Shown in pieces: positions 1-64,000 of a DNA stretch of 64,000 nucleotides (position 1 is its first letter; each line of letters opens with the position of its first letter). The notes under the pieces were generated by a model that saw only the letters and a program-made list of their open reading frames with translations, was not told where the DNA came from and did not search any database. The translations under genes and the position numbers were made by a program. Source of the DNA: Oscillospiraceae bacterium (GTDB taxonomy: Bacteria; Bacillota; Clostridia; Oscillospirales; Oscillospiraceae); assembly GCA_017416685.1 (NCBI GenBank), contig JAFQBN010000002.1:186001-250000 (forward strand), in the 5' to 3' direction.

Positions 1-61
1 TCAGCCAGGCCATCAGCAGCAGAAAGCCGGCTGTGACCTCTACCCTGCCCAAACACAGCAT
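1..61 (-). CDS. SpoIVFB-like M50 site-2 protease, N-terminus only
   Basis: An open frame starts with ATG directly after the TAA of the M23 gene (TAAATG junction) and runs off the window. The 20 residues visible begin MLCLGRVEVTAG and lead into a hydrophobic stretch (FLLLMAWL), as at the start of SpoIVFB-type M50 intramembrane proteases. Position is the main argument: spoIVFA and spoIVFB are an adjacent, translationally linked pair in spore formers, and the upstream gene is SpoIVFA-like. SpoIVFB cleaves pro-sigma-K in the mother-cell engulfment membrane. Too little is visible to see HExxH or to confirm the family. Confidence 0.5.
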   Translation of the reverse strand, partial: MLCLGRVEVTAGFLLLMAWL

Positions 62-949
62 TTACGCCTCCCGCAATGTAATGTAGTGCATGGGGTCCAG
101 ACGCACCTGCCCTAAACGCACTTCAAAGTGCAGGTGCGGCCCGGTGGACTTGCCCGTAGAGCCAACCTGTGCTATCTGCTGCCCCGCCTTGACCTGCTCC
201 CCCTCTTTTACCGAAATGCTTTCGCAGTGGGAATAAAAAGTCGAAACTGTATTTTCATGTTTCAGCTGTAGATACAGGCCGAAATCTTCACTCTCCCCCA
301 CAAATTCCACCGTGGCATCCGCAAATGCCCGTACCGCCGTTCCTTTCGCTGCGCCGATATCCACCCCGCCGTGTACTGCGTAGGTCCCGATGGTCGGGTG
401 GTCGCGATAGCCAAATGCCGAGGTGAGTTTCCCCTCTACCGGGTCTGCTGTCTCCAGTTCGCCAAGGTACAGTTCATTGTATGTGTAATTTTCCGGCAGC
501 TCCTGCCCTTCCACAGCAAAGGTCTCCACGACGTCACCCACCTGATACGCCGGCGATTCCGGTTCAACTGCCGTCTGCGGCGGTTCATCCACCCTGACCG
601 GCTCAGGCTGCAGAACCTGCACCGGCACATCCTCAGACTCCGTCTCCTGCTGTGCGCCAAACACCGTCACGCAAAACTGTTCCAAACCCTCCAGCAGATC
701 TTTCTCATCTGTCATCGTACCGCCCAGAGCCGCAAATGCTGCCCGGAAATCAATATTTCTCTCGATCACACCCAACAGCTGCGGGCCTACCTGCGCCACA
801 CGTTCCGGGAACGCCCCTTTTCCTATGTAAAGCACCAGAAACAGCACGGTGCAGACGACCAGCTGTGTCAGCTGTCTGCCCCTATCCCGCTTCACATCGC
901 CTCCCCGGTGCTTCACCGCCGAGCTTGTTTCATTCAATCGCACCCGCAT
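62..949 (-). CDS. Membrane-anchored M23 (LytM) protein, SpoIVFA-like
   Basis: 295 aa. A short basic N-terminus is followed by one membrane segment (about residues 28-46), an acidic Pro/Glu-rich linker (about 100-140), and a C-terminal LytM domain (about 175-290). The domain shows the M23 metal-site motifs: HGGVD (H and D) and GPHLHFE (HxH). The M23 fold is shared by SpoIVFA, SpoIIQ and true endopeptidases. Abutting an M50-like start favours SpoIVFA, the anchor and regulator of SpoIVFB; SpoIIQ is the main alternative. The start was set at the ATG seven bases after an AAGGGGG site; an in-frame ATG six bases earlier sits too close to that site. Bacillus SpoIVFA lacks a full zinc site, so intact ligands here are unusual. 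Confidence 0.75.
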   Translation of the reverse strand: MRVRLNETSSAVKHRGGDVKRDRGRQLTQLVVCTVLFLVLYIGKGAFPERVAQVGPQLLGVIERNIDFRAAFAALGGTMTDEKDLLEGLEQFCVTVFGAQQETESEDVPVQVLQPEPVRVDEPPQTAVEPESPAYQVGDVVETFAVEGQELPENYTYNELYLGELETADPVEGKLTSAFGYRDHPTIGTYAVHGGVDIGAAKGTAVRAFADATVEFVGESEDFGLYLQLKHENTVSTFYSHCESISVKEGEQVKAGQQIAQVGSTGKSTGPHLHFEVRLGQVRLDPMHYITLREA

Positions 950-1011
950 GTCCATTCCCCCTTTATCCCAACTGTATTCCTTCGGGCAGGAAATTATAAC
1001 ATCCAGGCAGG

Positions 1012-1044
1012 AAAACAGCCGCCCCATCGTTCGGAGCGGCTGTT
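1012..1044 (-). terminator. Terminator of the nan-nagA operon
   Basis: On the minus strand a 12-bp stem (AACAGCCGCUCC pairing with GGGGCGGCUGUU, one G-U pair) with a 7-base loop is followed by UUUUCC. It lies 34 bases after the nagA stop codon and before the M23 gene. Confidence 0.65.
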
Positions 1045-1077
1045 AATCAGTTCTTGTAAAGCAAATTCACTTTCCAG

Positions 1078-2175
1078 TTAAACGACCCGTTCCCCTTTGA
1101 GGAAAACCGCTTTTACATCAAAGTTTTGGTCAAATACCACCACGTCGGCACGGCGTCCAACCTCCAGTTCGCCCCGGTCGGTGCAGCCGCAGGCTTTGGC
1201 CGGATTGACTGCCGCCATCACGGCAATATCCTCCGGTTTGACGCCCATGCGGAACAGGTTCCTTGCACCATCGCTCAGGCACTTGGAGCTTGCGGAGATG
1301 GTGCCGTCTTTCAGGGTACACAGTCCGTTTTTCACGTAAACTTTGCGGTCGCCCACATCGTACTCGCCATCCCCCATGCCGCAGAACATAGAACCGTCGC
1401 TGACCATGGTAACTCCCTGGGCACCCTTGGCACGCAGCACCACGCGAATGGCCGGTGCTGCAACATGATGCAGGTCGCAAATCAGCTCGCACTTCACCCG
1501 TTCATCGTCTAATCCGAGGCCCAGCAGGCCGGGATTGCGGTGGTTAAAGCCATTCATAGCGTTGAAGGTGTGGGTCAGGCGGCTTGCGCCCCATTCCACA
1601 CCCAGCGCTGCCTGCTCATAGGTGGCGGCACTGTGTCCCATGGACACATGGATGCCCAGCTTTGTGCAAGCCTTGATGACCTGCTCCGCCCCCTCCATTT
1701 CCGGGGCAAGGGTCATGATTTTCAGCTTGCCGTTGGAGGCTTTCCACATCTGCTCCAGGGTACTGCAATCCGGCGCCTGTATGCGGTTTTTCCGCATACC
1801 ACCCGCCTTTTCCGGATTGATAAAGGGGCCCTCGGCGTGGACACCCAAAATCCGATCGTCCCCAGTCCCGGTCAGGTGGGCAAGGTCGTGCTCCAGTTCC
1901 ACCATGGTTTCGCTGCAGGTGGTGGGCAGGATGCCCGTCACACCGTGGCGGGTCAGCCAATCCAGCGCGGGAGTCAGCGCATCATCGGACCAGTAGAAGC
2001 AAACGCCGTTGGTCCCATGAATGTGGGTATCGATCAGGCCGGGCAGCACGTAGCAGCCGGTGGCATCAAACTCGCCACCGGACGATGTTTCGGTGATCAC
2101 GCCCTTTTCAAAGCACAGATCTGTGTCGTGCATCTTGTGGTCGATTCCAAATACGCTTCCGCCAACGATTTTCAT
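1078..2175 (-). CDS. nagA: N-acetylglucosamine-6-phosphate deacetylase
   Basis: 365 aa, normal length for NagA. It removes the acetyl group from GlcNAc-6-P, giving glucosamine-6-P and acetate in the cytoplasm. Amidohydrolase-fold landmarks are visible in order: GLIDTHIHG (H51, H53), the metal-binding glutamate in HAEGPF with the family-typical NPEKAGG (about 115-127), GHSAAT (about 182), THTFNAM (about 201) and VSDG (about 258). It is the last gene of a four-gene minus-strand operon, 32 bases after nanA, with an AAAGGGGGTG ribosome site. In sialic acid breakdown it acts after NanE. No nagB is present in the window, so the deamination step must be encoded elsewhere. Confidence 0.95.
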   Translation of the reverse strand: MKIVGGSVFGIDHKMHDTDLCFEKGVITETSSGGEFDATGCYVLPGLIDTHIHGTNGVCFYWSDDALTPALDWLTRHGVTGILPTTCSETMVELEHDLAHLTGTGDDRILGVHAEGPFINPEKAGGMRKNRIQAPDCSTLEQMWKASNGKLKIMTLAPEMEGAEQVIKACTKLGIHVSMGHSAATYEQAALGVEWGASRLTHTFNAMNGFNHRNPGLLGLGLDDERVKCELICDLHHVAAPAIRVVLRAKGAQGVTMVSDGSMFCGMGDGEYDVGDRKVYVKNGLCTLKDGTISASSKCLSDGARNLFRMGVKPEDIAVMAAVNPAKACGCTDRGELEVGRRADVVVFDQNFDVKAVFLKGERVV

Positions 2176-2207
2176 CCCGGCACCCCCTTTTCAAGAGTCT
2201 TAAGTGG

Positions 2208-3119
2208 TTACCAGCGCGCCAGCAGCGCCTGAATCTTCTCGTGAATGTCGCGCACCGCCACCTCGTCGCCGGATTTCAGGTTCAGGAAAGGCGCACGCAC
2301 GCCGCCCAGCTCCTGACCGCGCAGCTGCAACACACCCTTGGCCGCGGCGTACAGAGAGCCGATTTTCAGGGTGTCATAGATAATGGAGGTGATCTCCTTC
2401 TGCATGGCGGCAGCCTTCTCCATTTCACCGGCGTTGACCAGGGCATCCAGCTTCAGGAACGCCTCGGGCATATAACCGTAGGTGCCGCCGATACCGCCGG
2501 AGGCGCCCATCATGCGGCCTGCTACATACTGTTCATCGGGGCCGTTAAAGATGGCCATATCCTCGCCGCCGGCCATGCGGAACTTCAGAATGTCCTGCAC
2601 GGAGCCGGAGGAGTTCTTCACGCCGGCAACACGGCCGGTGGCCAGCATCTCCTGCAGCAGCTCCACAGGCAGGTTGAAGCCGTTGGTGGTGCCGGGAATA
2701 TTGTAAATGAACAAAGGCACATTGTCGGTGGCCTCCAGCACGTCGCACCAGTACTTGCGCACCACAGGCACCTTCAGCCCGTAGTAAAAGCCGGGAACCA
2801 TGGCAATGGCATCCACACCCAGATTCTCGGCGTGGCGGGCCAGCTCAATGCTGTCTCGGGTGGAAGGCGCGGCGATGTGGGCAATGATGGTCATCTTGTC
2901 GCCCACGGCCTCCATCACGGCCTCCAGAGTGGCCTTGCGCTCTTCCACATTGTGGAACACGCACTCGCCGGAACTGCCGGTCACGTACAGACCCTTGACT
3001 CCCACACCGGCATAAAACTCCGCCAGTTTGGACGCGCGGTCGCGGGAGATGTCGCCCTTGTCATCATAGCAGGCGTAAAACGCCGGGAAAACACCGGTAA
3101 ATTTCTTGTCGACAGCCAT
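2208..3119 (-). CDS. nanA: N-acetylneuraminate lyase
   Basis: 303 aa, standard for the DHDPS/NAL TIM-barrel family. It splits sialic acid (Neu5Ac) to ManNAc and pyruvate. Family marks are GLYVTGSSGE (substrate carboxylate binding), the catalytic tyrosine in FIYNIPGTTN (about residue 139) and the Schiff-base lysine in AGVKNSSG (about 167). The SSGE and YNIPGTT forms, together with nanE/nanK neighbours, favour sialic acid lyase over dihydrodipicolinate synthase. Second-to-last gene of the operon, 17 bases after nanE, with an AGAGGT ribosome site. Confidence 0.93.
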   Translation of the reverse strand: MAVDKKFTGVFPAFYACYDDKGDISRDRASKLAEFYAGVGVKGLYVTGSSGECVFHNVEERKATLEAVMEAVGDKMTIIAHIAAPSTRDSIELARHAENLGVDAIAMVPGFYYGLKVPVVRKYWCDVLEATDNVPLFIYNIPGTTNGFNLPVELLQEMLATGRVAGVKNSSGSVQDILKFRMAGGEDMAIFNGPDEQYVAGRMMGASGGIGGTYGYMPEAFLKLDALVNAGEMEKAAAMQKEITSIIYDTLKIGSLYAAAKGVLQLRGQELGGVRAPFLNLKSGDEVAVRDIHEKIQALLARW

Positions 3120-3136
3120 TATATGTACCTCTTTTC

Positions 3137-3826
3137 TTACTTCTCAAGCACCTTGACGTAGCGCTGGGTAATCTTCATGGGACGGGTGATGGCAGAGCCC
3201 ACCACACAGGCGTGGACGCCCTGATCCATGGCCATGCGCAGCTGCTCCGGGGAGAAAATTCCACCCTCAGCCACCACAGGGATATGCAAATTTTCCGCCA
3301 GTCTGCGCATAAAGTCGAAGTTGGGCGGCGGCATATGGCGGGTGTCGTCGGTATAGCCGTTCATGGTGGTGCCCACCAAATCAAAGCCAAGCTCCTGGGC
3401 CTGCACCGCCTCCTCATAAGTAGCGCAATCGGCCATAAACATCTGGTCAGGGTATTTGGCCCTCACCTCGGGGAAGGTTTCGGCAATGCTGCGCCCATCG
3501 GGACGAGGGCGGTTGGTGGCGTCCATGGCGATAATATCCACGCCCACCTCGGCCAGCGCATCCACCTCTTTCATAGTGGGGGTGATGCGCACCTTGCAGC
3601 CCTCGTAGTCCTGCTTGATCAGGCCGATAAGCGGCAAATCCACCGTATTCTTAATTTCCTTGATGTCCTCCACGGAGTTGCAGCGAATACCCACCGCACC
3701 GCCCAGCTGGGCAGCATAGGCCATGCGGCCCATGATAAAGCTGCTGTGCAGCGGCTCGTCGGGCAGCGCCTGACAGGACACGATCAAACCGCCCTTGATT
3801 GCTTCAAATACTTTCTCTTTTTCCAT
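3137..3826 (-). CDS. nanE: N-acetylmannosamine-6-phosphate 2-epimerase
   Basis: 229 aa. It converts ManNAc-6-P to GlcNAc-6-P, linking NanK to NagA. The N-terminus GGLIVSCQALPDEPLHS is diagnostic for NanE, followed by IGLIKQDYEG, the AMDATNRPRP loop and VVAEGGI near the end of the (beta/alpha)8 barrel. The ATG at 3826 has AGGTG six bases upstream; a GTG nine bases earlier would sit on top of that site, so the ATG is preferred. The stop of nanK lies only 15 bases upstream. Confidence 0.95.
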   Translation of the reverse strand: MEKEKVFEAIKGGLIVSCQALPDEPLHSSFIMGRMAYAAQLGGAVGIRCNSVEDIKEIKNTVDLPLIGLIKQDYEGCKVRITPTMKEVDALAEVGVDIIAMDATNRPRPDGRSIAETFPEVRAKYPDQMFMADCATYEEAVQAQELGFDLVGTTMNGYTDDTRHMPPPNFDFMRRLAENLHIPVVAEGGIFSPEQLRMAMDQGVHACVVGSAITRPMKITQRYVKVLEK

Positions 3827-3841
3827 AATACTCACCTGTCC

Positions 3842-4780
3842 TTATTTCGTTTCACCGATGAAACATCCAACGTGTTCCTTATCATGGGGGTGGGCCATGG
3901 CCCAGCGAGCGTAAGCCGCCGCGCCGTACAGTCCTGCCCGGTTACCAAGCTGCGCCCGGACCAGCCGCACGTCCTTCATAAAGGGACTGTCATTTGCGCA
4001 GAATCGGTCGCGCACCCGGTCCAGCACCTCCTGACGCTCCATCACGCCGCCGCCTAAAACAAAACACTCCGGGTCGAAGATGTAGGTCAGGCTGCGCAGC
4101 CCTTCTGCAATCTCGTCCACCCAACCGTCCACCACGCATTGAAGCGCAGGTTTAGCGGGCAGTAAATCAAACAGCTGCCGGGCATTTTCCAGTTCCGGTA
4201 CAACCTTCCTTCCCTCCCGCACCAGGGCAGTGGTAGAGGCATACTGTTGATAGGCCCCGTCCTGATTGTACTTACCCGGCAGACCGCCCACATGGGTGAC
4301 CATATATCCGATTTCGCCGGCAATGCCCCGCCGGCCGGTCAGCAGTGACCCGTTCAGCACGATTCCGCCGCCCACGCCGGTGCCGTAGGTCAGGCACAGG
4401 AAGTTGCGACACCCTCGTGCCGCACCAAAGCAGCCCTCACCAAGAGTAGCCGCGTTGGCGTCGTTCAGTACGAACACCGGCTTGCCCACTGCCCGATGCA
4501 GAACCTGACCCACCGGGTATTCCGGCCTCTCCCCCGGCTGCAGATTGCTGCGGAACCGCACGGTCTGAGTGACGTGGTCAATTTGACCGGTCATGGACAC
4601 GGCCAGCACATCGTAATTGTCATAGGCCTGCACCGCCGCAAGGGCGTGTTCCACCAGCACAGGCGCAGGCCCCGGCTCGGAGGGAAACTCACGCAGATTC
4701 GAAATCTGATTGTTCCGGTCAATCAGCGCAGCCTTGACGGCGGTACCGCCAACGTCCAGCGCAAGAGTGTTCACAGCCAT
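3842..4780 (-). CDS. nanK: ROK-family N-acetylmannosamine kinase
   Basis: 312 aa, first gene of the sialic acid operon. It is predicted to phosphorylate ManNAc with ATP. The actin-like fold is shown by the phosphate loop LDVGGTAVKAALID at the N-terminus, the GTGVGGGIV segment and the GEIGYM motif typical of ROK kinases. The Cys-rich zinc motif of many ROK proteins (CxCGxxGCxE) is missing; the equivalent stretch reads THVGGLPGKYNQD. That is known for some Firmicute ROK kinases but weakens the exact substrate call, which rests on the operon. AAGGGG nearly touches the first ATG, so an in-frame GTG at 4774 (MNTLALDVGG) is a plausible true start. Confidence 0.85.
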   Translation of the reverse strand: MAVNTLALDVGGTAVKAALIDRNNQISNLREFPSEPGPAPVLVEHALAAVQAYDNYDVLAVSMTGQIDHVTQTVRFRSNLQPGERPEYPVGQVLHRAVGKPVFVLNDANAATLGEGCFGAARGCRNFLCLTYGTGVGGGIVLNGSLLTGRRGIAGEIGYMVTHVGGLPGKYNQDGAYQQYASTTALVREGRKVVPELENARQLFDLLPAKPALQCVVDGWVDEIAEGLRSLTYIFDPECFVLGGGVMERQEVLDRVRDRFCANDSPFMKDVRLVRAQLGNRAGLYGAAAYARWAMAHPHDKEHVGCFIGETK

Positions 4781-4816
4781 TCCCCTTTCTCGCTATGATA
4801 CATCTGTATTGTAGCA

Positions 4817-4837
4817 CTATAACACGGAGAATTATAG
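4817..4837. promoter_or_regulatory. Candidate operator between nan operon and araC-type gene
   Basis: A perfect inverted repeat CTATAA-N9-TTATAG lies in the 129-base divergent intergenic region, closer to nanK. It is a reasonable binding site for the divergently encoded AraC-type regulator, or for another sugar regulator. The rest of the region is AT-rich, with no clear sigma-A promoter for the nan side. Confidence 0.35.
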
Positions 4838-4909
4838 ACCATTATTGCCCTGTTTTTTACTGCTGTTGCTTTTTTAATAAATTATGGTAGAATGTGTTGG
4901 GGTGATTAT

Positions 4910-5707
4910 ATGAAAACCGCCTTTTATCCGCATGACATTGGCAAAGATCCTCTGTACAAAACCTGGCACGCACCGAAATGGAATCTGTTCATTTACTTTT
5001 ACTCCGATGGCGGCAGTATCGTCACCGGCGAAAAGATTTTGCCCATCAAATCCGGTGCTTTAGCATTTCTCCCTGCCGGCACCTATCACTACACCATGCC
5101 CGACGTACCCGAGCGGTACGACCGCACCAAGCTGACGTTTTCCTCCTCCGTATTCTCAAAAGTCTTTGACCTGCTGGGCAAGAATCCGGAATACAAGGAT
5201 TTTTTCGACAAATCTCTGGTCTATGCCGAAATCCCGCCCGAACAGCAGTCCACAGTAGACCGGATTTTTGAACAGCTGGGCACCAGCATCGACTGTGATG
5301 AGAAAGAGCCGCTTTTGCTGTCCTGTCTGCTGCATTTGGTCTACCTGCTCAACTGCTACACCACGGAGAGTACCGCCACCGCCGGCGGCTTCATGGGTCG
5401 GGCCATCAAACATATCAACGAACATATTTCCTCCGATTTGGACATCGGCAACATCTGTCAGGCCATCGGAATCAGCAAATATTATTTCTGCCGCCGGTTT
5501 AAGGAACATACTGGCACATCGGTCATGAAGTATATTCTCCAGACCCGCATCATATTGGCAAAGGGTGAGCTGGAGAAAACCACCTCCTCCATCACCGAAA
5601 TCAGCGAGCGCTGCGGCTTCAGCAGCACATCTTACTTCTGCCGTGCCTTCAAGCAGGAATTCGGCTACTCTCCCCTGCAGTACCGGAAAAAGATGCGAAC
5701 AAAATAA
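4910..5707 (+). CDS. AraC-family transcriptional regulator of the nan operon
   Basis: 265 aa. The N-terminal half is a cupin-like effector domain (the LPAGTYHY strand region, about 45-60). The C-terminal 100 residues carry two helix-turn-helix motifs: one around IGNICQAIGISKYYFCRRFK and one around ITEISERCGFSSTSYFCRAF, ending with the family signature FGYSPLQYRKK. It is divergent from nanK across a short intergenic region, so control of sialic acid use is the likely role. The ATG is preceded by GGGGTGA. The ligand cannot be read from the sequence. Confidence 0.9.
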   Translation: MKTAFYPHDIGKDPLYKTWHAPKWNLFIYFYSDGGSIVTGEKILPIKSGALAFLPAGTYHYTMPDVPERYDRTKLTFSSSVFSKVFDLLGKNPEYKDFFDKSLVYAEIPPEQQSTVDRIFEQLGTSIDCDEKEPLLLSCLLHLVYLLNCYTTESTATAGGFMGRAIKHINEHISSDLDIGNICQAIGISKYYFCRRFKEHTGTSVMKYILQTRIILAKGELEKTTSSITEISERCGFSSTSYFCRAFKQEFGYSPLQYRKKMRTK

Positions 5708-5746
5708 CAAAACAGCGGTCGGGAATGTCCCGGCCGCCGTTTTGTT
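5706..5746. terminator. Bidirectional terminator between araC-type gene and acetate-kinase-like gene
   Basis: A 19-bp near-perfect stem (AACAAAAC... pairing with ...GTTTTGTT) with a 3-base loop overlaps the stop codons of the two convergent genes. T-rich flanks lie on both sides. Confidence 0.75.
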
Positions 5747-6932
5747 ATTTCTCATACTCGTAGGTTCTTCTTGCCACACCCAGCTCTTCGTTGGCGGGGA
5801 CGACCCATACCTTCACCCGGGACTCCTCCGCGGAAATAATGCGAGCCTGATTGCTGCGCTGGGCGTTCTTCTCTTCGTCCAGCACGATGCCGAAATGGGC
5901 CACCGCCTTACAGACTTTTTCCCGCACCAGAGATGAATTCTCGCCGATGCCGCCGGTAAACACCAGATGGTCCAGACCACCCAGTTCCGCATAGTAGGCG
6001 CCCACGTAGTGGATGATGCCGGCGCAGTACACGTCTACGGCCAGCTGGGCGCGCTCGTTGCCGCCCTCGGCGGCGATCTGAACGTCCCGCAGGTCGTTGC
6101 TCACGCCGGAGATGCCCAGCAGTCCGCCCCGCTTGTCCATACCTCTGGTGATCTCGTCAATGCTCATACCCTGAGACAGCAGATAAGGAATGACATAGGC
6201 GTCGGTGTCGCCAATGCGGTTTGCGTGGATGGGTCCGGCCTGCAGAGAGAAGCCAAAACTGTTGTCTACACTGATCCCGTTTTGGATGGCACACAGAGAG
6301 CCGCTGCCGCCCAAATGGCAGGAGATAGCGTTGCCCGTTCCCCCGCACTGCTCGGTCAGCACATCGGCAATGTAGCCGTGGGATGCGCCGTGGTAACCCA
6401 TGCGCTGGATGCCGTACTGCTCATACCACTCATAAGGAATGCCGTAAATGCGCCGCTCCTTGGGAATGGTGGTGTGAAACGCCGTTTCAAACACGCCCAC
6501 CAGCTTGACCCCGGGCAGCACCTGCTGAATTTGACGAATGGCCTCCAGATAGGGGCCGTTGTGGGCAGGGGCCACCACCAGATAGTCCTCCATAGCCTGC
6601 AGAACTTCATCCGTCAGCTCGTGAATGCCGTAAAAACCCTTTGCCAACACGGTCTTGAAGCCCACCCGTTCAATCTCCGACACATCGGCAATCACGCCGG
6701 TCTCCGGGTCGGTCAGGCAGGCCAGATACCGCTGGATACCCTCGGCGTAGGAGGGAATACTCTGCCCCTCCAGCTGAACACTGTAGCCGGTACTGCGGTT
6801 GCCGTAATGGAAAATGGCATCTTCTCTGCCCACGCGCTCCACCTTGCCGTCAGCCAATACCTTGTCCCCGGGCATATCAAAGAGCTTAAATTTCAAAGAC
6901 GTGCTGCCGACGTTGCAAACCAATACTTTCAT
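5745..6932 (-). CDS. Acetate/propionate-kinase-family protein, atypical
   Basis: 395 aa, the length of acetate kinase, with the ASKHA fold visible end to end: VCNVGSTSLKFKLFD (N7 region), VFETAFHTTIP (usually VFDTAFH), GYHGASHGY (usually GFHGTSH), NRIGDTDAY (TRxGDxDP; arginine kept), and FTGGIGENSS near the C-terminus. Two departures matter. The motif GHRVVHGG around the catalytic Arg91 of Methanosarcina AckA reads GFKTVLAKG, and the nucleotide motif HLGNG reads HLGGS. A changed substrate or activity is therefore likely. Start chosen at the ATG behind GGGGGTAAC; earlier in-frame codons lack a site. Neighbouring NagA releases acetate, but the link is only suggestive. Confidence 0.8.
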   Translation of the reverse strand: MKVLVCNVGSTSLKFKLFDMPGDKVLADGKVERVGREDAIFHYGNRSTGYSVQLEGQSIPSYAEGIQRYLACLTDPETGVIADVSEIERVGFKTVLAKGFYGIHELTDEVLQAMEDYLVVAPAHNGPYLEAIRQIQQVLPGVKLVGVFETAFHTTIPKERRIYGIPYEWYEQYGIQRMGYHGASHGYIADVLTEQCGGTGNAISCHLGGSGSLCAIQNGISVDNSFGFSLQAGPIHANRIGDTDAYVIPYLLSQGMSIDEITRGMDKRGGLLGISGVSNDLRDVQIAAEGGNERAQLAVDVYCAGIIHYVGAYYAELGGLDHLVFTGGIGENSSLVREKVCKAVAHFGIVLDEEKNAQRSNQARIISAEESRVKVWVVPANEELGVARRTYEYEK

Positions 6933-7021
6933 ATTGTTACCCCCATGCGTAGCATTTGGAATTTCAGTTCTTTGAACCATCATACTACAAACACCGGCAA
7001 ATGAACAGAGAAACTTTAGAG

Positions 7022-7060
7022 CAAAAACAAAAAGCTCTCTGCCAAAGGCAGAGAGCTTTA
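7022..7060 (-). terminator. Terminator of tRNA-Pro
   Basis: A perfect 13-bp stem (7031-7043 with 7047-7059) and 3-base loop is followed on the minus strand by a U-rich tract (UUUUUGUUUUU). It starts immediately after the CCA end of the tRNA. Confidence 0.9.
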
Positions 7061-7061
7061 T

Positions 7062-7138
7062 TGGTCCGAGTGCTGAGATTCGAACTCAGGGCCTCTTGAA
7101 CCCCATTCAAGCGCGATACCAAACTTCGCCACACCCGG
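7062..7138 (-). tRNA. tRNA-Pro(GGG)
   Basis: 77 nt cloverleaf with encoded CCA. The acceptor CCGGGTG pairs with CACTCGG. The anticodon arm is CTTGA-ATGGGGT-TCAAG, giving anticodon GGG at 34-36 after U33. The T arm carries TTCGAATC. It reads CCC/CCU proline codons. It is a single-gene transcript with its own promoter and terminator. Confidence 0.95.
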
Positions 7139-7170
7139 AAATGCGCCCCGGTTACCCGGACAGCTTCGTT

Positions 7171-7199
7171 ATGATACCACACTGTTTTCCCTTTTGCAA
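7171..7199 (-). promoter_or_regulatory. Promoter of tRNA-Pro
   Basis: On the minus strand TTGCAA, a 17-base spacer and TATCAT, about 33 bases before the mature tRNA 5' end. The same TATCAT -10 occurs before the other two tRNA genes in the window. Confidence 0.75.
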
Positions 7200-7218
7200 G
7201 TGTTTTTTCAAGAAATTT

Positions 7219-7785
7219 TCACTTTTTTTCAAGCGCCGTCTGCGGCCCCTCCCGCTCCAGCTCCCGACGTCGGACAATGAGCAGGTCATACAGCCGCACC
7301 AGACGGTTCCACGTCTGCCGGTCCATCACCCCGGTGACGGGCAGGCCGGACACCTTTTGCAGCCACATCGTATTATCTACGGCTGCTCCGGTATGCATGC
7401 CGTCGTGTTCCTCGTCCGCGATGCCGTCCACCGCTCCGGACAGGATACCGAACAGGGTCTGCACCAGCAGAGCAATGTCATCTCGATCCCCTATTTCCAG
7501 TTGGAACGGTCGGACGGGAAATGCACGCAGAGCGTATGGCTTTTCCCTCTGCCTCATTTGGCCATCGTAGCGGCGCACCACTTCGTCCCACGTATCCGGG
7601 TCCACCCGGCCCGTGACCGGCAGGCCGAATTCCCGCTGAAAGATCATCACCGCCTCCAGCGTTTCCTCCCCAAACCGGCCGTCCGGCACCAAAAAGGGCA
7701 GTGCTTTATACCCATAAGATAGCTGCCGTAGCATGGTCTGCAGGCTTTCGATGGGTCTGCCCAGCAAAAACACGTCTTCTCTCAT
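7219..7785 (-). CDS. Peptidoglycan-binding protein of the cortex-lytic operon
   Basis: 188 aa with two PG_binding_1-type modules. The first is about residues 12-75 (LQTMLRQLSY...DGRFGEETLEAVMIFQREFGLPVTGRVDPDTWDEVV). The second, about 105-175, has an insertion but the same ending (GLPVTGVMDRQTWNRLVRLY). No catalytic domain and no signal peptide. Its ATG overlaps the stop of the upstream SpoIID/PG-binding gene (ATGA), so the two are translationally coupled. It probably binds spore cortex or cell wall together with the SleC-like enzyme. The role is inferred from context. Confidence 0.8.
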   Translation of the reverse strand: MREDVFLLGRPIESLQTMLRQLSYGYKALPFLVPDGRFGEETLEAVMIFQREFGLPVTGRVDPDTWDEVVRRYDGQMRQREKPYALRAFPVRPFQLEIGDRDDIALLVQTLFGILSGAVDGIADEEHDGMHTGAAVDNTMWLQKVSGLPVTGVMDRQTWNRLVRLYDLLIVRRRELEREGPQTALEKK

Positions 7786-9005
7786 ACCAACGCCTCTCCC
7801 CTCTCGTCCGATTGCCCCAAAGTCAGCTCCCGCCCGGGATTTTGCCGCATACGGCCTGTTAATCCGTAATCCGCCTGCTCCGTCGCTGCGGTGGTCTGCG
7901 CCGCCACCGGGAAGCGGATCTGACTCTGCAGGTAGCGGTTTTCCAAACTGGCAAACACACGATAGACCATGATCCACGTCTGCTCTCCGGCGATGCCGTC
8001 CTGAGCCAGACCTGCCGCTCGTTGGAACGCCCGCACCGCTTCCTGAGTGGCCGGACCGTAGCTTCCGTCCACCGCTACGTCGGGGATAACATCGTAAAAC
8101 TCGCTGATGGCACTGAGCATATACTGCAGAGCGCTGACAGACTGACCTGTGCTGCCCGGGCCGGTCACACCCGGGTAACGGAAGTTGACTGCTGTAAAGC
8201 GCTGACCTTTACTGACAAGCTCTGACAAGCGGTTGATGGCGTTATAGAGGGACACCATCTTGTACCACGTAGCCTTGCCTACAATGCCGTCCGGGGTCAG
8301 GCCGAAGATCTGCTGGAACTTCTGCACCGACCGCTCGGTATTGGCATCAAAAACCGCGGCGGTGGGCCAGATTTTGGGGATGGCGGGATAGTCCTGAGAA
8401 ATGCGATTGAGCATCACCTGCACGATCAGTACGTCTTCCCCGCTGTCACCCCGGCGCATATTGCGGCCCGGAAAGCTGTCCCGGGGCTGCTGCAGCGGCA
8501 CGTCGGTGACCAATTCGATGTCGTTTCCGTAGTAATTGCGCAGGATGGCAATGGAGTCGTACCCCTGTTTGGCAAGCTCCTGACTGCCCCACTGGGACAG
8601 GCCCGCGCAGGTCACGGTGGTTCCGTTGCAGAACTTGGCGGCCAGCGGTTCCACGAATCCGCGGCGGCGGATATAGCTGTCAAACACGTCGTCCACGATT
8701 TTGGACACACTCTCAAAGATGTTGCGCCCACGGATGAACTTCTGGTCGTAGGCCGTGGATGAGGTGATGTCAAAATCATACCCGCGGCTGCGGTAATACT
8801 GGGTATAGACCCGGTTTAAGGCAAAGGAAATCTGGGCCAGCACATTGGCCCGGATAGCCGCAGGCTCCCACGTGGGATAGATCTCACTGCTGGCCACATT
8901 CTTGATATAGTCCGGAAAGGACACCGTCACATTCTCTGCATTTTGAGTGGGCGCACCAAGATGGACGGTAATGGTGGTAGGAATATAAGGTGTTACGACC
9001 GCCAT
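7782..9005 (-). CDS. SleC-like cortex-lytic protein (SpoIID domain plus peptidoglycan-binding repeats)
   Basis: 407 aa. The first 170 residues resemble the SpoIID/LytB lytic-transglycosylase domain: SFPDYIKNVASSEIYPTWEPAA with the family's key glutamate in SSE, then TCAGLSQWGSQELAKQGYDSIAILRNYYG. Two PG_binding_1 modules follow (about 187-262 and 275-365). This matches SleC, the clostridial cortex hydrolase that Csp proteases activate during germination, except that the N-terminal pre-domain of SleC is missing and is encoded by the gene just upstream. GAGGTG overlapping the upstream stop codon is a clear ribosome site for the ATG at 9005. No signal peptide, as for spore-integument proteins. 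Confidence 0.8.
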   Translation of the reverse strand: MAVVTPYIPTTITVHLGAPTQNAENVTVSFPDYIKNVASSEIYPTWEPAAIRANVLAQISFALNRVYTQYYRSRGYDFDITSSTAYDQKFIRGRNIFESVSKIVDDVFDSYIRRRGFVEPLAAKFCNGTTVTCAGLSQWGSQELAKQGYDSIAILRNYYGNDIELVTDVPLQQPRDSFPGRNMRRGDSGEDVLIVQVMLNRISQDYPAIPKIWPTAAVFDANTERSVQKFQQIFGLTPDGIVGKATWYKMVSLYNAINRLSELVSKGQRFTAVNFRYPGVTGPGSTGQSVSALQYMLSAISEFYDVIPDVAVDGSYGPATQEAVRAFQRAAGLAQDGIAGEQTWIMVYRVFASLENRYLQSQIRFPVAAQTTAATEQADYGLTGRMRQNPGRELTLGQSDERGEALV

Positions 9006-9014
9006 GCCGCCACC

Positions 9015-9407
9015 TCACAGTTCCTGGGGAGGAATGGGCCGCACATCGGTGCGTTCGGTCCAGCTCTCCCCCGCTACCAGCGGATTCAACTCCACCTGCT
9101 GTACTGTCTGCTGCCCGGCGAAGATCTGCACGTCCTCCAGCCACATGACCTCGTACCCGGGATGCTCCACCCACACGTCCACCACAGCAAAGGGCTGTTT
9201 CGTCTGCTCGGGGCTGGTGCTTTCCCCGGCGGGCGGCGCGTCCACCCGGACCGGTTTGATGTTTCCGCTTTCGTCCGTCTCCTGCAGAGAGATCATCTGA
9301 TACTTCCCGTCCCGGCCACGGCTTGCCACGATGACTGCCGCACCCACCACCGGGATCTCCGCCTGAGATGCATACACCCGCACGTGTAATGTACCCGACT
9401 GCGCCAT
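9015..9407 (-). CDS. SleC N-terminal pre-domain-like protein
   Basis: 130 aa. It begins GTLHVRVYASQAEIPVVGAAV, a carboxypeptidase-regulatory-like beta-sandwich, continues with WVEHPGYEVMWLEDVQIFAGQ, and ends in a linker rich in Pro and Glu. The same architecture (beta domain, GYE, VQI, NPL, then linker) is recalled for the N-terminal pre-region of clostridial SleC, so this looks like the missing front of the next gene. The two genes are separated by 9 bases, each with its own ribosome site (AAAAGGAGG here). A weak CATAGCATG element at 9446-9454 (minus strand) resembles a mother-cell sigma -10. Function alone is unknown; it may keep the enzyme inactive or bind coat proteins. Confidence 0.65.
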   Translation of the reverse strand: MAQSGTLHVRVYASQAEIPVVGAAVIVASRGRDGKYQMISLQETDESGNIKPVRVDAPPAGESTSPEQTKQPFAVVDVWVEHPGYEVMWLEDVQIFAGQQTVQQVELNPLVAGESWTERTDVRPIPPQEL

Positions 9408-9475
9408 AGTCTGCCTCCTTTTGCGGCAAACGCCGCCTGTTTCCCCATGCTATGAAAGCAACGGCACACAGGTGC

Positions 9476-9506
9476 AAAAAGAGCGTGGTCGGCTGACCAC
9501 GCTCTT
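9476..9506 (-). terminator. Terminator of the EamA transporter gene
   Basis: A perfect 12-bp stem (9479-9490 with 9495-9506), loop GGCT/AGCC, followed by UUUUU on the minus strand. It lies just after the transporter stop and before the sleC-like operon. Confidence 0.85.
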
Positions 9507-9512
9507 GCATTG

Positions 9513-10397
9513 TTATTTCTTTTCCCGCAGGAAGGCGAATTTGGTTTCCGAACACAGCACTGCCACAAAAATGACAACAAATCCGGCCAGCATCATGACC
9601 GTGACCACATCGTGGTAGAACACCACGGAAAACAGCACACCGAACACCGATTCCAGTGACAGAATAACAGATGCCGATGCCGGGTCGGACCAGATTTGAC
9701 CCACATTCTGGAACAGCAGAGCCACAGTGGTTGGCATCACGCACAGATAGGCCAGCGGCAGGAACACCGCAGGATCCTGCAGGGCCTGTACCGGTATGGT
9801 TTCAAAGGCAAAGCTTCCGGCCCACGCGTACACACCTGCAAATGCGAACTGAAGCACGGTCAGCAGGTAGATGTCCTTGCCCGGGGCGGTCTTTTCCACC
9901 GCGATAATGTGGGCGGCGTAGAACCCGGCGGCGATCAGAGTCAGCCAGTCGCCTGTGGCAACAGTCAGGTCACCGTTCAGCGACACAAGGCCCACACCGG
10001 TCACGCACAGCACAGCCGCAATGATGTTATAGCGGTCGGGACGACGCTTCATCACCACCCAGTAGAAAAAGGGCACCAGCACGCAGTAAACCGCCGTCAG
10101 GAAAGCATTTTTCGATGGTGTGGTCCGTTCCAGGCCGAAGGTTTGAATTAAGTAGGCCAAGAACAGGAATGCACCGATGATCGCTCCGCGCCAAAGGTAA
10201 TCCCACGTAAAGGTCTTCCACTTCTTCGCACACACCGCCGCCAGCAGGCAGGCGCCCGCCGTGAACCGGATGGCCAGCAGGGTAAACACCGGCATCACAT
10301 CCAGCGTGTTCTTCATGATAAAGAAGGATGTTCCCCATATGATCGCTGCCGCAAACAGCATGGGCTTGGCTAGCTTTCGCATTACATTCGGACTCAT
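9513..10397 (-). CDS. DMT-superfamily (EamA) transporter
   Basis: 294 aa, about ten hydrophobic segments arranged as two EamA repeats of five. The first begins ALFAAAIIWGTSFFIMK-like (AAAIIWGTSFFIMKN), the second around WLTLIAAGFYAAHIIAVEK. AIIWGTSFF and SVILSLESVFGVLFS are typical EamA signatures. Members export or import amino acids, metabolites or nucleotide sugars in the cytoplasmic membrane; the substrate cannot be told from sequence. Monocistronic, with its own promoter (TTGCAT-17-TACAAT) and terminator. Confidence 0.9.
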   Translation of the reverse strand: MSPNVMRKLAKPMLFAAAIIWGTSFFIMKNTLDVMPVFTLLAIRFTAGACLLAAVCAKKWKTFTWDYLWRGAIIGAFLFLAYLIQTFGLERTTPSKNAFLTAVYCVLVPFFYWVVMKRRPDRYNIIAAVLCVTGVGLVSLNGDLTVATGDWLTLIAAGFYAAHIIAVEKTAPGKDIYLLTVLQFAFAGVYAWAGSFAFETIPVQALQDPAVFLPLAYLCVMPTTVALLFQNVGQIWSDPASASVILSLESVFGVLFSVVFYHDVVTVMMLAGFVVIFVAVLCSETKFAFLREKK

Positions 10398-10430
10398 ATC
10401 TGCACGCTCCGTCTATCTGGTCTGCTGGGT

Positions 10431-10459
10431 ATTGTAACAGAAAAGCGCATGGTATGCAA
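10431..10459 (-). promoter_or_regulatory. Sigma-A promoter of the EamA gene
   Basis: On the minus strand TTGCAT, 17-base spacer, TACAAT, about 33 bases before the start codon. Confidence 0.65.
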
Positions 10460-10516
10460 GTGCATTTCTCCCTCGAATTTGTGAACAGTACTTTTACTTT
10501 ACATCAACTACTATTT

Positions 10517-11857
10517 CTAACTGTTAAGGTGTTTTTGCAACAAGTTTAGTGCCTGAGGCGACAGAAAAAGCAGCGCTGTCAGATTGGGCAGTGCCATTAA
10601 TGCACTGAACAGGTCCACCAATTGCCACACCAATTCCGACGGGGCTACGCTCCCCCAAACACAGGCCAAGAGAAACGCGCACAGCCAGGTCGGTTTTACC
10701 CACCGGCCCGTGAACAGCCACTCCATGGCCGTTTGGCCATAAAAACTCCATCCCAGCACCGAGGAAAAGGCAAACAGCACTACGCTTGCCTCCACCACCC
10801 ATGCTCCCGGCTGACCCAGCACGCGGCCAAAGGAGTCTGCCGCAAGGGAAACCCCAACGTCCGTACCCGCTCCCCCCGCAGTCGGGTCATACACCCCGGC
10901 ACAGAGGATGACCAGCGCAGTTGCGGTGCAAACCACCAACGTGGCGAAGAAAACCTCGAACATGCCCCAAAGTCCCTGTTCCCCGGGGTCTTTTGTGTCT
11001 GCATTTGCATGGGCAATGGCGGTGGAACCCATCCCCGCCTCGTTGGTAAACACCCCCCGGGCCACGCCGTAGCGCACCGCCGCCACAGCCCCCACACCGC
11101 CTGCCGCCGATTTGGGCGACAGCGCACTTTTCACGATCAGCGTGAATGCACCGGGCAGTCGGTCCCGACACAGCCACAGGACCACCGCGGCGCTGCCCAG
11201 AAACAGCAGCGCCATGGCGGGCATCAGCAGCTCACTGACCCGGGCGATGCGTCCGATCCCACCAACCAGTATCACTCCCGCCAACACCGCCGCTGCGACA
11301 CCCACCCAAAGCCTGCTTGCTCCCGCCGCACCATGAATACTCTGGACAATGGCGTTGGTCTGTATCATCCCCCCGCCTGCCAGCGCTCCGCCTATACAGG
11401 CAACGGAAAACCACACCGCCAAAAAGCGGCTTTGCATCCCCGCTGCGATATAGTACATGGGTCCACCCCGCCAGCCGCCGGCTCCCGGCTGTCGCCAGCG
11501 CAGGGTGAGTATCTTTTCCGCACAGCCGGTCATCATACCAAGCAGTGCGCTGACCCACATCCAAAACACCGCACCCGGCCCGCCGAACCAAATCGCCGTC
11601 GCCACGCCGGTCACGCTGCCCGTTCCGATGGTAGAAGCAAGGGCGGTGGTAAGGGCTTGCAGTCTGGTGATTCCCGTCCCCTGCCGCCTACCTGCCCGCA
11701 GCAGCCTGCCCGCCGTTCCCCCCAACCAGCGGCGAATGCCAAACAACTGAAAAAAGCCGGTACGAACGGAGTAGTAGAGACCCACAAGCAGAAAAAGTCC
11801 CAGCAGCCACGGAAACCACATGAAGTCCGCCGCCCGCGCCAGTGTCGCCACATCCAT
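10517..11857 (-). CDS. Sodium:alanine (amino acid) symporter, AGCS family
   Basis: 446 aa, typical AGCS length with about eleven membrane segments. Family marks are LQALTTALASTIGTGSVTGVATAI near residue 70-90, FWMWVSALLGMMTGCAEKIL, GGPMYYIAAGM, and FTNEAGMGSTAIAHANA (conserved cation/substrate region, about 270-285). It imports alanine, glycine or a related amino acid with Na+ or H+. The start is uncertain: GTG-ATG-GAT follows AGAGG closely; the ATG at 11857 gives an N-terminus (MDVATLARAADFMWFPW) like other family members. No obvious terminator after the stop. Confidence 0.9.
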   Translation of the reverse strand: MDVATLARAADFMWFPWLLGLFLLVGLYYSVRTGFFQLFGIRRWLGGTAGRLLRAGRRQGTGITRLQALTTALASTIGTGSVTGVATAIWFGGPGAVFWMWVSALLGMMTGCAEKILTLRWRQPGAGGWRGGPMYYIAAGMQSRFLAVWFSVACIGGALAGGGMIQTNAIVQSIHGAAGASRLWVGVAAAVLAGVILVGGIGRIARVSELLMPAMALLFLGSAAVVLWLCRDRLPGAFTLIVKSALSPKSAAGGVGAVAAVRYGVARGVFTNEAGMGSTAIAHANADTKDPGEQGLWGMFEVFFATLVVCTATALVILCAGVYDPTAGGAGTDVGVSLAADSFGRVLGQPGAWVVEASVVLFAFSSVLGWSFYGQTAMEWLFTGRWVKPTWLCAFLLACVWGSVAPSELVWQLVDLFSALMALPNLTALLFLSPQALNLLQKHLNS

Positions 11858-11919
11858 CACCTCTGCAATACTGGTATGTGACCCTGCGGTCGCCCATGCC
11901 CGCTTCGCGTAAATACCCC

Positions 11920-11948
11920 TTTACTTTCATAAACTAATTTGATAAAAT
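11920..11948 (+). promoter_or_regulatory. Promoter of the first yerC-like operon
   Basis: TTTACT, 17-base spacer, TAAAAT, followed 42 bases later by the start codon. The block CTTTACTTTCA closely matches CTTTACTCTCA in the promoter of the second yerC-like gene at 25973. Confidence 0.6.
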
Positions 11949-11990
11949 ACTCTGTGATTATAATGCTTCTGTCAGAAAGGAGCGACCCCG

Positions 11991-12293
11991 ATGAAGATCC
12001 CTCCGCGCCAACCGAACGACATCCTGTATCAGGCTATCCTAACCCTGAAGAATATGGACGAGTGCCGCCGCTTTTTTCAGGACCTTTGTACTGTGTCCGA
12101 ACTGCGCGCCATGGAACAGCGCATGGAGGTGGCTCTGCTGCTGAATGAGGGCATGATCTACAGCGATATTCTGGAGCGGACCGGTGCCTCCAGCGCCACC
12201 ATCAGCCGGGTCAACCGCGCCCTGATGTACGGCGAGGACGGCTATCAGACCGTTATCCCCCGCCTGCAGGAGGAAACCGATGGCAAGCTATGA
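11991..12293 (+). CDS. yerC: YerC/YecD-type TrpR-superfamily regulator (copy 1)
   Basis: 100 aa, all helical. The pattern LYQAILTLKNMDECRRFFQDLCT, ELRAMEQRMEVA and the helix-turn-helix YSDILERTGASSATISRVNRAL is that of the YerC/YecD branch of the TrpR superfamily. It probably binds DNA as a dimer; ligand and targets are unknown. It heads a plus-strand operon, and its end overlaps the methyltransferase start by 14 bases. A second copy at 26049 shares roughly 60% of residues by eye and heads the indolepyruvate oxidoreductase operon. Ribosome site GAAAGGAGC. Confidence 0.88.
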   Translation: MKIPPRQPNDILYQAILTLKNMDECRRFFQDLCTVSELRAMEQRMEVALLLNEGMIYSDILERTGASSATISRVNRALMYGEDGYQTVIPRLQEETDGKL

Positions 12294-13032
12294 TTTTCTG
12301 GCCGGCTGCTACGACCGGTTTACCCGTGACGTGGATTACGCCCGCTGGGCCGACTACATTCAGCGGCACTTTGACCGCCAGGGCCTGCCCGGCAGCACGG
12401 TGCTTGACCTTGCCTGCGGCACCGGCTCGCTGACGTGGGAACTTGCCCGCCGGGGCTATGAGATGATCGGTGTGGATCTGTCCCCGGACATGCTGGCTCA
12501 GGCCGCGGACAAGGCCGACGATACCGTGAGCATTCCCCCCATCTTCCTGTGTCAAAGTATGGACAAGCTGGACCTGTACGGCACCATCGATGCCTGCGTG
12601 TGCTGTCTGGACAGCATAAATTATGTTACCAACCCCAAAAAGCTGCAAAAGGCCTTTGAACGGGTGCATCTGTTCCTGATGCCCGGCGGCCTGTTTATCT
12701 TTGACTTCAACACCCCCTCCAAGCTGCAGGCAATGGACGGTCAGGTCTTTCTGGACGAGACCGAAGATGCCTACTGCGTGTGGCGCGGCGACTACTCTCG
12801 CAGGCGGCGCATTTGTTCCTACTTTATGGACATTTTTGCGCTGGACGAGGAAACCGGCCTGTGGGATCGCGGCGAAGAACTGCACGAAGAATACGCCTAC
12901 ACCCCCGAAGAGCTGACTCAATTTCTGCGTAATGCCGGATTTCGGGATGTGCGGCAATACGGCGAACTGTCCATGCGCCGCCCCCACCCCGACGAACAGC
13001 GCATTTTCTTCGTAGCGAGAAAGGATACTTGA
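12280..13032 (+). CDS. Class I SAM-dependent methyltransferase
   Basis: 250 aa. Motif I VLDLACGTGSLTWELA (about residues 41-56), acidic loop GVDLSPDMLAQA, and a C-terminal beta region ending PDEQRIFFVARK. This is the YqeM/UbiE-like soluble methyltransferase type that often accompanies small housekeeping genes in Firmicutes. The acceptor is unknown. Translation probably couples to yerC through the 14-base overlap; the next gene starts two bases after its stop. Confidence 0.88.
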   Translation: MASYDFLAGCYDRFTRDVDYARWADYIQRHFDRQGLPGSTVLDLACGTGSLTWELARRGYEMIGVDLSPDMLAQAADKADDTVSIPPIFLCQSMDKLDLYGTIDACVCCLDSINYVTNPKKLQKAFERVHLFLMPGGLFIFDFNTPSKLQAMDGQVFLDETEDAYCVWRGDYSRRRRICSYFMDIFALDEETGLWDRGEELHEEYAYTPEELTQFLRNAGFRDVRQYGELSMRRPHPDEQRIFFVARKDT

Positions 13033-13034
13033 TT

Positions 13035-13913
13035 ATGGCAGACGAAATTGTAAGAGCAATTACCGGCGACGGATTGATCCAGGCCGCCGCCATTACGGGC
13101 CGTAACATTGTGGAGCGGGCCCGCAACATCCACACCACTCTGCCCGTGGCCACCGCGGCTCTGGGCCGCGCCCTTTTGGCCGCCGGACTCATGGGCGACG
13201 CTTTGAAGGCCGAGGGCGGCTCCCTTACCCTGCAGATCAAGGGCGGTGGCCCGCTGGGTACCATTCTGGCCGTGTCCGACAACCACGGCAATGTCCGCGG
13301 CTACGTACAGCACCCCGACGTAGCCCTGATGGAGATCGAGCCGGGCAAGCTGGACGTCGGCACTGCCGTAGGTGAAACCGGCACTCTGACCGTTATCAAG
13401 GATCTGGGCATGAAAGAACCCTATGTGGGCAGCATTGGCATGTTCACCGGCGAGATCGCCGACGACATTGCCATGTACTTTGTGGAGAGTGAACAGATCC
13501 CCACCGCATGCGCTTTGGGTGTGCGCGTGGACACCGACCAATCCGTCAGCGCCGCCGGCGGCTACCTGATCCAACTTTTGCCCGGCGCAGACGAGAGTAT
13601 GATCGAAAAAATCGAGAAAGGTGTGCGCAGCCTTGGCTCTGTGAGCAAGGCGCTGCTTGGCGGTCTGGATGCAGAGGGCCTGCTGCGGGCTGTGCTGTCC
13701 GACTTTGAGTTGGAAGTGCTGGAACGGCACCCGGTGGAGTATCGCTGCTACTGCAGCCGTGACCGGGTGGAGCGGGCTTTGATCAGTATGGGCCGTCAGG
13801 AGCTGGCCCAAATGATCGAAGAGCAGGGTCAGGCGGAACTTTCCTGCCAGTTTTGCGACAAGCTTTATAGCTTTACACGCGAGGAGTTGGAATATCTTTT
13901 AACAAACATGTGA
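13035..13913 (+). CDS. hslO: Redox-regulated chaperone Hsp33
   Basis: 292 aa. Hsp33 holds unfolding proteins under oxidative stress. The N-terminal domain has DGLIQAAAITGRNIVERAR and GPLGTILAVSDNHGNVRGYV. The C-terminal redox switch carries all four zinc cysteines as CYCSRDR (CxC) and CQFC (CxxC). The ATG follows AAGGA by nine bases; a TTG two codons earlier is less likely. It is followed nine bases later by a nitroreductase, so the two may share a redox role. Confidence 0.96.
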   Translation: MADEIVRAITGDGLIQAAAITGRNIVERARNIHTTLPVATAALGRALLAAGLMGDALKAEGGSLTLQIKGGGPLGTILAVSDNHGNVRGYVQHPDVALMEIEPGKLDVGTAVGETGTLTVIKDLGMKEPYVGSIGMFTGEIADDIAMYFVESEQIPTACALGVRVDTDQSVSAAGGYLIQLLPGADESMIEKIEKGVRSLGSVSKALLGGLDAEGLLRAVLSDFELEVLERHPVEYRCYCSRDRVERALISMGRQELAQMIEEQGQAELSCQFCDKLYSFTREELEYLLTNM

Positions 13914-13922
13914 GGTGAAACC

Positions 13923-14441
13923 ATGGATTTTGAACAGCTGATCGATCAGCGCTACTCCGTGCGCGATTTCAAACCTGAACACCTTTCTCAGGCAGTGCTT
14001 GACAAAATCATTGCCGCCGGTCACAAAGCACCCACCGGCTGCAACTATCAGCCCCAGCGCATCCTTGTCCTAAACACAGATGAAGCGATTGCCAAGCTGC
14101 GCCAATGTACCAAGTGCCACTTTAACGCGCCCACTGCCCTGCTTGTCTGCCATAACAAGACCGAAAGCTGGAAGCGTATCTACGACGGCGCCCTTTCCTC
14201 CCCGGTGGATGCCACCATCGTCACCACCTATACGATGCTGGCAGCACAGAACGAGGGCGTCGGCTCCTGCTGGGTCATGCATTTTGATCCCGCCGCCATG
14301 CGGGAACAGTTCAATATTCCCGAACAGATCGAGCCGGTGGCTTTGCTGGTACTGGGTTTCCCTTCCGACAAAGCAAAACCCATCGACATGCACTTTGCCT
14401 TCCGCCCTGTGGAAGAAACTGTCCTCTACGAGACATTTTAA
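13923..14441 (+). CDS. Nitroreductase-family flavoprotein
   Basis: 172 aa, the short form of the FMN-binding nitroreductase family. FMN contacts are visible at the N-terminus (LIDQRYSVRDFKPE, with the RYSVRDF signature) and the C-terminal GFPSDKAKP loop. GVGSCWVMHFDP lies in the middle. It is likely an NAD(P)H-dependent reductase of quinones, nitro compounds or another small substrate in the cytoplasm. Last gene of the yerC1-methyltransferase-hslO operon, with GAGGTGAAACC before the ATG and a strong terminator after it. Confidence 0.9.
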   Translation: MDFEQLIDQRYSVRDFKPEHLSQAVLDKIIAAGHKAPTGCNYQPQRILVLNTDEAIAKLRQCTKCHFNAPTALLVCHNKTESWKRIYDGALSSPVDATIVTTYTMLAAQNEGVGSCWVMHFDPAAMREQFNIPEQIEPVALLVLGFPSDKAKPIDMHFAFRPVEETVLYETF

Positions 14442-14450
14442 GCAAACAGA

Positions 14451-14484
14451 AAAACCCCCGTGCCATGCGGCACGGGGGTTTTAT
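14451..14484. terminator. Bidirectional terminator
   Basis: A perfect 10-bp GC stem (CCCCCGTGCC with GGCACGGGGG, 14455-14478), loop ATGC, flanked by AAAA and TTTT. It lies between the convergent nitroreductase and amidohydrolase genes. Confidence 0.93.
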
Positions 14485-14493
14485 TATTATGTA

Positions 14494-15495
14494 TCAGTCC
14501 TTCAGACCGTACAGGTTCATGGCGTTGTTGTAGAAAATATCCTCCACCTGGGTGCGATCCAAATCAAGCAGCAGCGCCGCCTGACGAACGGCCAACAGGT
14601 TCTCCTGCGCCACAAAACACGGCTTGACGTTGTAACGTCTGAACAAGTCAGACAACGCATCGCACGCCGCCCCGGTTATCCATGCAAAACTGTCGTTGAT
14701 CGAGACCACCTTGCCCCGGACCAAAGTGATGGGATAGTCGCTACCCCACATGACCCGCTTGCCCGCCGTAGCCTTGATACAGGCCATCATGGGGGCGGGT
14801 TCGGTGATCGCGGACAGGTCGAACCAGACATTTTCAAGGTGAGACAGTTTCCCAATCGTCTCAACCCCCGTCCACGAGGCAAAGCTGCGCGCACAGTGAG
14901 CCAAAACAAGCTTTGCATCCGGGTAACGCTTCACCATGGTAACGATCTGATCAAAATTCTCCGGGTCAGCCAAGGCGGCCGGGCGCATCATGTGTAAAAC
15001 GATGGAAAGCTTTTTCTCATTTGCCACTTCCCATGCGCTTTCAGGCAGGTATTCATTGATAGCGCAGGCGTTCGGATTAGCTGCGCCGGTAGTGTGGGCA
15101 TAGCATTTCAACCCCTTGATCCCGGGATGATCCACGATCTGCTCTACCCGTTCCCTGCTGTCGCCCGCACCCACAAACGCACAGCCAACGCAGTTGGGAG
15201 CGGCATCCAACCGCTCATAGATCTGGCGGTTTTCTTCCTGTCGTCCCTCCGGCGTGGCGGCATTGCGGGTGGCGTGGGGCAACGCGTTGATGCGAATTAC
15301 AGCGGGATCACACAGCATCGGCCCCATCTGCGCGCAATAGCTCTCATAGGTGTAATCGATCAATTCGGCCGCACCGGGCGTTTTTGCATACAGATGGGCA
15401 TGGGCATCAAACACCTTGTCCGGTACAAAGTCGCGCAACAGCTCCCGCGCGCGCAGGTCCGCCTCGGTCAGTTCCAGCCTAGTATTGGCACTCAT
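14494..15495 (-). CDS. Amidohydrolase-2 family metal-dependent hydrolase
   Basis: 333 aa. The N-terminal metal motif VFDAHAHLY (HxH), GIKGLKCYAH, LSIVLHMM, LVLAHCARS and WGSDYP at the end form the PF04909 TIM-barrel pattern used by decarboxylases and lactone or amide hydrolases. The substrate is not evident. It is 27 bases downstream of the large glycosidase-like gene, in the same direction, with GGAGGAAAC before its ATG, so both likely belong to one catabolic unit. Confidence 0.85.
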   Translation of the reverse strand: MSANTRLELTEADLRARELLRDFVPDKVFDAHAHLYAKTPGAAELIDYTYESYCAQMGPMLCDPAVIRINALPHATRNAATPEGRQEENRQIYERLDAAPNCVGCAFVGAGDSRERVEQIVDHPGIKGLKCYAHTTGAANPNACAINEYLPESAWEVANEKKLSIVLHMMRPAALADPENFDQIVTMVKRYPDAKLVLAHCARSFASWTGVETIGKLSHLENVWFDLSAITEPAPMMACIKATAGKRVMWGSDYPITLVRGKVVSINDSFAWITGAACDALSDLFRRYNVKPCFVAQENLLAVRQAALLLDLDRTQVEDIFYNNAMNLYGLKD

Positions 15496-15522
15496 CGTCG
15501 TTTCCTCCTCATCACAGGCAGA

Positions 15523-18015
15523 TTAGCGGTTCAACAGGTAGTCGCACTGAACGATCTTTTCCGTCAGGGCAGAGCGCGGCACATAGTAGTGGTTGGCCGC
15601 CTCATAGCCAACTGCACTGTTGCGCAGAGCAATTTCAAGGGCCAATCGGGTTTTTTCCAGTTCGTCGGCAACCGATTCTTTCATGGTCATGGCATCGGCG
15701 GCACCGTCGCGCTGCAGCACATAGTCAATTTGGTTGGCGGAGCAGGCAAACAGCGTGTAGCCATAATATGCCATATCCTTAAACTCGCAATCGGGCATAT
15801 CCTCAATGAGTTTCAGTCCCTCTTCCCACTTTTCACGCAGCTTGTGGTACTGATCCTGATAGACCTCCAGCGGGTAGATATGCCGCCAGCGCTCGACGTC
15901 ATCGTAGGGATAGCAAGTCATCGTGGCCCGCATACCGGAGGGTTCCGGATAGAACAGATTGCCTGCACCTGTGTTGGACGGGCCAAAGTACATGCTCTGA
16001 ACGCTGAAAGGGAACTGGGCAAACGCCTGACAGAAGCAGTCGCTGGCCGCCTTCACCTTGTCCGCCCAGGGGCCGAAGTCCTCTTTCAGGGTCTTGTCAA
16101 AGAGGTCGCCCTCATCGGCGTTCACATCCTCGAAGAAATAGGCCGCGGCAATGCGCAGGTTTTCACCGACATAGCCGCCGTGGGTCCAGGACAGCATCAG
16201 GTTCTCCACTCCGGCATTCACCAAATTGGAGATGTGGCGATCTACATTGCCGAATACGGGCAGGAAGGGCGCGGCGGCGCACTCCCAGGAGGTGTTGACC
16301 TGCACCTTGGCCATGGTCTTCAAACCGCCGGCCTTGGCAAGGGCCCACTCGCCCTTGGTCGCCTGACTGGGACCAACCTGAGACAGGCTGTAATCCCCTA
16401 CCAAGCTGTCCACGCCGCCGATGCTGATGGGCATGGCCGTCTCGCTGACCTGCAGATAAATCATGTCGTTGGGCAGCAGACCGATCAGCCGTTCCAGGTC
16501 GCCGTCTTTGAAGTCCTTGGAGAAGCACCAGGCGTAGAGAATAATATTGATTTTATCATTAACGTCCCGCACACCTTGGTGGATGGCACTTAAAACATCG
16601 TACAGGGTGTCGGACATCTCGCGCCCGGCACAGACGGGACACATATGGACCACCTTGGGCGCGTTATGGCTTTTGTGGTAACCGTTGGCGTAGCAGGTGG
16701 TGTTATTCTCCGACTGGGTCAACACAATAAAGCCGCCAAGATTGGGCGCCGCGGAACACAGGGTGCGCATGGAGTCCCGCAAATACTGATGTACCCGCTC
16801 ATGTGAGGAACACAGGGTGGCCACATGGGGCGAATCTGCGCGCATGGTTCCCTTCATGTCGGGGTGTGCATCAAAGAACTCGACCGGCAGCTGCCGCGGC
16901 TCATTGATGTACATGTAGACCTTTACACCGTAACGTGCGCAGCGGTTACACAGGTCGGCCAGAGTTTTCAGCCGTTTCTCCCACCCCTCGCTCTGCTCGG
17001 GCATAAAGGGGTTGGGTGTCAGCTGGGACAGCAGCCCCTGGATCCACACGCCGTTGACTCCGGCGCGGCCATAGGCCGCCAGCAGCTCGTCGGGGAACGA
17101 GATGCGGGTATCGCATTCCAGTACATCGGTGTAAAGTCCGCAGAAGGAATTAATGTAGCGGATCTTAATGCGGGTCCTGCGCTTGATGTCCATGGGTTCA
17201 AAGGCAAACACGCCTGTGCGCTCAGCCTGATTTTCCAGCACATACAGACCGCGCAGCGCGCCGGTAGCGGTGCCGGCACGGATGGTGATGGCGTCCTTCG
17301 TGACCGTGACCTCGTGATACTCCTCGTCCTCAATGGACTTGTCCAGGGTGATGGTGATCCCGCGCGCACCGTTTTCGGCAAATTTCACACCGTACCCGGC
17401 AGCAAAGGTGCGGAAGTCTTCAATCATTTCCAACAGCAGCGCATCCCCGGTGGGATAGCGCAAATACCAGCTGCCGTCCACCTTTACTTCGCCCACTTTG
17501 CCGGCACACAGGGGTTCATAGCGATGGGTATTGAAAAAGTCAAACGGCTCCTCGAACCCGCGCGCCATCAGCGGCGCCACATATTTGTCCATGGCGGCCT
17601 TGATTTGGCGGGTGCGCGCCATCTCTTCCCCGGTCAACTCCCGATAATACACCGGGGCGCAATCACACTTCTCACCCAACTTATAGTCAAGGAAGTCGTC
17701 TTCTTTCAGGATGAACTTCAACCGTTCCTCGGTGTAGTCCAGCAGCTGCAAAATCTGCTCATAGGGCAGCACATTCCAGATAGCGCGCAGAATGGTGATG
17801 TAGCCGCGGGAATGCCACTTATCCAAATAAATCTGCTCGCCCAACCCCATGTCGGCGGCAGCTTTCTTTACGTTCTCTTCGGTGGTATGCAGCACCTCGG
17901 CCAGTTTGGCACAGGAAACACATTCCCACAGGCGGAAAATAACCGTCTGAAATGCGGTGGGAAAATGAGAAACTGCAAGGGTTTTGCCCGGCGTGGGCGC
18001 GGGATTGATGGCCAT
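15523..18015 (-). CDS. Large glycosidase-like protein (GH20b-type domain plus TIM barrel)
   Basis: 830 aa, no signal peptide. Residues about 1-150 are not recognised but include a segment that could form a helix-turn-helix (LAEVLHTTEENVKKAAADMG). About 185-265 resembles the alpha/beta domain preceding GH20/GH67/GH84 barrels (GITITLDKS...ATGALRGLYVLENQ). About 280-600 looks like a TIM barrel: GVNGVWIQGLLSQLTPNPFMP, YGVKVYMYINEPRQLP, LGGFIVLTQSENNTTCY and a CPVC pair as in DUF4838-like proteins. A catalytic residue cannot be assigned. Substrate may be an amino-sugar glycan. Start fixed by AGAGGTG and a strong promoter. Odd for a cytosolic glycosidase. Confidence 0.6.
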   Translation of the reverse strand: MAINPAPTPGKTLAVSHFPTAFQTVIFRLWECVSCAKLAEVLHTTEENVKKAAADMGLGEQIYLDKWHSRGYITILRAIWNVLPYEQILQLLDYTEERLKFILKEDDFLDYKLGEKCDCAPVYYRELTGEEMARTRQIKAAMDKYVAPLMARGFEEPFDFFNTHRYEPLCAGKVGEVKVDGSWYLRYPTGDALLLEMIEDFRTFAAGYGVKFAENGARGITITLDKSIEDEEYHEVTVTKDAITIRAGTATGALRGLYVLENQAERTGVFAFEPMDIKRRTRIKIRYINSFCGLYTDVLECDTRISFPDELLAAYGRAGVNGVWIQGLLSQLTPNPFMPEQSEGWEKRLKTLADLCNRCARYGVKVYMYINEPRQLPVEFFDAHPDMKGTMRADSPHVATLCSSHERVHQYLRDSMRTLCSAAPNLGGFIVLTQSENNTTCYANGYHKSHNAPKVVHMCPVCAGREMSDTLYDVLSAIHQGVRDVNDKINIILYAWCFSKDFKDGDLERLIGLLPNDMIYLQVSETAMPISIGGVDSLVGDYSLSQVGPSQATKGEWALAKAGGLKTMAKVQVNTSWECAAAPFLPVFGNVDRHISNLVNAGVENLMLSWTHGGYVGENLRIAAAYFFEDVNADEGDLFDKTLKEDFGPWADKVKAASDCFCQAFAQFPFSVQSMYFGPSNTGAGNLFYPEPSGMRATMTCYPYDDVERWRHIYPLEVYQDQYHKLREKWEEGLKLIEDMPDCEFKDMAYYGYTLFACSANQIDYVLQRDGAADAMTMKESVADELEKTRLALEIALRNSAVGYEAANHYYVPRSALTEKIVQCDYLLNR

Positions 18016-18055
18016 AGAAAACACCTCTTTAAGCCGCACACGCAGCATTTGCCTC

Positions 18056-18084
18056 ATTATACCATCTTGTCTTCTGTTTGACAA
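18056..18084 (-). promoter_or_regulatory. Sigma-A promoter of the glycosidase-like gene
   Basis: On the minus strand TTGTCA, 17-base spacer, perfect TATAAT, 40 bases before the start codon. One of the best matches in the window. Confidence 0.85.
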
Positions 18085-18145
18085 TGTTTCGATGTGCCGC
18101 ATTTTTATTTTTTCCGTCCGTTTCAGCACATCTATGCCGTCTAAA

Positions 18146-18177
18146 AACAAAAACGGACATCCTTTCGGATGTCCGTT

Positions 18178-18178
<1 letters not shown>
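18146..18178 (-). terminator. Terminator of tRNA-Ala
   Basis: A perfect 12-bp stem (18151-18162 with 18167-18178) with loop TTTC/GAAA, then UUUUUGUUUUU on the minus strand, directly after the tRNA CCA end. Confidence 0.9.
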
Positions 18179-18253
<75 letters not shown>

Positions 18254-18291
18254 ATACACGCATCATCGGCTTTCGCCTCAGCGCAAGGGAT

Positions 18292-18320
18292 ATGATAACA
18301 GACTTCCCTGCGCTTGTCAA
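18292..18320 (-). promoter_or_regulatory. Promoter of tRNA-Ala
   Basis: On the minus strand perfect TTGACA, 17-base spacer, TATCAT, 38 bases before the tRNA. Confidence 0.85.
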
Positions 18321-18491
18321 TATAAATTTTCAGTCGAAATCAACAAAACTTCCCCTGTTTTTTAGGTTGTCTTTTCCTACTCATCCGCTTGCTTTTTCAG
18401 CAGAATAGTATATACTTGTCTAGCTTATTGTTTATAATGGTTTGTTTTCGGCTTTTCGCACCAATGCACATATGTCAGGAGGAAAACTATC

Positions 18492-19781
18492 ATGGCTACT
18501 CTGCTTTCCGTTTCGATCGCCCTGCTGGCGGGTCTGCTGATGACCCGCGTACTCAAACCCTTTAAAATGCCTGACGTTACCGCCTATCTGCTGGCGGGCG
18601 TACTGGTGGGTCCTTTCTGTGTCGGCCTGCTCGGTATCGAGGGTCTCGGCTTCACCAGTATGGAGGCTGTGGAAACCTTGTCTCTCGTTTCCAGCGTGGC
18701 GCTCGGTTTCATCGCTTTCTCCATCGGAAATGAGTTCCGCATGGAGGAACTCAAGCACATTGGCCGTCAGGCTGTTGTGGTGGGTGTTTTTCAGGCGTTG
18801 GTAGCCACCCTGTTTGTTGACCTGGCTCTGCTGGGTCTGCATTTCGCTTTCCCCAGCCTGATCTCCCAGCCTCAGGCCATCATCCTCGGCGCCATCGCCA
18901 CCGCCACCGCCCCCGCCGCTACCCTGATGGTAGTCCGTCAGTACAAGGCCAAGGGTCCCGTCACCGATCTGCTGCTGCCCGTAGTCGCTCTGGACGATGC
19001 GGTGGGCCTGATCGTCTTTGCCGTGTCCTTCGGCATTGCCCGCACCCTCATCAGCGGTACCATTGATTTCGTCTCCATTTTCATCAACCCCCTGATTGAG
19101 ATCTTTGCCTCCCTGCTGCTGGGTGCTGTGATGGGTTGGCTGCTGACTCAACTGGAAAAGCTGTTCCACTCCAACACCAACCGTCTGAGCATGACCATCG
19201 CCTTCGTCTTCCTGACCGTCTCCCTGTCCATGCTGAAGTTTGAGATCGGTCCCGTCCACATCGGCTTCTCCTCCCTGCTGGTGTGCATGATGCTGGGTAC
19301 TGTGTTCTGCAACACCTGCCCTCTGTCCGAAGACTTGATGGAAAAAGCCGACCGCTGGACCGCCCCCCTGTTCGCCCTGTTTTTCGTCATCAGCGGTGCC
19401 GAACTGGAGCTGAACGTGTTCTCCAATGTGGCTATCGTGGGCGTGGGTGTGATTTACATCCTGTTCCGTTCCGCCGGTAAGATCTTCGGTTCCTTCATCA
19501 GCACCAAATGGACCCACTGCCCCCCTGCCACCTGCAAGTACCTGGGCATTACCCTGCTGCCTCAGGCCGGCGTGGCTCTGGGCATGTGCGCCCTTGCCGC
19601 CAAGGAACTGGGTGCCGAGGGCAACCTCATCCGCAACATCACTCTGTTCGCCGTGCTGGTCTACGAGCTGGTCGGTCCCATGATGACCAAGTGGGCCCTG
19701 ACGAAGGCCGGCGACATCCAGCCCATGTCGGAAGAGGTCAAAAACCGCCGTCAGATCAAGTTGGAAAATATCAAAAAATGA
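18492..19781 (+). CDS. Cation:proton antiporter (CPA2/NapA-KefB type)
   Basis: 429 aa, about twelve or thirteen hydrophobic segments and no C-terminal TrkA-N domain. The two-aspartate motif of electrogenic antiporters is present in VVALDDAVGLIVF (about 160-172), and the unwound segment ATATAPAATLMV lies at about 135-146. It likely exchanges Na+ or K+ for H+ at the cytoplasmic membrane. Single-gene unit with AGGAGGAAAAC before the ATG; a possible promoter TTGCTT-16-TATACT lies about 80 bases upstream. The 238-base region before it, from 18254, holds only this and the tRNA-Ala promoter. Confidence 0.9.
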   Translation: MATLLSVSIALLAGLLMTRVLKPFKMPDVTAYLLAGVLVGPFCVGLLGIEGLGFTSMEAVETLSLVSSVALGFIAFSIGNEFRMEELKHIGRQAVVVGVFQALVATLFVDLALLGLHFAFPSLISQPQAIILGAIATATAPAATLMVVRQYKAKGPVTDLLLPVVALDDAVGLIVFAVSFGIARTLISGTIDFVSIFINPLIEIFASLLLGAVMGWLLTQLEKLFHSNTNRLSMTIAFVFLTVSLSMLKFEIGPVHIGFSSLLVCMMLGTVFCNTCPLSEDLMEKADRWTAPLFALFFVISGAELELNVFSNVAIVGVGVIYILFRSAGKIFGSFISTKWTHCPPATCKYLGITLLPQAGVALGMCALAAKELGAEGNLIRNITLFAVLVYELVGPMMTKWALTKAGDIQPMSEEVKNRRQIKLENIKK

Positions 19782-19784
19782 CCG

Positions 19785-19813
19785 AAAGGGTCGGGACATT
19801 GTCCCGGCCCTTT
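19785..19813 (+). terminator. Weak terminator after the antiporter
   Basis: 13-bp stem AAAGGGTCGGGAC with GTCCCGGCCCTTT (one T-G pair), 3-base loop, followed by a pyrimidine-rich but not T-only stretch. Confidence 0.5.
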
Positions 19814-19918
19814 CCTGCTCTTCCAATTGTTCTCAATTACTTTACGCCCCGTTCTTTTTATGTTCATATTTTCAGGTTAGTCTTAGATGGTATTTCTGCG
19901 AAAAGGAGATTTTCGACC

Positions 19919-21628
19919 ATGAAGCTGTTGAGCAAGAAGTCCCCCTCCGCCGCCGATGGCATAAAAAAGAGCAAGAAACCGCTTGTCATCGCCCTTGTGG
20001 CGGTGGTTGCGGTCATTGCTGTCATCGTTGCACTGCTGCCGAAAGGGCAGCACACCGTCCGATCCGAACAGACACAGTATCGGTACGACAGCGCCCGGCT
20101 TCGTGACCTGACTTCCACCCTGACGGACAGCGGCTCTTTGGAACCCGCCAACTCCTACACCGTGATCAGTCTGGTATCCGGAGAGATCCTGTCTGCCGAC
20201 TTTGAAACCGGCGATGTTGTTTCCAAGGATGACATGCTGTATCGGGTGGATTCTTCCGACGCTGCCAGCAACATTGAGCGCGCAGAAAACACATTGGAGC
20301 AGCGCCGGCGCAGTTATGACAAAGTACTGCAATCCAAACAGGACCTGACTGTCAGCGCCCCCATCGGCGGAACAGTTTCCGGCCTGTCCATTCAGGCAGG
20401 AAACAAGGTCAGCAACGGGGCAGTGGTCGCCACCATTGAGGACACCGGCAAACTGCTGCTGACCGAATACTACAGCGATGAGTACATTGCCGACATTTAT
20501 CCCGGGATGGCTGCCACCGTGTCCGTACCCGACCAGATGATGACCCTGACCGGAAGTGTCAAACAGGTGCACAACCTGCGTCGTCTCTCCCCCACCGGCG
20601 TATCCTGCTTCGCGGTGACCGTTCAGGTGGATAACCCGGGTTCCCTCACGTTGGAGTCCAAGTCCACCTGCTGGCTGCACGGCTCTGACGGCGAAATCTA
20701 CCCCACCATCGCCGACGAGGACGGCTTTGAGGCTTTTGACCGCAAGACGGTTTCTGCCAAAATATCCGGCACGGCAGAAACTGTCCACATCCGCAACGGT
20801 GAAATCGTACAGGCCGGTCAGGTTCTGGTGGAATTGAGCAGCGATACCATCGACGACGAGATCACCAGCGCACGGGACAATCTGCGGGATGCAGAGTTGT
20901 CTCTTGAGGACCGCTATGATGCTCTGGACAACTACACCATTCAGGCTCCTATCGACGGGACCATCGTGGATAAGTACTACAAAGCCGGCGAAAACGCTGA
21001 GACCGGCAAGACCCTGTGTACGATTTTTGATCTGTCCTGCCTGACCGTCACCCTGTATATTGACGAGCTGGACATCCACAATGTGTCTGTTGGTCAGCGG
21101 GCTCAAGTCACCTGCGACTCCATCGAGGGTAAAACCTACGACGGCACGGTCACCGAAGTCAGTATCAACGGTACCGCCTCCGGCGGTGTGACCACCTACC
21201 CCGTTACGGTGCAGATCGACCAGACCGATGGTCTGCTGCCCGGCATGAACGTGGACGTTTCCATTTTGATCAGCGACAACCCGAATGTACTTACCATTCC
21301 TCTCGATGCCGTCCAAACCGGCAGCCGCGTGCTGGTCAAGACTGCCGACGGCTCCACCGGAGAGGGCGCCCCCGAGGGTTATGACTACGTCAAGGTGGAG
21401 ATCGGCATCTCGGACAGCGATTATGTCCAAATCATCTCCGGCCTCTCTGAGGGCGATCAAATTGCCTGGCAGCCTGCCGCCGGCAGCAGCAACATATTTG
21501 GTATGATGGGTATGCCTATGGGCGGCATGCCCATGGGTGGGATGTCCATGGGCGGTGGCATGCCCGGCAGTCAGATGGGCGGCAACCGCCCCTCCGGCGG
21601 CGGCAGTATGCCCGGCAGCCGGGGTTAA
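19919..21628 (+). CDS. MacA/HlyD-type membrane-fusion subunit of an ABC efflux pump
   Basis: 569 aa. Basic N-terminus, one membrane anchor (about 20-41, PLVIALVAVVAVIAVIVALL), then two tandem adaptor-like halves with lipoyl motifs (VSAPIGGTVSGLSIQAGNKV about 150; IQAPIDGTIVDKYYKAGENAETGK about 355), a short coiled coil in each, and a beta-barrel/MPD region ending near 515. The last 40 residues are a Met/Gly-rich tail built on MGMPMGGMPMGGMSMG. It links outside the membrane to the ABC components encoded just downstream. AAAAGGAG precedes the ATG by nine bases. Longer than typical MacA (about 370 aa) because of the duplicated adaptor half. Confidence 0.88.
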   Translation: MKLLSKKSPSAADGIKKSKKPLVIALVAVVAVIAVIVALLPKGQHTVRSEQTQYRYDSARLRDLTSTLTDSGSLEPANSYTVISLVSGEILSADFETGDVVSKDDMLYRVDSSDAASNIERAENTLEQRRRSYDKVLQSKQDLTVSAPIGGTVSGLSIQAGNKVSNGAVVATIEDTGKLLLTEYYSDEYIADIYPGMAATVSVPDQMMTLTGSVKQVHNLRRLSPTGVSCFAVTVQVDNPGSLTLESKSTCWLHGSDGEIYPTIADEDGFEAFDRKTVSAKISGTAETVHIRNGEIVQAGQVLVELSSDTIDDEITSARDNLRDAELSLEDRYDALDNYTIQAPIDGTIVDKYYKAGENAETGKTLCTIFDLSCLTVTLYIDELDIHNVSVGQRAQVTCDSIEGKTYDGTVTEVSINGTASGGVTTYPVTVQIDQTDGLLPGMNVDVSILISDNPNVLTIPLDAVQTGSRVLVKTADGSTGEGAPEGYDYVKVEIGISDSDYVQIISGLSEGDQIAWQPAAGSSNIFGMMGMPMGGMPMGGMSMGGGMPGSQMGGNRPSGGGSMPGSRG

Positions 21629-21641
21629 GGAGGTGCCGCGC

Positions 21642-22385
21642 TTGGAACAGCAGAAAGCACCTCCCCTGATAGAATTTCGTAATGTGTGCAAGACCTACTA
21701 CATGGGTGACACCGTTGTGCGGGCAGCCGACAATATCAACCTGTCCATTTATGCGGGTGAATTTGTCGCCATCGTGGGCAAGTCCGGCTCTGGCAAGTCC
21801 ACCTGCATGAACATCATCGGATGTCTGGATGTGCCTACCAGCGGACAGTATCTGTTGGATGGCCGAGATGTGGGGCAGATGAGCAAGGATACCCTCGCTC
21901 AGTTCCGCAATGAAAAGCTTGGCTTCATCTTCCAGCAGTACAATCTGCTGCCCAAGCTGTCGGTTCTGGACAACGTCGCCGTCCCACTGATGTATGCCGG
22001 AAAAAGCCGCAAGGAGCGCAAAGAGATCGCTGCGCACGCGCTGGAGCGTGTTGGTCTTTCTGACAAGCTCAAAAACCTTCCCAGCCAGCTTTCCGGCGGT
22101 CAGCAGCAGCGTGTTTCCATTGCCCGCGCCCTTTCCAACGGTCCCAGCGTTATTCTGGCCGATGAACCCACCGGCGCCCTCGACTCCCGCACAGGCCGCG
22201 AGGTGCTGGGCATCCTGCGCTCTTTGCACGAGGCGGGAAACACCGTGGTCCTCATCACGCATGACAACTCCATCGCCGCCACTGCAGAGCGGGTCATCCG
22301 ACTGGAGGACGGCCGCGTTGTGTACGACGGCCCGGCAGATGCGCCCGCTTCCGGCGTAAGGAAAGACGAGGTGGCCGGACAATGA
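21642..22385 (+). CDS. MacB/LolD-type ABC transporter ATP-binding protein
   Basis: 247 aa. Walker [10 protein letters not shown] (about 46-54), Q-loop [10 protein letters not shown], signature LSGGQQQR, Walker [13 protein letters not shown] and switch histidine in LITHD are all intact. This is the MacB/LolD/FtsE class that works with FtsX-fold permeases. The start is probably TTG, eight bases after AAGGAGG and 13 bases after the stop of the adaptor gene. A GTG three codons earlier would overlap the ribosome site. It ends in ATGA overlap with the permease gene. Confidence 0.93.
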
Positions 22386-23578
22386 AGCTGACAGAAAGTT
22401 TTCGCCTTGCGCTGCAGAATATCCGCACCTCGAAGGCCCGTTCCTTTCTGACCATGCTGGGCATCATCATCGGCATCGCTGCCGTCATGGTCATCATTGG
22501 CATCGGCAGCGGTATGGAGAGTTATATGCGCTCTATGTTCCAGGACCTGGGTACCAATACGCTGACGGTGACCATGACCGGCACGGGCACCTCCCGCGAG
22601 GTGTCGGTGGACGATATGTACGAAATCGTGGAGGCCAACGCCACTTTTTTCTCCGACCTGTCCCCCACCGTGACCATGCGCAGCACCGTCAAGGTGGGCA
22701 GCGAGTCTCTCTCCTCCACCTCCACCACCGGCGTTGGTGAAGGATATTTCGACATCAAGGGCTACAAGCTGGAGCAGGGCCGCGGATTGAGCTATGTGGA
22801 CATGGCAAACCGCGGTCAGGTCTGCATCGTGGGCAACTACATTGACGACGTGTGGTTCTCCGGCCAGTCTGTGGGACAGACCCTGCGCATCGGCGGCAGC
22901 AAGTTCACCATCATCGGTGTGATGGAACAGCAGGCGGACGAAATGGACGAGGGCGGCAGTGATGACGTTGTGTTCCTCCCCTACTCCACCGCTGCCCGGC
23001 TGAGTGGACAGGGTACTCCCTCCTCCTACACGGTTCTGCTGTCGGACGAGGATCTGACCTCTGCTGCCAGCGACGTGCTGGAGCAGGAGCTGTACTCCCG
23101 TCTGCGTTCCGACGATGCCTACCGGGTCACCAGTATGTCTATGGTACTTGATATCATGACAGAGATGATCAACGTGGTCATCACCGTTTTGGCAGTCATC
23201 GCCGGCATCTCCCTTGTGGTTGGCGGTGTTGGCATTATGAACATCATGCTGGTGTCAGTTACCGAGCGCACCCGGGAAATCGGTATTCGCAAAGCGCTGG
23301 GCGCCAAGGAACGGTACATCCTCTCCCAGTTTGTCATCGAGGCCGCCGTCATCAGCGCCATCGGCGGTGCCATTGGCATCGCCATGGGCTTTGGCCTTTC
23401 CTCGGTGGCTACGGTACTCATTTCCACCATGCTTGAGGTGGAGATGACTGTCACCCCCACCGTCCAATCCATCTTGATCGCCTTCGGCGGCTCCGCCGCC
23501 ATCGGCATCGTGTTCGGCTATCTGCCTGCACGAAAAGCCGCACTGCTCAATCCCATCGACGCCCTGCGTTACGATTAA
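22382..23578 (+). CDS. MacB-type ABC transporter permease
   Basis: 398 aa. An N-terminal membrane segment ([22 protein letters not shown]), a large extracytoplasmic MacB-PCD domain (about 50-240), and three C-terminal membrane helices with the FtsX-family signature [21 protein letters not shown] (about 280-300). It probably exports a peptide, lipid or drug, or works by mechanotransmission, with the adaptor and ATPase. Start overlaps the ATPase stop (ATGA). Confidence 0.93.
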
Positions 23579-23592
23579 TGGAGGTTGTTTCT

Positions 23593-25911
23593 GTGAAAAA
23601 GAGATTTCTCAGTCTTCTGCTGGCAGGCTGTCTGCTCTGTCCGGCTGTGACCGCACCCGCTGCCGCCACCTTTACCGACATCTCCGACCCGGAGGTAGCC
23701 CTTGCCGCCGGCGTACTGGAGGGCATGGGCATCGTCAGCGGCGTGAGCCAGGGGGTCTTCTCCCCCGACACCACGCTGACCCGTGCACAGTTCTGTGTGT
23801 TCATCATCCATACGCTGGGTCTGAAAGAATTGGTCAACACCTACACGCAAAAGACACTGTTTACGGATGTAAAACCCGGCAGCTGGTACACCGGATACGT
23901 CAACCTCGCCTATTCGCAAAACCTGCTGTCCGGTTACGGGAACGGTAAATTCGGCCCCGACGACCCCATCACCTACGGGCAGGCCGCCACGCTGCTGCTG
24001 CGGGTGCTGAACTACTCCGGCAGCGATGTAGGCAGGGTATGGCCTGCAGACTATGTCACTTACGCCCGAATGCTGGAGCTGGACAAGGGTCTGTCCCTGA
24101 CCGCTGACGACCGTATCTCCCGCGGGCAGGCCGCCATCCTGCTTTACAATACCCTGAACACCCACCCCAAGGATTCTTCTGCCGAGTTCTATCGCTCCTT
24201 CTCCGACACCGCCTCCGCCAGGACCGCTATCCTGCTGGACACCGATGCGCAAACCAGCACCCAGGACGGACTTGTTAAAGCCTGCGTGGTGGGCAGCAGC
24301 GGCGTTTCCATCGAGTACTTCTCCCAGAAAAATCTGCAGTCGGACGCCCTCATCGGCTGCGTGGGTGAGCTGCTGGTCAACAGCGCCAACAAGGTGGTAG
24401 GCTTCATGCCCTCCTCCACCCGTACCCGGGACGTGGTCATCTCTCAGGCAAAGGCCTCCGGCATTACAGACCCCACCGGTGCAGTCCACAAAATCACCGG
24501 CAGCGCCGCCACTATCATTGGCGAGGACCTGTATAGCTGGAACACCAACGGCTATCTGCAGACCAACAGCCATAAGGATAAAACCGCCCGACTGTTCTAT
24601 GATGACGAGGGCGCTGTAAGCTATGTGTATATTGGTGTCGGAACGGCTTCCGCCTCCACCGCCGCCACCTATGCCCAAACTACTTCTCCCGTGACCGAGT
24701 TTGTGCGTTCCCTCGGCATTTCAGGCAGCTATGCCATCACAAAAAACAGCGCACCTGCCAATGCCGACGACCTTGCCAAATACGACACTGCTTACTTTGA
24801 CAGTACCAGCCGCACCCTTTGTGTCAGCGACTACACCATCACCGGCTATCTGCAAACCGCCCTCCCCGCCCTCGACGGTGCCGAGACCGTAACGATTGCC
24901 GGCTGCACTATACCTGTGCTGGAATCCGCCTGGGACACTTTGGGTCGGTACAGGCTGGGCGACAGGGTCACCCTCCTGCTGACCGACAACGGCAAGGTGG
25001 CCGCCGCTATCCCGCCCCAGAATAACGAAATGCTGGGTGTAATGAGTACCGACGGCACAAGCATCACCCTGTGCGGCAGCGGTCTTGTTATCTCCGCCCC
25101 TGAGCTGGAGGCGGACTCTCGGCTTGCCGGTACGCTGGTGCGCTGCCGTGTGGACAAAGACACCATTTACGCTTATGCATATACCTCCTCTGTCTCCGGG
25201 AGTTTGGATCTGACAGGCAGGACTTTGGGCAGCTATCAGCTGGCCCCCTACTGCCAGATCTACGAATACGCAGGCGGCAAGGGTGACTACAGCTATGTAT
25301 ACAGTCTGTCCGGCGTGCCGGGACAGGCCTCCACCGATTTTTCCGCTATTGACTGGACCACCACCATCGCCCCCGCCGACATCCGCGCCACACAGCTGAA
25401 CTCCGCCGGTCAGGTGGATGTGATCTTGCTGCACGACGTCACCGGCAACAGCTGGCAGTACGGCGAATACACTCCCTACCGTGACAGGGAGGGTATCGCC
25501 GGCAACTCCGGCGGCCGGGTCATCTACAACGACGCCGCCACCCTGACCAACACCTCCGGCACCACCCGCAAGTTCCTGTCCTCTTACGGTGCAGTTCGGC
25601 ATACCGCTTTCTGCGGTGTTGCCCTTGGCACCGGCGAAACGGCCCAGCAGGCTGCCGGGGTAATCTCCCTCAACTCTGTGGCCGTAAGCACAGAGGACTT
25701 TTTCCTGCAAGACGAGGAGTGGTATGTATCTTGCGAAGACATGATCCTGCCTGTCAGTGAAATGATACAGGTGTGCATCACCCCGTCCGACACCTGGCTG
25801 GAGGGTGAGGCCGGTGTTCGCGCCGCCATCTCCTCGGGTCTTTCCCTGCGTGCCTACTACGAAAAGGACCCCACACAGGGCGGTCAGGTCCGCATTTTGA
25901 CCGCTGAATAA
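23593..25911 (+). CDS. Secreted S-layer-homology (SLH) protein
   Basis: 772 aa. Signal peptide at the N-terminus (KKRFLSLLLAGCLLCPAVTAPAAA). Three SLH modules follow within the first 190 residues (FTDISDPEVALAAGVLEGMGI, LFTDVKPGSWYTGYVNLAYSQ, VTYARMLELDKGLS, each ending in the R/Y-AQ-hydrophobic pattern). The remaining 580 residues are beta-rich with many Ser/Thr/Gly/Asp and are not recognised. SLH modules bind pyruvylated secondary wall polymer. GTG start is eight bases after GGAGG, 14 bases after the permease stop, so it is the fourth gene of the MacAB-type operon and a possible surface partner of that pump. Confidence 0.88.
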   Translation: MKKRFLSLLLAGCLLCPAVTAPAAATFTDISDPEVALAAGVLEGMGIVSGVSQGVFSPDTTLTRAQFCVFIIHTLGLKELVNTYTQKTLFTDVKPGSWYTGYVNLAYSQNLLSGYGNGKFGPDDPITYGQAATLLLRVLNYSGSDVGRVWPADYVTYARMLELDKGLSLTADDRISRGQAAILLYNTLNTHPKDSSAEFYRSFSDTASARTAILLDTDAQTSTQDGLVKACVVGSSGVSIEYFSQKNLQSDALIGCVGELLVNSANKVVGFMPSSTRTRDVVISQAKASGITDPTGAVHKITGSAATIIGEDLYSWNTNGYLQTNSHKDKTARLFYDDEGAVSYVYIGVGTASASTAATYAQTTSPVTEFVRSLGISGSYAITKNSAPANADDLAKYDTAYFDSTSRTLCVSDYTITGYLQTALPALDGAETVTIAGCTIPVLESAWDTLGRYRLGDRVTLLLTDNGKVAAAIPPQNNEMLGVMSTDGTSITLCGSGLVISAPELEADSRLAGTLVRCRVDKDTIYAYAYTSSVSGSLDLTGRTLGSYQLAPYCQIYEYAGGKGDYSYVYSLSGVPGQASTDFSAIDWTTTIAPADIRATQLNSAGQVDVILLHDVTGNSWQYGEYTPYRDREGIAGNSGGRVIYNDAATLTNTSGTTRKFLSSYGAVRHTAFCGVALGTGETAQQAAGVISLNSVAVSTEDFFLQDEEWYVSCEDMILPVSEMIQVCITPSDTWLEGEAGVRAAISSGLSLRAYYEKDPTQGGQVRILTAE

Positions 25912-25914
25912 GAT

Positions 25915-25949
25915 AAAGTCCGGCTGCAAAGTCAGCCGGACTTTTATTT
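25915..25949 (+). terminator. Terminator of the MacAB-SLH operon
   Basis: A 12-bp stem AAAGTCCGGCTG with CAGCCGGACTTT (25915-25944), 6-base loop, followed by TATTT. Confidence 0.88.
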
Positions 25950-25972
25950 GTGGTCAAATTTGTCTTTCCCTC

Positions 25973-26001
25973 TTTACTCTCACGCTTTAATGTGTTAATA
26001 T
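25973..26001 (+). promoter_or_regulatory. Promoter of the second yerC-like operon
   Basis: TTTACT, 17-base spacer, TAATAT, then 47 bases to the start codon. The CTTTACTCTCA block parallels that before the first yerC-like gene at 11920. Confidence 0.6.
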
Positions 26002-26048
26002 ATTGGAGTGAAAACGCGGCACAGCCGCCATCCGAAAGGAGCAATATC

Positions 26049-26354
26049 ATGGCAAAGGTAGAGCGTAAAGAGCGCAGTATCGCGCTGTATGAAACGATAC
26101 TGAAGCTGAAGGATCTGGACGAATGCTGCCGGTTCTTTGACGATCTGTGTACCCCTACGGAGCTGCGCTCCATGGAACAGCGCTTCGATGTGGCTGTCTA
26201 TCTCAAGCAGGGCCTTGTCTATCTGGATATTCTGGAAAAGACCGGCGCCAGCAGCGCCACCATCAGCCGTGTGCGCCGTTCTATGCTGGACGGCGGTGCC
26301 GGCGGCGTGGTGGGTCATGTGATCGACCGCGTAAATGAAGAAAAAGAAAGCTAA
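26049..26354 (+). CDS. yerC: YerC/YecD-type TrpR-superfamily regulator (copy 2)
   Basis: 101 aa, same fold and motifs as copy 1: LYETILKLKDLDECCRFFDDLCT, ELRSMEQRFDVA and LDILEKTGASSATISRVRRSM. It starts after GAAAGGAGC and is 24 bases upstream of iorA, so it is the first gene of the aryl-pyruvate operon. A TrpR relative next to indolepyruvate oxidoreductase suggests it may sense an aromatic amino acid or its keto acid, but this is inference; most YerC proteins have no known ligand. Confidence 0.88.
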   Translation: MAKVERKERSIALYETILKLKDLDECCRFFDDLCTPTELRSMEQRFDVAVYLKQGLVYLDILEKTGASSATISRVRRSMLDGGAGGVVGHVIDRVNEEKES

Positions 26355-26378
26355 TTTTGAAAAGAGGAAAAACCAACT

Positions 26379-28109
26379 ATGAAACAGCTTGTATTGGGCA
26401 ACGCCGCTGTTGCCCGCGGTCTGTATGGGGCCGGCTGCTGCGTAATCTCCAGCTACCCCGGCACTCCCAGCACCGAAATCACCGAAGAGGCCGTCAAGTT
26501 CCCCGAGATTTACTGCGAGTGGGCTCCCAACGAAAAGGTCGCCATGGAGGCTGCCTTTGGTGCCTGCCTTGCCGGCAAGCGCTCCTTCTGTGCCATGAAG
26601 CATGTGGGTCTGAACGTGGCTGCCGACCCCCTGTACACCATGTCCTACACCGGCGTCAATGCCGGCATGGTCATCGGCGTGGCCGATGACGCGGGCATGC
26701 ACTCCTCTCAGAACGAGCAGGACTCCCGCCACCACGCCATCGCCGCCAAGGTCCCCATGCTGGAGCCTTCCGACTCTGCCGAGTCTTTGAAATTTGCCAA
26801 GCTGGCCTTTGAGCTGAGTGAGCAGTTCGACACCCCTGTGCTGCTGAAGATGTGTACCCGCGTGGCTCACTCCCAGTCCCTTGTGGAGCTGTCCGACCGT
26901 GTGGAGCAGCCTGTGAAGGCCTATGAGAAGAATATCGGCAAGTTCGTCATGATGCCCGGCAACGCCATCCGCCGCCACCCGGTGGTGGAGCAGCGCACCG
27001 CCGCCCTGACCGAATGGGCCGAGACCGCCCCCATCAACCGCGTGGAGATGGGCGGCACCGAGCTGGGTATCATCACCTCCTCCACCAGCTATCAGTACGT
27101 GAAGGAAGTGTTCGGCGACAGTGTCAGCGTGCTGAAGCTGGGTATGGCCAATCCCCTGCCCATCAAGCTCATCCGTGACTTTGCCGCCAAGGTCAAGAAT
27201 GTCGTTGTGGTGGAGGAACTGGACCCCATCATCGAAAACCACTGCCGTCAGCTGGGCATTGAAGTGTCCGGCAAGGATGTTCTGCCCATCACCGGCGAGT
27301 TCTGCCAGAACCTCGTGGCCGAGAAACTGGGCGGCGAGGTCCACACGGGCAAGGCACTGGAAGACGTCATTCCTCCCCGTCCTCCCGTCATGTGCGCCGG
27401 CTGCCCTCACCGCGGCCTGTTCTACACCCTGAGCAAGAACAAGTGTACCGTGCTGGGTGATATCGGCTGCTACACGCTGGGCGCTGTGGCTCCCCTTTCC
27501 GCTATGGACATGACCCTGTGCATGGGTGCCTCCGTTTCCGCCCTTCACGGCTTTAACAAGGCTCTGGGCGAAGCTGCCGGAAAGACTGTCGCTGTCATCG
27601 GCGACTCCACCTTCATGCACTCCGGCATGACCGGTCTTGCCAACATCGCCTACAACGGCTCCAACTCCACCGTCATCATTGTGGACAACTCCATCACCGG
27701 CATGACCGGTCATCAGCACAACCCCACCACCGGCTACAACATCAAGGGCGATCCCGCCGGCAAGATCGATCTGGAGGCCCTGTGCCGCGCCATGGGCTTT
27801 GAGCGCGTGCGCGTGGTGGATCCTTACGATCTGAAGGCCTGCGACGCCGTGTTGAAGGAAGAGCTGGCCGCCGATGCCCCCTCCGTCATCATTTCCCGCC
27901 GCCCCTGCGCCCTGCTCAAGTCTGTCAAGCATGCTGCCCCCCTGACTGTGGACACCGACAAGTGCCGCAGCTGCAAGGCCTGTATGAAGATCGGCTGCCC
28001 TGCCATCTCCATGAAAAACGGTAAGGCCCATGTGGACAACACTCTGTGTGTTGGCTGCGGCGTGTGCGAACAGCTGTGTGCCTTCGGCGCATTCAAAAGC
28101 ACCAAATAA
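26379..28109 (+). CDS. iorA: Indolepyruvate:ferredoxin oxidoreductase, alpha subunit
   Basis: 576 aa. It decarboxylates aryl-pyruvates (from Trp, Phe, Tyr) to aryl-acetyl-CoA, passing electrons to ferredoxin. The N-terminal pyrimidine-binding domain begins LGNAAVARGLYGAGCCVISSYPGTPSTE. The thiamine-diphosphate domain has the GDIGCYTLG and GDSTFMHSG region (about 360-415). The C-terminus carries two 4Fe-4S sets: CRSCKACMKIGCP and CVGCGVCEQLCAFGAF. Full length for IorA. Followed 13 bases later by iorB, a typical pair in anaerobic amino-acid fermenters. Confidence 0.95.
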   Translation: MKQLVLGNAAVARGLYGAGCCVISSYPGTPSTEITEEAVKFPEIYCEWAPNEKVAMEAAFGACLAGKRSFCAMKHVGLNVAADPLYTMSYTGVNAGMVIGVADDAGMHSSQNEQDSRHHAIAAKVPMLEPSDSAESLKFAKLAFELSEQFDTPVLLKMCTRVAHSQSLVELSDRVEQPVKAYEKNIGKFVMMPGNAIRRHPVVEQRTAALTEWAETAPINRVEMGGTELGIITSSTSYQYVKEVFGDSVSVLKLGMANPLPIKLIRDFAAKVKNVVVVEELDPIIENHCRQLGIEVSGKDVLPITGEFCQNLVAEKLGGEVHTGKALEDVIPPRPPVMCAGCPHRGLFYTLSKNKCTVLGDIGCYTLGAVAPLSAMDMTLCMGASVSALHGFNKALGEAAGKTVAVIGDSTFMHSGMTGLANIAYNGSNSTVIIVDNSITGMTGHQHNPTTGYNIKGDPAGKIDLEALCRAMGFERVRVVDPYDLKACDAVLKEELAADAPSVIISRRPCALLKSVKHAAPLTVDTDKCRSCKACMKIGCPAISMKNGKAHVDNTLCVGCGVCEQLCAFGAFKSTK

Positions 28110-28122
28110 GGAGGATGCAGAG

Positions 28123-28695
28123 ATGAAAACAAAAAATGTTATGATCGTCGGTGTTGGCGGTCAGGGTTCCCTGCTGGCCTCCAAGCTGCTGGGTCATCTG
28201 CTGATGGGTCAGGGTTACGACGTCAAGGTTTCCGAAGTCCACGGCATGAGCCAGCGCGGCGGCAGCGTGGTCACCTATGTGCGGTATGGCGATAAGGTCT
28301 ACTCCCCCGTCATCGACAAGGGCGAAGCTGACTACATTGTTTCCTTCGAGCTGCTGGAGGCCGCCCGTTGGCTGAGCTATCTCAAGCCTGACGGACAGAT
28401 CGTTACCTCCACCCAGCAGGTGGACCCCATGCCCGTTATCACCGGTGCGGCGGAGTATCCCACCGATCTGGTCAACAAGATGCTGGCTACCGGCGCCAAG
28501 GTAGATGCTTTGGACTGTCTGTCTCTGGCCGAGCAGGCCGGCAGCGCCAAGGCGGTCAATCTGGTACTGCTGGGCCGCCTGTCCCACTACTTTGACCTGC
28601 CCGAGGAGGCCTGGCAGAAGTCCATCGAGGCCTGCGTCCCCGCCAAGTTCCTGGAACTGAACAAAAAAGCCTTTGAATTGGGCAAAAACGCCTGA
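28123..28695 (+). CDS. iorB: Indolepyruvate:ferredoxin oxidoreductase, beta subunit
   Basis: 190 aa, the gamma-type domain of 2-oxoacid oxidoreductases. VMIVGVGGQGSLLASKLLG at the N-terminus and VSEVHGMSQRGGSVVTYVR are the conserved CoA-binding and interface motifs. It forms the IorAB complex. AAGGAGG precedes the ATG by seven bases. Confidence 0.95.
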   Translation: MKTKNVMIVGVGGQGSLLASKLLGHLLMGQGYDVKVSEVHGMSQRGGSVVTYVRYGDKVYSPVIDKGEADYIVSFELLEAARWLSYLKPDGQIVTSTQQVDPMPVITGAAEYPTDLVNKMLATGAKVDALDCLSLAEQAGSAKAVNLVLLGRLSHYFDLPEEAWQKSIEACVPAKFLELNKKAFELGKNA

Positions 28696-28731
28696 TTTTT
28701 CCGCATTTTACATAGAAAGGTCTTGATCCCC

Positions 28732-30033
28732 ATGGAGAGATACTATCAACCCGAAATCGAAACCATGCCCCGGGACCAGCTGCGCGCCCTGCAGGACGAG
28801 CGGCTGGTCAAACAGGTCAGGCACGTTTGGGACAACGTTCCCTACTACCGCGCCAAGATGGAGGAAAAGGGCGTTACCCCCGACGACATCAAGGGTGTTG
28901 CTGACCTGCACAAGCTGCCCTTTGTCACCAAGGCCGACCTGCGTGATGCCTATCCCTACGGCCTGATGGGCAAGCCCAAGAGCGAATGCGTCCGCATCCA
29001 CTCCACCTCCGGTACCACCGGCAAGCGCGTGATGGCTTTCTATACCCAGCACGACGTGGACCTGTGGGAGGATTGCTGCGCCCGCGCCCTGACCGCAGCC
29101 GGAGCCACCAAGGAGGACGTCTGTCAGGTAGCCTACGGTTACGGCCTGTTCACCGGCGGTGCCGGTCTCCACGGCGGTTCTCACAAGGTTGGCTGCCTGA
29201 CCATCCCCATCTCTTCCGGCAACACCGAGCGGCAGATCGGCTTTATGCAGGATCTGTCCTCCACCATTCTGTGCTGCACTCCTTCCTATGCCGCCTATTT
29301 GGGTGAGACGATGAAGGAAATGGGCCTTGGTCCCGACGACATCCCCCTGAAAGCCGGCATCTTTGGTGCCGAAGCCTGGTCCGAAGAGATGCGGCAGGAT
29401 ATTCAGAAAACTCTGGGCATCAAGGCTTACGACATCTACGGCCTGACCGAGCTGTCCGGTCCCGGTGTCTCCTTCGAGTGTTCCGCCCAGCAGGGCATGC
29501 ACATCAACGAGGACCACTTCATCGCCGAGATCATCGACCCCGATACCGGCGAGGTGCTGCCCGACGGGTCCAAGGGCGAGCTGGTGTTCACCTCCCTGAC
29601 TAAGGAGGCGTTCCCCCTGCTGCGCTACCGCACCCGTGACATCTGCCAGCTGAATTACGAACCCTGCTCCTGCGGCCGTACCCACGTGCGCATGGCCAAG
29701 CCTATGGGCCGCAGCGACGATATGCTCATCATCCGCGGTGTCAACGTCTTCCCCTCTCAGATCGAGACCGTACTGCTGAACAACGGCTACGCCGCCAACT
29801 ATCAGATCATCGTGGACCGCGTCAACCACACCGACACGCTGGAGGTCCGGGTGGAGATGACCCCCGAGATGTTCACTGACAACCTGGGCGAGATCGACAA
29901 GCGGCAGAAGCAGCTGGTAGACGGTCTGCGCTCCATGCTGGGTCTGTCCGCCAAGGTCAAGCTGGTGGCCCCCAAGTCCATCGTCCGCAGCGAGGGCAAG
30001 GCGGTCCGCATCATCGACAACCGCAAGATTTAA
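28732..30033 (+). CDS. paaK: Phenylacetate-CoA ligase (aryl-acetate adenylate-forming enzyme)
   Basis: 433 aa, standard length. Adenylation motifs are visible: HSTSGTTGKRVMAFYT (P-loop, about 92-107), YDIYGLTELSGPGVSFEC (A5 region), YRTRDICQLN (A7) and a C-terminal PaaK domain with RGVNVFPSQIE. It interconverts aryl-acetates and their CoA esters with ATP or, running backwards, makes ATP from IorAB's product. Neighbours iorAB and an ACT-domain gene form a common fermentation cassette in Clostridia and archaea. Confidence 0.93.
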   Translation: MERYYQPEIETMPRDQLRALQDERLVKQVRHVWDNVPYYRAKMEEKGVTPDDIKGVADLHKLPFVTKADLRDAYPYGLMGKPKSECVRIHSTSGTTGKRVMAFYTQHDVDLWEDCCARALTAAGATKEDVCQVAYGYGLFTGGAGLHGGSHKVGCLTIPISSGNTERQIGFMQDLSSTILCCTPSYAAYLGETMKEMGLGPDDIPLKAGIFGAEAWSEEMRQDIQKTLGIKAYDIYGLTELSGPGVSFECSAQQGMHINEDHFIAEIIDPDTGEVLPDGSKGELVFTSLTKEAFPLLRYRTRDICQLNYEPCSCGRTHVRMAKPMGRSDDMLIIRGVNVFPSQIETVLLNNGYAANYQIIVDRVNHTDTLEVRVEMTPEMFTDNLGEIDKRQKQLVDGLRSMLGLSAKVKLVAPKSIVRSEGKAVRIIDNRKI

Positions 30034-30047
30034 CAGGAGGTGCCGTT

Positions 30048-30479
30048 ATGAGTGTCAAGCAGATTTCTGTTTTTTTGGAGAATAAGCCCGGCGAACTCAA
30101 CGCCCTGACCGGCGTTTTGGCTGACCACAACATCGATATGCGCGCCATGTCTCTGTCTGAAACCAACGAATTCGGCATCGCCCGCATCATCGTGGACCGT
30201 CCCCTGGATACCGCCACTCTGCTGAAGGATGCCGGCTATGTCTGCACCGTCACTTCTGTGCTGGCTGTGGACATCCCCCACGTCCCCGGCGGCCTGAATC
30301 AGGTGCTGAACATCCTGTCTGATGCTGAAATCAACCTGGAATACGGCTATGCCTTCCTGGGCGGCCGCAAGGACAGCGCCTACATGGTATTCCGTGTGGC
30401 CGATAACGCCGCCGCCACCGCTGTGCTTCGTTCCAAGGGCATCCGAGTAGCTGAAGAGGGCGAGCTGGAAAGCCTGTAA
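30048..30479 (+). CDS. Tandem ACT-domain amino-acid-binding protein
   Basis: 143 aa made of two ACT domains: QISVFLENKPGELNALTGVLADHNIDMRAMS (first) and VLAVDIPHVPGGLNQVLNILSDAEINLEYGYAF (second). ACT pairs of this type are commonly found after paaK and ior genes, probably sensing aromatic amino acids or modulating the ligase. No catalytic or DNA-binding part. AGGAGGTG precedes the ATG. Last gene of the operon. Confidence 0.92.
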   Translation: MSVKQISVFLENKPGELNALTGVLADHNIDMRAMSLSETNEFGIARIIVDRPLDTATLLKDAGYVCTVTSVLAVDIPHVPGGLNQVLNILSDAEINLEYGYAFLGGRKDSAYMVFRVADNAAATAVLRSKGIRVAEEGELESL

Positions 30480-30510
30480 TGTCTTTCCACTTTACAATAA
30501 ATCATCAGCA

Positions 30511-30546
30511 AAAGAACGCCCGTCCCAGTTGGGACGGGCGTTCTTT
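30511..30546. terminator. Bidirectional terminator between ACT gene and gltX
   Basis: A perfect 16-bp stem AAAGAACGCCCGTCCC with its complement, loop AGTT, T/A-rich at both ends, between convergent genes. Confidence 0.93.
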
Positions 30547-30560
30547 CATACTTGATTGGC

Positions 30561-32048
30561 TTATTTCAGCTTATCCATACCGATCTTCATGCGGCGGACG
30601 ACCTCGTCACGGCCCAGAATATGGCACAGCTCCACTGCGCCGCCGGGGGTGACCGCCTTGCCGGCGATGGCGATGCGCAGAGGCCACATGAGGGTGGCAT
30701 TCTTGACCTCCAGCTTTTCGGCAAGGGCGATCAGGGCATCGTGGATCGGCTCCTGCTCCCACTTGTCAAGGCCCTCCAGCACGGGCAGAGTGGCCTCCAG
30801 CATGGCAAGAGAGACCTCGTCGTTGGTCTTGGACTTCTTGTTGGTAAACAGCTCCCTGTCGTACTCGGGCAGGGTGTCGAAGAAGTCCAGTTTCTCGGGG
30901 ATCTCGGTCAGCTTCTCACACCGGGCCTGCAGCAGGCCGGCGATCTGTGCCGCGTCAAACTGCTCTCCCTTCACCGCCTGACGGATATAGGGTTCGGCCA
31001 GCTTTGCAAACTCGGCAGGCTCCATAGCGCGCAGGTAATTGGCATTGAAGTAGGTCAGCTTCTCGATGTCAAAAATAGCGGGAGACTTGGAAATACCGGC
31101 AATGTCAAAGGCCTTTGCCAGCTCTTCCAGAGAGAAGATCTCCTGCTCGGCAAGCTCCCCCCGGGGAGACCAGCCCAGCAGAGCCACGTAGTTGAGGATG
31201 GCAGGGGTGATATAACCCAGCGCCTTCAGATCCTCATAAGAGGGGTCACCGTGACGCTTGGACATCTTGTTCTGGGCGTCGCGCATGACGGGCGAACAGT
31301 GGACGTAGGTGGGGATATCCCAGCCGAATCCCTCGTACAGCAGGTTGTACTTGGGCGCGGAGGACAGATACTCGCTGCCCCGGACCACGTGGGTAATGCC
31401 CATGAGATGGTCGTCAATGACGTTGGCGAAGTTATAGGTGGGCAGGCCGTCCCGCTTGAGCAGCACCTGATCGTCCAACTCCTTGTTCTCCACGGTGATG
31501 TCACCGAAGGAGATGTCGTGGAAGGTGGTAGAACCCTCGTGAGGAATGCGCTGACGGATGACGTAAGGCTTTCCGGCTGCCAGATTGGCGGCGACTTCCT
31601 CGGCGCTCAGGTCGCGGCAGGGGTCGTCACCCCGGTTGAACTCACCGGAGTCCTCTTCGCTCTCGGTTTTTTCGCAGAAGCAGTAGTAGGCCGCACCCTT
31701 TTCCACCAACAGCTCCGCAAACTTCTTGTACAGGGGGCGGCGCTCGGTCTGGATGTAGGGACCCACGGGGCCACCCACATCGGGACCCTCGTCATGGGTC
31801 AGGCCGCATTCGGCCATGGTGCGGTAGATGACCTCGGTAGCACCCTCCACCAGACGGCCCTGATCCGTGTCCTCAATGCGCAGAATGAACGTACCGCCGG
31901 CGTTGCGGGCGATCAGCCAGGTGTACAGCGCCGTGCGCAGATTACCCACGTGCATGTAACCCGTGGGGCTGGGAGCAAAGCGGGTGCGCACCTTTCCCTT
32001 GGGAATGCGGGACTCCAGCTCCTCAAAAAACTTCATATCAACAGCCAT
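30561..32048 (-). CDS. gltX: Glutamyl-tRNA synthetase
   Basis: 495 aa. Class I synthetase with the HIGH-type motif in RFAPSPTGYMHVGNLRTALY (about 20-39) and KMSKRHGD (KMSKS-type, about 260). The N-terminal catalytic domain and a C-terminal helical anticodon-binding domain make the usual length. It charges tRNA-Glu (and, in many Firmicutes, tRNA-Gln for later amidation). Single gene with its own promoter and a terminator shared with the convergent ACT gene; GGAGGGATAAAC before the ATG. Confidence 0.97.
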   Translation of the reverse strand: MAVDMKFFEELESRIPKGKVRTRFAPSPTGYMHVGNLRTALYTWLIARNAGGTFILRIEDTDQGRLVEGATEVIYRTMAECGLTHDEGPDVGGPVGPYIQTERRPLYKKFAELLVEKGAAYYCFCEKTESEEDSGEFNRGDDPCRDLSAEEVAANLAAGKPYVIRQRIPHEGSTTFHDISFGDITVENKELDDQVLLKRDGLPTYNFANVIDDHLMGITHVVRGSEYLSSAPKYNLLYEGFGWDIPTYVHCSPVMRDAQNKMSKRHGDPSYEDLKALGYITPAILNYVALLGWSPRGELAEQEIFSLEELAKAFDIAGISKSPAIFDIEKLTYFNANYLRAMEPAEFAKLAEPYIRQAVKGEQFDAAQIAGLLQARCEKLTEIPEKLDFFDTLPEYDRELFTNKKSKTNDEVSLAMLEATLPVLEGLDKWEQEPIHDALIALAEKLEVKNATLMWPLRIAIAGKAVTPGGAVELCHILGRDEVVRRMKIGMDKLK

Positions 32049-32096
32049 TGTTTATCCCTCCGTAGCGGCTCATACGCCGTACATTTTCAACTTAGT

Positions 32097-32125
32097 ATTA
32101 TATTGGATTTTACCGCGTTTTGCAA
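32097..32125 (-). promoter_or_regulatory. Sigma-A promoter of gltX
   Basis: On the minus strand TTGCAA, 17-base spacer, perfect TATAAT, 48 bases before the start codon. Confidence 0.8.
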
Positions 32126-32172
32126 GATACTTTGACGAACTATTAACAATAGGTGAATTTTCCGAAGTTTAG

Positions 32173-32201
32173 TTGCTTTTTGCAGTGTTTTCGGCTATGC
32201 T
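32173..32201 (+). promoter_or_regulatory. Probable promoter of the membrane protein gene
   Basis: TTGCTT, 17-base spacer, TATGCT, 38 bases before the ATG at 32239. Confidence 0.5.
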
Positions 32202-32238
32202 ATTGGTGTATAAATTCCTCTGTGAAAGGAGCTATTGT

Positions 32239-34026
32239 ATGAGATTTCTTCGTCTTCCCAAAGGCCGCGTTGGTGTGACTCTGGTCAGTCTGCTAATCAC
32301 CGTGATAGTCGGTTTTGTATCGTTCTATATCAGCCTGCCCGCACTGAATCTGCAGGCCAACGAGTTTTATCGCTTTGTGGGGCTTTTGTGCATCGTGTTC
32401 TGCGCCAGCGTATTCCTGCTGTCCGGCGGCGCCCACAAGGACGACAACGTAGTCCGCACCGGCAAGGAAAAGTTCCTGATGTGGCTGTCTTTCATCAAAA
32501 GCCGCTGTCTGCCCGTTGGTCTTTTGTTTGTTGTCCTGGTGCTGGTGGCCATTATCGGCAACCTCATCTCCATGCCCATCTTCCGGGCCGGGGCCTACCG
32601 TCAGCTGCTGGATGTGCAGGACGGTGATTTCGCCGCCGATGTGACCCAGATTTCCTTTGACAAGATCCCTACTCTGGACCGCACCTCTGCCGAGTATTTG
32701 GGCGACCGCCAGATGGGTACCCTCAGCGACATGGTCAGCCAGTTCGAGTACTCCAATGACTCCACTCAGATCAACTATAAGGGCCGCCCCGTCCGTGTGG
32801 CTCCCATCGATTACGCCGACCTTGTCAAGTGGCTGACCAACCGTAGCAATGGTCTGCCTGCCTATGTGCTGGTGGACATGGTCACGCAGGAGGCCAGTGT
32901 GGTCCGCCTGCCGGAGGGGATGCGGTACTCCTTCTCCGAACCCCTCAACCGCAACATCGTCCGCCATCTGCGCTTCCAGTATCCCACAATGATGTTCTCC
33001 ACCCCGGAGTTTGAAATCGACGAAAACGGCCATCCCTGGTGGATCGCCCCCCGGGTGGTCAAGACCATCGGCCTGTTCGGCGGCACCGACATCCGGGGCG
33101 CGGTTCTGGTGGATGCCGTCACCGGCGAAAGCGAATACATGGAAGAAGTCCCCGCCTGGGTGGACACCCTGTACACTCCTGACCTTATTATGGAGCAGTA
33201 CGATTATTACGGCACCTATGTCCGCGGATTCTGGAACTCCATCTTCGGTCAGCGGGACGTGACCCTGACCACCGACGGTTATAACTACATCGCCATGAAT
33301 GACGACGTGTACACTTACACCGGTGTGACCTCTGCCAATGCTGACCAGTCCAATCTCGGCTTCCTGCTGTGCAACATGCGCACCAAGGAAACCAAATACT
33401 ATGTGGCCCCCGGTGCAACGGAGTACGCCGCGGAGCGCTCCGCCGAGGGCGAGGTGCAGGACCTTGGGTACGATGCCACCTTCCCCCTGCTGCTGAACGT
33501 AGCGGGCGAACCCACCTATTTCATCCCCCTGAAGGATGCCACCAATCTGGTTAAGATGTACGCCATGGTCAACGTGGCCCAGTACCAGATCGTGGCCACC
33601 GGAACCACCGTTTCCACCTGCGAGCGCAACTATATCAACATGCTTGCCGATAAGGGTGTCACCCAGCCGGAGGCCCTCCCCCAGACCAGCGTGACCGGTA
33701 TCGTAGCCGAGATCCGAACCGCCGTACTGGAGGGCAACTCCGTCTACTTCCTGCGTCTGGACGGCAGCCGCACGTTCTATGCCATCTCCGCCGCACAGAA
33801 CCGCGACGTGGTCACCGTGAACCCGGGGGACACTGTTACCATCGACCACGAAACTCCTGCCGAGGGCTCGGCAAACGCTATTTTGGACGGCTACTCCCTC
33901 TCCCTTGGCGCACCCCGGCCTGTCGACCCGGAGACACTACCTGTCTCTCCCCTGCAGGCGTCTTACGACGCCCTGCCCTATCCGCCGACATGGTCCGGCA
34001 CAGGCCTTCCTATGACTCTTTCTTAA
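32239..34026 (+). CDS. Uncharacterised membrane protein with large extracytoplasmic domain
   Basis: 595 aa, not recognised as a named family. Three hydrophobic segments in the first 120 residues (VTLVSLLITVIVGFVSFYI; FVGLLCIVFCASVFLLSGG; VGLLFVVLVLVAIIGNLI), then a long soluble part. The soluble part includes PepSY-like features: a VDMVTQEASVVRLPEGM strand pair, GAVLVDAVTGESEYMEEVPAWVDTLY, and a C-terminal OB-like region (TSVTGIVAEIRTAVLEGNSVYFL). The WVD...Y motif plus repeated hydrophobic strands suggest a transmembrane sensor or scaffold. GAAAGGAGC precedes the ATG. No operon partner; a weak hairpin follows the stop. Confidence 0.75.
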   Translation: MRFLRLPKGRVGVTLVSLLITVIVGFVSFYISLPALNLQANEFYRFVGLLCIVFCASVFLLSGGAHKDDNVVRTGKEKFLMWLSFIKSRCLPVGLLFVVLVLVAIIGNLISMPIFRAGAYRQLLDVQDGDFAADVTQISFDKIPTLDRTSAEYLGDRQMGTLSDMVSQFEYSNDSTQINYKGRPVRVAPIDYADLVKWLTNRSNGLPAYVLVDMVTQEASVVRLPEGMRYSFSEPLNRNIVRHLRFQYPTMMFSTPEFEIDENGHPWWIAPRVVKTIGLFGGTDIRGAVLVDAVTGESEYMEEVPAWVDTLYTPDLIMEQYDYYGTYVRGFWNSIFGQRDVTLTTDGYNYIAMNDDVYTYTGVTSANADQSNLGFLLCNMRTKETKYYVAPGATEYAAERSAEGEVQDLGYDATFPLLLNVAGEPTYFIPLKDATNLVKMYAMVNVAQYQIVATGTTVSTCERNYINMLADKGVTQPEALPQTSVTGIVAEIRTAVLEGNSVYFLRLDGSRTFYAISAAQNRDVVTVNPGDTVTIDHETPAEGSANAILDGYSLSLGAPRPVDPETLPVSPLQASYDALPYPPTWSGTGLPMTLS

Positions 34027-34037
34027 GTAAGCAAACA

Positions 34038-34071
34038 GTAAACGGAGCATCCGGCCGGATGCTCCGTTTAC
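34038..34071. terminator. Hairpin between convergent genes
   Basis: A perfect 15-bp stem GTAAACGGAGCATCC with its complement, loop GGCC, but without a T-run on either side. It overlaps the stop codon of the GIY-YIG gene. Probably a shared, inefficient terminator. Confidence 0.55.
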
Positions 34072-34313
34072 CTATTCTCGATCAGCTTCAATTTTTCCGG
34101 CCGGGTCAGCTGCTTGATCTCATACTCCCGGTGCAGGGCGGAGGACTTGTCCGGCAGCTGCTCGGAATAAACAAGCTCCAGCGGCCCGCGGCCACGGGTA
34201 TATTTGGCGCCTTTCCCCGCCCGGTGCGCTGCCAGCCGCTTTTCCACGTTGTCTGTACTGCCGGTGTACAGCGTCCCATCCCCGCAGCGCAGGATATATA
34301 TGTACCATTCCAT
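34068..34313 (-). CDS. GIY-YIG domain protein (YhbQ/YazA-like)
   Basis: 81 aa, a stand-alone GIY-YIG fold. WYIYILRCGDGTLYTGSTDNVEKRLAAH carries the Y-I-Y and Y-T-G elements and the catalytic-type arginine (R27), and ends EIKQLTRPEKLKLIE, as in YhbQ-type small proteins of unknown cellular role, often assumed to be nucleases. AAAGGAGGTGGGGAC precedes the ATG. Monocistronic. Confidence 0.9.
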   Translation of the reverse strand: MEWYIYILRCGDGTLYTGSTDNVEKRLAAHRAGKGAKYTRGRGPLELVYSEQLPDKSSALHREYEIKQLTRPEKLKLIENR

Positions 34314-34356
34314 GTCCCCACCTCCTTTTATTTATAGGTATTATATCATAAATCTG

Positions 34357-34385
34357 TTGCCTTTGCATGCGTTGCGTGGTAAAAT
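34357..34385 (+). promoter_or_regulatory. Sigma-A promoter of trpS
   Basis: TTGCCT, 17-base spacer, TAAAAT, 50 bases before the ATG. A 7-bp inverted repeat ATGTGCG-CTG-CGCACAT (34399-34415) lies in the leader just before the ribosome site. Confidence 0.7.
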
Positions 34386-34434
34386 ATATTGATATTATAT
34401 GTGCGCTGCGCACATCAGCAAAGGAGCCATCACA

Positions 34435-35433
34435 ATGGACGAAAAGAAAGTCATGCTGTCCGGCATCCAGCCCAGCGGCGACCTGCATCTGGGCAACTAC
34501 CTCGGTGCCATCAAGAACTGGGTGGAGCGGACGGAAGAATTTGATAATTATTACTTCATGGCCGATATGCACACCATCACCGTGCGACAGACCCCCGCCG
34601 ACCTGCGCCGCCGCACTCTGGAGCAGCTGGCCCTCTATATCGCCTGCGGTCTGGACCCGGAGAAGAACACCCTGTTTATCCAGTCCCACGTACCCCAGCA
34701 CGCCGAACTGGGCTGGGTGCTGCAGTGTTACACCATGTTCGGTGAACTGTCCCGCATGACCCAGTTCAAGGACAAGTCCGCCAAGCATCAGGACAACATC
34801 AACGCCGGCCTGTTTGCCTACCCCTCTCTCATGGCTGCTGACATCCTGCTCTATCAGCCGGACTTTATCCCCGTGGGTGAGGATCAAAAGCAGCACTGCG
34901 AGCTGACCCGCGATATCGCCCAGCGTTTCAACCACGTGTACGGCGATGTGTTCAAGATTCCCGAGCCTTATATTCCCAAGACCGGCGCCCGGGTCATGAG
35001 CCTGAACGCCCCCGACAGCAAGATGAGCAAGTCCATCCCCGAGGGCTGCATCTTCATGATGGAAAAGCCGGAGGACATCCAGCGCAAGTTCAAGCGCGCC
35101 ATCACCGACAGCGACACGGAGAATTGCGTGCGCTTTGACCCCGCCAACAAGCCCGGCGTTGCCAACCTGATGAGCATCTATTCTGCCATCACCGGCAAAA
35201 GTTACGCCGAGATCGAATCCGAGTTTGCCTGCTGCGGCTACGGCAAGTTCAAGCCTGCTGTGGGCGATGCGGTCGTGGAGTGCCTGCGTCCCATCCGTGA
35301 AGAGGCCACCCGAATCCTCGCCGACAAGGCCTATTTGGAGAACGTGTATAAGACCGGCGCGGAAAAGGCATCCTATGTGGCCAATAAAACCCTGCGCAAG
35401 GTTTATAAAAAGATCGGCTTCGTTGCCCGCTGA
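34435..35433 (+). CDS. trpS: Tryptophanyl-tRNA synthetase
   Basis: 332 aa, normal bacterial length. Class I motifs: SGIQPSGDLHLGNYLGAI (HIGH-type HLGN, about 11-28) and SKMSKS (about 196-201), with the TrpRS-typical MADMHTITV and GEDQKQHCELTRDIA segments. It charges tRNA-Trp. AAAGGAGCC before the ATG. No long leader, so no T-box control; only a short hairpin precedes the ribosome site. The next gene begins 35 bases later. Confidence 0.97.
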   Translation: MDEKKVMLSGIQPSGDLHLGNYLGAIKNWVERTEEFDNYYFMADMHTITVRQTPADLRRRTLEQLALYIACGLDPEKNTLFIQSHVPQHAELGWVLQCYTMFGELSRMTQFKDKSAKHQDNINAGLFAYPSLMAADILLYQPDFIPVGEDQKQHCELTRDIAQRFNHVYGDVFKIPEPYIPKTGARVMSLNAPDSKMSKSIPEGCIFMMEKPEDIQRKFKRAITDSDTENCVRFDPANKPGVANLMSIYSAITGKSYAEIESEFACCGYGKFKPAVGDAVVECLRPIREEATRILADKAYLENVYKTGAEKASYVANKTLRKVYKKIGFVAR

Positions 35434-35468
35434 TTGCTCTGCGGCACAGTACAAAAGGAGATTTTCTC

Positions 35469-36575
35469 ATGCTGCAAGTTGATTTGCCAACCATTAAATG
35501 GGTCATTGCCGCCCTGGTCATTGCTTTTCTGATCGCCTACGTTTCCACCCCCGTAGTAAAGGATCTGGCCTTCAAGGTCGGCGCTGTGGACGTACCCAAA
35601 GACGGCCGCCGCATGCACAAACACCCCATCCCCCGTATGGGTGGTCTGGCCATCTTCCTCGGCTTTTTGCTCAGCGTGATCATCTGCATCCCCGCCGGGA
35701 CTCAGATGCGCGGTCTGCTGCTGGGCAGCGTCATCATCGTGGTGCTGGGCATCTTCGACGATATCTACGCTCTGGGGGCCAAGCTGAAGTTTGCTGTGCA
35801 GATTATCGCTGCTTTGGTGGTCGTGGCTGCGGGCAACCGCATCACCATCCTGTCCAATCCAAATGTATTCAGCTCCGACCCCATCTGGGAGCTGGGCATG
35901 TGGTCCATCCCCGTCACTGTGATTTGGATCGTCGCCATTACCAACGCCGTTAACCTCATTGACGGACTGGACGGTCTTGCCTGCGGCGTGTCCTCCATCA
36001 GCGCGCTGACCATGCTGGTCATCGCACTGTGCGTGGCCGAACCCGACGTTGCCATCATCATGGCCGCTTTGGCCGGTGCGTGTCTCGGCTTTCTGCCCTA
36101 CAACGCCAACCCCGCAAAAATTTTCATGGGCGACACCGGCTCCACCTTCCTTGGCTTCGTCATGGCCGTCACTTCTATCAACGGTCTGTTTAAGCTGTAC
36201 AACATCATTTCTTTCGCCGTTCCCTTCCTGATGCTGGGTCTGCCCATTTTCGACACCTGCTCCGCCATCGTGCGCCGGGTGTCCCACGGCCAGTCCCCCA
36301 TGGCCCCTGACCGCAGCCACGTCCATCACAAGCTGATCGACATGGGCTTCTCCCAGAAGCAGGCGGTGGCCGTTCTGTACGTCATCAGCGCCATTCTGGG
36401 TCTGTCCGCCGTGGTGCTGACCACCAGCGGCGAGCTGCGCGCCATGATGCTTCTGCTGGCCCTGTGCGTGGCCGGTGCCGTCGGCTGGCGTCTGTTTACC
36501 CACCGCAAGCACAACCACCCCGTTTCCAACGATAATGCGCCGTTTTTCGGCGAGGAGGATGTGTCCGACAAATGA
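35469..36575 (+). CDS. tagO: Undecaprenyl-phosphate GlcNAc-1-phosphate transferase (TagO/WecA type)
   Basis: 368 aa, about ten or eleven membrane segments. Polyprenyl-phosphate glycosyltransferase motifs are present: RMHKHPIPRMGG, the aspartate pair in GIFDDIYALG, NLIDGLDGLA, GDTGSTFLGF and the HVHH loop (DRSHVHHKLID) of the WecA/TagO branch, which uses UDP-GlcNAc. It starts wall teichoic acid or other surface glycan chains. Its end overlaps wecB by ATGA, which supplies UDP-ManNAc for the second step. AAAGGAG precedes the ATG. Confidence 0.93.
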   Translation: MLQVDLPTIKWVIAALVIAFLIAYVSTPVVKDLAFKVGAVDVPKDGRRMHKHPIPRMGGLAIFLGFLLSVIICIPAGTQMRGLLLGSVIIVVLGIFDDIYALGAKLKFAVQIIAALVVVAAGNRITILSNPNVFSSDPIWELGMWSIPVTVIWIVAITNAVNLIDGLDGLACGVSSISALTMLVIALCVAEPDVAIIMAALAGACLGFLPYNANPAKIFMGDTGSTFLGFVMAVTSINGLFKLYNIISFAVPFLMLGLPIFDTCSAIVRRVSHGQSPMAPDRSHVHHKLIDMGFSQKQAVAVLYVISAILGLSAVVLTTSGELRAMMLLLALCVAGAVGWRLFTHRKHNHPVSNDNAPFFGEEDVSDK

Positions 36576-37720
36576 AACAAATCACTGTTATGACCATTTT
36601 CGGCACCCGCCCCGAGGCCATCAAGATGTGTCCTCTGGTACAGGAGCTGGACAGCCGCCCCGAGATCAACAGCCTGTGCTGCGTCACCGCCCAGCACCGC
36701 CAGATGCTGGACTCCGTGCTGGACATTTTCGGCCGCAAACCCGACTTCGATCTGGACATTATGCAGCCCCGGCAGACCCTGTCCACCATCACTTCCAAGA
36801 CCCTGCTGGGCATGGACGATGTGCTGGAGCAGGTCAAGCCTGACCTCATTCTGGTCCACGGTGACACCTCCACTACCTTCGCCGGTGCTTTGGCCGCCTT
36901 CTACCATCAGATCCCCGTAGGCCATGTGGAGGCCGGTCTGCGCACCTACGACAAGTGGTCCCCCTTCCCCGAGGAGATGAACCGCAAGATGGTTGGCTGC
37001 ATTGCCGACCTGCATTTCTGCCCCACCGTTTCCAACCGCGACAATCTGGCCCGCGAAAACATTACCAAAGGCGTGTTCCTGACCGGCAACACCGTCATCG
37101 ATGCGCTGCAGACCACGGTGAAAGTGGATTATCAGTTTACCACGGAAATTCTCAATCGCCTGGATTACGAAAACCGCAAGGTCATTCTGGTCACCTGCCA
37201 CCGCCGCGAGAATTACGGCCAGCCCATGGCCAACATCATGACCGCCCTGCGCCGTATTGCCGACGCTTTCCCTGAGGTCGAGCTGGTCTACCCCGTCCAC
37301 CTGTCTCCCGTGGTACAGCAGGCTGCCAAGCAGTATCTGAGCGGCCACGAGCGCATCCACCTGATCGAACCCATCGCCGTGGACGAGATGCACAACCTGA
37401 TGGCCCGCTGCCATCTGGTCATGACCGACTCCGGCGGTCTGCAGGAGGAGGCCCCCGCACTGGGCAAACCCGTGCTTGTCCTGCGCCGGGAGACCGAGCG
37501 GCCTGAGGCCGTTGCCGCCGGAACCGTTCAGCTTGCCGGTGTGGAGGAGGAGGACATCTTCTCCATGGCCTCCACCCTGTTGTCCGACTCCGATGCCTAC
37601 GACCGTATGGCCCACGCCGTCAACCCCTACGGTGACGGACAGGCCTGCCGCCGCACCGTGGATGCCATTCTGTGGCATTTTGGTCTGCGCAGCGATCCCC
37701 CCGAGCCGTTTGATCCCTGA
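36572..37720 (+). CDS. wecB: UDP-N-acetylglucosamine 2-epimerase
   Basis: 382 aa, full length for the non-hydrolysing epimerase. FGTRPEAIKMCPLV at the N-terminus, VHGDTSTTFAGALAAFY, GHVEAGLRTYDKWSPFPEE, RRENYG, and TDSGGLQEEAPALGKPVLVLR at the C-terminus are all diagnostic. It converts UDP-GlcNAc to UDP-ManNAc in the cytoplasm for wall polymer linkage units or capsule. Translationally coupled to tagO. Confidence 0.96.
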   Translation: MKQITVMTIFGTRPEAIKMCPLVQELDSRPEINSLCCVTAQHRQMLDSVLDIFGRKPDFDLDIMQPRQTLSTITSKTLLGMDDVLEQVKPDLILVHGDTSTTFAGALAAFYHQIPVGHVEAGLRTYDKWSPFPEEMNRKMVGCIADLHFCPTVSNRDNLARENITKGVFLTGNTVIDALQTTVKVDYQFTTEILNRLDYENRKVILVTCHRRENYGQPMANIMTALRRIADAFPEVELVYPVHLSPVVQQAAKQYLSGHERIHLIEPIAVDEMHNLMARCHLVMTDSGGLQEEAPALGKPVLVLRRETERPEAVAAGTVQLAGVEEEDIFSMASTLLSDSDAYDRMAHAVNPYGDGQACRRTVDAILWHFGLRSDPPEPFDP

Positions 37721-37750
37721 TCAGTTCTTCCGTGGAAAGGAGGTGGCTTC

Positions 37751-38497
37751 ATGGAGCAGAATAACCGCACGCGAGTGGCTGTGCTGATCGCGCTCATCGT
37801 GGTGCTGGCTGTCTTCGGCAGCTTCGCCTACAGTATCTACTCCTCCCAAAGCGCAGGAGTCACGCTCCCCTCTCAGCAGCCTGACACAAGCACCACCCCC
37901 GATATTGAGTCCCACGCACAGCGGATCGAAGTCACTGCCGGGACCGTTCAGGCCGTCATTGCCTCCTTGGACCGGGCCGACAGCTATTACCGCCCCCTGA
38001 CCGTACAGACCTATTGGGACGGCGGATCTTCCATCACCTCTGTCCAGACCTGGGCCGACGACGGCTATACCTACTCCCGCGTGGTACTCCCCTCCGGTGT
38101 CGTGCGCTACAGCCTGTCCGACGAAGCCGCTGTGCACTACTGGTACTCCGGCAGTTCTACCTATATGACCGCACCCAGGAACTCTCTCAACGCCGATCTG
38201 GCCCAGCGCATCCCCACTTATGAGGACGTGCTGGACCTGCCGACAGACCGCATCCATGATGCTGGTTACAGCGCATACGGCGACCACCCCTGTATTTACG
38301 TCGAAACCACCGCCGATGAGCTTGGCTGTCTGGAACGGTATTGGGTCAGCGTGGAAAGCGGCCTTTTGGTTGCAGCGGAGACCGAAAAAGACGGCCAGGT
38401 CGTCCTGTCCGCCAATGCGACCTACCCCATAACCGCTCCCTGCCCCTCCAACGTCAGATTTGCTCTGCCGGACGGCACAGTGCTTCATTCTTTCTGA
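37751..38497 (+). CDS. Uncharacterised membrane-anchored protein
   Basis: 248 aa, not recognised. An N-terminal membrane helix (VAVLIALIVVLAVFGSFAYSIY), a Thr/Ser/Pro linker, then a beta-rich domain with repeated Y/W strands (DSYYRPLTVQTYWDGG, YTYSRVVLP, AVHYWYSG, RYWVSVESGLLVAAETEKDG). The pattern recalls LolA/RseB-like lipid-binding domains, but no motif confirms it. It follows wecB by 30 bases with AAAGGAGGTGG, so it may be the last gene of the surface-polymer operon. Confidence 0.75.
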   Translation: MEQNNRTRVAVLIALIVVLAVFGSFAYSIYSSQSAGVTLPSQQPDTSTTPDIESHAQRIEVTAGTVQAVIASLDRADSYYRPLTVQTYWDGGSSITSVQTWADDGYTYSRVVLPSGVVRYSLSDEAAVHYWYSGSSTYMTAPRNSLNADLAQRIPTYEDVLDLPTDRIHDAGYSAYGDHPCIYVETTADELGCLERYWVSVESGLLVAAETEKDGQVVLSANATYPITAPCPSNVRFALPDGTVLHSF

Positions 38498-38814
38498 TCT
38501 TTGTCCCCGCCCAGCAGCAGCATCAATCCAAGGGTGATGACCAGCTCCATGTTGTCCCCCTCGAGAAAGATCAGCAGCAGGATCAGCAGCAGAAGAATGT
38601 CACCGCTGTCCAGATCATCCAATCCCAACCCCTTCAAAATGCCGGCTATGCCGGCATTTTTCGCCTCACCGCCAAACAGGTGAAAGGACTCGCCCAACTG
38701 ACGAACCCACCGCTGACCCAATCCGAACCCACCCCATGGCTCGTTATTCATGTGTGTTGTATGTTCCCTGTCCAGCCGCGGCTGCCAGCTGTTCGGTATG
38801 TAGCGATTATACAT
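38485..38814 (-). CDS. Small hypothetical protein with hydrophobic C-terminus
   Basis: 109 aa. A basic/aromatic N-terminal part (MYNRYIPNSWQPR) and a Trp/Gly region are followed by two Leu-rich stretches at the C-terminus (DILLLLILLLIFLEGDN and LVITLGLMLLLGG). This looks like a small clostridial membrane protein; no function recognised. The start at 38814 has a GGTGCGGGGG site and overlaps the stop of the next gene by 8 bases. The C-terminus overlaps the convergent 248-aa gene by 13 bases. Confidence 0.65.
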   Translation of the reverse strand: MYNRYIPNSWQPRLDREHTTHMNNEPWGGFGLGQRWVRQLGESFHLFGGEAKNAGIAGILKGLGLDDLDSGDILLLLILLLIFLEGDNMELVITLGLMLLLGGDKDQKE

Positions 38815-39226
38815 CCCCCGCACCTCGACTTTGCCTGAACGTATCCAACAGTACCCGCACCACGCGGGAAAGCCGCGCGGCACGGGCTGCTTTGTCAAGC
38901 CTTGCGTATCGTTCCGGCTTTACAAACGGGCGCAGGGCGCACAGCAGCGCCGCTGCATCGTCATCGCTGCGGTTATACTCCTGCATCAGGCGCATACCAA
39001 GCTGCAGCACGGCGGGGTCGACCGAATTCAGCAAAGTTCCGAAATCGATCGGCGGCTCTTCGTTGCCCGCGCACTCCTCCACCGGAACAAACTCCGGCTG
39101 CTCTGCCCCCGCCGGCCCTCCCTGCTGCTCCGAGCCGGACAGGGACTGAGCCAGGGCCATGATCTGCCCCATGGCGTTCTTGTCACCAAGGATCGCGTTG
39201 AGTTTTTCCTCAAAGCCGCCGCTCAT
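38807..39226 (-). CDS. Hypothetical helical protein
   Basis: 139 aa, soluble, mostly helical: FEEKLNAILGDKNAMGQIMALAQSL at the front, a Gly/Glu-rich linker, then LLNSVDPAVLQLGMRLMQEYN and an Arg/Lys-rich C-terminal half (PERYARLDKAARAARLSRV). The front parallels the 87-aa protein encoded upstream (see 39242). Start at 39226 is eight bases after GGAGG. Part of a three-gene unit of unknown function. Confidence 0.7.
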   Translation of the reverse strand: MSGGFEEKLNAILGDKNAMGQIMALAQSLSGSEQQGGPAGAEQPEFVPVEECAGNEEPPIDFGTLLNSVDPAVLQLGMRLMQEYNRSDDDAAALLCALRPFVKPERYARLDKAARAARLSRVVRVLLDTFRQSRGAGDV

Positions 39227-39241
39227 GGGACACACCTCCCG

Positions 39242-39505
39242 TTAAAGTCCTTTTTCCTGCGCCTGTTTTGTGATGCGTTCCACCAGCTGCGCCCCCTCCT
39301 GGGTACTCATCAGCTGCTGCATCATGCCCATAAGCTGGGCGCTGTCCCCTTTTGCGGCAGCCTGAGCCGCGTTCTGCACGCTGCCGCGGCTCTGCAAAAG
39401 CTGCATCATGCGCTTGGTGTCTTCACTCTGCAGCAGCTGTTTGACTGCACCGCTGTTCCCCAAAAGCTTTACCATCTGGCCCATATCCTGCGGTGTGCTG
39501 TTCAT
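39242..39505 (-). CDS. Small hypothetical Gln/Met-rich helical protein
   Basis: 87 aa, no Cys, rich in Gln and Met: MGQMVKLLGNSGAVKQLLQ, MMQLLQSRGSVQNAAQAAAKGD and LMGMMQQLMSTQEGAQLVE. Helical hairpin repeats are likely. Short spacing (15 bases) to the next two genes suggests one operon transcribed away from the divergent metallophosphoesterase. The second ATG (39505) is six bases after GGGGGG; the first ATG touches it. Function unknown. Confidence 0.7.
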   Translation of the reverse strand: MNSTPQDMGQMVKLLGNSGAVKQLLQSEDTKRMMQLLQSRGSVQNAAQAAAKGDSAQLMGMMQQLMSTQEGAQLVERITKQAQEKGL

Positions 39506-39565
39506 TTCCATCCCCCCATTCTTTGCTTAACCCAGTATATGCCTGTTTGACCCGGAGGTTACCTG

Positions 39566-40024
39566 ATGAAAGTATTGGTTTTTTCTGATTCCCACCGCGC
39601 ACTGAGCGGCATGCGAGCCGCTGTTGATCTGGAGCGCCCCGACTACGTCATCCATTTGGGCGATCTGGAGCGCGACGCCCAGCTGTTGGCACAGGAGTAC
39701 CCCAATTTGCCCATCGCCGGAGTCCCCGGCAACTGCGACGGCTTCGCCACCGCCCCTTTGCAGCTGTTGGTTACCTATGCCGACACCAAAGTTCTCATGT
39801 CCCATGGACATATCTGGAATGTAAAAAGCGGCTATCACGCCGCCATCCACGCTGCCCGCCGGTGTCAGGCAGATGTGGTTCTCTTCGGTCACACCCACGT
39901 CCCCTACTGTCAGCAGGAGGAAGATGGTCTGTGGGTGGTCAATCCCGGCAGCATCCGGGACAGCGGCAGCTATGCCATTCTGACTCCCGGCCAAACACCC
40001 CTTTGCCGGCTGGCCCGAATATAA
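39566..40024 (+). CDS. Metallophosphoesterase (YfcE/YsnB/MJ0936 type)
   Basis: 152 aa. Calcineurin-like phosphodiesterase motifs: FSDSH (Dx H), HLGDLE (GD), GVPGNCD (GNxD, NH replaced by NC), SHGH and GHTHVP. Small soluble phosphodiesterase; in family members it hydrolyses bis-pNPP or cyclic nucleotides, with unclear natural substrate. Divergent from the three small genes at 38485-39505 across 60 bases; GGAGGTTACCTG before the ATG. Confidence 0.93.
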   Translation: MKVLVFSDSHRALSGMRAAVDLERPDYVIHLGDLERDAQLLAQEYPNLPIAGVPGNCDGFATAPLQLLVTYADTKVLMSHGHIWNVKSGYHAAIHAARRCQADVVLFGHTHVPYCQQEEDGLWVVNPGSIRDSGSYAILTPGQTPLCRLARI

Positions 40025-40029
40025 GCAAA

Positions 40030-40065
40030 AAAACGCCTGCAGCTTTGAAAAGCTGCAGGCGTTTT
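40030..40065. terminator. Bidirectional terminator
   Basis: A 15-bp stem AACGCCTGCAGCTTT with its complement and A/T-runs on both sides, between the convergent metallophosphoesterase and folD genes. Confidence 0.92.
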
Positions 40066-40080
40066 CATAAGATCTGTTTT

Positions 40081-40920
40081 TTATTTTCCGTGCTGAATCG
40101 CGGCGTACAGGGTGTTTTCCATCAGCATGGCGCGGGTCATGGGACCCACACCGCCGGGTACGGGTGTGATGTACGATGCCTTCTCAGCAACCTCTTCGTA
40201 GCACACGTCGCCGCAGAGCTTGCCCTGCTCGTTACGGTTCATAGCCACGTCGATGACCACCGCACCCTCTTTGACCATGTCTGCGGTGATCAGGCCAACA
40301 CGGCCCACGGCGGCGATCAGAATATCTGCCCGGCGGCACTCGGCAGCCAGATCAGGGGTGCGGGAGTGGCAGATTGTGACGGTGGCATCCTCACGCAGCA
40401 TCAAGATAGCCTGAGGTTTGCCTACGATGTTGGAACGCCCCACCACCACACAGTGTTTGCCGCGGATGTCAATGTTGTACTCTTTCAGCATACGTACCAC
40501 ACCATAGGGCGTGCAGGGTACGAACCCGTTCTCTCCGATCATCAGCTTGCCCACGTTGTAGGGATGGAAGCAGTCCACGTCCTTATCAGGACGGATGGCG
40601 CGCAGCACCTCCCGCTCGTCCAGATGCTTGGGCAGGGGCAGCTGGACCAGGATACCGTCCATATCCTCCCGCTCATTCAGCTGCGCGATCAGGTCCAGCA
40701 GCTGCTTCTGGGTCACTTCAGCGGGCAGAGCATACTCCTCGCTGTAAAAGCCGCATTCGCCGCAGTCCTTCTTCTTGCCGTTGACGTACACCCGGGATGC
40801 GGGGTTATCACCCACGATGATCACGGCCAACGCGGGTTTGGCAGACAGGGCCAGCGCCTTTTGCGCCACTTCCTCTTTCACCTTGGCCGCAAGAGCCTTT
40901 CCGTCGATAATGGTTGCCAT
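40081..40920 (-). CDS. folD: Bifunctional methylene-THF dehydrogenase/cyclohydrolase
   Basis: 279 aa, usual length. It interconverts methylene-, methenyl- and formyl-tetrahydrofolate in one-carbon metabolism. Key features: catalytic lysine in [11 protein letters not shown] (Tyr and Lys pair), [12 protein letters not shown], the NADP loop [13 protein letters not shown] and [16 protein letters not shown] near the C-terminus. Start at 40920 behind GAGGAGG. It is 2 bases after the lgt stop codon, so it is the last gene of the M16-M16-lgt-folD operon. Confidence 0.97.
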
Positions 40921-40922
40921 TA

Positions 40923-41897
40923 TTATGCCTCCTCTTTTTCCTGCTCCTGTAGTGCCTTGCGCTGGGCATAGAGCAGTTCCGGCTTTCTTTTCACGCGCAC
41001 AAAGCACCAGATCAACACACCAAGGGCTGCGGCGGCGGATACCAGCGCCAGCACCTGGGAGGTACGGATGGGATAGCCAAACAGTTCCAAACCAAAGAAG
41101 TAAAGGCTGTCCGTCCTCAGTCCCTCGATCCAAAAACGGCCGATACCGTACCACAAAACATAGGTCAAAAACAGCTGTCCATCAAATTTATAGAACTTTT
41201 TGGAGAGATATACGATCAGCACAAACCCAATCAAATTCCAAAGGGACTCATACAAAAATGTAGGATGTACGCCCAGTTCTCCGGTCAGGATGGACTGATA
41301 GATCACTTCGTCGATCTGTCCGCCCCCGTACAGCCAGCGGGCAATGGCGGGCGAACACATGCGCCAGGGCACATCCGTCACGCTGCCATAGGCTTCCACA
41401 TTCATAAAGTTGCCCCAACGGCCCACCATCTGCCCGATGAACAGGCCCTGCACGCCCAGGTCGGCAAAGGTCATAAAGGGCAGCTTGCGCCAATGGCAGA
41501 ACACCAGCAGCGTCAGGGCCGCGGCGATGACCGCACCGTAGATGGCGATACCGCCGTCGCTGATGCGTACCACTGCGCCCCAGTCCAGTGACCCGTCCTC
41601 TCTGCGGAATCGGTCCAGATAGAACAGCACATAGTACGCTCTGCATCCCACAAGGCTTATGGGAACTGCCGCGATCAGCAGATCCAGAATGTCATCCTGC
41701 CGCAGGCCAAAGGTCTTTGCCCGTCGGCAGCAGAACAGTACCGCCAGCAGAAAACCGAGGCCAATGATAATGCCATACCAGTACACATAGCGGCCAAACA
41801 GGATAAAGGCCACGCGGTTAAGGTCAAACTGCAGCCCCAGCCCCGGGAAAGTGACCGTATTGACCATGGCATCTCCGGGTAAAGCAAAAAAGCTCAT
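40923..41897 (-). CDS. lgt: Prolipoprotein diacylglyceryl transferase
   Basis: 324 aa. Membrane enzyme that adds diacylglycerol to the lipobox cysteine of prolipoproteins. Seven hydrophobic segments; the Lgt signature [13 protein letters not shown] with the conserved Arg and Asn, and a further signature [17 protein letters not shown] overlap with the upstream M16 gene, with GGAGGGAAC before the start. A lipoprotein substrate (54381) is in this window. Confidence 0.95.
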
Positions 41898-43174
41898 ACT
41901 GTTCCCTCCTTCGGCCATACCACAGACAGGGTGGTGCGATCCGCCTGCCCCCACTTTGCCAGAAGCGCCTGCCCATCCTCCCGAGTGATCGTGTCGAACA
42001 TCTCAGGGAAGGTCAATGCCTGCGCCCCGTCGAAAAAGCTCTGTGCCTGCCCCACGCAGATGGTTTCAAAGGAGTTCAGGCCGCGCACGCGGCTGCCATA
42101 GGCGGCTTTTTTCAGGCGCTGCCACAGCTGCTCATCGATCCCCTCACGAGCCAGACGGGCCGCCTCCCCGGCGATTTGTTCCGCCACTGCGGCCGGGTCA
42201 CGGCTCTCGCCGCCGGCATAGAGGAACACGCAGCCCGGATACATCTCGCAGCCGCAGTCAAACTCACGGTTGATCAGCCCCTGCTCGTACAGCGATGCGT
42301 ACAGCGGACTCGACTGACCCACAAGAGCCTGTGCCGCCAGATCGCCCAACAGCTGCATACGCAGGGTTTCCGGTCCGCGAGACACCGGGGGCATCTTGCA
42401 GGCATATTGGAAAATGGGCGTTGACACCTCCATTTTCGTCTCCACACGGCGCTGTGCCACTGCAGCCGGCTCGGTCTCGCCGTAGTCCCGCTCCACCTTG
42501 CCGCTGCCCTGTTTGGGCAAAATCTCGTCGGCAATGGCACACACACGCTCCGGCTCCACGTCGCCCGCCACACACAGCACCATATTTTCCGGGGTGTAAA
42601 AGGTCCGGTGGCAATCGTACAAGGTCTTATCCGTAATATGGGAAATGGACTCCACCGTTCCGGCCACACTGATGCGGGCGGGGTGGTTTTGATACAATCC
42701 TTCCATCAGGTTCATATAAACCTGCCATTCCGGATTATCTTCGATCATACGGATCTCCTGGGCGATGATGCCCTGTTCCTTGTCCACACTCTCCGCCGTA
42801 AACCAGGGTACTGAGACAAATCTCAGCAAAATCCGCAGATTTTCTTCGAACTTCTCGGTACTCTCAAAGTAGTAGCCGGTAATGCCATTACTGGTAAACG
42901 CGTTGGGTGATGCCCCGTTGGAGGCCAGATCCTGCAGAGCGTTTCCGTCCTCGGTGTCAAACATCTTATGCTCCAGAAAATGGGCCACACCGGCGGGCGT
43001 ATCGTGCCACTGTCCGTTCAGGCAAAAGCGGGTATCCATGCCGCCATAATTGGTGGCAAAAAAGGCATAGCTTTTGGCATGCTCCGGTTTGGGGCAGATA
43101 AAGACATTCAGACCGTTATCCAGCACTTTGTGGAACAGTTGCTCCCCAATGCGGGGATACTTCAAAACCTTCAC
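41894..43174 (-). CDS. M16 zinc peptidase (YmfH-like, active)
   Basis: 426 aa. The inverted zinc motif HFLEHKMFD (HxxEH, about 66-70) with the downstream glutamate region (EQGIIAQEIRMIEDNP) marks an active M16 peptidase; the R/Y pair of the C-terminal domain lies near the RVRGLNSF region. It pairs with the upstream M16 relative that lacks the zinc motif, as in YmfF/YmfH of Firmicutes. Cytoplasmic, no signal. Its start overlaps the previous stop by ATGA, and it overlaps lgt the same way. Confidence 0.92.
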   Translation of the reverse strand: MKVLKYPRIGEQLFHKVLDNGLNVFICPKPEHAKSYAFFATNYGGMDTRFCLNGQWHDTPAGVAHFLEHKMFDTEDGNALQDLASNGASPNAFTSNGITGYYFESTEKFEENLRILLRFVSVPWFTAESVDKEQGIIAQEIRMIEDNPEWQVYMNLMEGLYQNHPARISVAGTVESISHITDKTLYDCHRTFYTPENMVLCVAGDVEPERVCAIADEILPKQGSGKVERDYGETEPAAVAQRRVETKMEVSTPIFQYACKMPPVSRGPETLRMQLLGDLAAQALVGQSSPLYASLYEQGLINREFDCGCEMYPGCVFLYAGGESRDPAAVAEQIAGEAARLAREGIDEQLWQRLKKAAYGSRVRGLNSFETICVGQAQSFFDGAQALTFPEMFDTITREDGQALLAKWGQADRTTLSVVWPKEGTV

Positions 43175-44460
43175 TGAGCCGCCTCCTTTCCCTTCAGGAA
43201 GTAGATGGTGTCAAGGTGCATACGCCCGGCCACTGCCACGACCTGCTCCTTGGTGACCCGCTCCAACCGTCTGGCCAGCTGCTCCGGCGTCTCGGTGATC
43301 CCGGCGGCCGCCTGTCCCAGCCAGTAGTCGGACATTCTGCCCTGACTGTCTGTCAGCGTGTGCAGGGCGGTACAGACAATGCGCCGGGCGCCCTCCAGCT
43401 CCTCATCGGATATCTCACCCCGGCGGCAAGCATCCAGCTGGGTCAGGATCTCATCCCGAGCCTGTTCAAATTTCTCAAACTCAATGCCGGAGCTGACCAG
43501 CATCAGCCCCTTGAACTTTTCAAGAGTAGAGCTTGCAAAATAGCACAGGGACAACTTCTCACGCACGTTCATAAACAACTTGGACATGCTTGTGCCGCCA
43601 AATACGGCATTGAGCAGCATCAAAGCCGGGTATTCCTCATCCCAAACGCCGATGCCGTCAGTACGCAATCCCATGGCCAGTTTACCCTGTCCCACGTCCA
43701 GCGCTTCCTCCACAAAATTCGGCTGCTCAGGCGCGGTAATGCGCAGTTCGCACTCCGGCTGCTCCCGGTCCGGATTGACCGGCAGGTCTGCAAAAGCTGT
43801 TTTAAACGCCTGCTGCACCCGTTCCGGTTCGGCGGAGCCGCAGTAGAACAGCTCCACCTGTGCCGTGGTCAGCAGGGTCTGGTAGCGCTTCCAAAGGCTA
43901 TCCGGGGTGATGGCTGCCGCAGAAGCTTCGTCACCGTATTTGTCGATGCCAAAGGCCTCGTAACGGCACATCTCCTGCCCCAGCCGCATCATGGAGTACT
44001 GGCGTTTGTCATTTTTCTGGGCACGAATGCGGTCAATCAGATTGGCCCGCTCCCCCTCCACGTATTCCCTGCAGAAGATGCCATCCTCCGTTCGGGGATG
44101 CAGCAGCAATTCGCTCAGCAGGCTCAGGGCCGGCTCCAACAGCTGCTCCCCCTCCGGGGCATAGGCATCATCAAGGAAGCTCGCAGAAAAGCACAGGCAC
44201 TGCATTTCACCTTTTTTGGTGACCGACGGCTCAATGGCACCGCCATACAGTTTGTCCAGTCGGCTGCTGACCGTCTGCATATCCGGGCAGCCGGCACTTC
44301 CGCGGCGCAGCACCCAAGGCAGCAGCGCATTCTCCGCTGCGGTATCCCGGCTCAGGCCGGTCACCAGCGCCGCGCCGAAATAGTTGCTTTTGAACTTGCC
44401 CGTATGCACCGCCGTCAAATTGACACCGGGGAACAACTCTGTACGGATAACCTGACTCAT
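43171..44460 (-). CDS. M16 peptidase-like protein without zinc motif (YmfF-like)
   Basis: 429 aa, M16 fold over the full length, but the place of HxxEH reads LPWVLRRGSAG, with no metal ligands, so it is probably the inactive partner of the downstream active M16 protein. Family feel is from AALVTGLSRD, the KLYGGAIEPSVTKKG loop and the second-half RDEILTQLDACRRGEISDEELEGARR. GGGAGGAAAAACC precedes the ATG at 44460. Heads a four-gene operon with its own promoter. Confidence 0.88.
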   Translation of the reverse strand: MSQVIRTELFPGVNLTAVHTGKFKSNYFGAALVTGLSRDTAAENALLPWVLRRGSAGCPDMQTVSSRLDKLYGGAIEPSVTKKGEMQCLCFSASFLDDAYAPEGEQLLEPALSLLSELLLHPRTEDGIFCREYVEGERANLIDRIRAQKNDKRQYSMMRLGQEMCRYEAFGIDKYGDEASAAAITPDSLWKRYQTLLTTAQVELFYCGSAEPERVQQAFKTAFADLPVNPDREQPECELRITAPEQPNFVEEALDVGQGKLAMGLRTDGIGVWDEEYPALMLLNAVFGGTSMSKLFMNVREKLSLCYFASSTLEKFKGLMLVSSGIEFEKFEQARDEILTQLDACRRGEISDEELEGARRIVCTALHTLTDSQGRMSDYWLGQAAAGITETPEQLARRLERVTKEQVVAVAGRMHLDTIYFLKGKEAAQ

Positions 44461-44493
44461 GGTTTTTCCTCCCGGAAACATGATATTTGGTCT

Positions 44494-44538
44494 ATTATAC
44501 ATCCTGCGGCGCAAGAAAGCAAAATATTCTTGCGCCGC
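44494..44538 (-). promoter_or_regulatory. M16-lgt-folD operon promoter with large inverted repeat
   Basis: On the minus strand TTGCTT (44517-44522), 17-base spacer and perfect TATAAT (44494-44499), 33 bases before the start codon. A perfect 12-bp inverted repeat GCGGCGCAAGAA/TTCTTGCGCCGC (44506-44517 and 44527-44538) covers the spacer and -35 region, followed by a T-run on the plus strand. It may be an operator or a plus-strand terminator. Confidence 0.6.
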
Positions 44539-44604
44539 CCGCTTTTTTCTTTTGAAGCACGCAGAAATTCTCATTGATTTTCCGAGAAAATATCGCGTTT
44601 CCCC

Positions 44605-44633
44605 TTGACAAACAGCACAAAATATTGTATAGT
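44605..44633 (+). promoter_or_regulatory. Sigma-A promoter of ylxM-ffh
   Basis: Perfect TTGACA, 17-base spacer, TATAGT, 54 bases before the GTG start of ylxM. Confidence 0.85.
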
Positions 44634-44687
44634 ATTCGTCGGTAAAGCACTTTCCCTTTACATCTTTCCTGTTTCGGAGGTGGATTT

Positions 44688-45053
44688 GTGAAAAATCAGG
44701 CTTTTCGCATGACCATGCTGTTCGATTTTTACGGCGAGATCCTCACCGATCGTCAGAAGGAATTCTACGACCTGTACTATAACGAGGACCTCTCTCTGGC
44801 CGAGATCGCCGAGAACTACGGCATCACCCGTCAGGGCGTGCGCGACGTTATCGTCCGTGCCGAGGCCATCCTCACCGAGCTGGAGGATAAAACCGGCCTG
44901 ATCCGCCGTTTCCACGCCATGCGCAGCCAGCTGGAGGACATCGTGACCGCAGCTGACGGCATTCTGGAGCGCAACGCCGGTTACGAGGATGCCCAGATCG
45001 ACACCCTCGCCCGCCAGATCCGTTCCGCCGCCGAGGCTATGAGCCGGGAGTAA
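44688..45053 (+). CDS. ylxM: YlxM/p13-like protein
   Basis: 121 aa. A sigma-70 region-4-like helix-turn-helix (LTDRQKEFYDLYYNEDLSLAEIAENYGITRQGVRDVIVRAE) followed by a helical tail, the YlxM family. It accompanies ffh in most Firmicutes and may assist SRP or regulate its expression. GTG start with CGGAGG six bases upstream; ATG three codons inside is less likely. The ffh start comes three bases after its stop. Confidence 0.93.
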   Translation: MKNQAFRMTMLFDFYGEILTDRQKEFYDLYYNEDLSLAEIAENYGITRQGVRDVIVRAEAILTELEDKTGLIRRFHAMRSQLEDIVTAADGILERNAGYEDAQIDTLARQIRSAAEAMSRE

Positions 45054-45056
45054 GGC

Positions 45057-46442
45057 ATGGCCTTTGAAGGACTGACCGAAAAACTTTCCGCGGCATTTAA
45101 GCGGCTTCGCAGCAAGGGCCGTCTGACCGAGGCTGATGTTAAATCCGCCATGCGCGAGATCCGTCTTGCCCTGCTGGAGGCTGACGTCAGTTACAAGGTC
45201 GTAAAGGACTTCGTTGCCCGGGTCAGCGAGCGCGCCGTCGGTTCCGACGTGCTGGAGGCGCTCTCCCCCGCTCAGATGATCGTCAAGATCGTCAACGAAG
45301 AGCTGACAGCCCTCATGGGCGGTGAGAACACCAAGCTGACCATCGCCTCCGCCCCTCCCACCGTTGTCATGCTGGTGGGTCTGCAGGGCGCGGGCAAAAC
45401 CACCAACGGCGCCAAGCTGGCGGGTCTTATGAAGCGTCAGCACGCAAAGCGCCCCCTGCTGGCTGCCTGTGACATCTACCGTCCCGCCGCTATTCAACAG
45501 CTGGAAGTGGTCGGCAAGCAGCTGGACATCCCTGTGTTCCAAATGGGTCAGACCGACCCTGTGGATATTGCAAAGGCCGCTGTGGCCCACGCAAAGGCCC
45601 ATGGCAACGACATGGTCTTTCTGGACACCGCCGGTCGCCTGCACGTGGACGAAGCTCTGATGGCCGAACTGTGCAGCATCAAAGAGGCTGTCTCTCCCAC
45701 CGAGATCATCCTGGTGGTGGACGCCATGATCGGTCAGGATGCCGTCAACGCCGCAAAGGCCTTTGACGATGCACTGGACATCACCGGCGTCATGCTGACC
45801 AAGCTGGATGGCGATGCCCGCGGCGGTGCCGCCCTGTCCATCCGCGCCGTTACCGGCAAGCCCATTAAGTTTGCCGGCATCGGCGAGAAGCTGGATCAAA
45901 TTGAGGTATTCCACCCCGACCGCATGGCCAGCCGCATTTTGGGCATGGGCGATATGCTCTCCCTCATCGAAAAGGCCGAGCAGAGCTTTGATGCAGAAAA
46001 GGCCGCCAAACTGGAGGCCCGTCTGCGTCAGAACAAGTTTACCTTGACCGACTACTACGATCAGCTCACTCAGCTCAGGGGAATGGGTTCTCTGGCCGAT
46101 ATCGCAGGCATGCTGCCCGGTGTCAACGCAAAGGATCTGGAGGGCGCTTCCATGGACGAGGGGATGCTCGCCCGGACCGAGGCTATCATCCTGTCCATGA
46201 CCCCCGCCGAGCGCGAGGACCCCAAGCTGCTCAACTCCAGCCGGAAAAAGCGAATCGCTGCCGGCTCCGGCACGCAGGTCGTGGATGTAAACCGCCTGCT
46301 CAAGCAGTTTGAGATGATGCAGGCCATGACTAAGCAATTCACCGGCGGCAAGATGTCCAAAACCATGCGCCGGATGATGGGCAAGGGCGGTAAAGGCATG
46401 CCCGGCCTTGGCGGCATGGGTGGCCGCGGCTTCCCCTTTTAA
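45057..46442 (+). CDS. ffh: Signal recognition particle protein Ffh
   Basis: 461 aa. N domain, G domain with GLQGAGKTT (about 107-115), DTAGR, TKLDGDARGGAALS, and a C-terminal Met-rich M domain ending in a flexible GGMGGRGFPF tail. It binds signal sequences of nascent membrane and secreted proteins and the SRP RNA, and docks on FtsY. In an operon with ylxM and, after a 70-base gap, rpsP. Confidence 0.98.
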   Translation: MAFEGLTEKLSAAFKRLRSKGRLTEADVKSAMREIRLALLEADVSYKVVKDFVARVSERAVGSDVLEALSPAQMIVKIVNEELTALMGGENTKLTIASAPPTVVMLVGLQGAGKTTNGAKLAGLMKRQHAKRPLLAACDIYRPAAIQQLEVVGKQLDIPVFQMGQTDPVDIAKAAVAHAKAHGNDMVFLDTAGRLHVDEALMAELCSIKEAVSPTEIILVVDAMIGQDAVNAAKAFDDALDITGVMLTKLDGDARGGAALSIRAVTGKPIKFAGIGEKLDQIEVFHPDRMASRILGMGDMLSLIEKAEQSFDAEKAAKLEARLRQNKFTLTDYYDQLTQLRGMGSLADIAGMLPGVNAKDLEGASMDEGMLARTEAIILSMTPAEREDPKLLNSSRKKRIAAGSGTQVVDVNRLLKQFEMMQAMTKQFTGGKMSKTMRRMMGKGGKGMPGLGGMGGRGFPF

Positions 46443-46512
46443 TCCCGTTGGCTGACACGACGTTTCGTGTTTTCCATATCAATTTACAAATTCATTTGGA
46501 GGTGAATATAAA

Positions 46513-46752
46513 ATGGTTAAAATCAGACTGCGTCGCATGGGCGCCAAGAAGGCTCCCTTCTACCGCATCGTGGTGGCTGACTCCCGCTATCCCCGTGATG
46601 GCCGTTTCATCGAGGAGATCGGCTTCTACAATCCCCTGACCAACCCCGCTGAGATCAAGGTGGATGCCGACCGCGCTCAGGCCTGGATCAAGACCGGCGC
46701 CCAGCCCACCGAGACTGTCAAGGCTCTGCTGAAGAAGGCCGGCGCCATCTAA
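46513..46752 (+). CDS. rpsP: 30S ribosomal protein S16
   Basis: 79 aa, the usual short form. [23 protein letters not shown] and [15 protein letters not shown] are family signatures. It is a small-subunit assembly protein. GGAGGTGAATATAAA precedes the ATG. First of the classical rpsP-khpA-rimM cluster. Confidence 0.98.
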
Positions 46753-46774
46753 TCGATGGAGGAACGACTGACCA

Positions 46775-47005
46775 ATGAAAGAGCTTTTGACCTACGTGGC
46801 GCGTAACCTGGTGGATAACCCCGATCAGGTCTGCGTCACACAGCACGATGGCGATGGCGAGATCGTGCTGGAGCTGCGCGTCGCTCCCGAGGATATGGGC
46901 AAGGTGATCGGCCGTCAGGGCCGCATTGCCAAGGAGATCCGTACCCTCGTGCGCTCTGTGGCACAGCGCTCCGGCAAGCGTGTCTCCGTCGACATCATCG
47001 ACTGA
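46775..47005 (+). CDS. khpA: KH-domain RNA-binding protein KhpA
   Basis: 76 aa, a single KH domain with GxxG-type loop in MGKVIGRQGRIAKEIRTLV. KhpA (YlqC) forms a dimer with KhpB in Firmicutes and affects cell length and mRNA regulation. It sits 22 bases after rpsP, as in most Firmicutes. Confidence 0.97.
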   Translation: MKELLTYVARNLVDNPDQVCVTQHDGDGEIVLELRVAPEDMGKVIGRQGRIAKEIRTLVRSVAQRSGKRVSVDIID

Positions 47006-47027
47006 GTAAACAGTACATTGTTTACCG

Positions 47028-47062
47028 AAAAGCGGCGCAGCATCACCCTGCGCCGCTTTTTT
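47028..47062 (+). terminator. Terminator between khpA and rimM
   Basis: A 13-bp stem AAAAGCGGCGCAG/CTGCGCCGCTTTT with a 7-base loop and TTTTTT tail, 22 bases after the khpA stop and 25 bases before rimM. Reduces or separates rimM expression. Confidence 0.85.
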
Positions 47063-47086
47063 CCACCCTTTTGAGGAGGTTGTCCC

Positions 47087-47584
47087 ATGAAACAGGAATT
47101 CTTAGAGGTCGGCAAGATCGTCAATGCCCACGGCATTATGGGTGAGGTCCGGGTAGAACCCTGGGCCGACTCCCCCGACTTTTTGTGCCGCTTCTCCACC
47201 TTGTATGTTGGTCCCACCCACTGGCCCATCGAAGTGGAACGCGCCCGAGTCCACAAGAATCTGGTCATCCTGAAGCTGCAGGGCATCACCGATATGAACG
47301 GTGCGCTGGCCATGAAGAACGCCGTTCTTCACGTCGCCCGCAAGGACGTTGACCTGCCTGAGGGACACTTCTTCCTGGCCGACCTGACCGGGTTGGAGGT
47401 CCGGGACGCGGATTCCGGCGCGGTACTGGGCAACATCGCCGAGGTGCTGACCCCCCCTGCCAACAACGTGTATGTAGTCAAGGGCGGCCCCCGGGAGCTG
47501 ATGATCCCCGCCGTGGACCAGTTTGTACTGGAAACCAACGTGGACGGCGGCTATATCACCGTCCGCCTCATTGAGGGGCTGTAA
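47087..47584 (+). CDS. rimM: 16S rRNA-processing protein RimM
   Basis: 165 aa. N-terminal RimM barrel (FLEVGKIVNAHGIMGEVRVEPW), then a PRC-barrel (GHFFLADLTGLEVRD, ...VYVVKGGPRELMIPAVDQFV). It helps mature the 30S subunit, particularly around S19. The usual next gene trmD is not here but inverted at 49099. GAGGAGG precedes the ATG. Confidence 0.97.
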   Translation: MKQEFLEVGKIVNAHGIMGEVRVEPWADSPDFLCRFSTLYVGPTHWPIEVERARVHKNLVILKLQGITDMNGALAMKNAVLHVARKDVDLPEGHFFLADLTGLEVRDADSGAVLGNIAEVLTPPANNVYVVKGGPRELMIPAVDQFVLETNVDGGYITVRLIEGL

Positions 47585-47592
47585 GTACACTC

Positions 47593-47629
47593 AAAAACCG
47601 GCCTGTCACAGCTGTGACAGGCCGGTTTT
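47593..47629 (+). terminator. Terminator after rimM
   Basis: A nearly perfect 17-bp palindrome AAAACCGGCCTGTCACA/TGTGACAGGCCGGTTTT followed by TTTTC, nine bases after the stop codon. The next gene has its own promoter. Confidence 0.88.
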
Positions 47630-47814
47630 CTTATAAGTTTTCGCAAAATTCCGCCATATTTGGTGCAATTTCTCCCGTTTCCCCTACTAAAGAAGGAGAT
47701 TTAAGTACAAGTCTGTCGGTTTTCTGTATTTTACGCGATATATTTCTCTTTTCACGCGGCTATGAACACTATATAATGTGCTTGTGGATAATTTTACGAC
47801 AGGGGTGACACAAT

Positions 47815-48084
47815 ATGATGGATTTCAAGGCATACGAACACACTTGCATTGACGAGGGCGGAACCCGGCACACCTTTCAGTATCACCTGCTGCGTGACGT
47901 GGTGCAGCAGGATGGCACTTCCTTTCCCGACTATGGTATCGCGGTCCATTCTTCTCAGGGGGAAACGGTCCGAATTCCCCACGTTTCCCCCGATCGCCAG
48001 CGCGTTTTGGACCTGTTGACTCTGCTGTGCGAGCAAGGCATTTCCCCCATTCATCTGCAGGATGTAATTGAAGATTGGCTGTAA
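47815..48084 (+). CDS. Small hypothetical protein (DUF6514-like)
   Basis: 89 aa. The pattern of a YxxLRDVVQQ...YGIAVHSSQGETVRIPHVSPDRQRVLDLLTLL...ISPIHLQDVIEDWL resembles the DUF6514 family of Clostridia, small proteins of unknown role; the assignment is from memory and moderate. No transmembrane segment. ATG is about eight bases after GGGGTG. The 230-base region upstream (47585-47814) holds the rimM terminator and a possible promoter TTTTCA-17-TATAAT at about 47749-47777; nothing else convincing. Confidence 0.7.
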   Translation: MMDFKAYEHTCIDEGGTRHTFQYHLLRDVVQQDGTSFPDYGIAVHSSQGETVRIPHVSPDRQRVLDLLTLLCEQGISPIHLQDVIEDWL

Positions 48085-48115
48085 AAAAGCACCTGCCGTA
48101 AGGCAGGTGCTTTTT
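48084..48115. terminator. Bidirectional terminator
   Basis: A perfect 14-bp stem AAAAAGCACCTGCC with its complement and loop GTAA, with A/T runs on both sides, between the DUF6514-like and DegV genes. Confidence 0.93.
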
Positions 48116-48120
48116 CATTT

Positions 48121-48957
48121 TTAGTATGCCACCACAATACCGCCATCGTTGGCGTACACGGTGGTGATACCGCCGGCGCCGGTCATGAAGATCCGGTCAA
48201 ACCTGCATCTGGCTTCGATCTGCTCTTTCAGCTTCACCGCCCGCTCAAGACAATTACAATGGCTGATGATCAAAGTGCGGCCCACGTGGTCCAGATCATC
48301 CGCGATGCGGTCCACCAGCTTGCCAAGGGCCTGCTTGACGGTCAGGGCCTGTCCCAGCTTGCCGATTTCCCCCTCCGGGGTGGCATGGCAAAACAGCTTG
48401 ATACGCAGCGCGCCGGTCACCACCGCCTGCATCTTGGTAAGCCGCCCGTTCTTGCGCAGATTCTCCAGATCCTCCAGTACGAACAGGGTCTTCATGCGCC
48501 GGATGAATTGCTCCACCTCACGCACCACTTTTTTGAAGGGCAATCCCTGCTCGGCCAGTTCCTTGATTTTCAGCGCGATCAAACTTTCACCGCAAACAGC
48601 GGAGCAGGAGTTGAACACGTGAATATTCTTCTCAGGCTTGTCCTCCTCCAAAAGCTGTTTGCCCTGCTGGGCGCTGTTGTGAGAGCCGCTGAGCAGCGCA
48701 GAGAGGGTAACTGCGTACACATCCTCCTCTTCCCCGGAAAACGCATCCAGATAGGCCTGAGGAGACGGACAGGCGGTGGCAGGCGCATCCTTGGTCTGCT
48801 TCATTGCCCACAGCAGATCCGCCTGATCAAAGCTATCGTCATCCACAAAAGTATTCTCACCGCAGGCGATGGTCAGAGGCACTCGAATAAAGGTCGGATC
48901 CTCCTGCATCTGCCGGGTCATTTCACAGCAACTGTCTACCACGATCTTGAAACTCAT
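48121..48957 (-). CDS. DegV-family fatty-acid-binding protein
   Basis: 278 aa. The DegV fold is shown by IVVDSCCEMTRQMQ at the N-terminus, VRVPLTI-type strand (FIRVPLTIACGENTFVDDD), the SxxxS pair in TACPSPQAYLDAF, VTLSALLSGSHNSAQQGKQL and the lid motif near SHCNC. DegV proteins bind fatty acids for the FakA/FakB phosphorylation system. No fakA is in the window. Start at 48957 after GGGGTGTTACGT. Confidence 0.9.
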   Translation of the reverse strand: MSFKIVVDSCCEMTRQMQEDPTFIRVPLTIACGENTFVDDDSFDQADLLWAMKQTKDAPATACPSPQAYLDAFSGEEEDVYAVTLSALLSGSHNSAQQGKQLLEEDKPEKNIHVFNSCSAVCGESLIALKIKELAEQGLPFKKVVREVEQFIRRMKTLFVLEDLENLRKNGRLTKMQAVVTGALRIKLFCHATPEGEIGKLGQALTVKQALGKLVDRIADDLDHVGRTLIISHCNCLERAVKLKEQIEARCRFDRIFMTGAGGITTVYANDGGIVVAY

Positions 48958-49098
48958 ACGTAACACCCCGTAATATGGTTTTAAAAATTACATTCTGAAC
49001 TATACCATATTCTTCACCGTTTGTAAAGCAAAACTTGTCGGTATATACATCAAAAAAGCGCCGCGGAACTTCGTTCGTTGTTCCGTGGCGCTTTTGAA

Positions 49099-49848
49099 TT
49101 ACCAAAGGCCTTCTTCTTCCATTTCCCGGATCAGCTTCTTATCCTGTTTGGAGGACAGATCCAGCTTCTCAAACATATCAGGGCGGCGCTGGCGGGTGCG
49201 CAGAATGGCCTGCTTGCGCCGCCACTTCTCTACATTGGCGTGGTGGCCGGACAGCAGGATGGGCGGCACGGCGCGATCGTGCCACACTTCGGGCCGGGAG
49301 TACTGGGGCGCCTCCAGCAGACCGTTCCAGTGGCTTTCATTCTCGTAGCACTCCGGGTCGGACAGTACGCCGGGGACCAGACGGCACACCGCATCGGAAA
49401 TGGCCATGGCCGGTATCTCGCCGCCGGTAAGGACGAAGTCACCGATGGAGATTTCCTCATCCACGCACTCCTCGATAAACCGCTCGTCGATGCCCTCGTA
49501 ATGACCGCAGACCAAAATCAGCCGATCGTAATCATCCTTCAGCCGCCGGGCATCTGCCTGACAGAACCGCTTTCCCGCCGGTGACATGAAGATAGTGTGG
49601 ACCCGCTCACCGGCCTGCTGACAGATATGTTCCCAGCAGCGGTACAGGGGGTCCGCCTGCATAACGGCCCCGCGGCCGCCGCCGTAAGGGTAGTCGTCCA
49701 CCTGTTTCTGCTTGTTCACGGTATAGTCCCGGATCTGGTGGCACTCGATGCGGATAAACCCCCGTTCCTGCGCCCGGCCCAGAATAGACTCACACAGCAT
49801 ATCCCCCACCACGTCGGGAAACAGCGTCATAATATCGATCTGATACAT
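49099..49848 (-). CDS. trmD: tRNA (guanine-N1)-methyltransferase TrmD
   Basis: 249 aa. SPOUT methyltransferase that makes m1G37 in tRNAs, including Leu and Pro. MYQIDIMTLFPDVVGD at the N-terminus, PYGGGRGAVMQADPLY, LVCGHYEGIDERF, and EISIGDFVLTGGEIPAM (deep trefoil knot) are signatures. In most Firmicutes it lies right after rimM on the same strand; here it is on the opposite strand, separated by two genes. It starts at 49848, with a weak AGAAGG site. Confidence 0.97.
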   Translation of the reverse strand: MYQIDIMTLFPDVVGDMLCESILGRAQERGFIRIECHQIRDYTVNKQKQVDDYPYGGGRGAVMQADPLYRCWEHICQQAGERVHTIFMSPAGKRFCQADARRLKDDYDRLILVCGHYEGIDERFIEECVDEEISIGDFVLTGGEIPAMAISDAVCRLVPGVLSDPECYENESHWNGLLEAPQYSRPEVWHDRAVPPILLSGHHANVEKWRRKQAILRTRQRRPDMFEKLDLSSKQDKKLIREMEEEGLW

Positions 49849-49942
49849 GTTGTTCGCCTTCTTTCTTTGCTCCATTATACCCCACGGGATACACCATTTG
49901 CAATCATTTCCTTGACTACTTGCTTGTCATTCCTCTTGTGTT

Positions 49943-49951
49943 TTTGTCGAA
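49943..49951 (+). promoter_or_regulatory. Spo0A (0A) box upstream of the CAP/SLH gene
   Basis: TTTGTCGAA, a full match to the consensus 0A box (core TGTCGAA), 50 bases before the start codon of the secreted CAP/SLH protein. It overlaps a plausible -35 (TTGTCG, then about 17 bases to a T-rich TATAT -10). Direct Spo0A control is suggested but unproven. Confidence 0.5.
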
Positions 49952-50000
49952 AATAAGGTATTCTTATTATATATTGTAATTTTACCGACGGAGGTCGCCT

Positions 50001-51287
50001 ATGAAACGACTGTCTCTGCTGGCCCTGTCCGCTACGCTGGTTTTCTCCCTGTGCATTGCGGGCGTTCGGGCCGACAGCCTGCCGGCTGAACTGAACGACA
50101 TCTGCACCGCCGAAGAATGGCAGACCCTGCTCCTTGTTAACGAGCAGCGGCTGGAGCAGGAGCTTGTCCCCTACTCCATCTTCCCCAACCTGCAAACCGC
50201 TGCCCACACCCGCAAGCAGGAGTTGGTCACCCTCTATTCCCACGACCGTCTCAGTGAGCAGCCGTGGCACACCGCCATTACTGAGGTCGGGGTGGGTTAC
50301 CAGTCCGCGGCCGAAAATATCGCCGCCGGACAAACAACTCCCGAGTCGGTGGTTGCCGCGTGGATGAACAGTGAGGGACATCGGAACAATATTCTGGACT
50401 CTGCCATGACCCACGCAGGCGTTGGTTACACCAAAGACGGTTTCCTCGGCACCAGCTGGGTCACCCTGTTTATGACAGACAAGTGCGCTGTTTCCGCCAT
50501 TGAGCTTTCTCAAACCAGCGCTGCCTGTCCCTCCGGCAGTTCCATCCGCGACCTTGATATCTACGTCAAGGCCACCTGCACCAAACACGGCGCCTGCTAC
50601 CTGCCCTTGCTTGATGGTATGTGTTCCGGCTTCGACCCCAACGGTACAAATCAGACTGTCACGGTAACCTACGCAGGTAAAACTGCCGCGTTGCAGCTTG
50701 TTTCCGGTCAGGCGCTGGACACCACCGGTGCGGACGCCTGGGCCATTAACTGGTTGGAGCAGGCTGATGCGCTGGGTCTATTGTCCTCCTGCAACCGCAC
50801 AAATTTCACCGCTGACATCACCCGATTGCAGTTTGCCGATCTTTCGGTCAATCTGGCCCAAAAGCTCACCGGCAAAGCCATCTCCCCCGCCCCTGCCGAC
50901 ACCTTCTCCGACACTGCCGAAGACGTCATTTTGAAGGCTAAGGCCGCGGGCATCGCCAGCGGCTACACGGTGGACGGCGGGTTCGAGTTCCGCCCCAACA
51001 ACCCCATCACCCGGCAGGAGATCTGCGTGATGCTGGCCAATGTGGTCTCCTATGTAGAGAAAACCGCCGGTCAGGCGGACTTGGACCGCAGCGAGACCCT
51101 TTCCGGTGCCTTCCCCGACGCCGCCGACGTGGCCGGCTGGGCTATCAAGCCGGTTGCCCTGATGTGCAACAACGGCGTGATGAACGGCCGCACCCAGGGC
51201 AGCGCCACCCTGCTCACACCTCTTGCTCACACCAGCCTGCAGGAGGGCGTGACTCTGGCGGTCAAGCTGCACGATATCGTGAAATGA
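50001..51287 (+). CDS. Secreted CAP/SCP-domain protein with SLH modules
   Basis: 428 aa. Signal peptide (MKRLSLLALSATLVFSLCIAGVRA), then a YkwD-type CAP domain: ILLVNEQRLEQELVP-like start, HTRKQELVTLYSHDRLSE, AAENIAAGQ, WMNSEGHRNNILDSAMTHAGVGY (about 25-165). It is followed by three partial SLH modules (about 255-425; AINWLEQADALGLLS, VILKAKAAGIASGYTVDGGFEFRPNNPITRQEICVML, WAIKPVALMCNNGVMNG). It is surface-bound and unlikely to be a peptidase. Preceded by GGAGG and a 0A box. Confidence 0.9.
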   Translation: MKRLSLLALSATLVFSLCIAGVRADSLPAELNDICTAEEWQTLLLVNEQRLEQELVPYSIFPNLQTAAHTRKQELVTLYSHDRLSEQPWHTAITEVGVGYQSAAENIAAGQTTPESVVAAWMNSEGHRNNILDSAMTHAGVGYTKDGFLGTSWVTLFMTDKCAVSAIELSQTSAACPSGSSIRDLDIYVKATCTKHGACYLPLLDGMCSGFDPNGTNQTVTVTYAGKTAALQLVSGQALDTTGADAWAINWLEQADALGLLSSCNRTNFTADITRLQFADLSVNLAQKLTGKAISPAPADTFSDTAEDVILKAKAAGIASGYTVDGGFEFRPNNPITRQEICVMLANVVSYVEKTAGQADLDRSETLSGAFPDAADVAGWAIKPVALMCNNGVMNGRTQGSATLLTPLAHTSLQEGVTLAVKLHDIVK

Positions 51288-51294
51288 TCCAAGT

Positions 51295-51331
51295 AAAAAC
51301 GGCTGTCCGAGTTTCGGACAGCCGTTTTTTA
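51295..51331. terminator. Terminator between CAP/SLH gene and hinT
   Basis: A perfect 16-bp stem AAAAACGGCTGTCCGA with its complement, 3-base loop, and TTTTTT tail on the plus strand. The A-run makes it useful in both directions. Confidence 0.92.
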
Positions 51332-51335
51332 TTTA

Positions 51336-51674
51336 TTAACCCGGAGGCCAGGTCATATTCCGTCCGCCCAGCACGTGGAAGTGCAGGTGGTGGACAGTTT
51401 GACCGGCCTGATCGCCGATGTTGGACACCACGCGGTAGCTCTCCACACCCAACTGACGGGTCACCTTGGAAATGACGGCGAAGATATGGGCCACCACGGC
51501 GTTGTTGTCCTCGTTGATCTCGGCAACAGAGGCAATGTGCATCTTGGGGATGACGAGAAAATGAGTGGGTGCCTGAGGGTCGATGTCGTAGAAGGCGAGG
51601 CACACCTCGTCCTCGTACACCTTGTTGGAGGGGATGTCACCCTTCACGATCTTACAAAACAGACAGTCTGACAT
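51336..51674 (-). CDS. hinT: HIT-family nucleotide hydrolase (HinT)
   Basis: 112 aa, standard length. CLFCKIVKGDIPSNKVYEDE at the N-terminus and HHLHFHVLGG (the histidine triad HxHxHxx) near the C-terminus. Members cleave AMP-N or AMP-lysine linkages. Starts 12 bases downstream of the alaS stop, with AAGGAGGTAGCAAG before its ATG. Third gene of the T-box controlled unit. Confidence 0.96.
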   Translation of the reverse strand: MSDCLFCKIVKGDIPSNKVYEDEVCLAFYDIDPQAPTHFLVIPKMHIASVAEINEDNNAVVAHIFAVISKVTRQLGVESYRVVSNIGDQAGQTVHHLHFHVLGGRNMTWPPG

Positions 51675-51686
51675 CTTGCTACCTCC

Positions 51687-54362
<2,676 letters not shown>

Positions 54363-54380
54363 TTTGGTTTCCTCCTATAA

Positions 54381-54824
54381 TCAGCTGTGGGCAATGCTGA
54401 TGCCGGTCAAATTCATTTCGGGGTCGTAGGCAATGCCGAAGGCAACCTCTTTTTCGGTGTACTCACACTTAAAAAGCGCAATGCCGAGGGCTTCGGGTTT
54501 TGTTTCACCCATGACGGCGGTTTCCTCGATCTTTACGAACGTACCGACCTCTTCCGGGTCGGCGTGGGTCTCGACCAGTTCCTTGATGTGCTCGGGCTTG
54601 ATCTCCTTGCCCTCAGCAAAGCGGATATCCTCCCGTAGCAGCTCCACAACCGCTTCGTGCTCACCGTCCAGCAGCAGGTTGACCACCTCTTCCCCGGCGG
54701 TCAGCAGGGCATCTTTGTCCATACCCTTTGGGATAGGTTTGGTCCCGGTCAGGCTGCAGCCGGACAGCACGCCAAACAGCACAGCGGCGGCGCAGACCAC
54801 GCCAAGCATTCGTTTCAGCTTCAT
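54381..54824 (-). CDS. DUF3887-like lipoprotein
   Basis: 147 aa. Lipobox signal (LFGVLSGC, cleaved before Cys at residue 23), then a small NTF2-like fold: MDKDALLTAGEEVVNLLLDGEHEAVVELLRED and FKCEYTEKEVAFGIAYDPEMNLTGIS. DUF3887-like lipoproteins have no known function. It lies directly downstream of the T-box and 18 bases before alaS, so it should follow alanine supply. AAGGAGG precedes the ATG. Confidence 0.8.
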   Translation of the reverse strand: MKLKRMLGVVCAAAVLFGVLSGCSLTGTKPIPKGMDKDALLTAGEEVVNLLLDGEHEAVVELLREDIRFAEGKEIKPEHIKELVETHADPEEVGTFVKIEETAVMGETKPEALGIALFKCEYTEKEVAFGIAYDPEMNLTGISIAHS

Positions 54825-54848
54825 TTATGTTTCCTCCTTCGGTCATTC

Positions 54849-55078
54849 AGCATCAAAAAACGCCCCCGACCTTACGGTCAGGGGCGAAGTTTACACTCGC
54901 GGTACCACCCTGATTTGGCGGACAAGTCCGCCATCTCATGCCATCCAATAACGGTGATTACCGTCCCGCTCATCACGGGCCGTTCAGGAGTGGCCTGCAT
55001 ATTCGCACGCCGAGGGCTTTCACTGTCCCCTCTCGCTCTTTGCGTCGAAATTATGCTTAGCTCCGTCAAAACGTTTCC
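54849..55078 (-). ncRNA. T-box leader (alanine)
   Basis: Minus-strand leader of about 230 nt with the T-box bulge consensus AGGGTGGTACCGCG (RNA: AGGGUGGUACCGCG), the stem-I AGAGG/GGTGAAAGCC-like part (GACAGTGAAAGCC), and an 11-bp terminator CGCCCCUGACC/GGUCGGGGGCG ending in UUUUUU just before the lipoprotein gene (54855-54886). A probable specifier GCC (Ala) is in GGCCACTCCTGAA. The T-box senses uncharged tRNA-Ala and opens transcription. The tRNA-Ala(GGC) at 18178 would fit this codon. Confidence 0.93.
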
Positions 55079-55084
55079 TCAAGT

Positions 55085-55112
55085 ATTTTACCACAAATCA
55101 ATGCGTTGTCAA
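55085..55112 (-). promoter_or_regulatory. Promoter of the T-box leader
   Basis: On the minus strand perfect TTGACA, 16-base spacer and TAAAAT, just before the stem-I region. Confidence 0.8.
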
Positions 55113-55119
55113 CTGTTTT

Positions 55120-56073
55120 TCAGCCGCCGGTCACCCAAATCGCAACCGCGTACACCAGCGGCAACGTGATCACACACAAAATCATGGTCACCAACAGCAA
55201 GCCGGACGCCTGTTCGGTATCCGTGCCGTATTCCGCGCCAAACACAATGGGATTCATGCCGCAGGGGCCGGCATACACGATGGCCGCCAGCAGCATGACC
55301 GTGGCAGGCGCGTTCAACGCCAGGCAAAGACCCAGGAAGAAAAGCGGCAATCCCAGCAGGCGCAAAGCCGTAAACGCATAGATTCTCGCGCTCTTCAACA
55401 GTTTGCCAAGGTCAAACCCGGCAATGGCATAGCCAACCAGCATCAACGAGGCGGGCACATAGCAGTCGCTCAAATCGCTCATCAGGCTCAGCGCCGCGTC
55501 CGGGATCCATTCGCTTCCGCCCAGCAGACCCAGCACCATACCGCTGACCAACGCAATCATCACCGGGTTGCACAGCCGCCGCAGGAAGCTTTTCAGTCCG
55601 TTCCCCTTCTGCGGAATCAACTGCACCATGCCCCAGGAATAGGTGAAGATACTGTTCACCAAAAGGAACAAGCCCAACTGAAACACGCCGTTCAATCCGA
55701 ACAGCTCCAAGGCCAGCGGCACCGCCGCCGCGCCCGTGTTTGGAATGGCCACGGAATAGCGATACTGCCGTTTCAGCGCGATATCCTCCCGCTCAAATAC
55801 CGGCGCGAGCAGATACGCAAGTCCCACGGAAATCACGCTGAACAGCAAGCCGTACAGGACAAGGTTCGCGTTTTCCGACAAATTTTGCACGGTGCATTTT
55901 TCAATGTTGGAATACAGCATCAGGCAAGGCAGAAACAGCTTTGCCGACAAACCGGACATTACCTTAGGCGTCTGCTCCGGCAGTACTTTGATTTTGCGCA
56001 AAACAAAGCCGATCACAAGCAGACCCAAAATCTGCGCCATCTTGCCAAACGTTATGAAGAACGCTTCCTGCAT
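55120..56073 (-). CDS. AEC-family (auxin efflux carrier-like) transporter
   Basis: 317 aa, about ten membrane segments. The AEC pattern: ILGLLVIGFVLRKIKVLPEQTPKVMSGLSAKLFLPCLMLYSN near the start, and GMNPIVFGAEYGTDTEQASGLLLVTMILCVITLPLVY at the end. Members move malate, malonate or other organic acids or amino acids; substrate is unknown. It ends 8 bases from the alaS T-box promoter region. The start is ATG 56073 rather than a GTG nine bases upstream. Confidence 0.9.
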   Translation of the reverse strand: MQEAFFITFGKMAQILGLLVIGFVLRKIKVLPEQTPKVMSGLSAKLFLPCLMLYSNIEKCTVQNLSENANLVLYGLLFSVISVGLAYLLAPVFEREDIALKRQYRYSVAIPNTGAAAVPLALELFGLNGVFQLGLFLLVNSIFTYSWGMVQLIPQKGNGLKSFLRRLCNPVMIALVSGMVLGLLGGSEWIPDAALSLMSDLSDCYVPASLMLVGYAIAGFDLGKLLKSARIYAFTALRLLGLPLFFLGLCLALNAPATVMLLAAIVYAGPCGMNPIVFGAEYGTDTEQASGLLLVTMILCVITLPLVYAVAIWVTGG

Positions 56074-56116
56074 ACGACACACTTTCTTTCTTCGTCATAT
56101 TTCGTGTTCCGGGCAT

Positions 56117-56142
56117 AAGAAAAGGCGATTTGCATCGCCTTT
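56117..56142 (-). terminator. Terminator of tRNA-Gly
   Basis: A perfect 9-bp stem AAAGGCGAT with ATCGCCTTT (56121-56142) and loop TTGC, followed by UUUUCUUAU on the minus strand, directly after the tRNA. Confidence 0.8.
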
Positions 56143-56215
56143 GGAGCAGGATACGGGAATCGAACCCGCCTCTTCGGCTTGGGAAGCCGACATACTACCG
56201 ATGTACTAATCCTGC
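56142..56215 (-). tRNA. tRNA-Gly(CCC)
   Basis: 74 nt with encoded CCA. Acceptor GCAGGAT pairs with ATCCTGC. Anticodon arm TCGGC-TTCCCAA-GCCGA gives anticodon CCC at 34-36. T arm has GGTTCGATTCCC. It reads GGG glycine codons. Confidence 0.95.
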
Positions 56216-56239
56216 ATATTGATCTTCTATACACGGGTT

Positions 56240-56268
56240 ATGATAACACAGCCACTTCTCTTTTGCAA
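56240..56268 (-). promoter_or_regulatory. Promoter of tRNA-Gly
   Basis: On the minus strand TTGCAA, 17-base spacer, TATCAT, 24 bases before the tRNA. Same type as the other two tRNA promoters. Confidence 0.8.
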
Positions 56269-56297
56269 GCAGAATTTACCGACCTTTCCCAACAGGA

Positions 56298-56327
56298 AAC
56301 CCGACCCCGCTTGCGCGGAGTCGGGTT
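56298..56327 (-). terminator. Terminator of the pyrophosphatase gene
   Basis: On the minus strand a 13-bp stem AACCCGACUCCGC/GCGGGGUCGGGUU (one G-U pair), loop GCAA, then UUUCCUGUU, shortly after the stop. Confidence 0.7.
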
Positions 56328-56336
56328 CGTCTCTGA

Positions 56337-57953
56337 TCAGCCCCAAAGGGCGGTAAGGGTGGGAACGATCTGCTTTTTGCGGGACAGGATTTTGGGCAGG
56401 AACGCACTGTTTCCCTCCCCATTTCGGATGTTGAATGCCTGACAGATGTTATTCTCGTCACCGGAGAACAACAGCTGGGTGCCGTCCAGCAGTACGTCGG
56501 TGATCATCAGCAGCACGGTATCCAGCTTTTTCTTCTGCCGGATCTGCTGCATCGCCTCAAGGAATTCGTCCTTGCGGCGGAGCACCCGCTCGGAGTCCAT
56601 GCAGGTGATCTGGCTGATGGCAAGATTGTGACCGGCGATGTGGAACTCCTTGTAGTCGGTCTCCAGCATGGCCTGCACGGTCTTGTCATCGCTGCTGGTG
56701 GCCGAGAAGATGGCCTGACCCAGTTCGTCCAGGGACACGTTGGCGATCCGTGCCATGCGGTTTGCCACGTCGATATCCCGCTGGGTGCAGGTGGGGGACT
56801 TGAACATAACCGTGTCGGACACGATGGCCGCCGCCAGCAGACCGGCCATGGTCTCGGTGGGCATCAGGCCCTTTTCCTGATACATTCCGGCCACAATGGT
56901 AGCAGTACTGCCCACCGGCTCGTTGCGAACATAGATGGGATTGGTGGTTTCGATGTCAGCAAGGCGGTGATGGTCCACGATCTCCAGAATCTCAGCCTGA
57001 TCCAACCCGGCCACAGACTGGGCCAGCTCATTGTGGTCCACCAGAATGACCCGCTTGCGCCGGGGGCGCAGCAGGTGGAAGCGGGACAGGGTGCCCACCA
57101 CACGCTCATTCTCGTCCAGAATGGGATAGGCGCGGAACCGGCTTTGCAGCACCGTGTTGCGCACGTCATCTATGTAGTCCTCCAGATGGAAGCTCACGAG
57201 GTCTTCCTTCTGACAGATGCTGCCCACAGGCATGGCGTTGCAGATCAGGTGTACCACGCGGTAAGCATCAAGCGGCGTGGAAATCAGGCAGGTGTCGCAG
57301 GGCAGCTCCAGCAGCTGGGGGTCTACCTCCGCCTGACAGACGATGACGCAGTTCACGTTCAGCTCTATGGCACGGCGGATCATGTCCGGCTGATCGCCGC
57401 AGACCACGATGCTGTCCTGAGCGGAGAAAATCAAGTTCTCCCGGCCCGTAGGCAGCGCAATGGTCACCTCACCGGAGATGATGTCCTTCGTTTCCCCGCT
57501 CTTATTCAAAATGCGGCCTTCCAGCACGCTGAGCAGGTTGTACACCGGCACACCGGAGATGTAGGAATCGCGAATGGATGCCACGTCATTGGTGGTCATA
57601 TCACCGGAAGAAACCATGCCATACAGCGTACCGTCATCGTTGGCGATCGGCAGTACTTTGATATGGTCGTCGCTCATCATCTGCCAGGCCCGGCTGATCG
57701 TAGCCGCAGGAGAAAGGATGGGCGGCGTGTCATAGTCCAGGTCCTGCACCTGCGTGCGCAGATTATGCAGCATGACGGGCGGTTTGACCTTGAACCGATC
57801 AAGCACAGCCTGCGTCTCGTCACTGATGTGGCCCAGACGGGCGGCCTGATAGCAGCGGTCACCCAGTGCATTCTTCAGAGCTGCGTAGGCCATAGCGGAC
57901 ACGATGGAATCGGTATCCGGGTTACGATGACCTGTAATATAAATGGTGTCCAT
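56337..57953 (-). CDS. ppaC: Manganese-dependent inorganic pyrophosphatase with CBS/DRTGG insert
   Basis: 538 aa, the long CBS-type family II pyrophosphatase. N-terminal DHH part ITGHRNPDTDSIVSAMAYA (metal ligands H and two D); a CBS domain (about 70-130), a DRTGG domain (about 135-245) and a second CBS domain (about 250-300) inserted; then DHHRLADIE (about 325) and the C-terminal DHHA2 part with the substrate-binding RRKDEFL. Such enzymes are inhibited by AMP/ADP and activated by ATP or Ap4A through the CBS insert. AAGGAGG before the ATG; own promoter and terminator. Confidence 0.95.
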   Translation of the reverse strand: MDTIYITGHRNPDTDSIVSAMAYAALKNALGDRCYQAARLGHISDETQAVLDRFKVKPPVMLHNLRTQVQDLDYDTPPILSPAATISRAWQMMSDDHIKVLPIANDDGTLYGMVSSGDMTTNDVASIRDSYISGVPVYNLLSVLEGRILNKSGETKDIISGEVTIALPTGRENLIFSAQDSIVVCGDQPDMIRRAIELNVNCVIVCQAEVDPQLLELPCDTCLISTPLDAYRVVHLICNAMPVGSICQKEDLVSFHLEDYIDDVRNTVLQSRFRAYPILDENERVVGTLSRFHLLRPRRKRVILVDHNELAQSVAGLDQAEILEIVDHHRLADIETTNPIYVRNEPVGSTATIVAGMYQEKGLMPTETMAGLLAAAIVSDTVMFKSPTCTQRDIDVANRMARIANVSLDELGQAIFSATSSDDKTVQAMLETDYKEFHIAGHNLAISQITCMDSERVLRRKDEFLEAMQQIRQKKKLDTVLLMITDVLLDGTQLLFSGDENNICQAFNIRNGEGNSAFLPKILSRKKQIVPTLTALWG

Positions 57954-57992
57954 AAAAGACCTCCTTACAAGCAGACAGGCTCTTCCCTTCTT

Positions 57993-58021
57993 ATTGTACC
58001 TGCAACCGCCTGTAATTGCAA
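57993..58021 (-). promoter_or_regulatory. Sigma-A promoter of the pyrophosphatase gene
   Basis: On the minus strand TTGCAA, 17-base spacer, TACAAT, 39 bases before the ATG. Between here and the capD terminator (58022-58126) only AT-rich, weakly palindromic sequence with no gene was seen. Confidence 0.7.
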
Positions 58022-58126
58022 CTGTTAAATAGTCAGCCTTTCAGCTGTAATATAACAAACGCCGCTTAGGCGGTTGGCCTTAGGGATTTACTCGCTTCAA
58101 AAGTATATTTTTACACGATACTCGTC

Positions 58127-58165
58127 AAAAAACCACGGCAGGCGTCAGCCTTGCCGTGGTTTTTC
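58127..58165 (-). terminator. Terminator after the CapD-like gene
   Basis: A 13-bp stem AAAAACCACGGCA/TGCCGTGGTTTTT with an 11-base loop and U-run on both flanks, 39 bases downstream of the stop. It probably ends the whole ABC-capD transcript. Confidence 0.9.
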
Positions 58166-58204
58166 CTTCTCGTCTTGCAGAGAAACTATCTCTTTTGAAG
58201 TAAT

Positions 58205-60082
58205 TTATGCGTTTGTTCCCACAACGTCGTTAACTTCGTCGGGCGTCCGGTATGTAGGCACGAGAGATTTCATCAGTTCGATAATATCCTCGTCGGAGTT
58301 TTCTTCCGTTACCGCGCGGTCCAGGACCAGCAGATGCTCCATCAGCTGTTCAGCCGTGATGGGAGACTGTTCCTCCACGAAGATCTTGCTGTTGGCAGTC
58401 TTTTGGAGATTATTATTATCGATCAGCAATTCCTCGTACAGCTTTTCACCGGGGCGCAGGCCGATCTCCACGATTTGGATATCCTCGTACGGCACAAGGC
58501 CGGACAGACGAATCAGATTTTCTGCCAGATCAAGGATCTTGACCGGTTCGCCCATATCAAGAACAAAGACCTGATTGTGCTTGGCCATGGCACCGGCCTC
58601 CAGCACCAGCTGAGCCGCCTCGGGGATCGTCATGAAGTAGCGGATGATCCGCTTGTCGGTCAGGGTAATGGGACCGCCGTTGGCGATCTGTTTTTTGAAC
58701 AGAGGCACCACCGAGCCGTTGCTTCCCAGCACGTTGCCGAAGCGCACGGCACAGAATTCCGTACTGCTTTTCTGTCGGCTTTGCAGGATCATCTCACAAA
58801 AACGTTTGGTCGCCCCCATGAAGTTGGTGGGATTGACCGCCTTGTCAGTGGAGATCATGACGAACTTCTTCACACCGAACTTCTCTGCGGCACGCACCAC
58901 GTGGTAGGTGCCAAACACGTTGTTTTTAATGGCCTCGGAAGGACACGCCTCCATCAGGGGGACGTGCTTGTGGGCCGCAGCGTGGAAGATAACGTCCGGG
59001 CGGTACTTCTCGACCACGCCGTAGGTGCGCTGCTTGTCGCGGATGGAGGCGATCTCCACCTTCAGGTCAAGCCGGCTGCCATAGGTGCGGATCAGCTCCT
59101 GCTGCAGCTCGTAGGCGTTATTTTCGTAGCTGTCGATCACGACCAGTTTGGCCGGACCAAACTTTGCGATCTGGCGGCACAGTTCGCTGCCGATGGAGCC
59201 ACCGCCGCCGGTGACCATGACCACCCGGTCTTTCAGGAAGCCGTCCATCAGTTCCATGTTCAGCCGCACCGGTTCACGGCCCAGCAGATCTTCCAGTTCG
59301 ATCTCTTTGATGTCGGAAACCTGCACACCGCCGGTAACAATGTCATAAATACCGGGGACCAGCCTGATTTCACAAGGCGTTTTCTTGCAGATGTTCAGGA
59401 TTTCCTGCTTATTCTTACCCGTACAGGTTGGGATGGCAAAAATGATCTGGGTAATGCGGAACTTCTCCACAGCTTCCGGGATCTGCTCCCGGCCGCCGTA
59501 AATGAGAATGCCGTCCAGATATTTGCCCCACTTTTCTGCATTGTCATCCACGATGCAGCAGATACGGCCCGGGATACGACCGCTGGTTGCCTTTTCGTTC
59601 AGGATGGCTCGTCCGCCCTCCCCTGCACCGATCAGCAAAATGCGTTCTTCATCGTCCTGACCGCGTTTGCGGGTGAGCATCGTCCAAAAGCGCAGCGCGC
59701 TGCGCATTCCGACCTGCATGGGCATCGCAAGCATAGGAATGATAAAGTACAGGTTGAGGGGCAGCACAATTCCGACGGCAAGCGAAACCAAACAGCCCAG
59801 TACGTACGCAACGGCAGACGACAGCGTCATACTAATCATGTCATACGCGGTAATGGCCCGCCACACGTAGTGGTACATTCTGCGCAGCCAGAACACGACC
59901 AGGGTGACCGGTATCAGCACAAGTGCAAACCGCACCATCTCTGCCAGCCACACAGTCCCATCGGATATTCTGAAATCAAACCGCAGCAGGAAGGATAGTC
60001 CACAGGCGCACAGTACGATCAGACAATCCAGCAGCACGATCAGCAGCTGCCTTCTGCGTCCGGCAGTAAAAAACGCGTTCAT
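58205..60082 (-). CDS. CapD/FlaA1-type nucleotide-sugar 4,6-dehydratase, membrane bound
   Basis: 625 aa. Four N-terminal membrane helices (about 10-130), an N-terminal Rossmann region (ILLIGAGEGGRAILNE), and the C-terminal SDR domain with VTGGGGSIGSELCRQI (about 288), and MISTDKAVNPTNFMGATKRF (catalytic region, about 405-425; the usual YxxxK is replaced by MxxxK as in FlaA1). It likely converts UDP-GlcNAc to the 4-keto-6-deoxy sugar used for capsule or surface glycan. It sits 51 bases after the RiPP-like ABC exporter gene with no terminator between, so it may be co-transcribed. GGAAAGGAGGA before the ATG. Confidence 0.93.
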   Translation of the reverse strand: MNAFFTAGRRRQLLIVLLDCLIVLCACGLSFLLRFDFRISDGTVWLAEMVRFALVLIPVTLVVFWLRRMYHYVWRAITAYDMISMTLSSAVAYVLGCLVSLAVGIVLPLNLYFIIPMLAMPMQVGMRSALRFWTMLTRKRGQDDEERILLIGAGEGGRAILNEKATSGRIPGRICCIVDDNAEKWGKYLDGILIYGGREQIPEAVEKFRITQIIFAIPTCTGKNKQEILNICKKTPCEIRLVPGIYDIVTGGVQVSDIKEIELEDLLGREPVRLNMELMDGFLKDRVVMVTGGGGSIGSELCRQIAKFGPAKLVVIDSYENNAYELQQELIRTYGSRLDLKVEIASIRDKQRTYGVVEKYRPDVIFHAAAHKHVPLMEACPSEAIKNNVFGTYHVVRAAEKFGVKKFVMISTDKAVNPTNFMGATKRFCEMILQSRQKSSTEFCAVRFGNVLGSNGSVVPLFKKQIANGGPITLTDKRIIRYFMTIPEAAQLVLEAGAMAKHNQVFVLDMGEPVKILDLAENLIRLSGLVPYEDIQIVEIGLRPGEKLYEELLIDNNNLQKTANSKIFVEEQSPITAEQLMEHLLVLDRAVTEENSDEDIIELMKSLVPTYRTPDEVNDVVGTNA

Positions 60083-60133
60083 TGTTGCACTATCCTCCTT
60101 TCCGGAATTGATTCAATCATGACAACGGAATGA

Positions 60134-61795
60134 TCAGCGGCAGCGCCGCGCAAAAATCACGTGGTCGCGGAACTCAAGCTGCTGGTCCGCCAGCTCCAGA
60201 GCGGCCGGTCTGTGGGTCACCGCGATACAGGTACATCCCGGCATCTGTGCCAATCGCGCCAGCACCGTCTGCTCGGTCTGTGCATCCATGGCAGACGTTG
60301 CCTCATCCAAAAGCAGAACGGGCGCGCCGCTGACCACCGCCCGGGCGATGGCAATGCGCTGGGCCTGTCCTTCGGAAAGGCCTTCGCCATTTTCACCCAA
60401 CACGGTGTCAAGTCCCTGAGGCAGCTGGTCCAAAAACGCATCCGTCGCGCTGACATAGACCGCTCGCTCCACGTCTTCATCGGTGGCATCCGGCTTTGCA
60501 AGCAGGATATTTTCACGCAGCGTACCGCTGAACAGCAGATTGCCCTGAGGCACATAGGCGAAGAGCCCGCGTTTGATCTCGTTCAACGCGATCTGCTCCC
60601 CGTTCTGTTCCACAAACAGCCGCCCTGTGGAGGGATGATAAACCTCCAACAAAAGCTTCAGCAGCGTGCTCTTTCCAATTCCGGATGCACCGGTGACCGC
60701 CGTGAATTTACCGAGAGGGATATGGAAGGATGCATCATCCAAAATCAGCTCGTCCTCATAGGCAAAACTCAGGTTTTCACCCATAATCATACCGTTGAAA
60801 TCGGTAATGCTTTTCTCTCTGCCGGTTTCCTGTGCATTCTCCTCAAGCTGTTCCAGTTCCATCAATCGCTCGCCGGCGGTGCACATGGCCGTGTACCGGG
60901 GCAGGATGCCCGACAGGCCCACGAAGGGAGTCTGCAGCTGAGACACGAGCTGAGTCACCGCGGTCAGGGTACCGAAGGTCATGTTCCCCTGCATCACGCT
61001 GGAGGCACACCAGATCAAAGCGATAAATCTGGCAAAGTGCAGAACCATACCTACAGCGGTATTGGCCGGAACAGACAGCCTTCTGCGCCGGTTCTGGGCC
61101 TGAGTCCTCTCTTCCAGCCGCTGCTCAGCACGTTTTTCAACCTCAGGACCCAAATTCATGGACTGGATCACCAGCAGCCGCTCCACCGACTCCTGCAGGA
61201 TGGAAAGGACCTTTCCCTCTGCCTGGCTGATGGCGCGATGGCGCTCTTTCATAATGCGCCGCAGAGCGCCGGTGCCAAACAGCATGACCGCACCCACCAA
61301 CGCGATGATCAAAGTCATTTTAGGGGTGATGCTGACCAGTACCCAACCCGCAGCGCCCAGACGCACCACCATGGAGATCAGGCTGGGTAGGATGCCTATA
61401 ATACCGTCGTTCAGCTGGCGCACGTCATTGTTCAGCCGGTTGATCAGCTCTCCGGTATGAAATTTTGTTGTCTTGGCATAATCCGCCCGCAGCAGGCAGC
61501 ACAGCAGCTGCTTTTTGCGGTCCCGGTCCAGATCCGCATGCAGGCGGTCTGTCAGGTAGCGGTTGGCTGCACTGCAAAGCAGCATGGTGCAAATGATCGC
61601 CAGCTGCACACCACAGGCCAGCACAAAGCCTTTTCTGTCCCCGCCCACGGCAGTGTCGATGACCGCCCGGCTGCACAGGGCAAACCAAACCGCGCAGAGA
61701 GCACTGCCGGCGTTGGCAAGCAGCATGCCGATGAGCATTGGCAGGCGGTTTGCCGACCGCTTTGCCGCCCAAAAAAGCACCGTACTATCTTTCAT
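60134..61795 (-). CDS. ABC exporter (permease plus ATPase) of the RiPP-like cassette
   Basis: 553 aa. N-terminal six-helix permease (about 15-300), C-terminal ATPase with Walker A GASGIGKST, Q-loop YVPQGNLLFSG, signature LSEGQAQR (usual LSGGQ, one substitution), Walker B VLLLDEATSAMD and H-loop AVTHRPA. No N-terminal C39 peptidase domain. It overlaps the S26-like gene by ATGA and has AGGAGGAAACG before its start. It probably exports the mature form of the 44-aa peptide encoded at 62662. Confidence 0.9.
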   Translation of the reverse strand: MKDSTVLFWAAKRSANRLPMLIGMLLANAGSALCAVWFALCSRAVIDTAVGGDRKGFVLACGVQLAIICTMLLCSAANRYLTDRLHADLDRDRKKQLLCCLLRADYAKTTKFHTGELINRLNNDVRQLNDGIIGILPSLISMVVRLGAAGWVLVSITPKMTLIIALVGAVMLFGTGALRRIMKERHRAISQAEGKVLSILQESVERLLVIQSMNLGPEVEKRAEQRLEERTQAQNRRRRLSVPANTAVGMVLHFARFIALIWCASSVMQGNMTFGTLTAVTQLVSQLQTPFVGLSGILPRYTAMCTAGERLMELEQLEENAQETGREKSITDFNGMIMGENLSFAYEDELILDDASFHIPLGKFTAVTGASGIGKSTLLKLLLEVYHPSTGRLFVEQNGEQIALNEIKRGLFAYVPQGNLLFSGTLRENILLAKPDATDEDVERAVYVSATDAFLDQLPQGLDTVLGENGEGLSEGQAQRIAIARAVVSGAPVLLLDEATSAMDAQTEQTVLARLAQMPGCTCIAVTHRPAALELADQQLEFRDHVIFARRCR

Positions 61796-62241
61796 CGTTT
61801 CCTCCTGAGCCGCCCGCGAAGGGCTCTCCATCTGCGCCGGATCGGACGGCTCCAGTGCCACAGACGGCAGTAAAGCCGATACGACGGCGCAGTTACGGAA
61901 ATTTCCTTTTCACCCCTGCTGAAAGATGTCACAAGGGCGATCATCTGATCCCTGCGCAGGCCGCGTTCCAGCGCAAACTGATTGTCACCGACGCAGGTGT
62001 AGGTCTCCCCCGCTTTCACGATGCGGTGGATCACAAACTGGCCATTATCCCGGCGGTACAGGGGCAGATCGTACTTGCGCAGCTTCTCCGGCGCCGGGGA
62101 CAGCGTTACGCTGTCTACCCCCTGCCGCAGCATGGGCAGCATACTGGTGCCGTTGGGCATGAAGCGCACCAGGCTGCCCCGTGCCAGCGCCTCCTGCATC
62201 ATGGGGAGCGCCTGTTCCAGCCGTACTGCAGAATCACGCAA
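61792..62241 (-). CDS. S26-like Ser/His signal-peptidase-related protein, soluble
   Basis: 149 aa. NGTSMLPML carries the nucleophilic serine of the S24/S26 clan, and FVIHRIVKAGE has His where bacterial signal peptidase I has the catalytic Lys, as in SipW/ER-type enzymes. GDNQF follows. There is no membrane segment and the C-terminus is strongly basic (RRRWRALRGRLRRKR). This makes it a cytosolic protease for the associated peptide. The start is TTG, ten bases after AAGGAG inside the end of the PqqD gene (8-base overlap); the next Met lies at codon 14, inside the alignment. Confidence 0.8.
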   Translation of the reverse strand: MRDSAVRLEQALPMMQEALARGSLVRFMPNGTSMLPMLRQGVDSVTLSPAPEKLRKYDLPLYRRDNGQFVIHRIVKAGETYTCVGDNQFALERGLRRDQMIALVTSFSRGEKEISVTAPSYRLYCRLWHWSRPIRRRWRALRGRLRRKR

Positions 62242-62494
62242 GCAGATCGCGCTCCTTCAGCATGTTCACAAAGCTCTCCGCCGCCTGCGCCGCGGTGGCC
62301 TCGTCCACGTCAAACTCAGCCAGCAGGGTCCGGGTCAGATCGGCCATCTCAGCGGGTTCTTCCAGCCGCTTCCACAGGGCGGCGGCGGTAGCGTTCAGGG
62401 TGATCACACCGTTCAGGTCTACATCGGCGCCGGCATTGACCACCACGTACTCACCGGCCACCTGACGCATGACAAATCCTTTTTTCAGTTCCAT
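62234..62494 (-). CDS. PqqD-family RiPP recognition element protein
   Basis: 86 aa. The PqqD fold (three beta strands and helices): FVMRQVAGEYVVVNAGADVDLNGVITLNATAAALWKRLEEPAEMADLTRTLLAEFDVDEATAAQAAESFVNML. LNATAAALWKRL is the conserved core. Stand-alone PqqD/RRE proteins bind precursor leader peptides and hand them to modifying enzymes or proteases. Followed by the S26-like gene with an 8-base overlap; GAGAGGAAAC before its ATG. Confidence 0.93.
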   Translation of the reverse strand: MELKKGFVMRQVAGEYVVVNAGADVDLNGVITLNATAAALWKRLEEPAEMADLTRTLLAEFDVDEATAAQAAESFVNMLKERDLLA

Positions 62495-62510
62495 ACTGCG
62501 TTTCCTCTCT

Positions 62511-62610
62511 TTCGGACAAATTCAGCCTTTTCAAACAAACGAAAACTCCGGTCTCGGACACAGGTCCGACCCTTCGGGCCCTTGTCACAAACCGAAGTCG
62601 GGGTATGGAT
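62511..62610 (-). ncRNA. Branched RNA fold between precursor gene and pqqD-like gene
   Basis: On the minus strand an 8-bp outer stem ACUUCGGU/ACCGGAGU encloses two small hairpins (GGCCC-GAA-GGGUC and GGAC-CUGU-GUCC) and is followed by UUUUCGUUUGUUUG. The shape fits a weak terminator or a processing/stability element. Found by eye; its role is unknown. Confidence 0.45.
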
Positions 62611-62620
62611 TAGGGGGTGT

Positions 62621-62646
62621 CCCCCGGCGGCTTGCGCCGCCGGGGG
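62621..62646 (-). terminator. Strong GC hairpin downstream of the precursor gene
   Basis: A perfect 11-bp stem CCCCCGGCGGC/GCCGCCGGGGG with loop TTGC, 15 bases after the precursor stop, without a U-tract. Probably a partial terminator or mRNA stabiliser that keeps precursor transcript above that of the enzymes, as is common in RiPP clusters. Confidence 0.7.
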
Positions 62647-62661
62647 AATGATTGGCAGCGT

Positions 62662-62796
62662 TTAGGAGAAATCCTCGCCGCAGCCGATCTCGTTGGGACA
62701 GCTGGGATTGTAGCCGCCCTCGCCACCGGAGGTCATGATGACGTCGACGATCTCGAACTCCTCAACGTTCATCATGGGCATCTCAAACTTCTGCAT
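62662..62796 (-). CDS. Small RiPP-precursor-like peptide
   Basis: 44 aa, too short for ordinary gene finders. Acidic leader MQKFEMPMMNVEEFEIVDVI, then TSGGEGG, and a C-terminal part YNPSCPNEIGCGEDFS with two cysteines five residues apart. GAGGTG lies seven bases before the ATG. A TATAAT lies about 40 bases upstream (62835-62840). The layout (acidic leader, Gly-rich junction, small Cys-bearing tail, followed by PqqD, protease and ABC exporter) fits an unclassified RiPP. No homology search was possible, so the peptide itself is the least certain part. Confidence 0.75.
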   Translation of the reverse strand: MQKFEMPMMNVEEFEIVDVIMTSGGEGGYNPSCPNEIGCGEDFS

Positions 62797-62836
62797 TTCA
62801 ATTCACCTCTTTCATTATGAAATTGGGGTCAGCCTA

Positions 62837-62860
62837 TTATAAAATATTTCTATTTTATAA
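62837..62860. repeat. Perfect AT-rich inverted repeat at the precursor promoter
   Basis: TTATAAAATA-TTTC-TATTTTATAA, 10-bp arms, in the 73-base gap between the SLH gene and the peptide gene. It overlaps the TATAAT -10 of the precursor on the minus strand. Could act as operator or as a weak terminator of the SLH gene. Confidence 0.5.
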
Positions 62861-62869
62861 CCGATGTAA

Positions 62870-64000
62870 TCAGTTCTTCACGATCTTCTCCAGGAAGTTC
62901 ATGAACATCTGCGCGCCTTCTGCGCGGGTAGCGGTGTGGGTGGCACCCAGGATATTGCCGCCCTTGCCGCTCATCAGGCCAGTGTTGACAGCCCACTGCA
63001 TGGCAGCGGTGGCCCACCAGGAGACCTCATCACCATCAGCAAACGTGGACAGGTCAGCAGTCTTGTTCACGTCGTAGCCCAGCGCCTTGGCATAGTTGTA
63101 GAGAATCTGGGCAAACTCCTCACGGCTGAGCAGCTTGTTGGGCTTATAGGAGCCATCGCCGTAACCGGCCACAACGTCTTCGCGGGCAGCCCAGTTAACA
63201 GCGGCAGTAAACCACTGGCCGTCAGGGATGTCGGTAAAGCCGTGGACATAGCTGTGCTTCTCGGCACCCTCCAGGTTGTAGATGACCTGAGCCAGCATGC
63301 CGCGGGTCATGGGGATCTCGGGGCTGAAGGTGGTGCCGTCGCCGGTACCGGCAAACAGGCCGCGGGCCGCAACGTAGTCAACCGCATTGTTGGCCCAGTG
63401 ACCGGTCATATCAACAAAGGTCTTGGACTTGTCGACCACCTTCACGTGGGCATCGCCGTCCAAAGTGACCACAACGCCGCCCTGGGTCAGGGTGGTACCC
63501 TTGATCACTTCCTCGGTGCCGTCGGGATGGACGATGACCACCACATTGCCGGGCTTGTCGACCTCAACGGGGATCACGATCTCGGCGCCGCCCTCGGGCA
63601 GGTCGATGTTCAGCTCGTCCTTGGTCTTGACGGGGTCGGGCAGCTTGACAGGCTCAGCGGCGTCGGCGGGAACCACGACCTCAGTCACGCTCTGCTTGCC
63701 GTTCTTGTCGGTCACGGTAGTAGTGGTGACCTCGTTGGTGCCAACGGTGATCTCGGTCTCGGTACCGGCAGCCTTGTCGGTAATAATGGTGGTAACGGAA
63801 CCGTCGGGGTTGGTCACGGTCTCGGTGGTGGTCATGCTGCCACCGCCGCCACCGCCGCCACCGCCGGTGGTCTTCTGGGTGCGCTTAACGCTGAGCTCGT
63901 AACGGCCATCATTGGAGGGCATGGTGTATTCCTTACCCACGGTCAGCGCACTGATCTGGGACGCAGTGTCCTTCAGCAGGTCTTTCAGCTCACTGTCGCC
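62870..64000 (-). CDS. SLH-domain surface protein, N-terminus beyond the window
   Basis: C-terminal 376 residues; the frame stays open to the end of the window. A nine-glycine run precedes a Thr/Val-rich region (MTTTETVTNPDGSVTTIIT repeat-like) and a Pro-rich stretch, then three SLH modules (FVDMTGHWANNAVDYVAARGLFAG, FTDIPDGQWFTAAVNWAARE, FADGDEVSWWATAAMQWAVN). Residues are GVT-rich as in linker regions of surface proteins. A GTG at 63940 could suggest a start but the frame continues upstream, so it is only internal. Binds the wall polymer; role of the rest unknown. Confidence 0.85.
   Translation of the reverse strand, partial: GDSELKDLLKDTASQISALTVGKEYTMPSNDGRYELSVKRTQKTTGGGGGGGGGSMTTTETVTNPDGSVTTIITDKAAGTETEITVGTNEVTTTTVTDKNGKQSVTEVVVPADAAEPVKLPDPVKTKDELNIDLPEGGAEIVIPVEVDKPGNVVVIVHPDGTEEVIKGTTLTQGGVVVTLDGDAHVKVVDKSKTFVDMTGHWANNAVDYVAARGLFAGTGDGTTFSPEIPMTRGMLAQVIYNLEGAEKHSYVHGFTDIPDGQWFTAAVNWAAREDVVAGYGDGSYKPNKLLSREEFAQILYNYAKALGYDVNKTADLSTFADGDEVSWWATAAMQWAVNTGLMSGKGGNILGATHTATRAEGAQMFMNFLEKIVKN

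Follow-up and report, generated by a model that had tools for sequence, protein, structure and literature searches.

A RiPP-like cassette in which a short peptide gene, a leader-binding protein, a leader protease and an exporter stand together without a recognised modifying enzyme raises the question of what such a locus makes and where its modifying step comes from. The cassette lies in the window, by which we mean the whole 64,000-nucleotide stretch analysed here (positions 186001–250000 of contig C24 in the window genome, G000, a 1.86 Mb draft in 38 contigs that is 98.9% complete with 3.1% contamination). The four genes that an earlier note had read from this DNA, encoding a 44-aa peptide, a PqqD-type protein, an S26-like protein and an ABC exporter, are borne out; all lie on the minus strand, and the reading frames of the last three overlap in turn. 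The locus and its setting are as follows, in the direction of transcription.

62870 to 64000, minus strand: SLH-domain surface protein, upstream and a neighbour only; it continues beyond the window.
62662 to 62796, minus strand: lppA-like precursor peptide, 44 aa, with a FEMP motif in its leader and a candidate phospho-acceptor, Ser23.
62620 to 62647, minus strand: strong hairpin that follows the peptide stop codon without a gap and may act as a leaky terminator or a stabiliser.
62542 to 62599, minus strand: second structured stretch, retained by the related loci L011 and L012; the L013 copy has diverged.
62500 to 62513, minus strand: match to the 3' end of the L012 kinase gene (10/10 and 4/4 bases), which doubles as the pqqD ribosome site.
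62234 to 62494, minus strand: lppB-like PqqD/RRE protein, 86 aa, with Asn34 at the LppB N33 position and Ala71 at the D70 position.
61792 to 62241, minus strand: lppS-like leader peptidase of SipW/S26 type, 149 aa, with a TTG start and Ser33, His72 and Asp86.
60134 to 61795, minus strand: lppD-like ABC exporter with ABC_membrane and ABC_tran matches.
58205 to 60082, minus strand: CapD/PglF-like NDP-sugar 4,6-dehydratase, also found after the cassette in L115–L117 and L120.

The PqqD-type protein (62494..62234) matches Pfam PqqD at E 1.7e-16, and the start of the S26-like gene overlaps its end by 8 bases. The S26-like protein has no match in Pfam and a weak one to signal peptidase I (TIGR02228, E 0.0018, below the cut-off); its AlphaFold2 model is confident (pLDDT 89.6), and Ser33, His72 and Asp86 are invariant in all 46 aligned sequences. 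The exporter likely begins at the ATG at 61795, in an ATGA overlap, rather than at 61861 where the mechanical reading frame begins; it resembles the MsbA_rel model (E 3.6e-73, below the model cut-off), and a Pfam search found no C39 peptidase domain in it. The small peptide frame is more than a chance reading frame, since AGAGGTG precedes its ATG, the leader recurs in two relatives whose tails have diverged, and a peptide profile that has the window peptide among its rows finds two genes in G000, at E 4.4e-19 and 1.3e-16. Across 61 such peptides the leaders are conserved and the tails are variable and acidic (mean D+E 26%, K+R 2%). A Ser lies 19 or 20 residues after the leader aromatic in 40 of the 61, by a script that miscounted the peptide on contig C34 (below) among the 21 without it; the Ser at this spacing in the window peptide is Ser23, a candidate phosphorylation site by analogy to S3 of the system described next.

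The main text of Popov et al. (2026; PMC13381572) describes linear polyphosphorylated peptides (LPPs), made from the genes lppA, K, B, S, D and N in capsule loci, and gives a crystal structure of an RRE–leader complex; D70 of LppB bonds leader Tyr-16 and N33 fixes a Pro kink. The window cassette shares with the LPP loci of that text a discrete RRE, a SipW-like peptidase with Ser, His and Asp, an MsbA-like exporter, a short precursor whose leader is of YxxP type and whose tail varies, a capsule-gene setting and the lack of a cyclase. Its SipW-like (archaeal-type SpI) peptidase gene lies beside the discrete RRE gene and is the putative counterpart of lppS; the peptidase has the catalytic Ser, His and Asp of LppS, with Asp86 presumably equivalent to D93. 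In contrast to the LPP loci of PMC13381572, as its main text presents them, the window locus has neither lppK nor lppN (a search of the window found no lppN-like NTP transferase), the RRE has Ala at the D70 position, the leader has FxxP instead of YxxP and no HQxIxFET, and the only such kinase found in the genome is carried by a second, partial locus. Set against the LPP consensus YxxPxVLxHQxIxFETxxS, the window leader FEMPMMNVEEFEIVDVIMTS keeps the Pro, has Phe for Tyr and differs in the remainder; the tail is different as well. The description of the locus as a RiPP-like cassette stands, with an RRE, a leader protease encoded separately and an exporter. The suggestion of an undescribed system does not, because this kind was published in PMC13381572. 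Leader strings used as literature search terms returned only unrelated papers, and the kinase and peptidase terms have no occurrence in PMC12710340.

Does the cassette lack a kinase that its relatives have? A search of 60 other genomes of the same genus found the S26 protein in four (G029, G052, G033 and G056), and in all four an HprK-like kinase gene stands directly before pqqD. The kinase sits behind an adjacent peptide gene in G029 (L012) and G052 (L011), and the order is kinase-pqqD-S26 with no adjacent peptide in G033 (L013) and G056 (L014); the pattern that the earlier note had named as telling against it, a peptide frame absent in near relatives with its neighbours kept, is thus seen in the latter two and not in the former two. 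The window cluster has no HprK-like kinase. When its gap is aligned to L012 and L011 both flanks are conserved and roughly 700–760 bp are absent, the missing kinase region lying between ~62542 and 62500..62513. The kinase family is barely seen by Pfam; its GKST and NDDKP motifs are invariant in 45/45 sequences and its model has a pLDDT of 95. Its profile has a single match in G000, on contig C34, and one match each in G029, G033, G052 and G056, and the S26 profile has one match in G000, the window copy: one kinase and one such peptidase in G000. For neither profile did we find relevant PDB relatives by sequence. Judged from these alignments, loss of lppK from the window cassette by deletion is the best explanation, with the reservation that in a draft of 38 contigs and 3.1% contamination the kinase could be absent from the assembly or the gap could be a misassembly. 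An alternative is that the locus is an LPP locus in decay, in which drift of the other genes has followed the loss of the kinase and the C34 genes were acquired independently, as the missing kinase region and the lack of an NTP transferase in the window would allow. We consider this improbable, however, given that all four remaining genes are open with their catalytic residues and overlaps conserved, and that the window pqqD is 87% identical to that of L115.

The locus on contig C34 is a trio, peptide-kinase-pqqD (lppA2-lppK-lppB2), without a peptidase. The DNA just downstream of it is syntenic with G029, G052 and G033 at 81–89% identity; upstream of the syntenic block in these three genomes the trio has no blastn match, and tblastx gave short scattered matches only. 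Since the C34 kinase is nearer to the kinases of L123 and L118, which belong to other lineages (65–67% identity), than to that of L012 (42%), it looks acquired and not duplicated. Loss of a kinase at one site and gain at the other make the pattern that functional replacement would leave; both the order of these events and a shared function of the two loci are things we infer. The earlier note had offered, among other readings, that the modifying gene lies elsewhere, and this is now the best one, because the relatives have a kinase at this place (4/4) and the only copy detected in G000 is on C34. For the same reason, that the only detected kinase sits there, the two loci probably complement each other. 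We think it quite likely, overall, that the window holds an LPP-type RiPP locus (lppA-lppB-lppS-lppD) that has lost lppK by deletion, with the C34 kinase and the window peptidase and exporter probably complementary. The C34 pair has a Tyr peptide (YEEP) and an RRE with His, and the window pair a Phe peptide (FEMP) and an RRE with Ala. By prediction each of the two RREs favours its own type of leader, and this might impede the C34 kinase should it need its own RRE; that this kinase acts in trans is something we can only suppose.

To what extent the machinery is found with a kinase can be seen in the related loci. A family-wide PqqD search gave matches in 137 of 300 genomes, and among 46 inspected loci, a non-random set of top PqqD hits, the two G000 loci and four relatives chosen by S26, an HprK-like kinase is present in 36, an S26-like protein in 27 and both in 22. 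Of 297 genomes searched in the window's order, 118 carry an S26 relative at E 0.001 or better (94 at 1e-20 or better). We fetched the best 80 of 187 confirmed S26 loci, and the fetched loci include many from Oscillospiraceae and Clostridia ruminant-gut MAGs, Eubacterium callanderi FD and Candidatus Formimonas warabiya. Anywhere in these best 80 of 187 loci we found pqqD in 73, a kinase in 59, an ABC gene in 42, a peptide match in 31 and an NTP transferase in 20, and the usual gene order is peptide-kinase-pqqD-S26-ABC. Capsule-type genes accompany 17 of 27 S26 loci, but only 4 of the 19 PqqD loci in which S26 is lacking (Fisher p 0.007, with HMMs built from the same 46 loci as were counted); they also accompany 29 of the best 80 of 187 S26 loci. 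CapD-like genes are frequent neighbours of related loci, which fits the capsule-locus setting in the main text of PMC13381572, and the product might conceivably be connected with the capsule.

Among 146 S26+pqqD loci, a count that like the 142 below includes duplicates such as L011/L116 and L012/L115, a kinase lies within 5 kb in 114, a peptide is found by HMM in 40, and both in 37. The peptide-bearing loci without a kinase (3/40) are the window, L142 and L129; L129 has a radical SAM gene in place of the kinase, and L123 also has a radical SAM gene. Since machines that lack a kinase are not rare, the pathway may in some cases do without one. The window locus might belong to a kinase-less branch that exports an unphosphorylated, protease-released linear peptide, a signal or a bacteriocin-like product, with the C34 trio unrelated. 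Its peptide, RRE, peptidase and exporter reading frames are all intact. No kinase lies within 5 kb in 28 of the 142 S26+pqqD loci for which 1.5 kb or more upstream of pqqD is available, L142 is also peptide-pqqD-S26 with no kinase on its contig, and unphosphorylated precursor is cleaved in vitro in an RRE-dependent manner (main text of PMC13381572). Against it stand the kinase in all four same-genus relatives, the retention of the candidate acceptor Ser23, and the report in the same text that precursor is poorly processed in vivo when lppK is deleted; if this holds here, the window locus without help in trans may be crippled. We regard a kinase-less branch as possible but rather unlikely.

Could some other class of modifying enzyme be involved? 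Profiles of kinases, NTP transferases and radical SAM proteins from related loci had no match in the window at E 1e-5, and a radical SAM RiPP (sactipeptide or ranthipeptide) was rejected for lack of any match in the window to the radical SAM maturase HMM. A gene pair beyond the window seems to encode a protein like a glycyl radical enzyme together with its activase. The lasso-like RRE and the YxxP-type leader would speak for a lasso peptide cluster whose cyclase and B2 peptidase are encoded at another site. Lasso rings are closed through an acidic residue at core positions 7–9, and the window core, if cut after TS, has none there. Nor did G000 contain a Transglut_core3 B2 peptidase above cut-off, and its matches to the Asn-synthetase-like cyclase (PF00733, Asn_synthase) are only partial, 40 to 63 profile positions. 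Lasso chemistry was rejected as far as the draft allows, and such a cluster is very improbable indeed. The claim that modifying enzymes are absent thus holds in the window for kinase, NTP transferase and radical SAM, and genome-wide for the lasso B2 peptidase and cyclase. The window does resemble paeninodin-type lasso clusters in its PqqD-type B1 protein, and such clusters commonly carry HprK-like kinases and NTP transferases as accessory genes (PMC5067487 and PMC7533575), but it has no macrolactam cyclase or B2 peptidase that could be found in G000, and its RRE has Asn where paeninodin RREs have Gly according to the main text of PMC13381572. The L012 kinase weakly matches the NCBIfam models ScmC (E 3e-6) and HprK_rel_A (E 0.01) of the SynChlorMet and HPr-rel-A systems, far below their cut-offs, and the partners in those systems differ.

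RREs and leaders were compared across loci. By sequence, the nearest solved RREs are TbiB1, PbaB1, TfuB1 and LppB (9x8z), at E 8.5e-9 to 5.4e-4. We aligned the RREs of 42 non-redundant loci, each with its best nearby peptide; 38 of the loci contain S26, three are of radical SAM type and one is the C34 trio. The LppB N33 position is Asn in 42/42. The D70 position is D in 22, H in 5 and G in 2 of the 29 Tyr-peptide loci, and A in 9, S in 2, C in 1 and Y in 1 of the 13 Phe-peptide loci. Thus D or H, a grouping chosen post hoc with the data in view, is present in 27/29 Tyr-peptide vs 0/13 Phe-peptide loci (Fisher 4e-9), D alone in 22/29 vs 0/13 (Fisher 3e-6), and the leader aromatic tracks the D70-position residue in 40 of 42. 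Ungrouped mutual information between this column and the leader aromatic has a z of 15.4, and none of the 84 other columns exceeds 6.1. Resolution of the RRE tree is poor; the best tree has nine interchanges of Tyr and Phe, of which three or more fall on starred branches. The co-variation is weakened because the phylogeny leaves three independent pairs on well-supported branches, of which on average 2.9 are concordant (p 0.25, a number of pairs that cannot reach significance), and with D alone instead of D/H the RRE residue differs in only 0.8 of the three. The RRE-leader code is new here; "FxxP" and "phenylalanine" are absent from the main text of PMC13381572.

Peptide genes also lie away from the machines. 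The earlier note held that its idea would fail if homologous peptides did not co-occur with pqqD-like genes; they do co-occur, but a peptide is found near only 40 of the 146 S26+pqqD loci, and many machines have no adjacent precursor. In 20 genomes searched with the peptide profile, eight of which had supplied rows of it, matches were found in 19 at E up to 10 and in 16 at E 0.001 or better. Several have more than one match, and in G245 weak matches cluster on two contigs, in groups of three and of four (E 1e-4 to 0.29). The aromatic predicted from the S26-linked RRE was right for 19/19 unlinked precursors (4 Tyr, 15 Phe) in 12 genomes of six genera. This comparison took only the S26-linked RRE of each genome and drew on 19 of the 21 unlinked loci that had been fetched, since no motif-bearing peptide could be seen in L106 or L110; peptide matches for which no locus was fetched, among them further copies in G245 and G273, fell outside it. 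The leaders of the unlinked peptides had helped build the peptide HMM, not the code rule. By genome, the three with RRE D are exactly the three with Tyr peptides, a result with 1 chance in 220. In G033 a peptide gene lies apart from the machinery (E 2e-4), and its motif agrees with the RRE of that genome; no such gene was found in G056, which is 86% complete. Scattered precursors may explain why L013 and L075 have no adjacent peptide, and they probably act in trans.

A gap of 40–700 nt follows the peptide in 18 of 42 peptide loci, and 17 of the 18 fold more strongly than shuffled sequences (z below -2); in 7 of the 42 the gap is 4–25 nt, and 17 of the 42 were skipped, the next kinase or pqqD being further off or not found. 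Positions 60000–63200 of the window gave nothing significant against Rfam (best E 0.55). The simple reading of the hairpin would be a leaky terminator that yields more precursor than enzyme.

These observations are consistent with the following scheme for the LPP-type locus that has lost its kinase. The RRE would grip the FxxP leader and present it to the SipW-like serine peptidase, which would cut near the end of the DVIMTS stretch, and the exporter would ship the acidic tail. In the published LPP pathway the HprK-like kinase adds phosphate(s) to a Ser close to the cut; here the C34 locus would supply the kinase and the window locus the peptidase and exporter. Binding, cleavage and phosphorylation are proposed by homology, since in the assays of PMC13381572 (main text) the kinase phosphorylates the core Ser and the SipW-like peptidase cuts the leader with RRE help. 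More tentatively, and with somewhat less than even confidence, we suggest that the Oscillospirales have a distributed RiPP system in which one RRE/peptidase/exporter machine serves scattered precursors, each assigned to its machine by a code of a single RRE residue, where D or H goes with a leader Tyr and A, S or C with a leader Phe. The window genome would then have two circuits, Phe/Ala and Tyr/His, insulated at leader recognition and sharing one kinase and one peptidase/exporter from different loci.

We regard the window locus as a variant of a RiPP kind described only recently, one that is split between two sites and has its kinase deleted. This places a cassette from a gut bacterium, noted for having "no modifying enzyme", in a pathway described in 2026, and it offers a case of how an LPP-type locus can lose its defining enzyme. 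The lasting value lies in the RRE-leader code and in the trans-acting precursors that the code implies; the code is simple and testable, and throughout the Oscillospirales it may help to match orphan precursor genes with their machines.

A structured stretch lies between the peptide gene and pqqD, kept in two same-genus relatives whose cassettes include an HprK-like kinase (loci L011 and L012) and diverged in another (L013); a search of Rfam gave no significant match for it. Farther out on the same contig, beyond the window, two ORFs upstream of the SLH surface-protein gene resemble those for a glycyl radical enzyme and its activase.

Window 62542-62599, minus strand: structured stretch, peptide-pqqD interval
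L003:5568-8467 (C24, outside the window): two ORFs upstream of the SLH gene

PqqD loci that lack the S26 peptidase gene include a second class of RiPP-like loci (L048, L053, L062, L070 and others), whose precursors are longer (about 83-100 aa) and carry an MKKxYxKP leader and Cys-containing tails; in most of them PqqD has both a radical SAM protein and an HprK-like kinase beside it. Precursor-like genes, weakly matched and unlinked, occur in groups of three and four on contigs C15 and C43 of genome G245, where their close spacing resembles small tandem arrays.

One peptide-kinase-pqqD-S26 locus (L187) comes from a record titled Lentisphaeria, so the genes either were passed on beyond Bacillota or sit in a misbinned contig.

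Two loci resembling those for linear polyphosphorylated peptides (LPP) also carry radical SAM genes:

L129:2069-4131: radical SAM gene replacing the kinase
L123:1815-5528: radical SAM gene next to the kinase

Such a gene, standing instead of the kinase or alongside it, suggests that the modifying enzymes of LPP-like loci are swappable.
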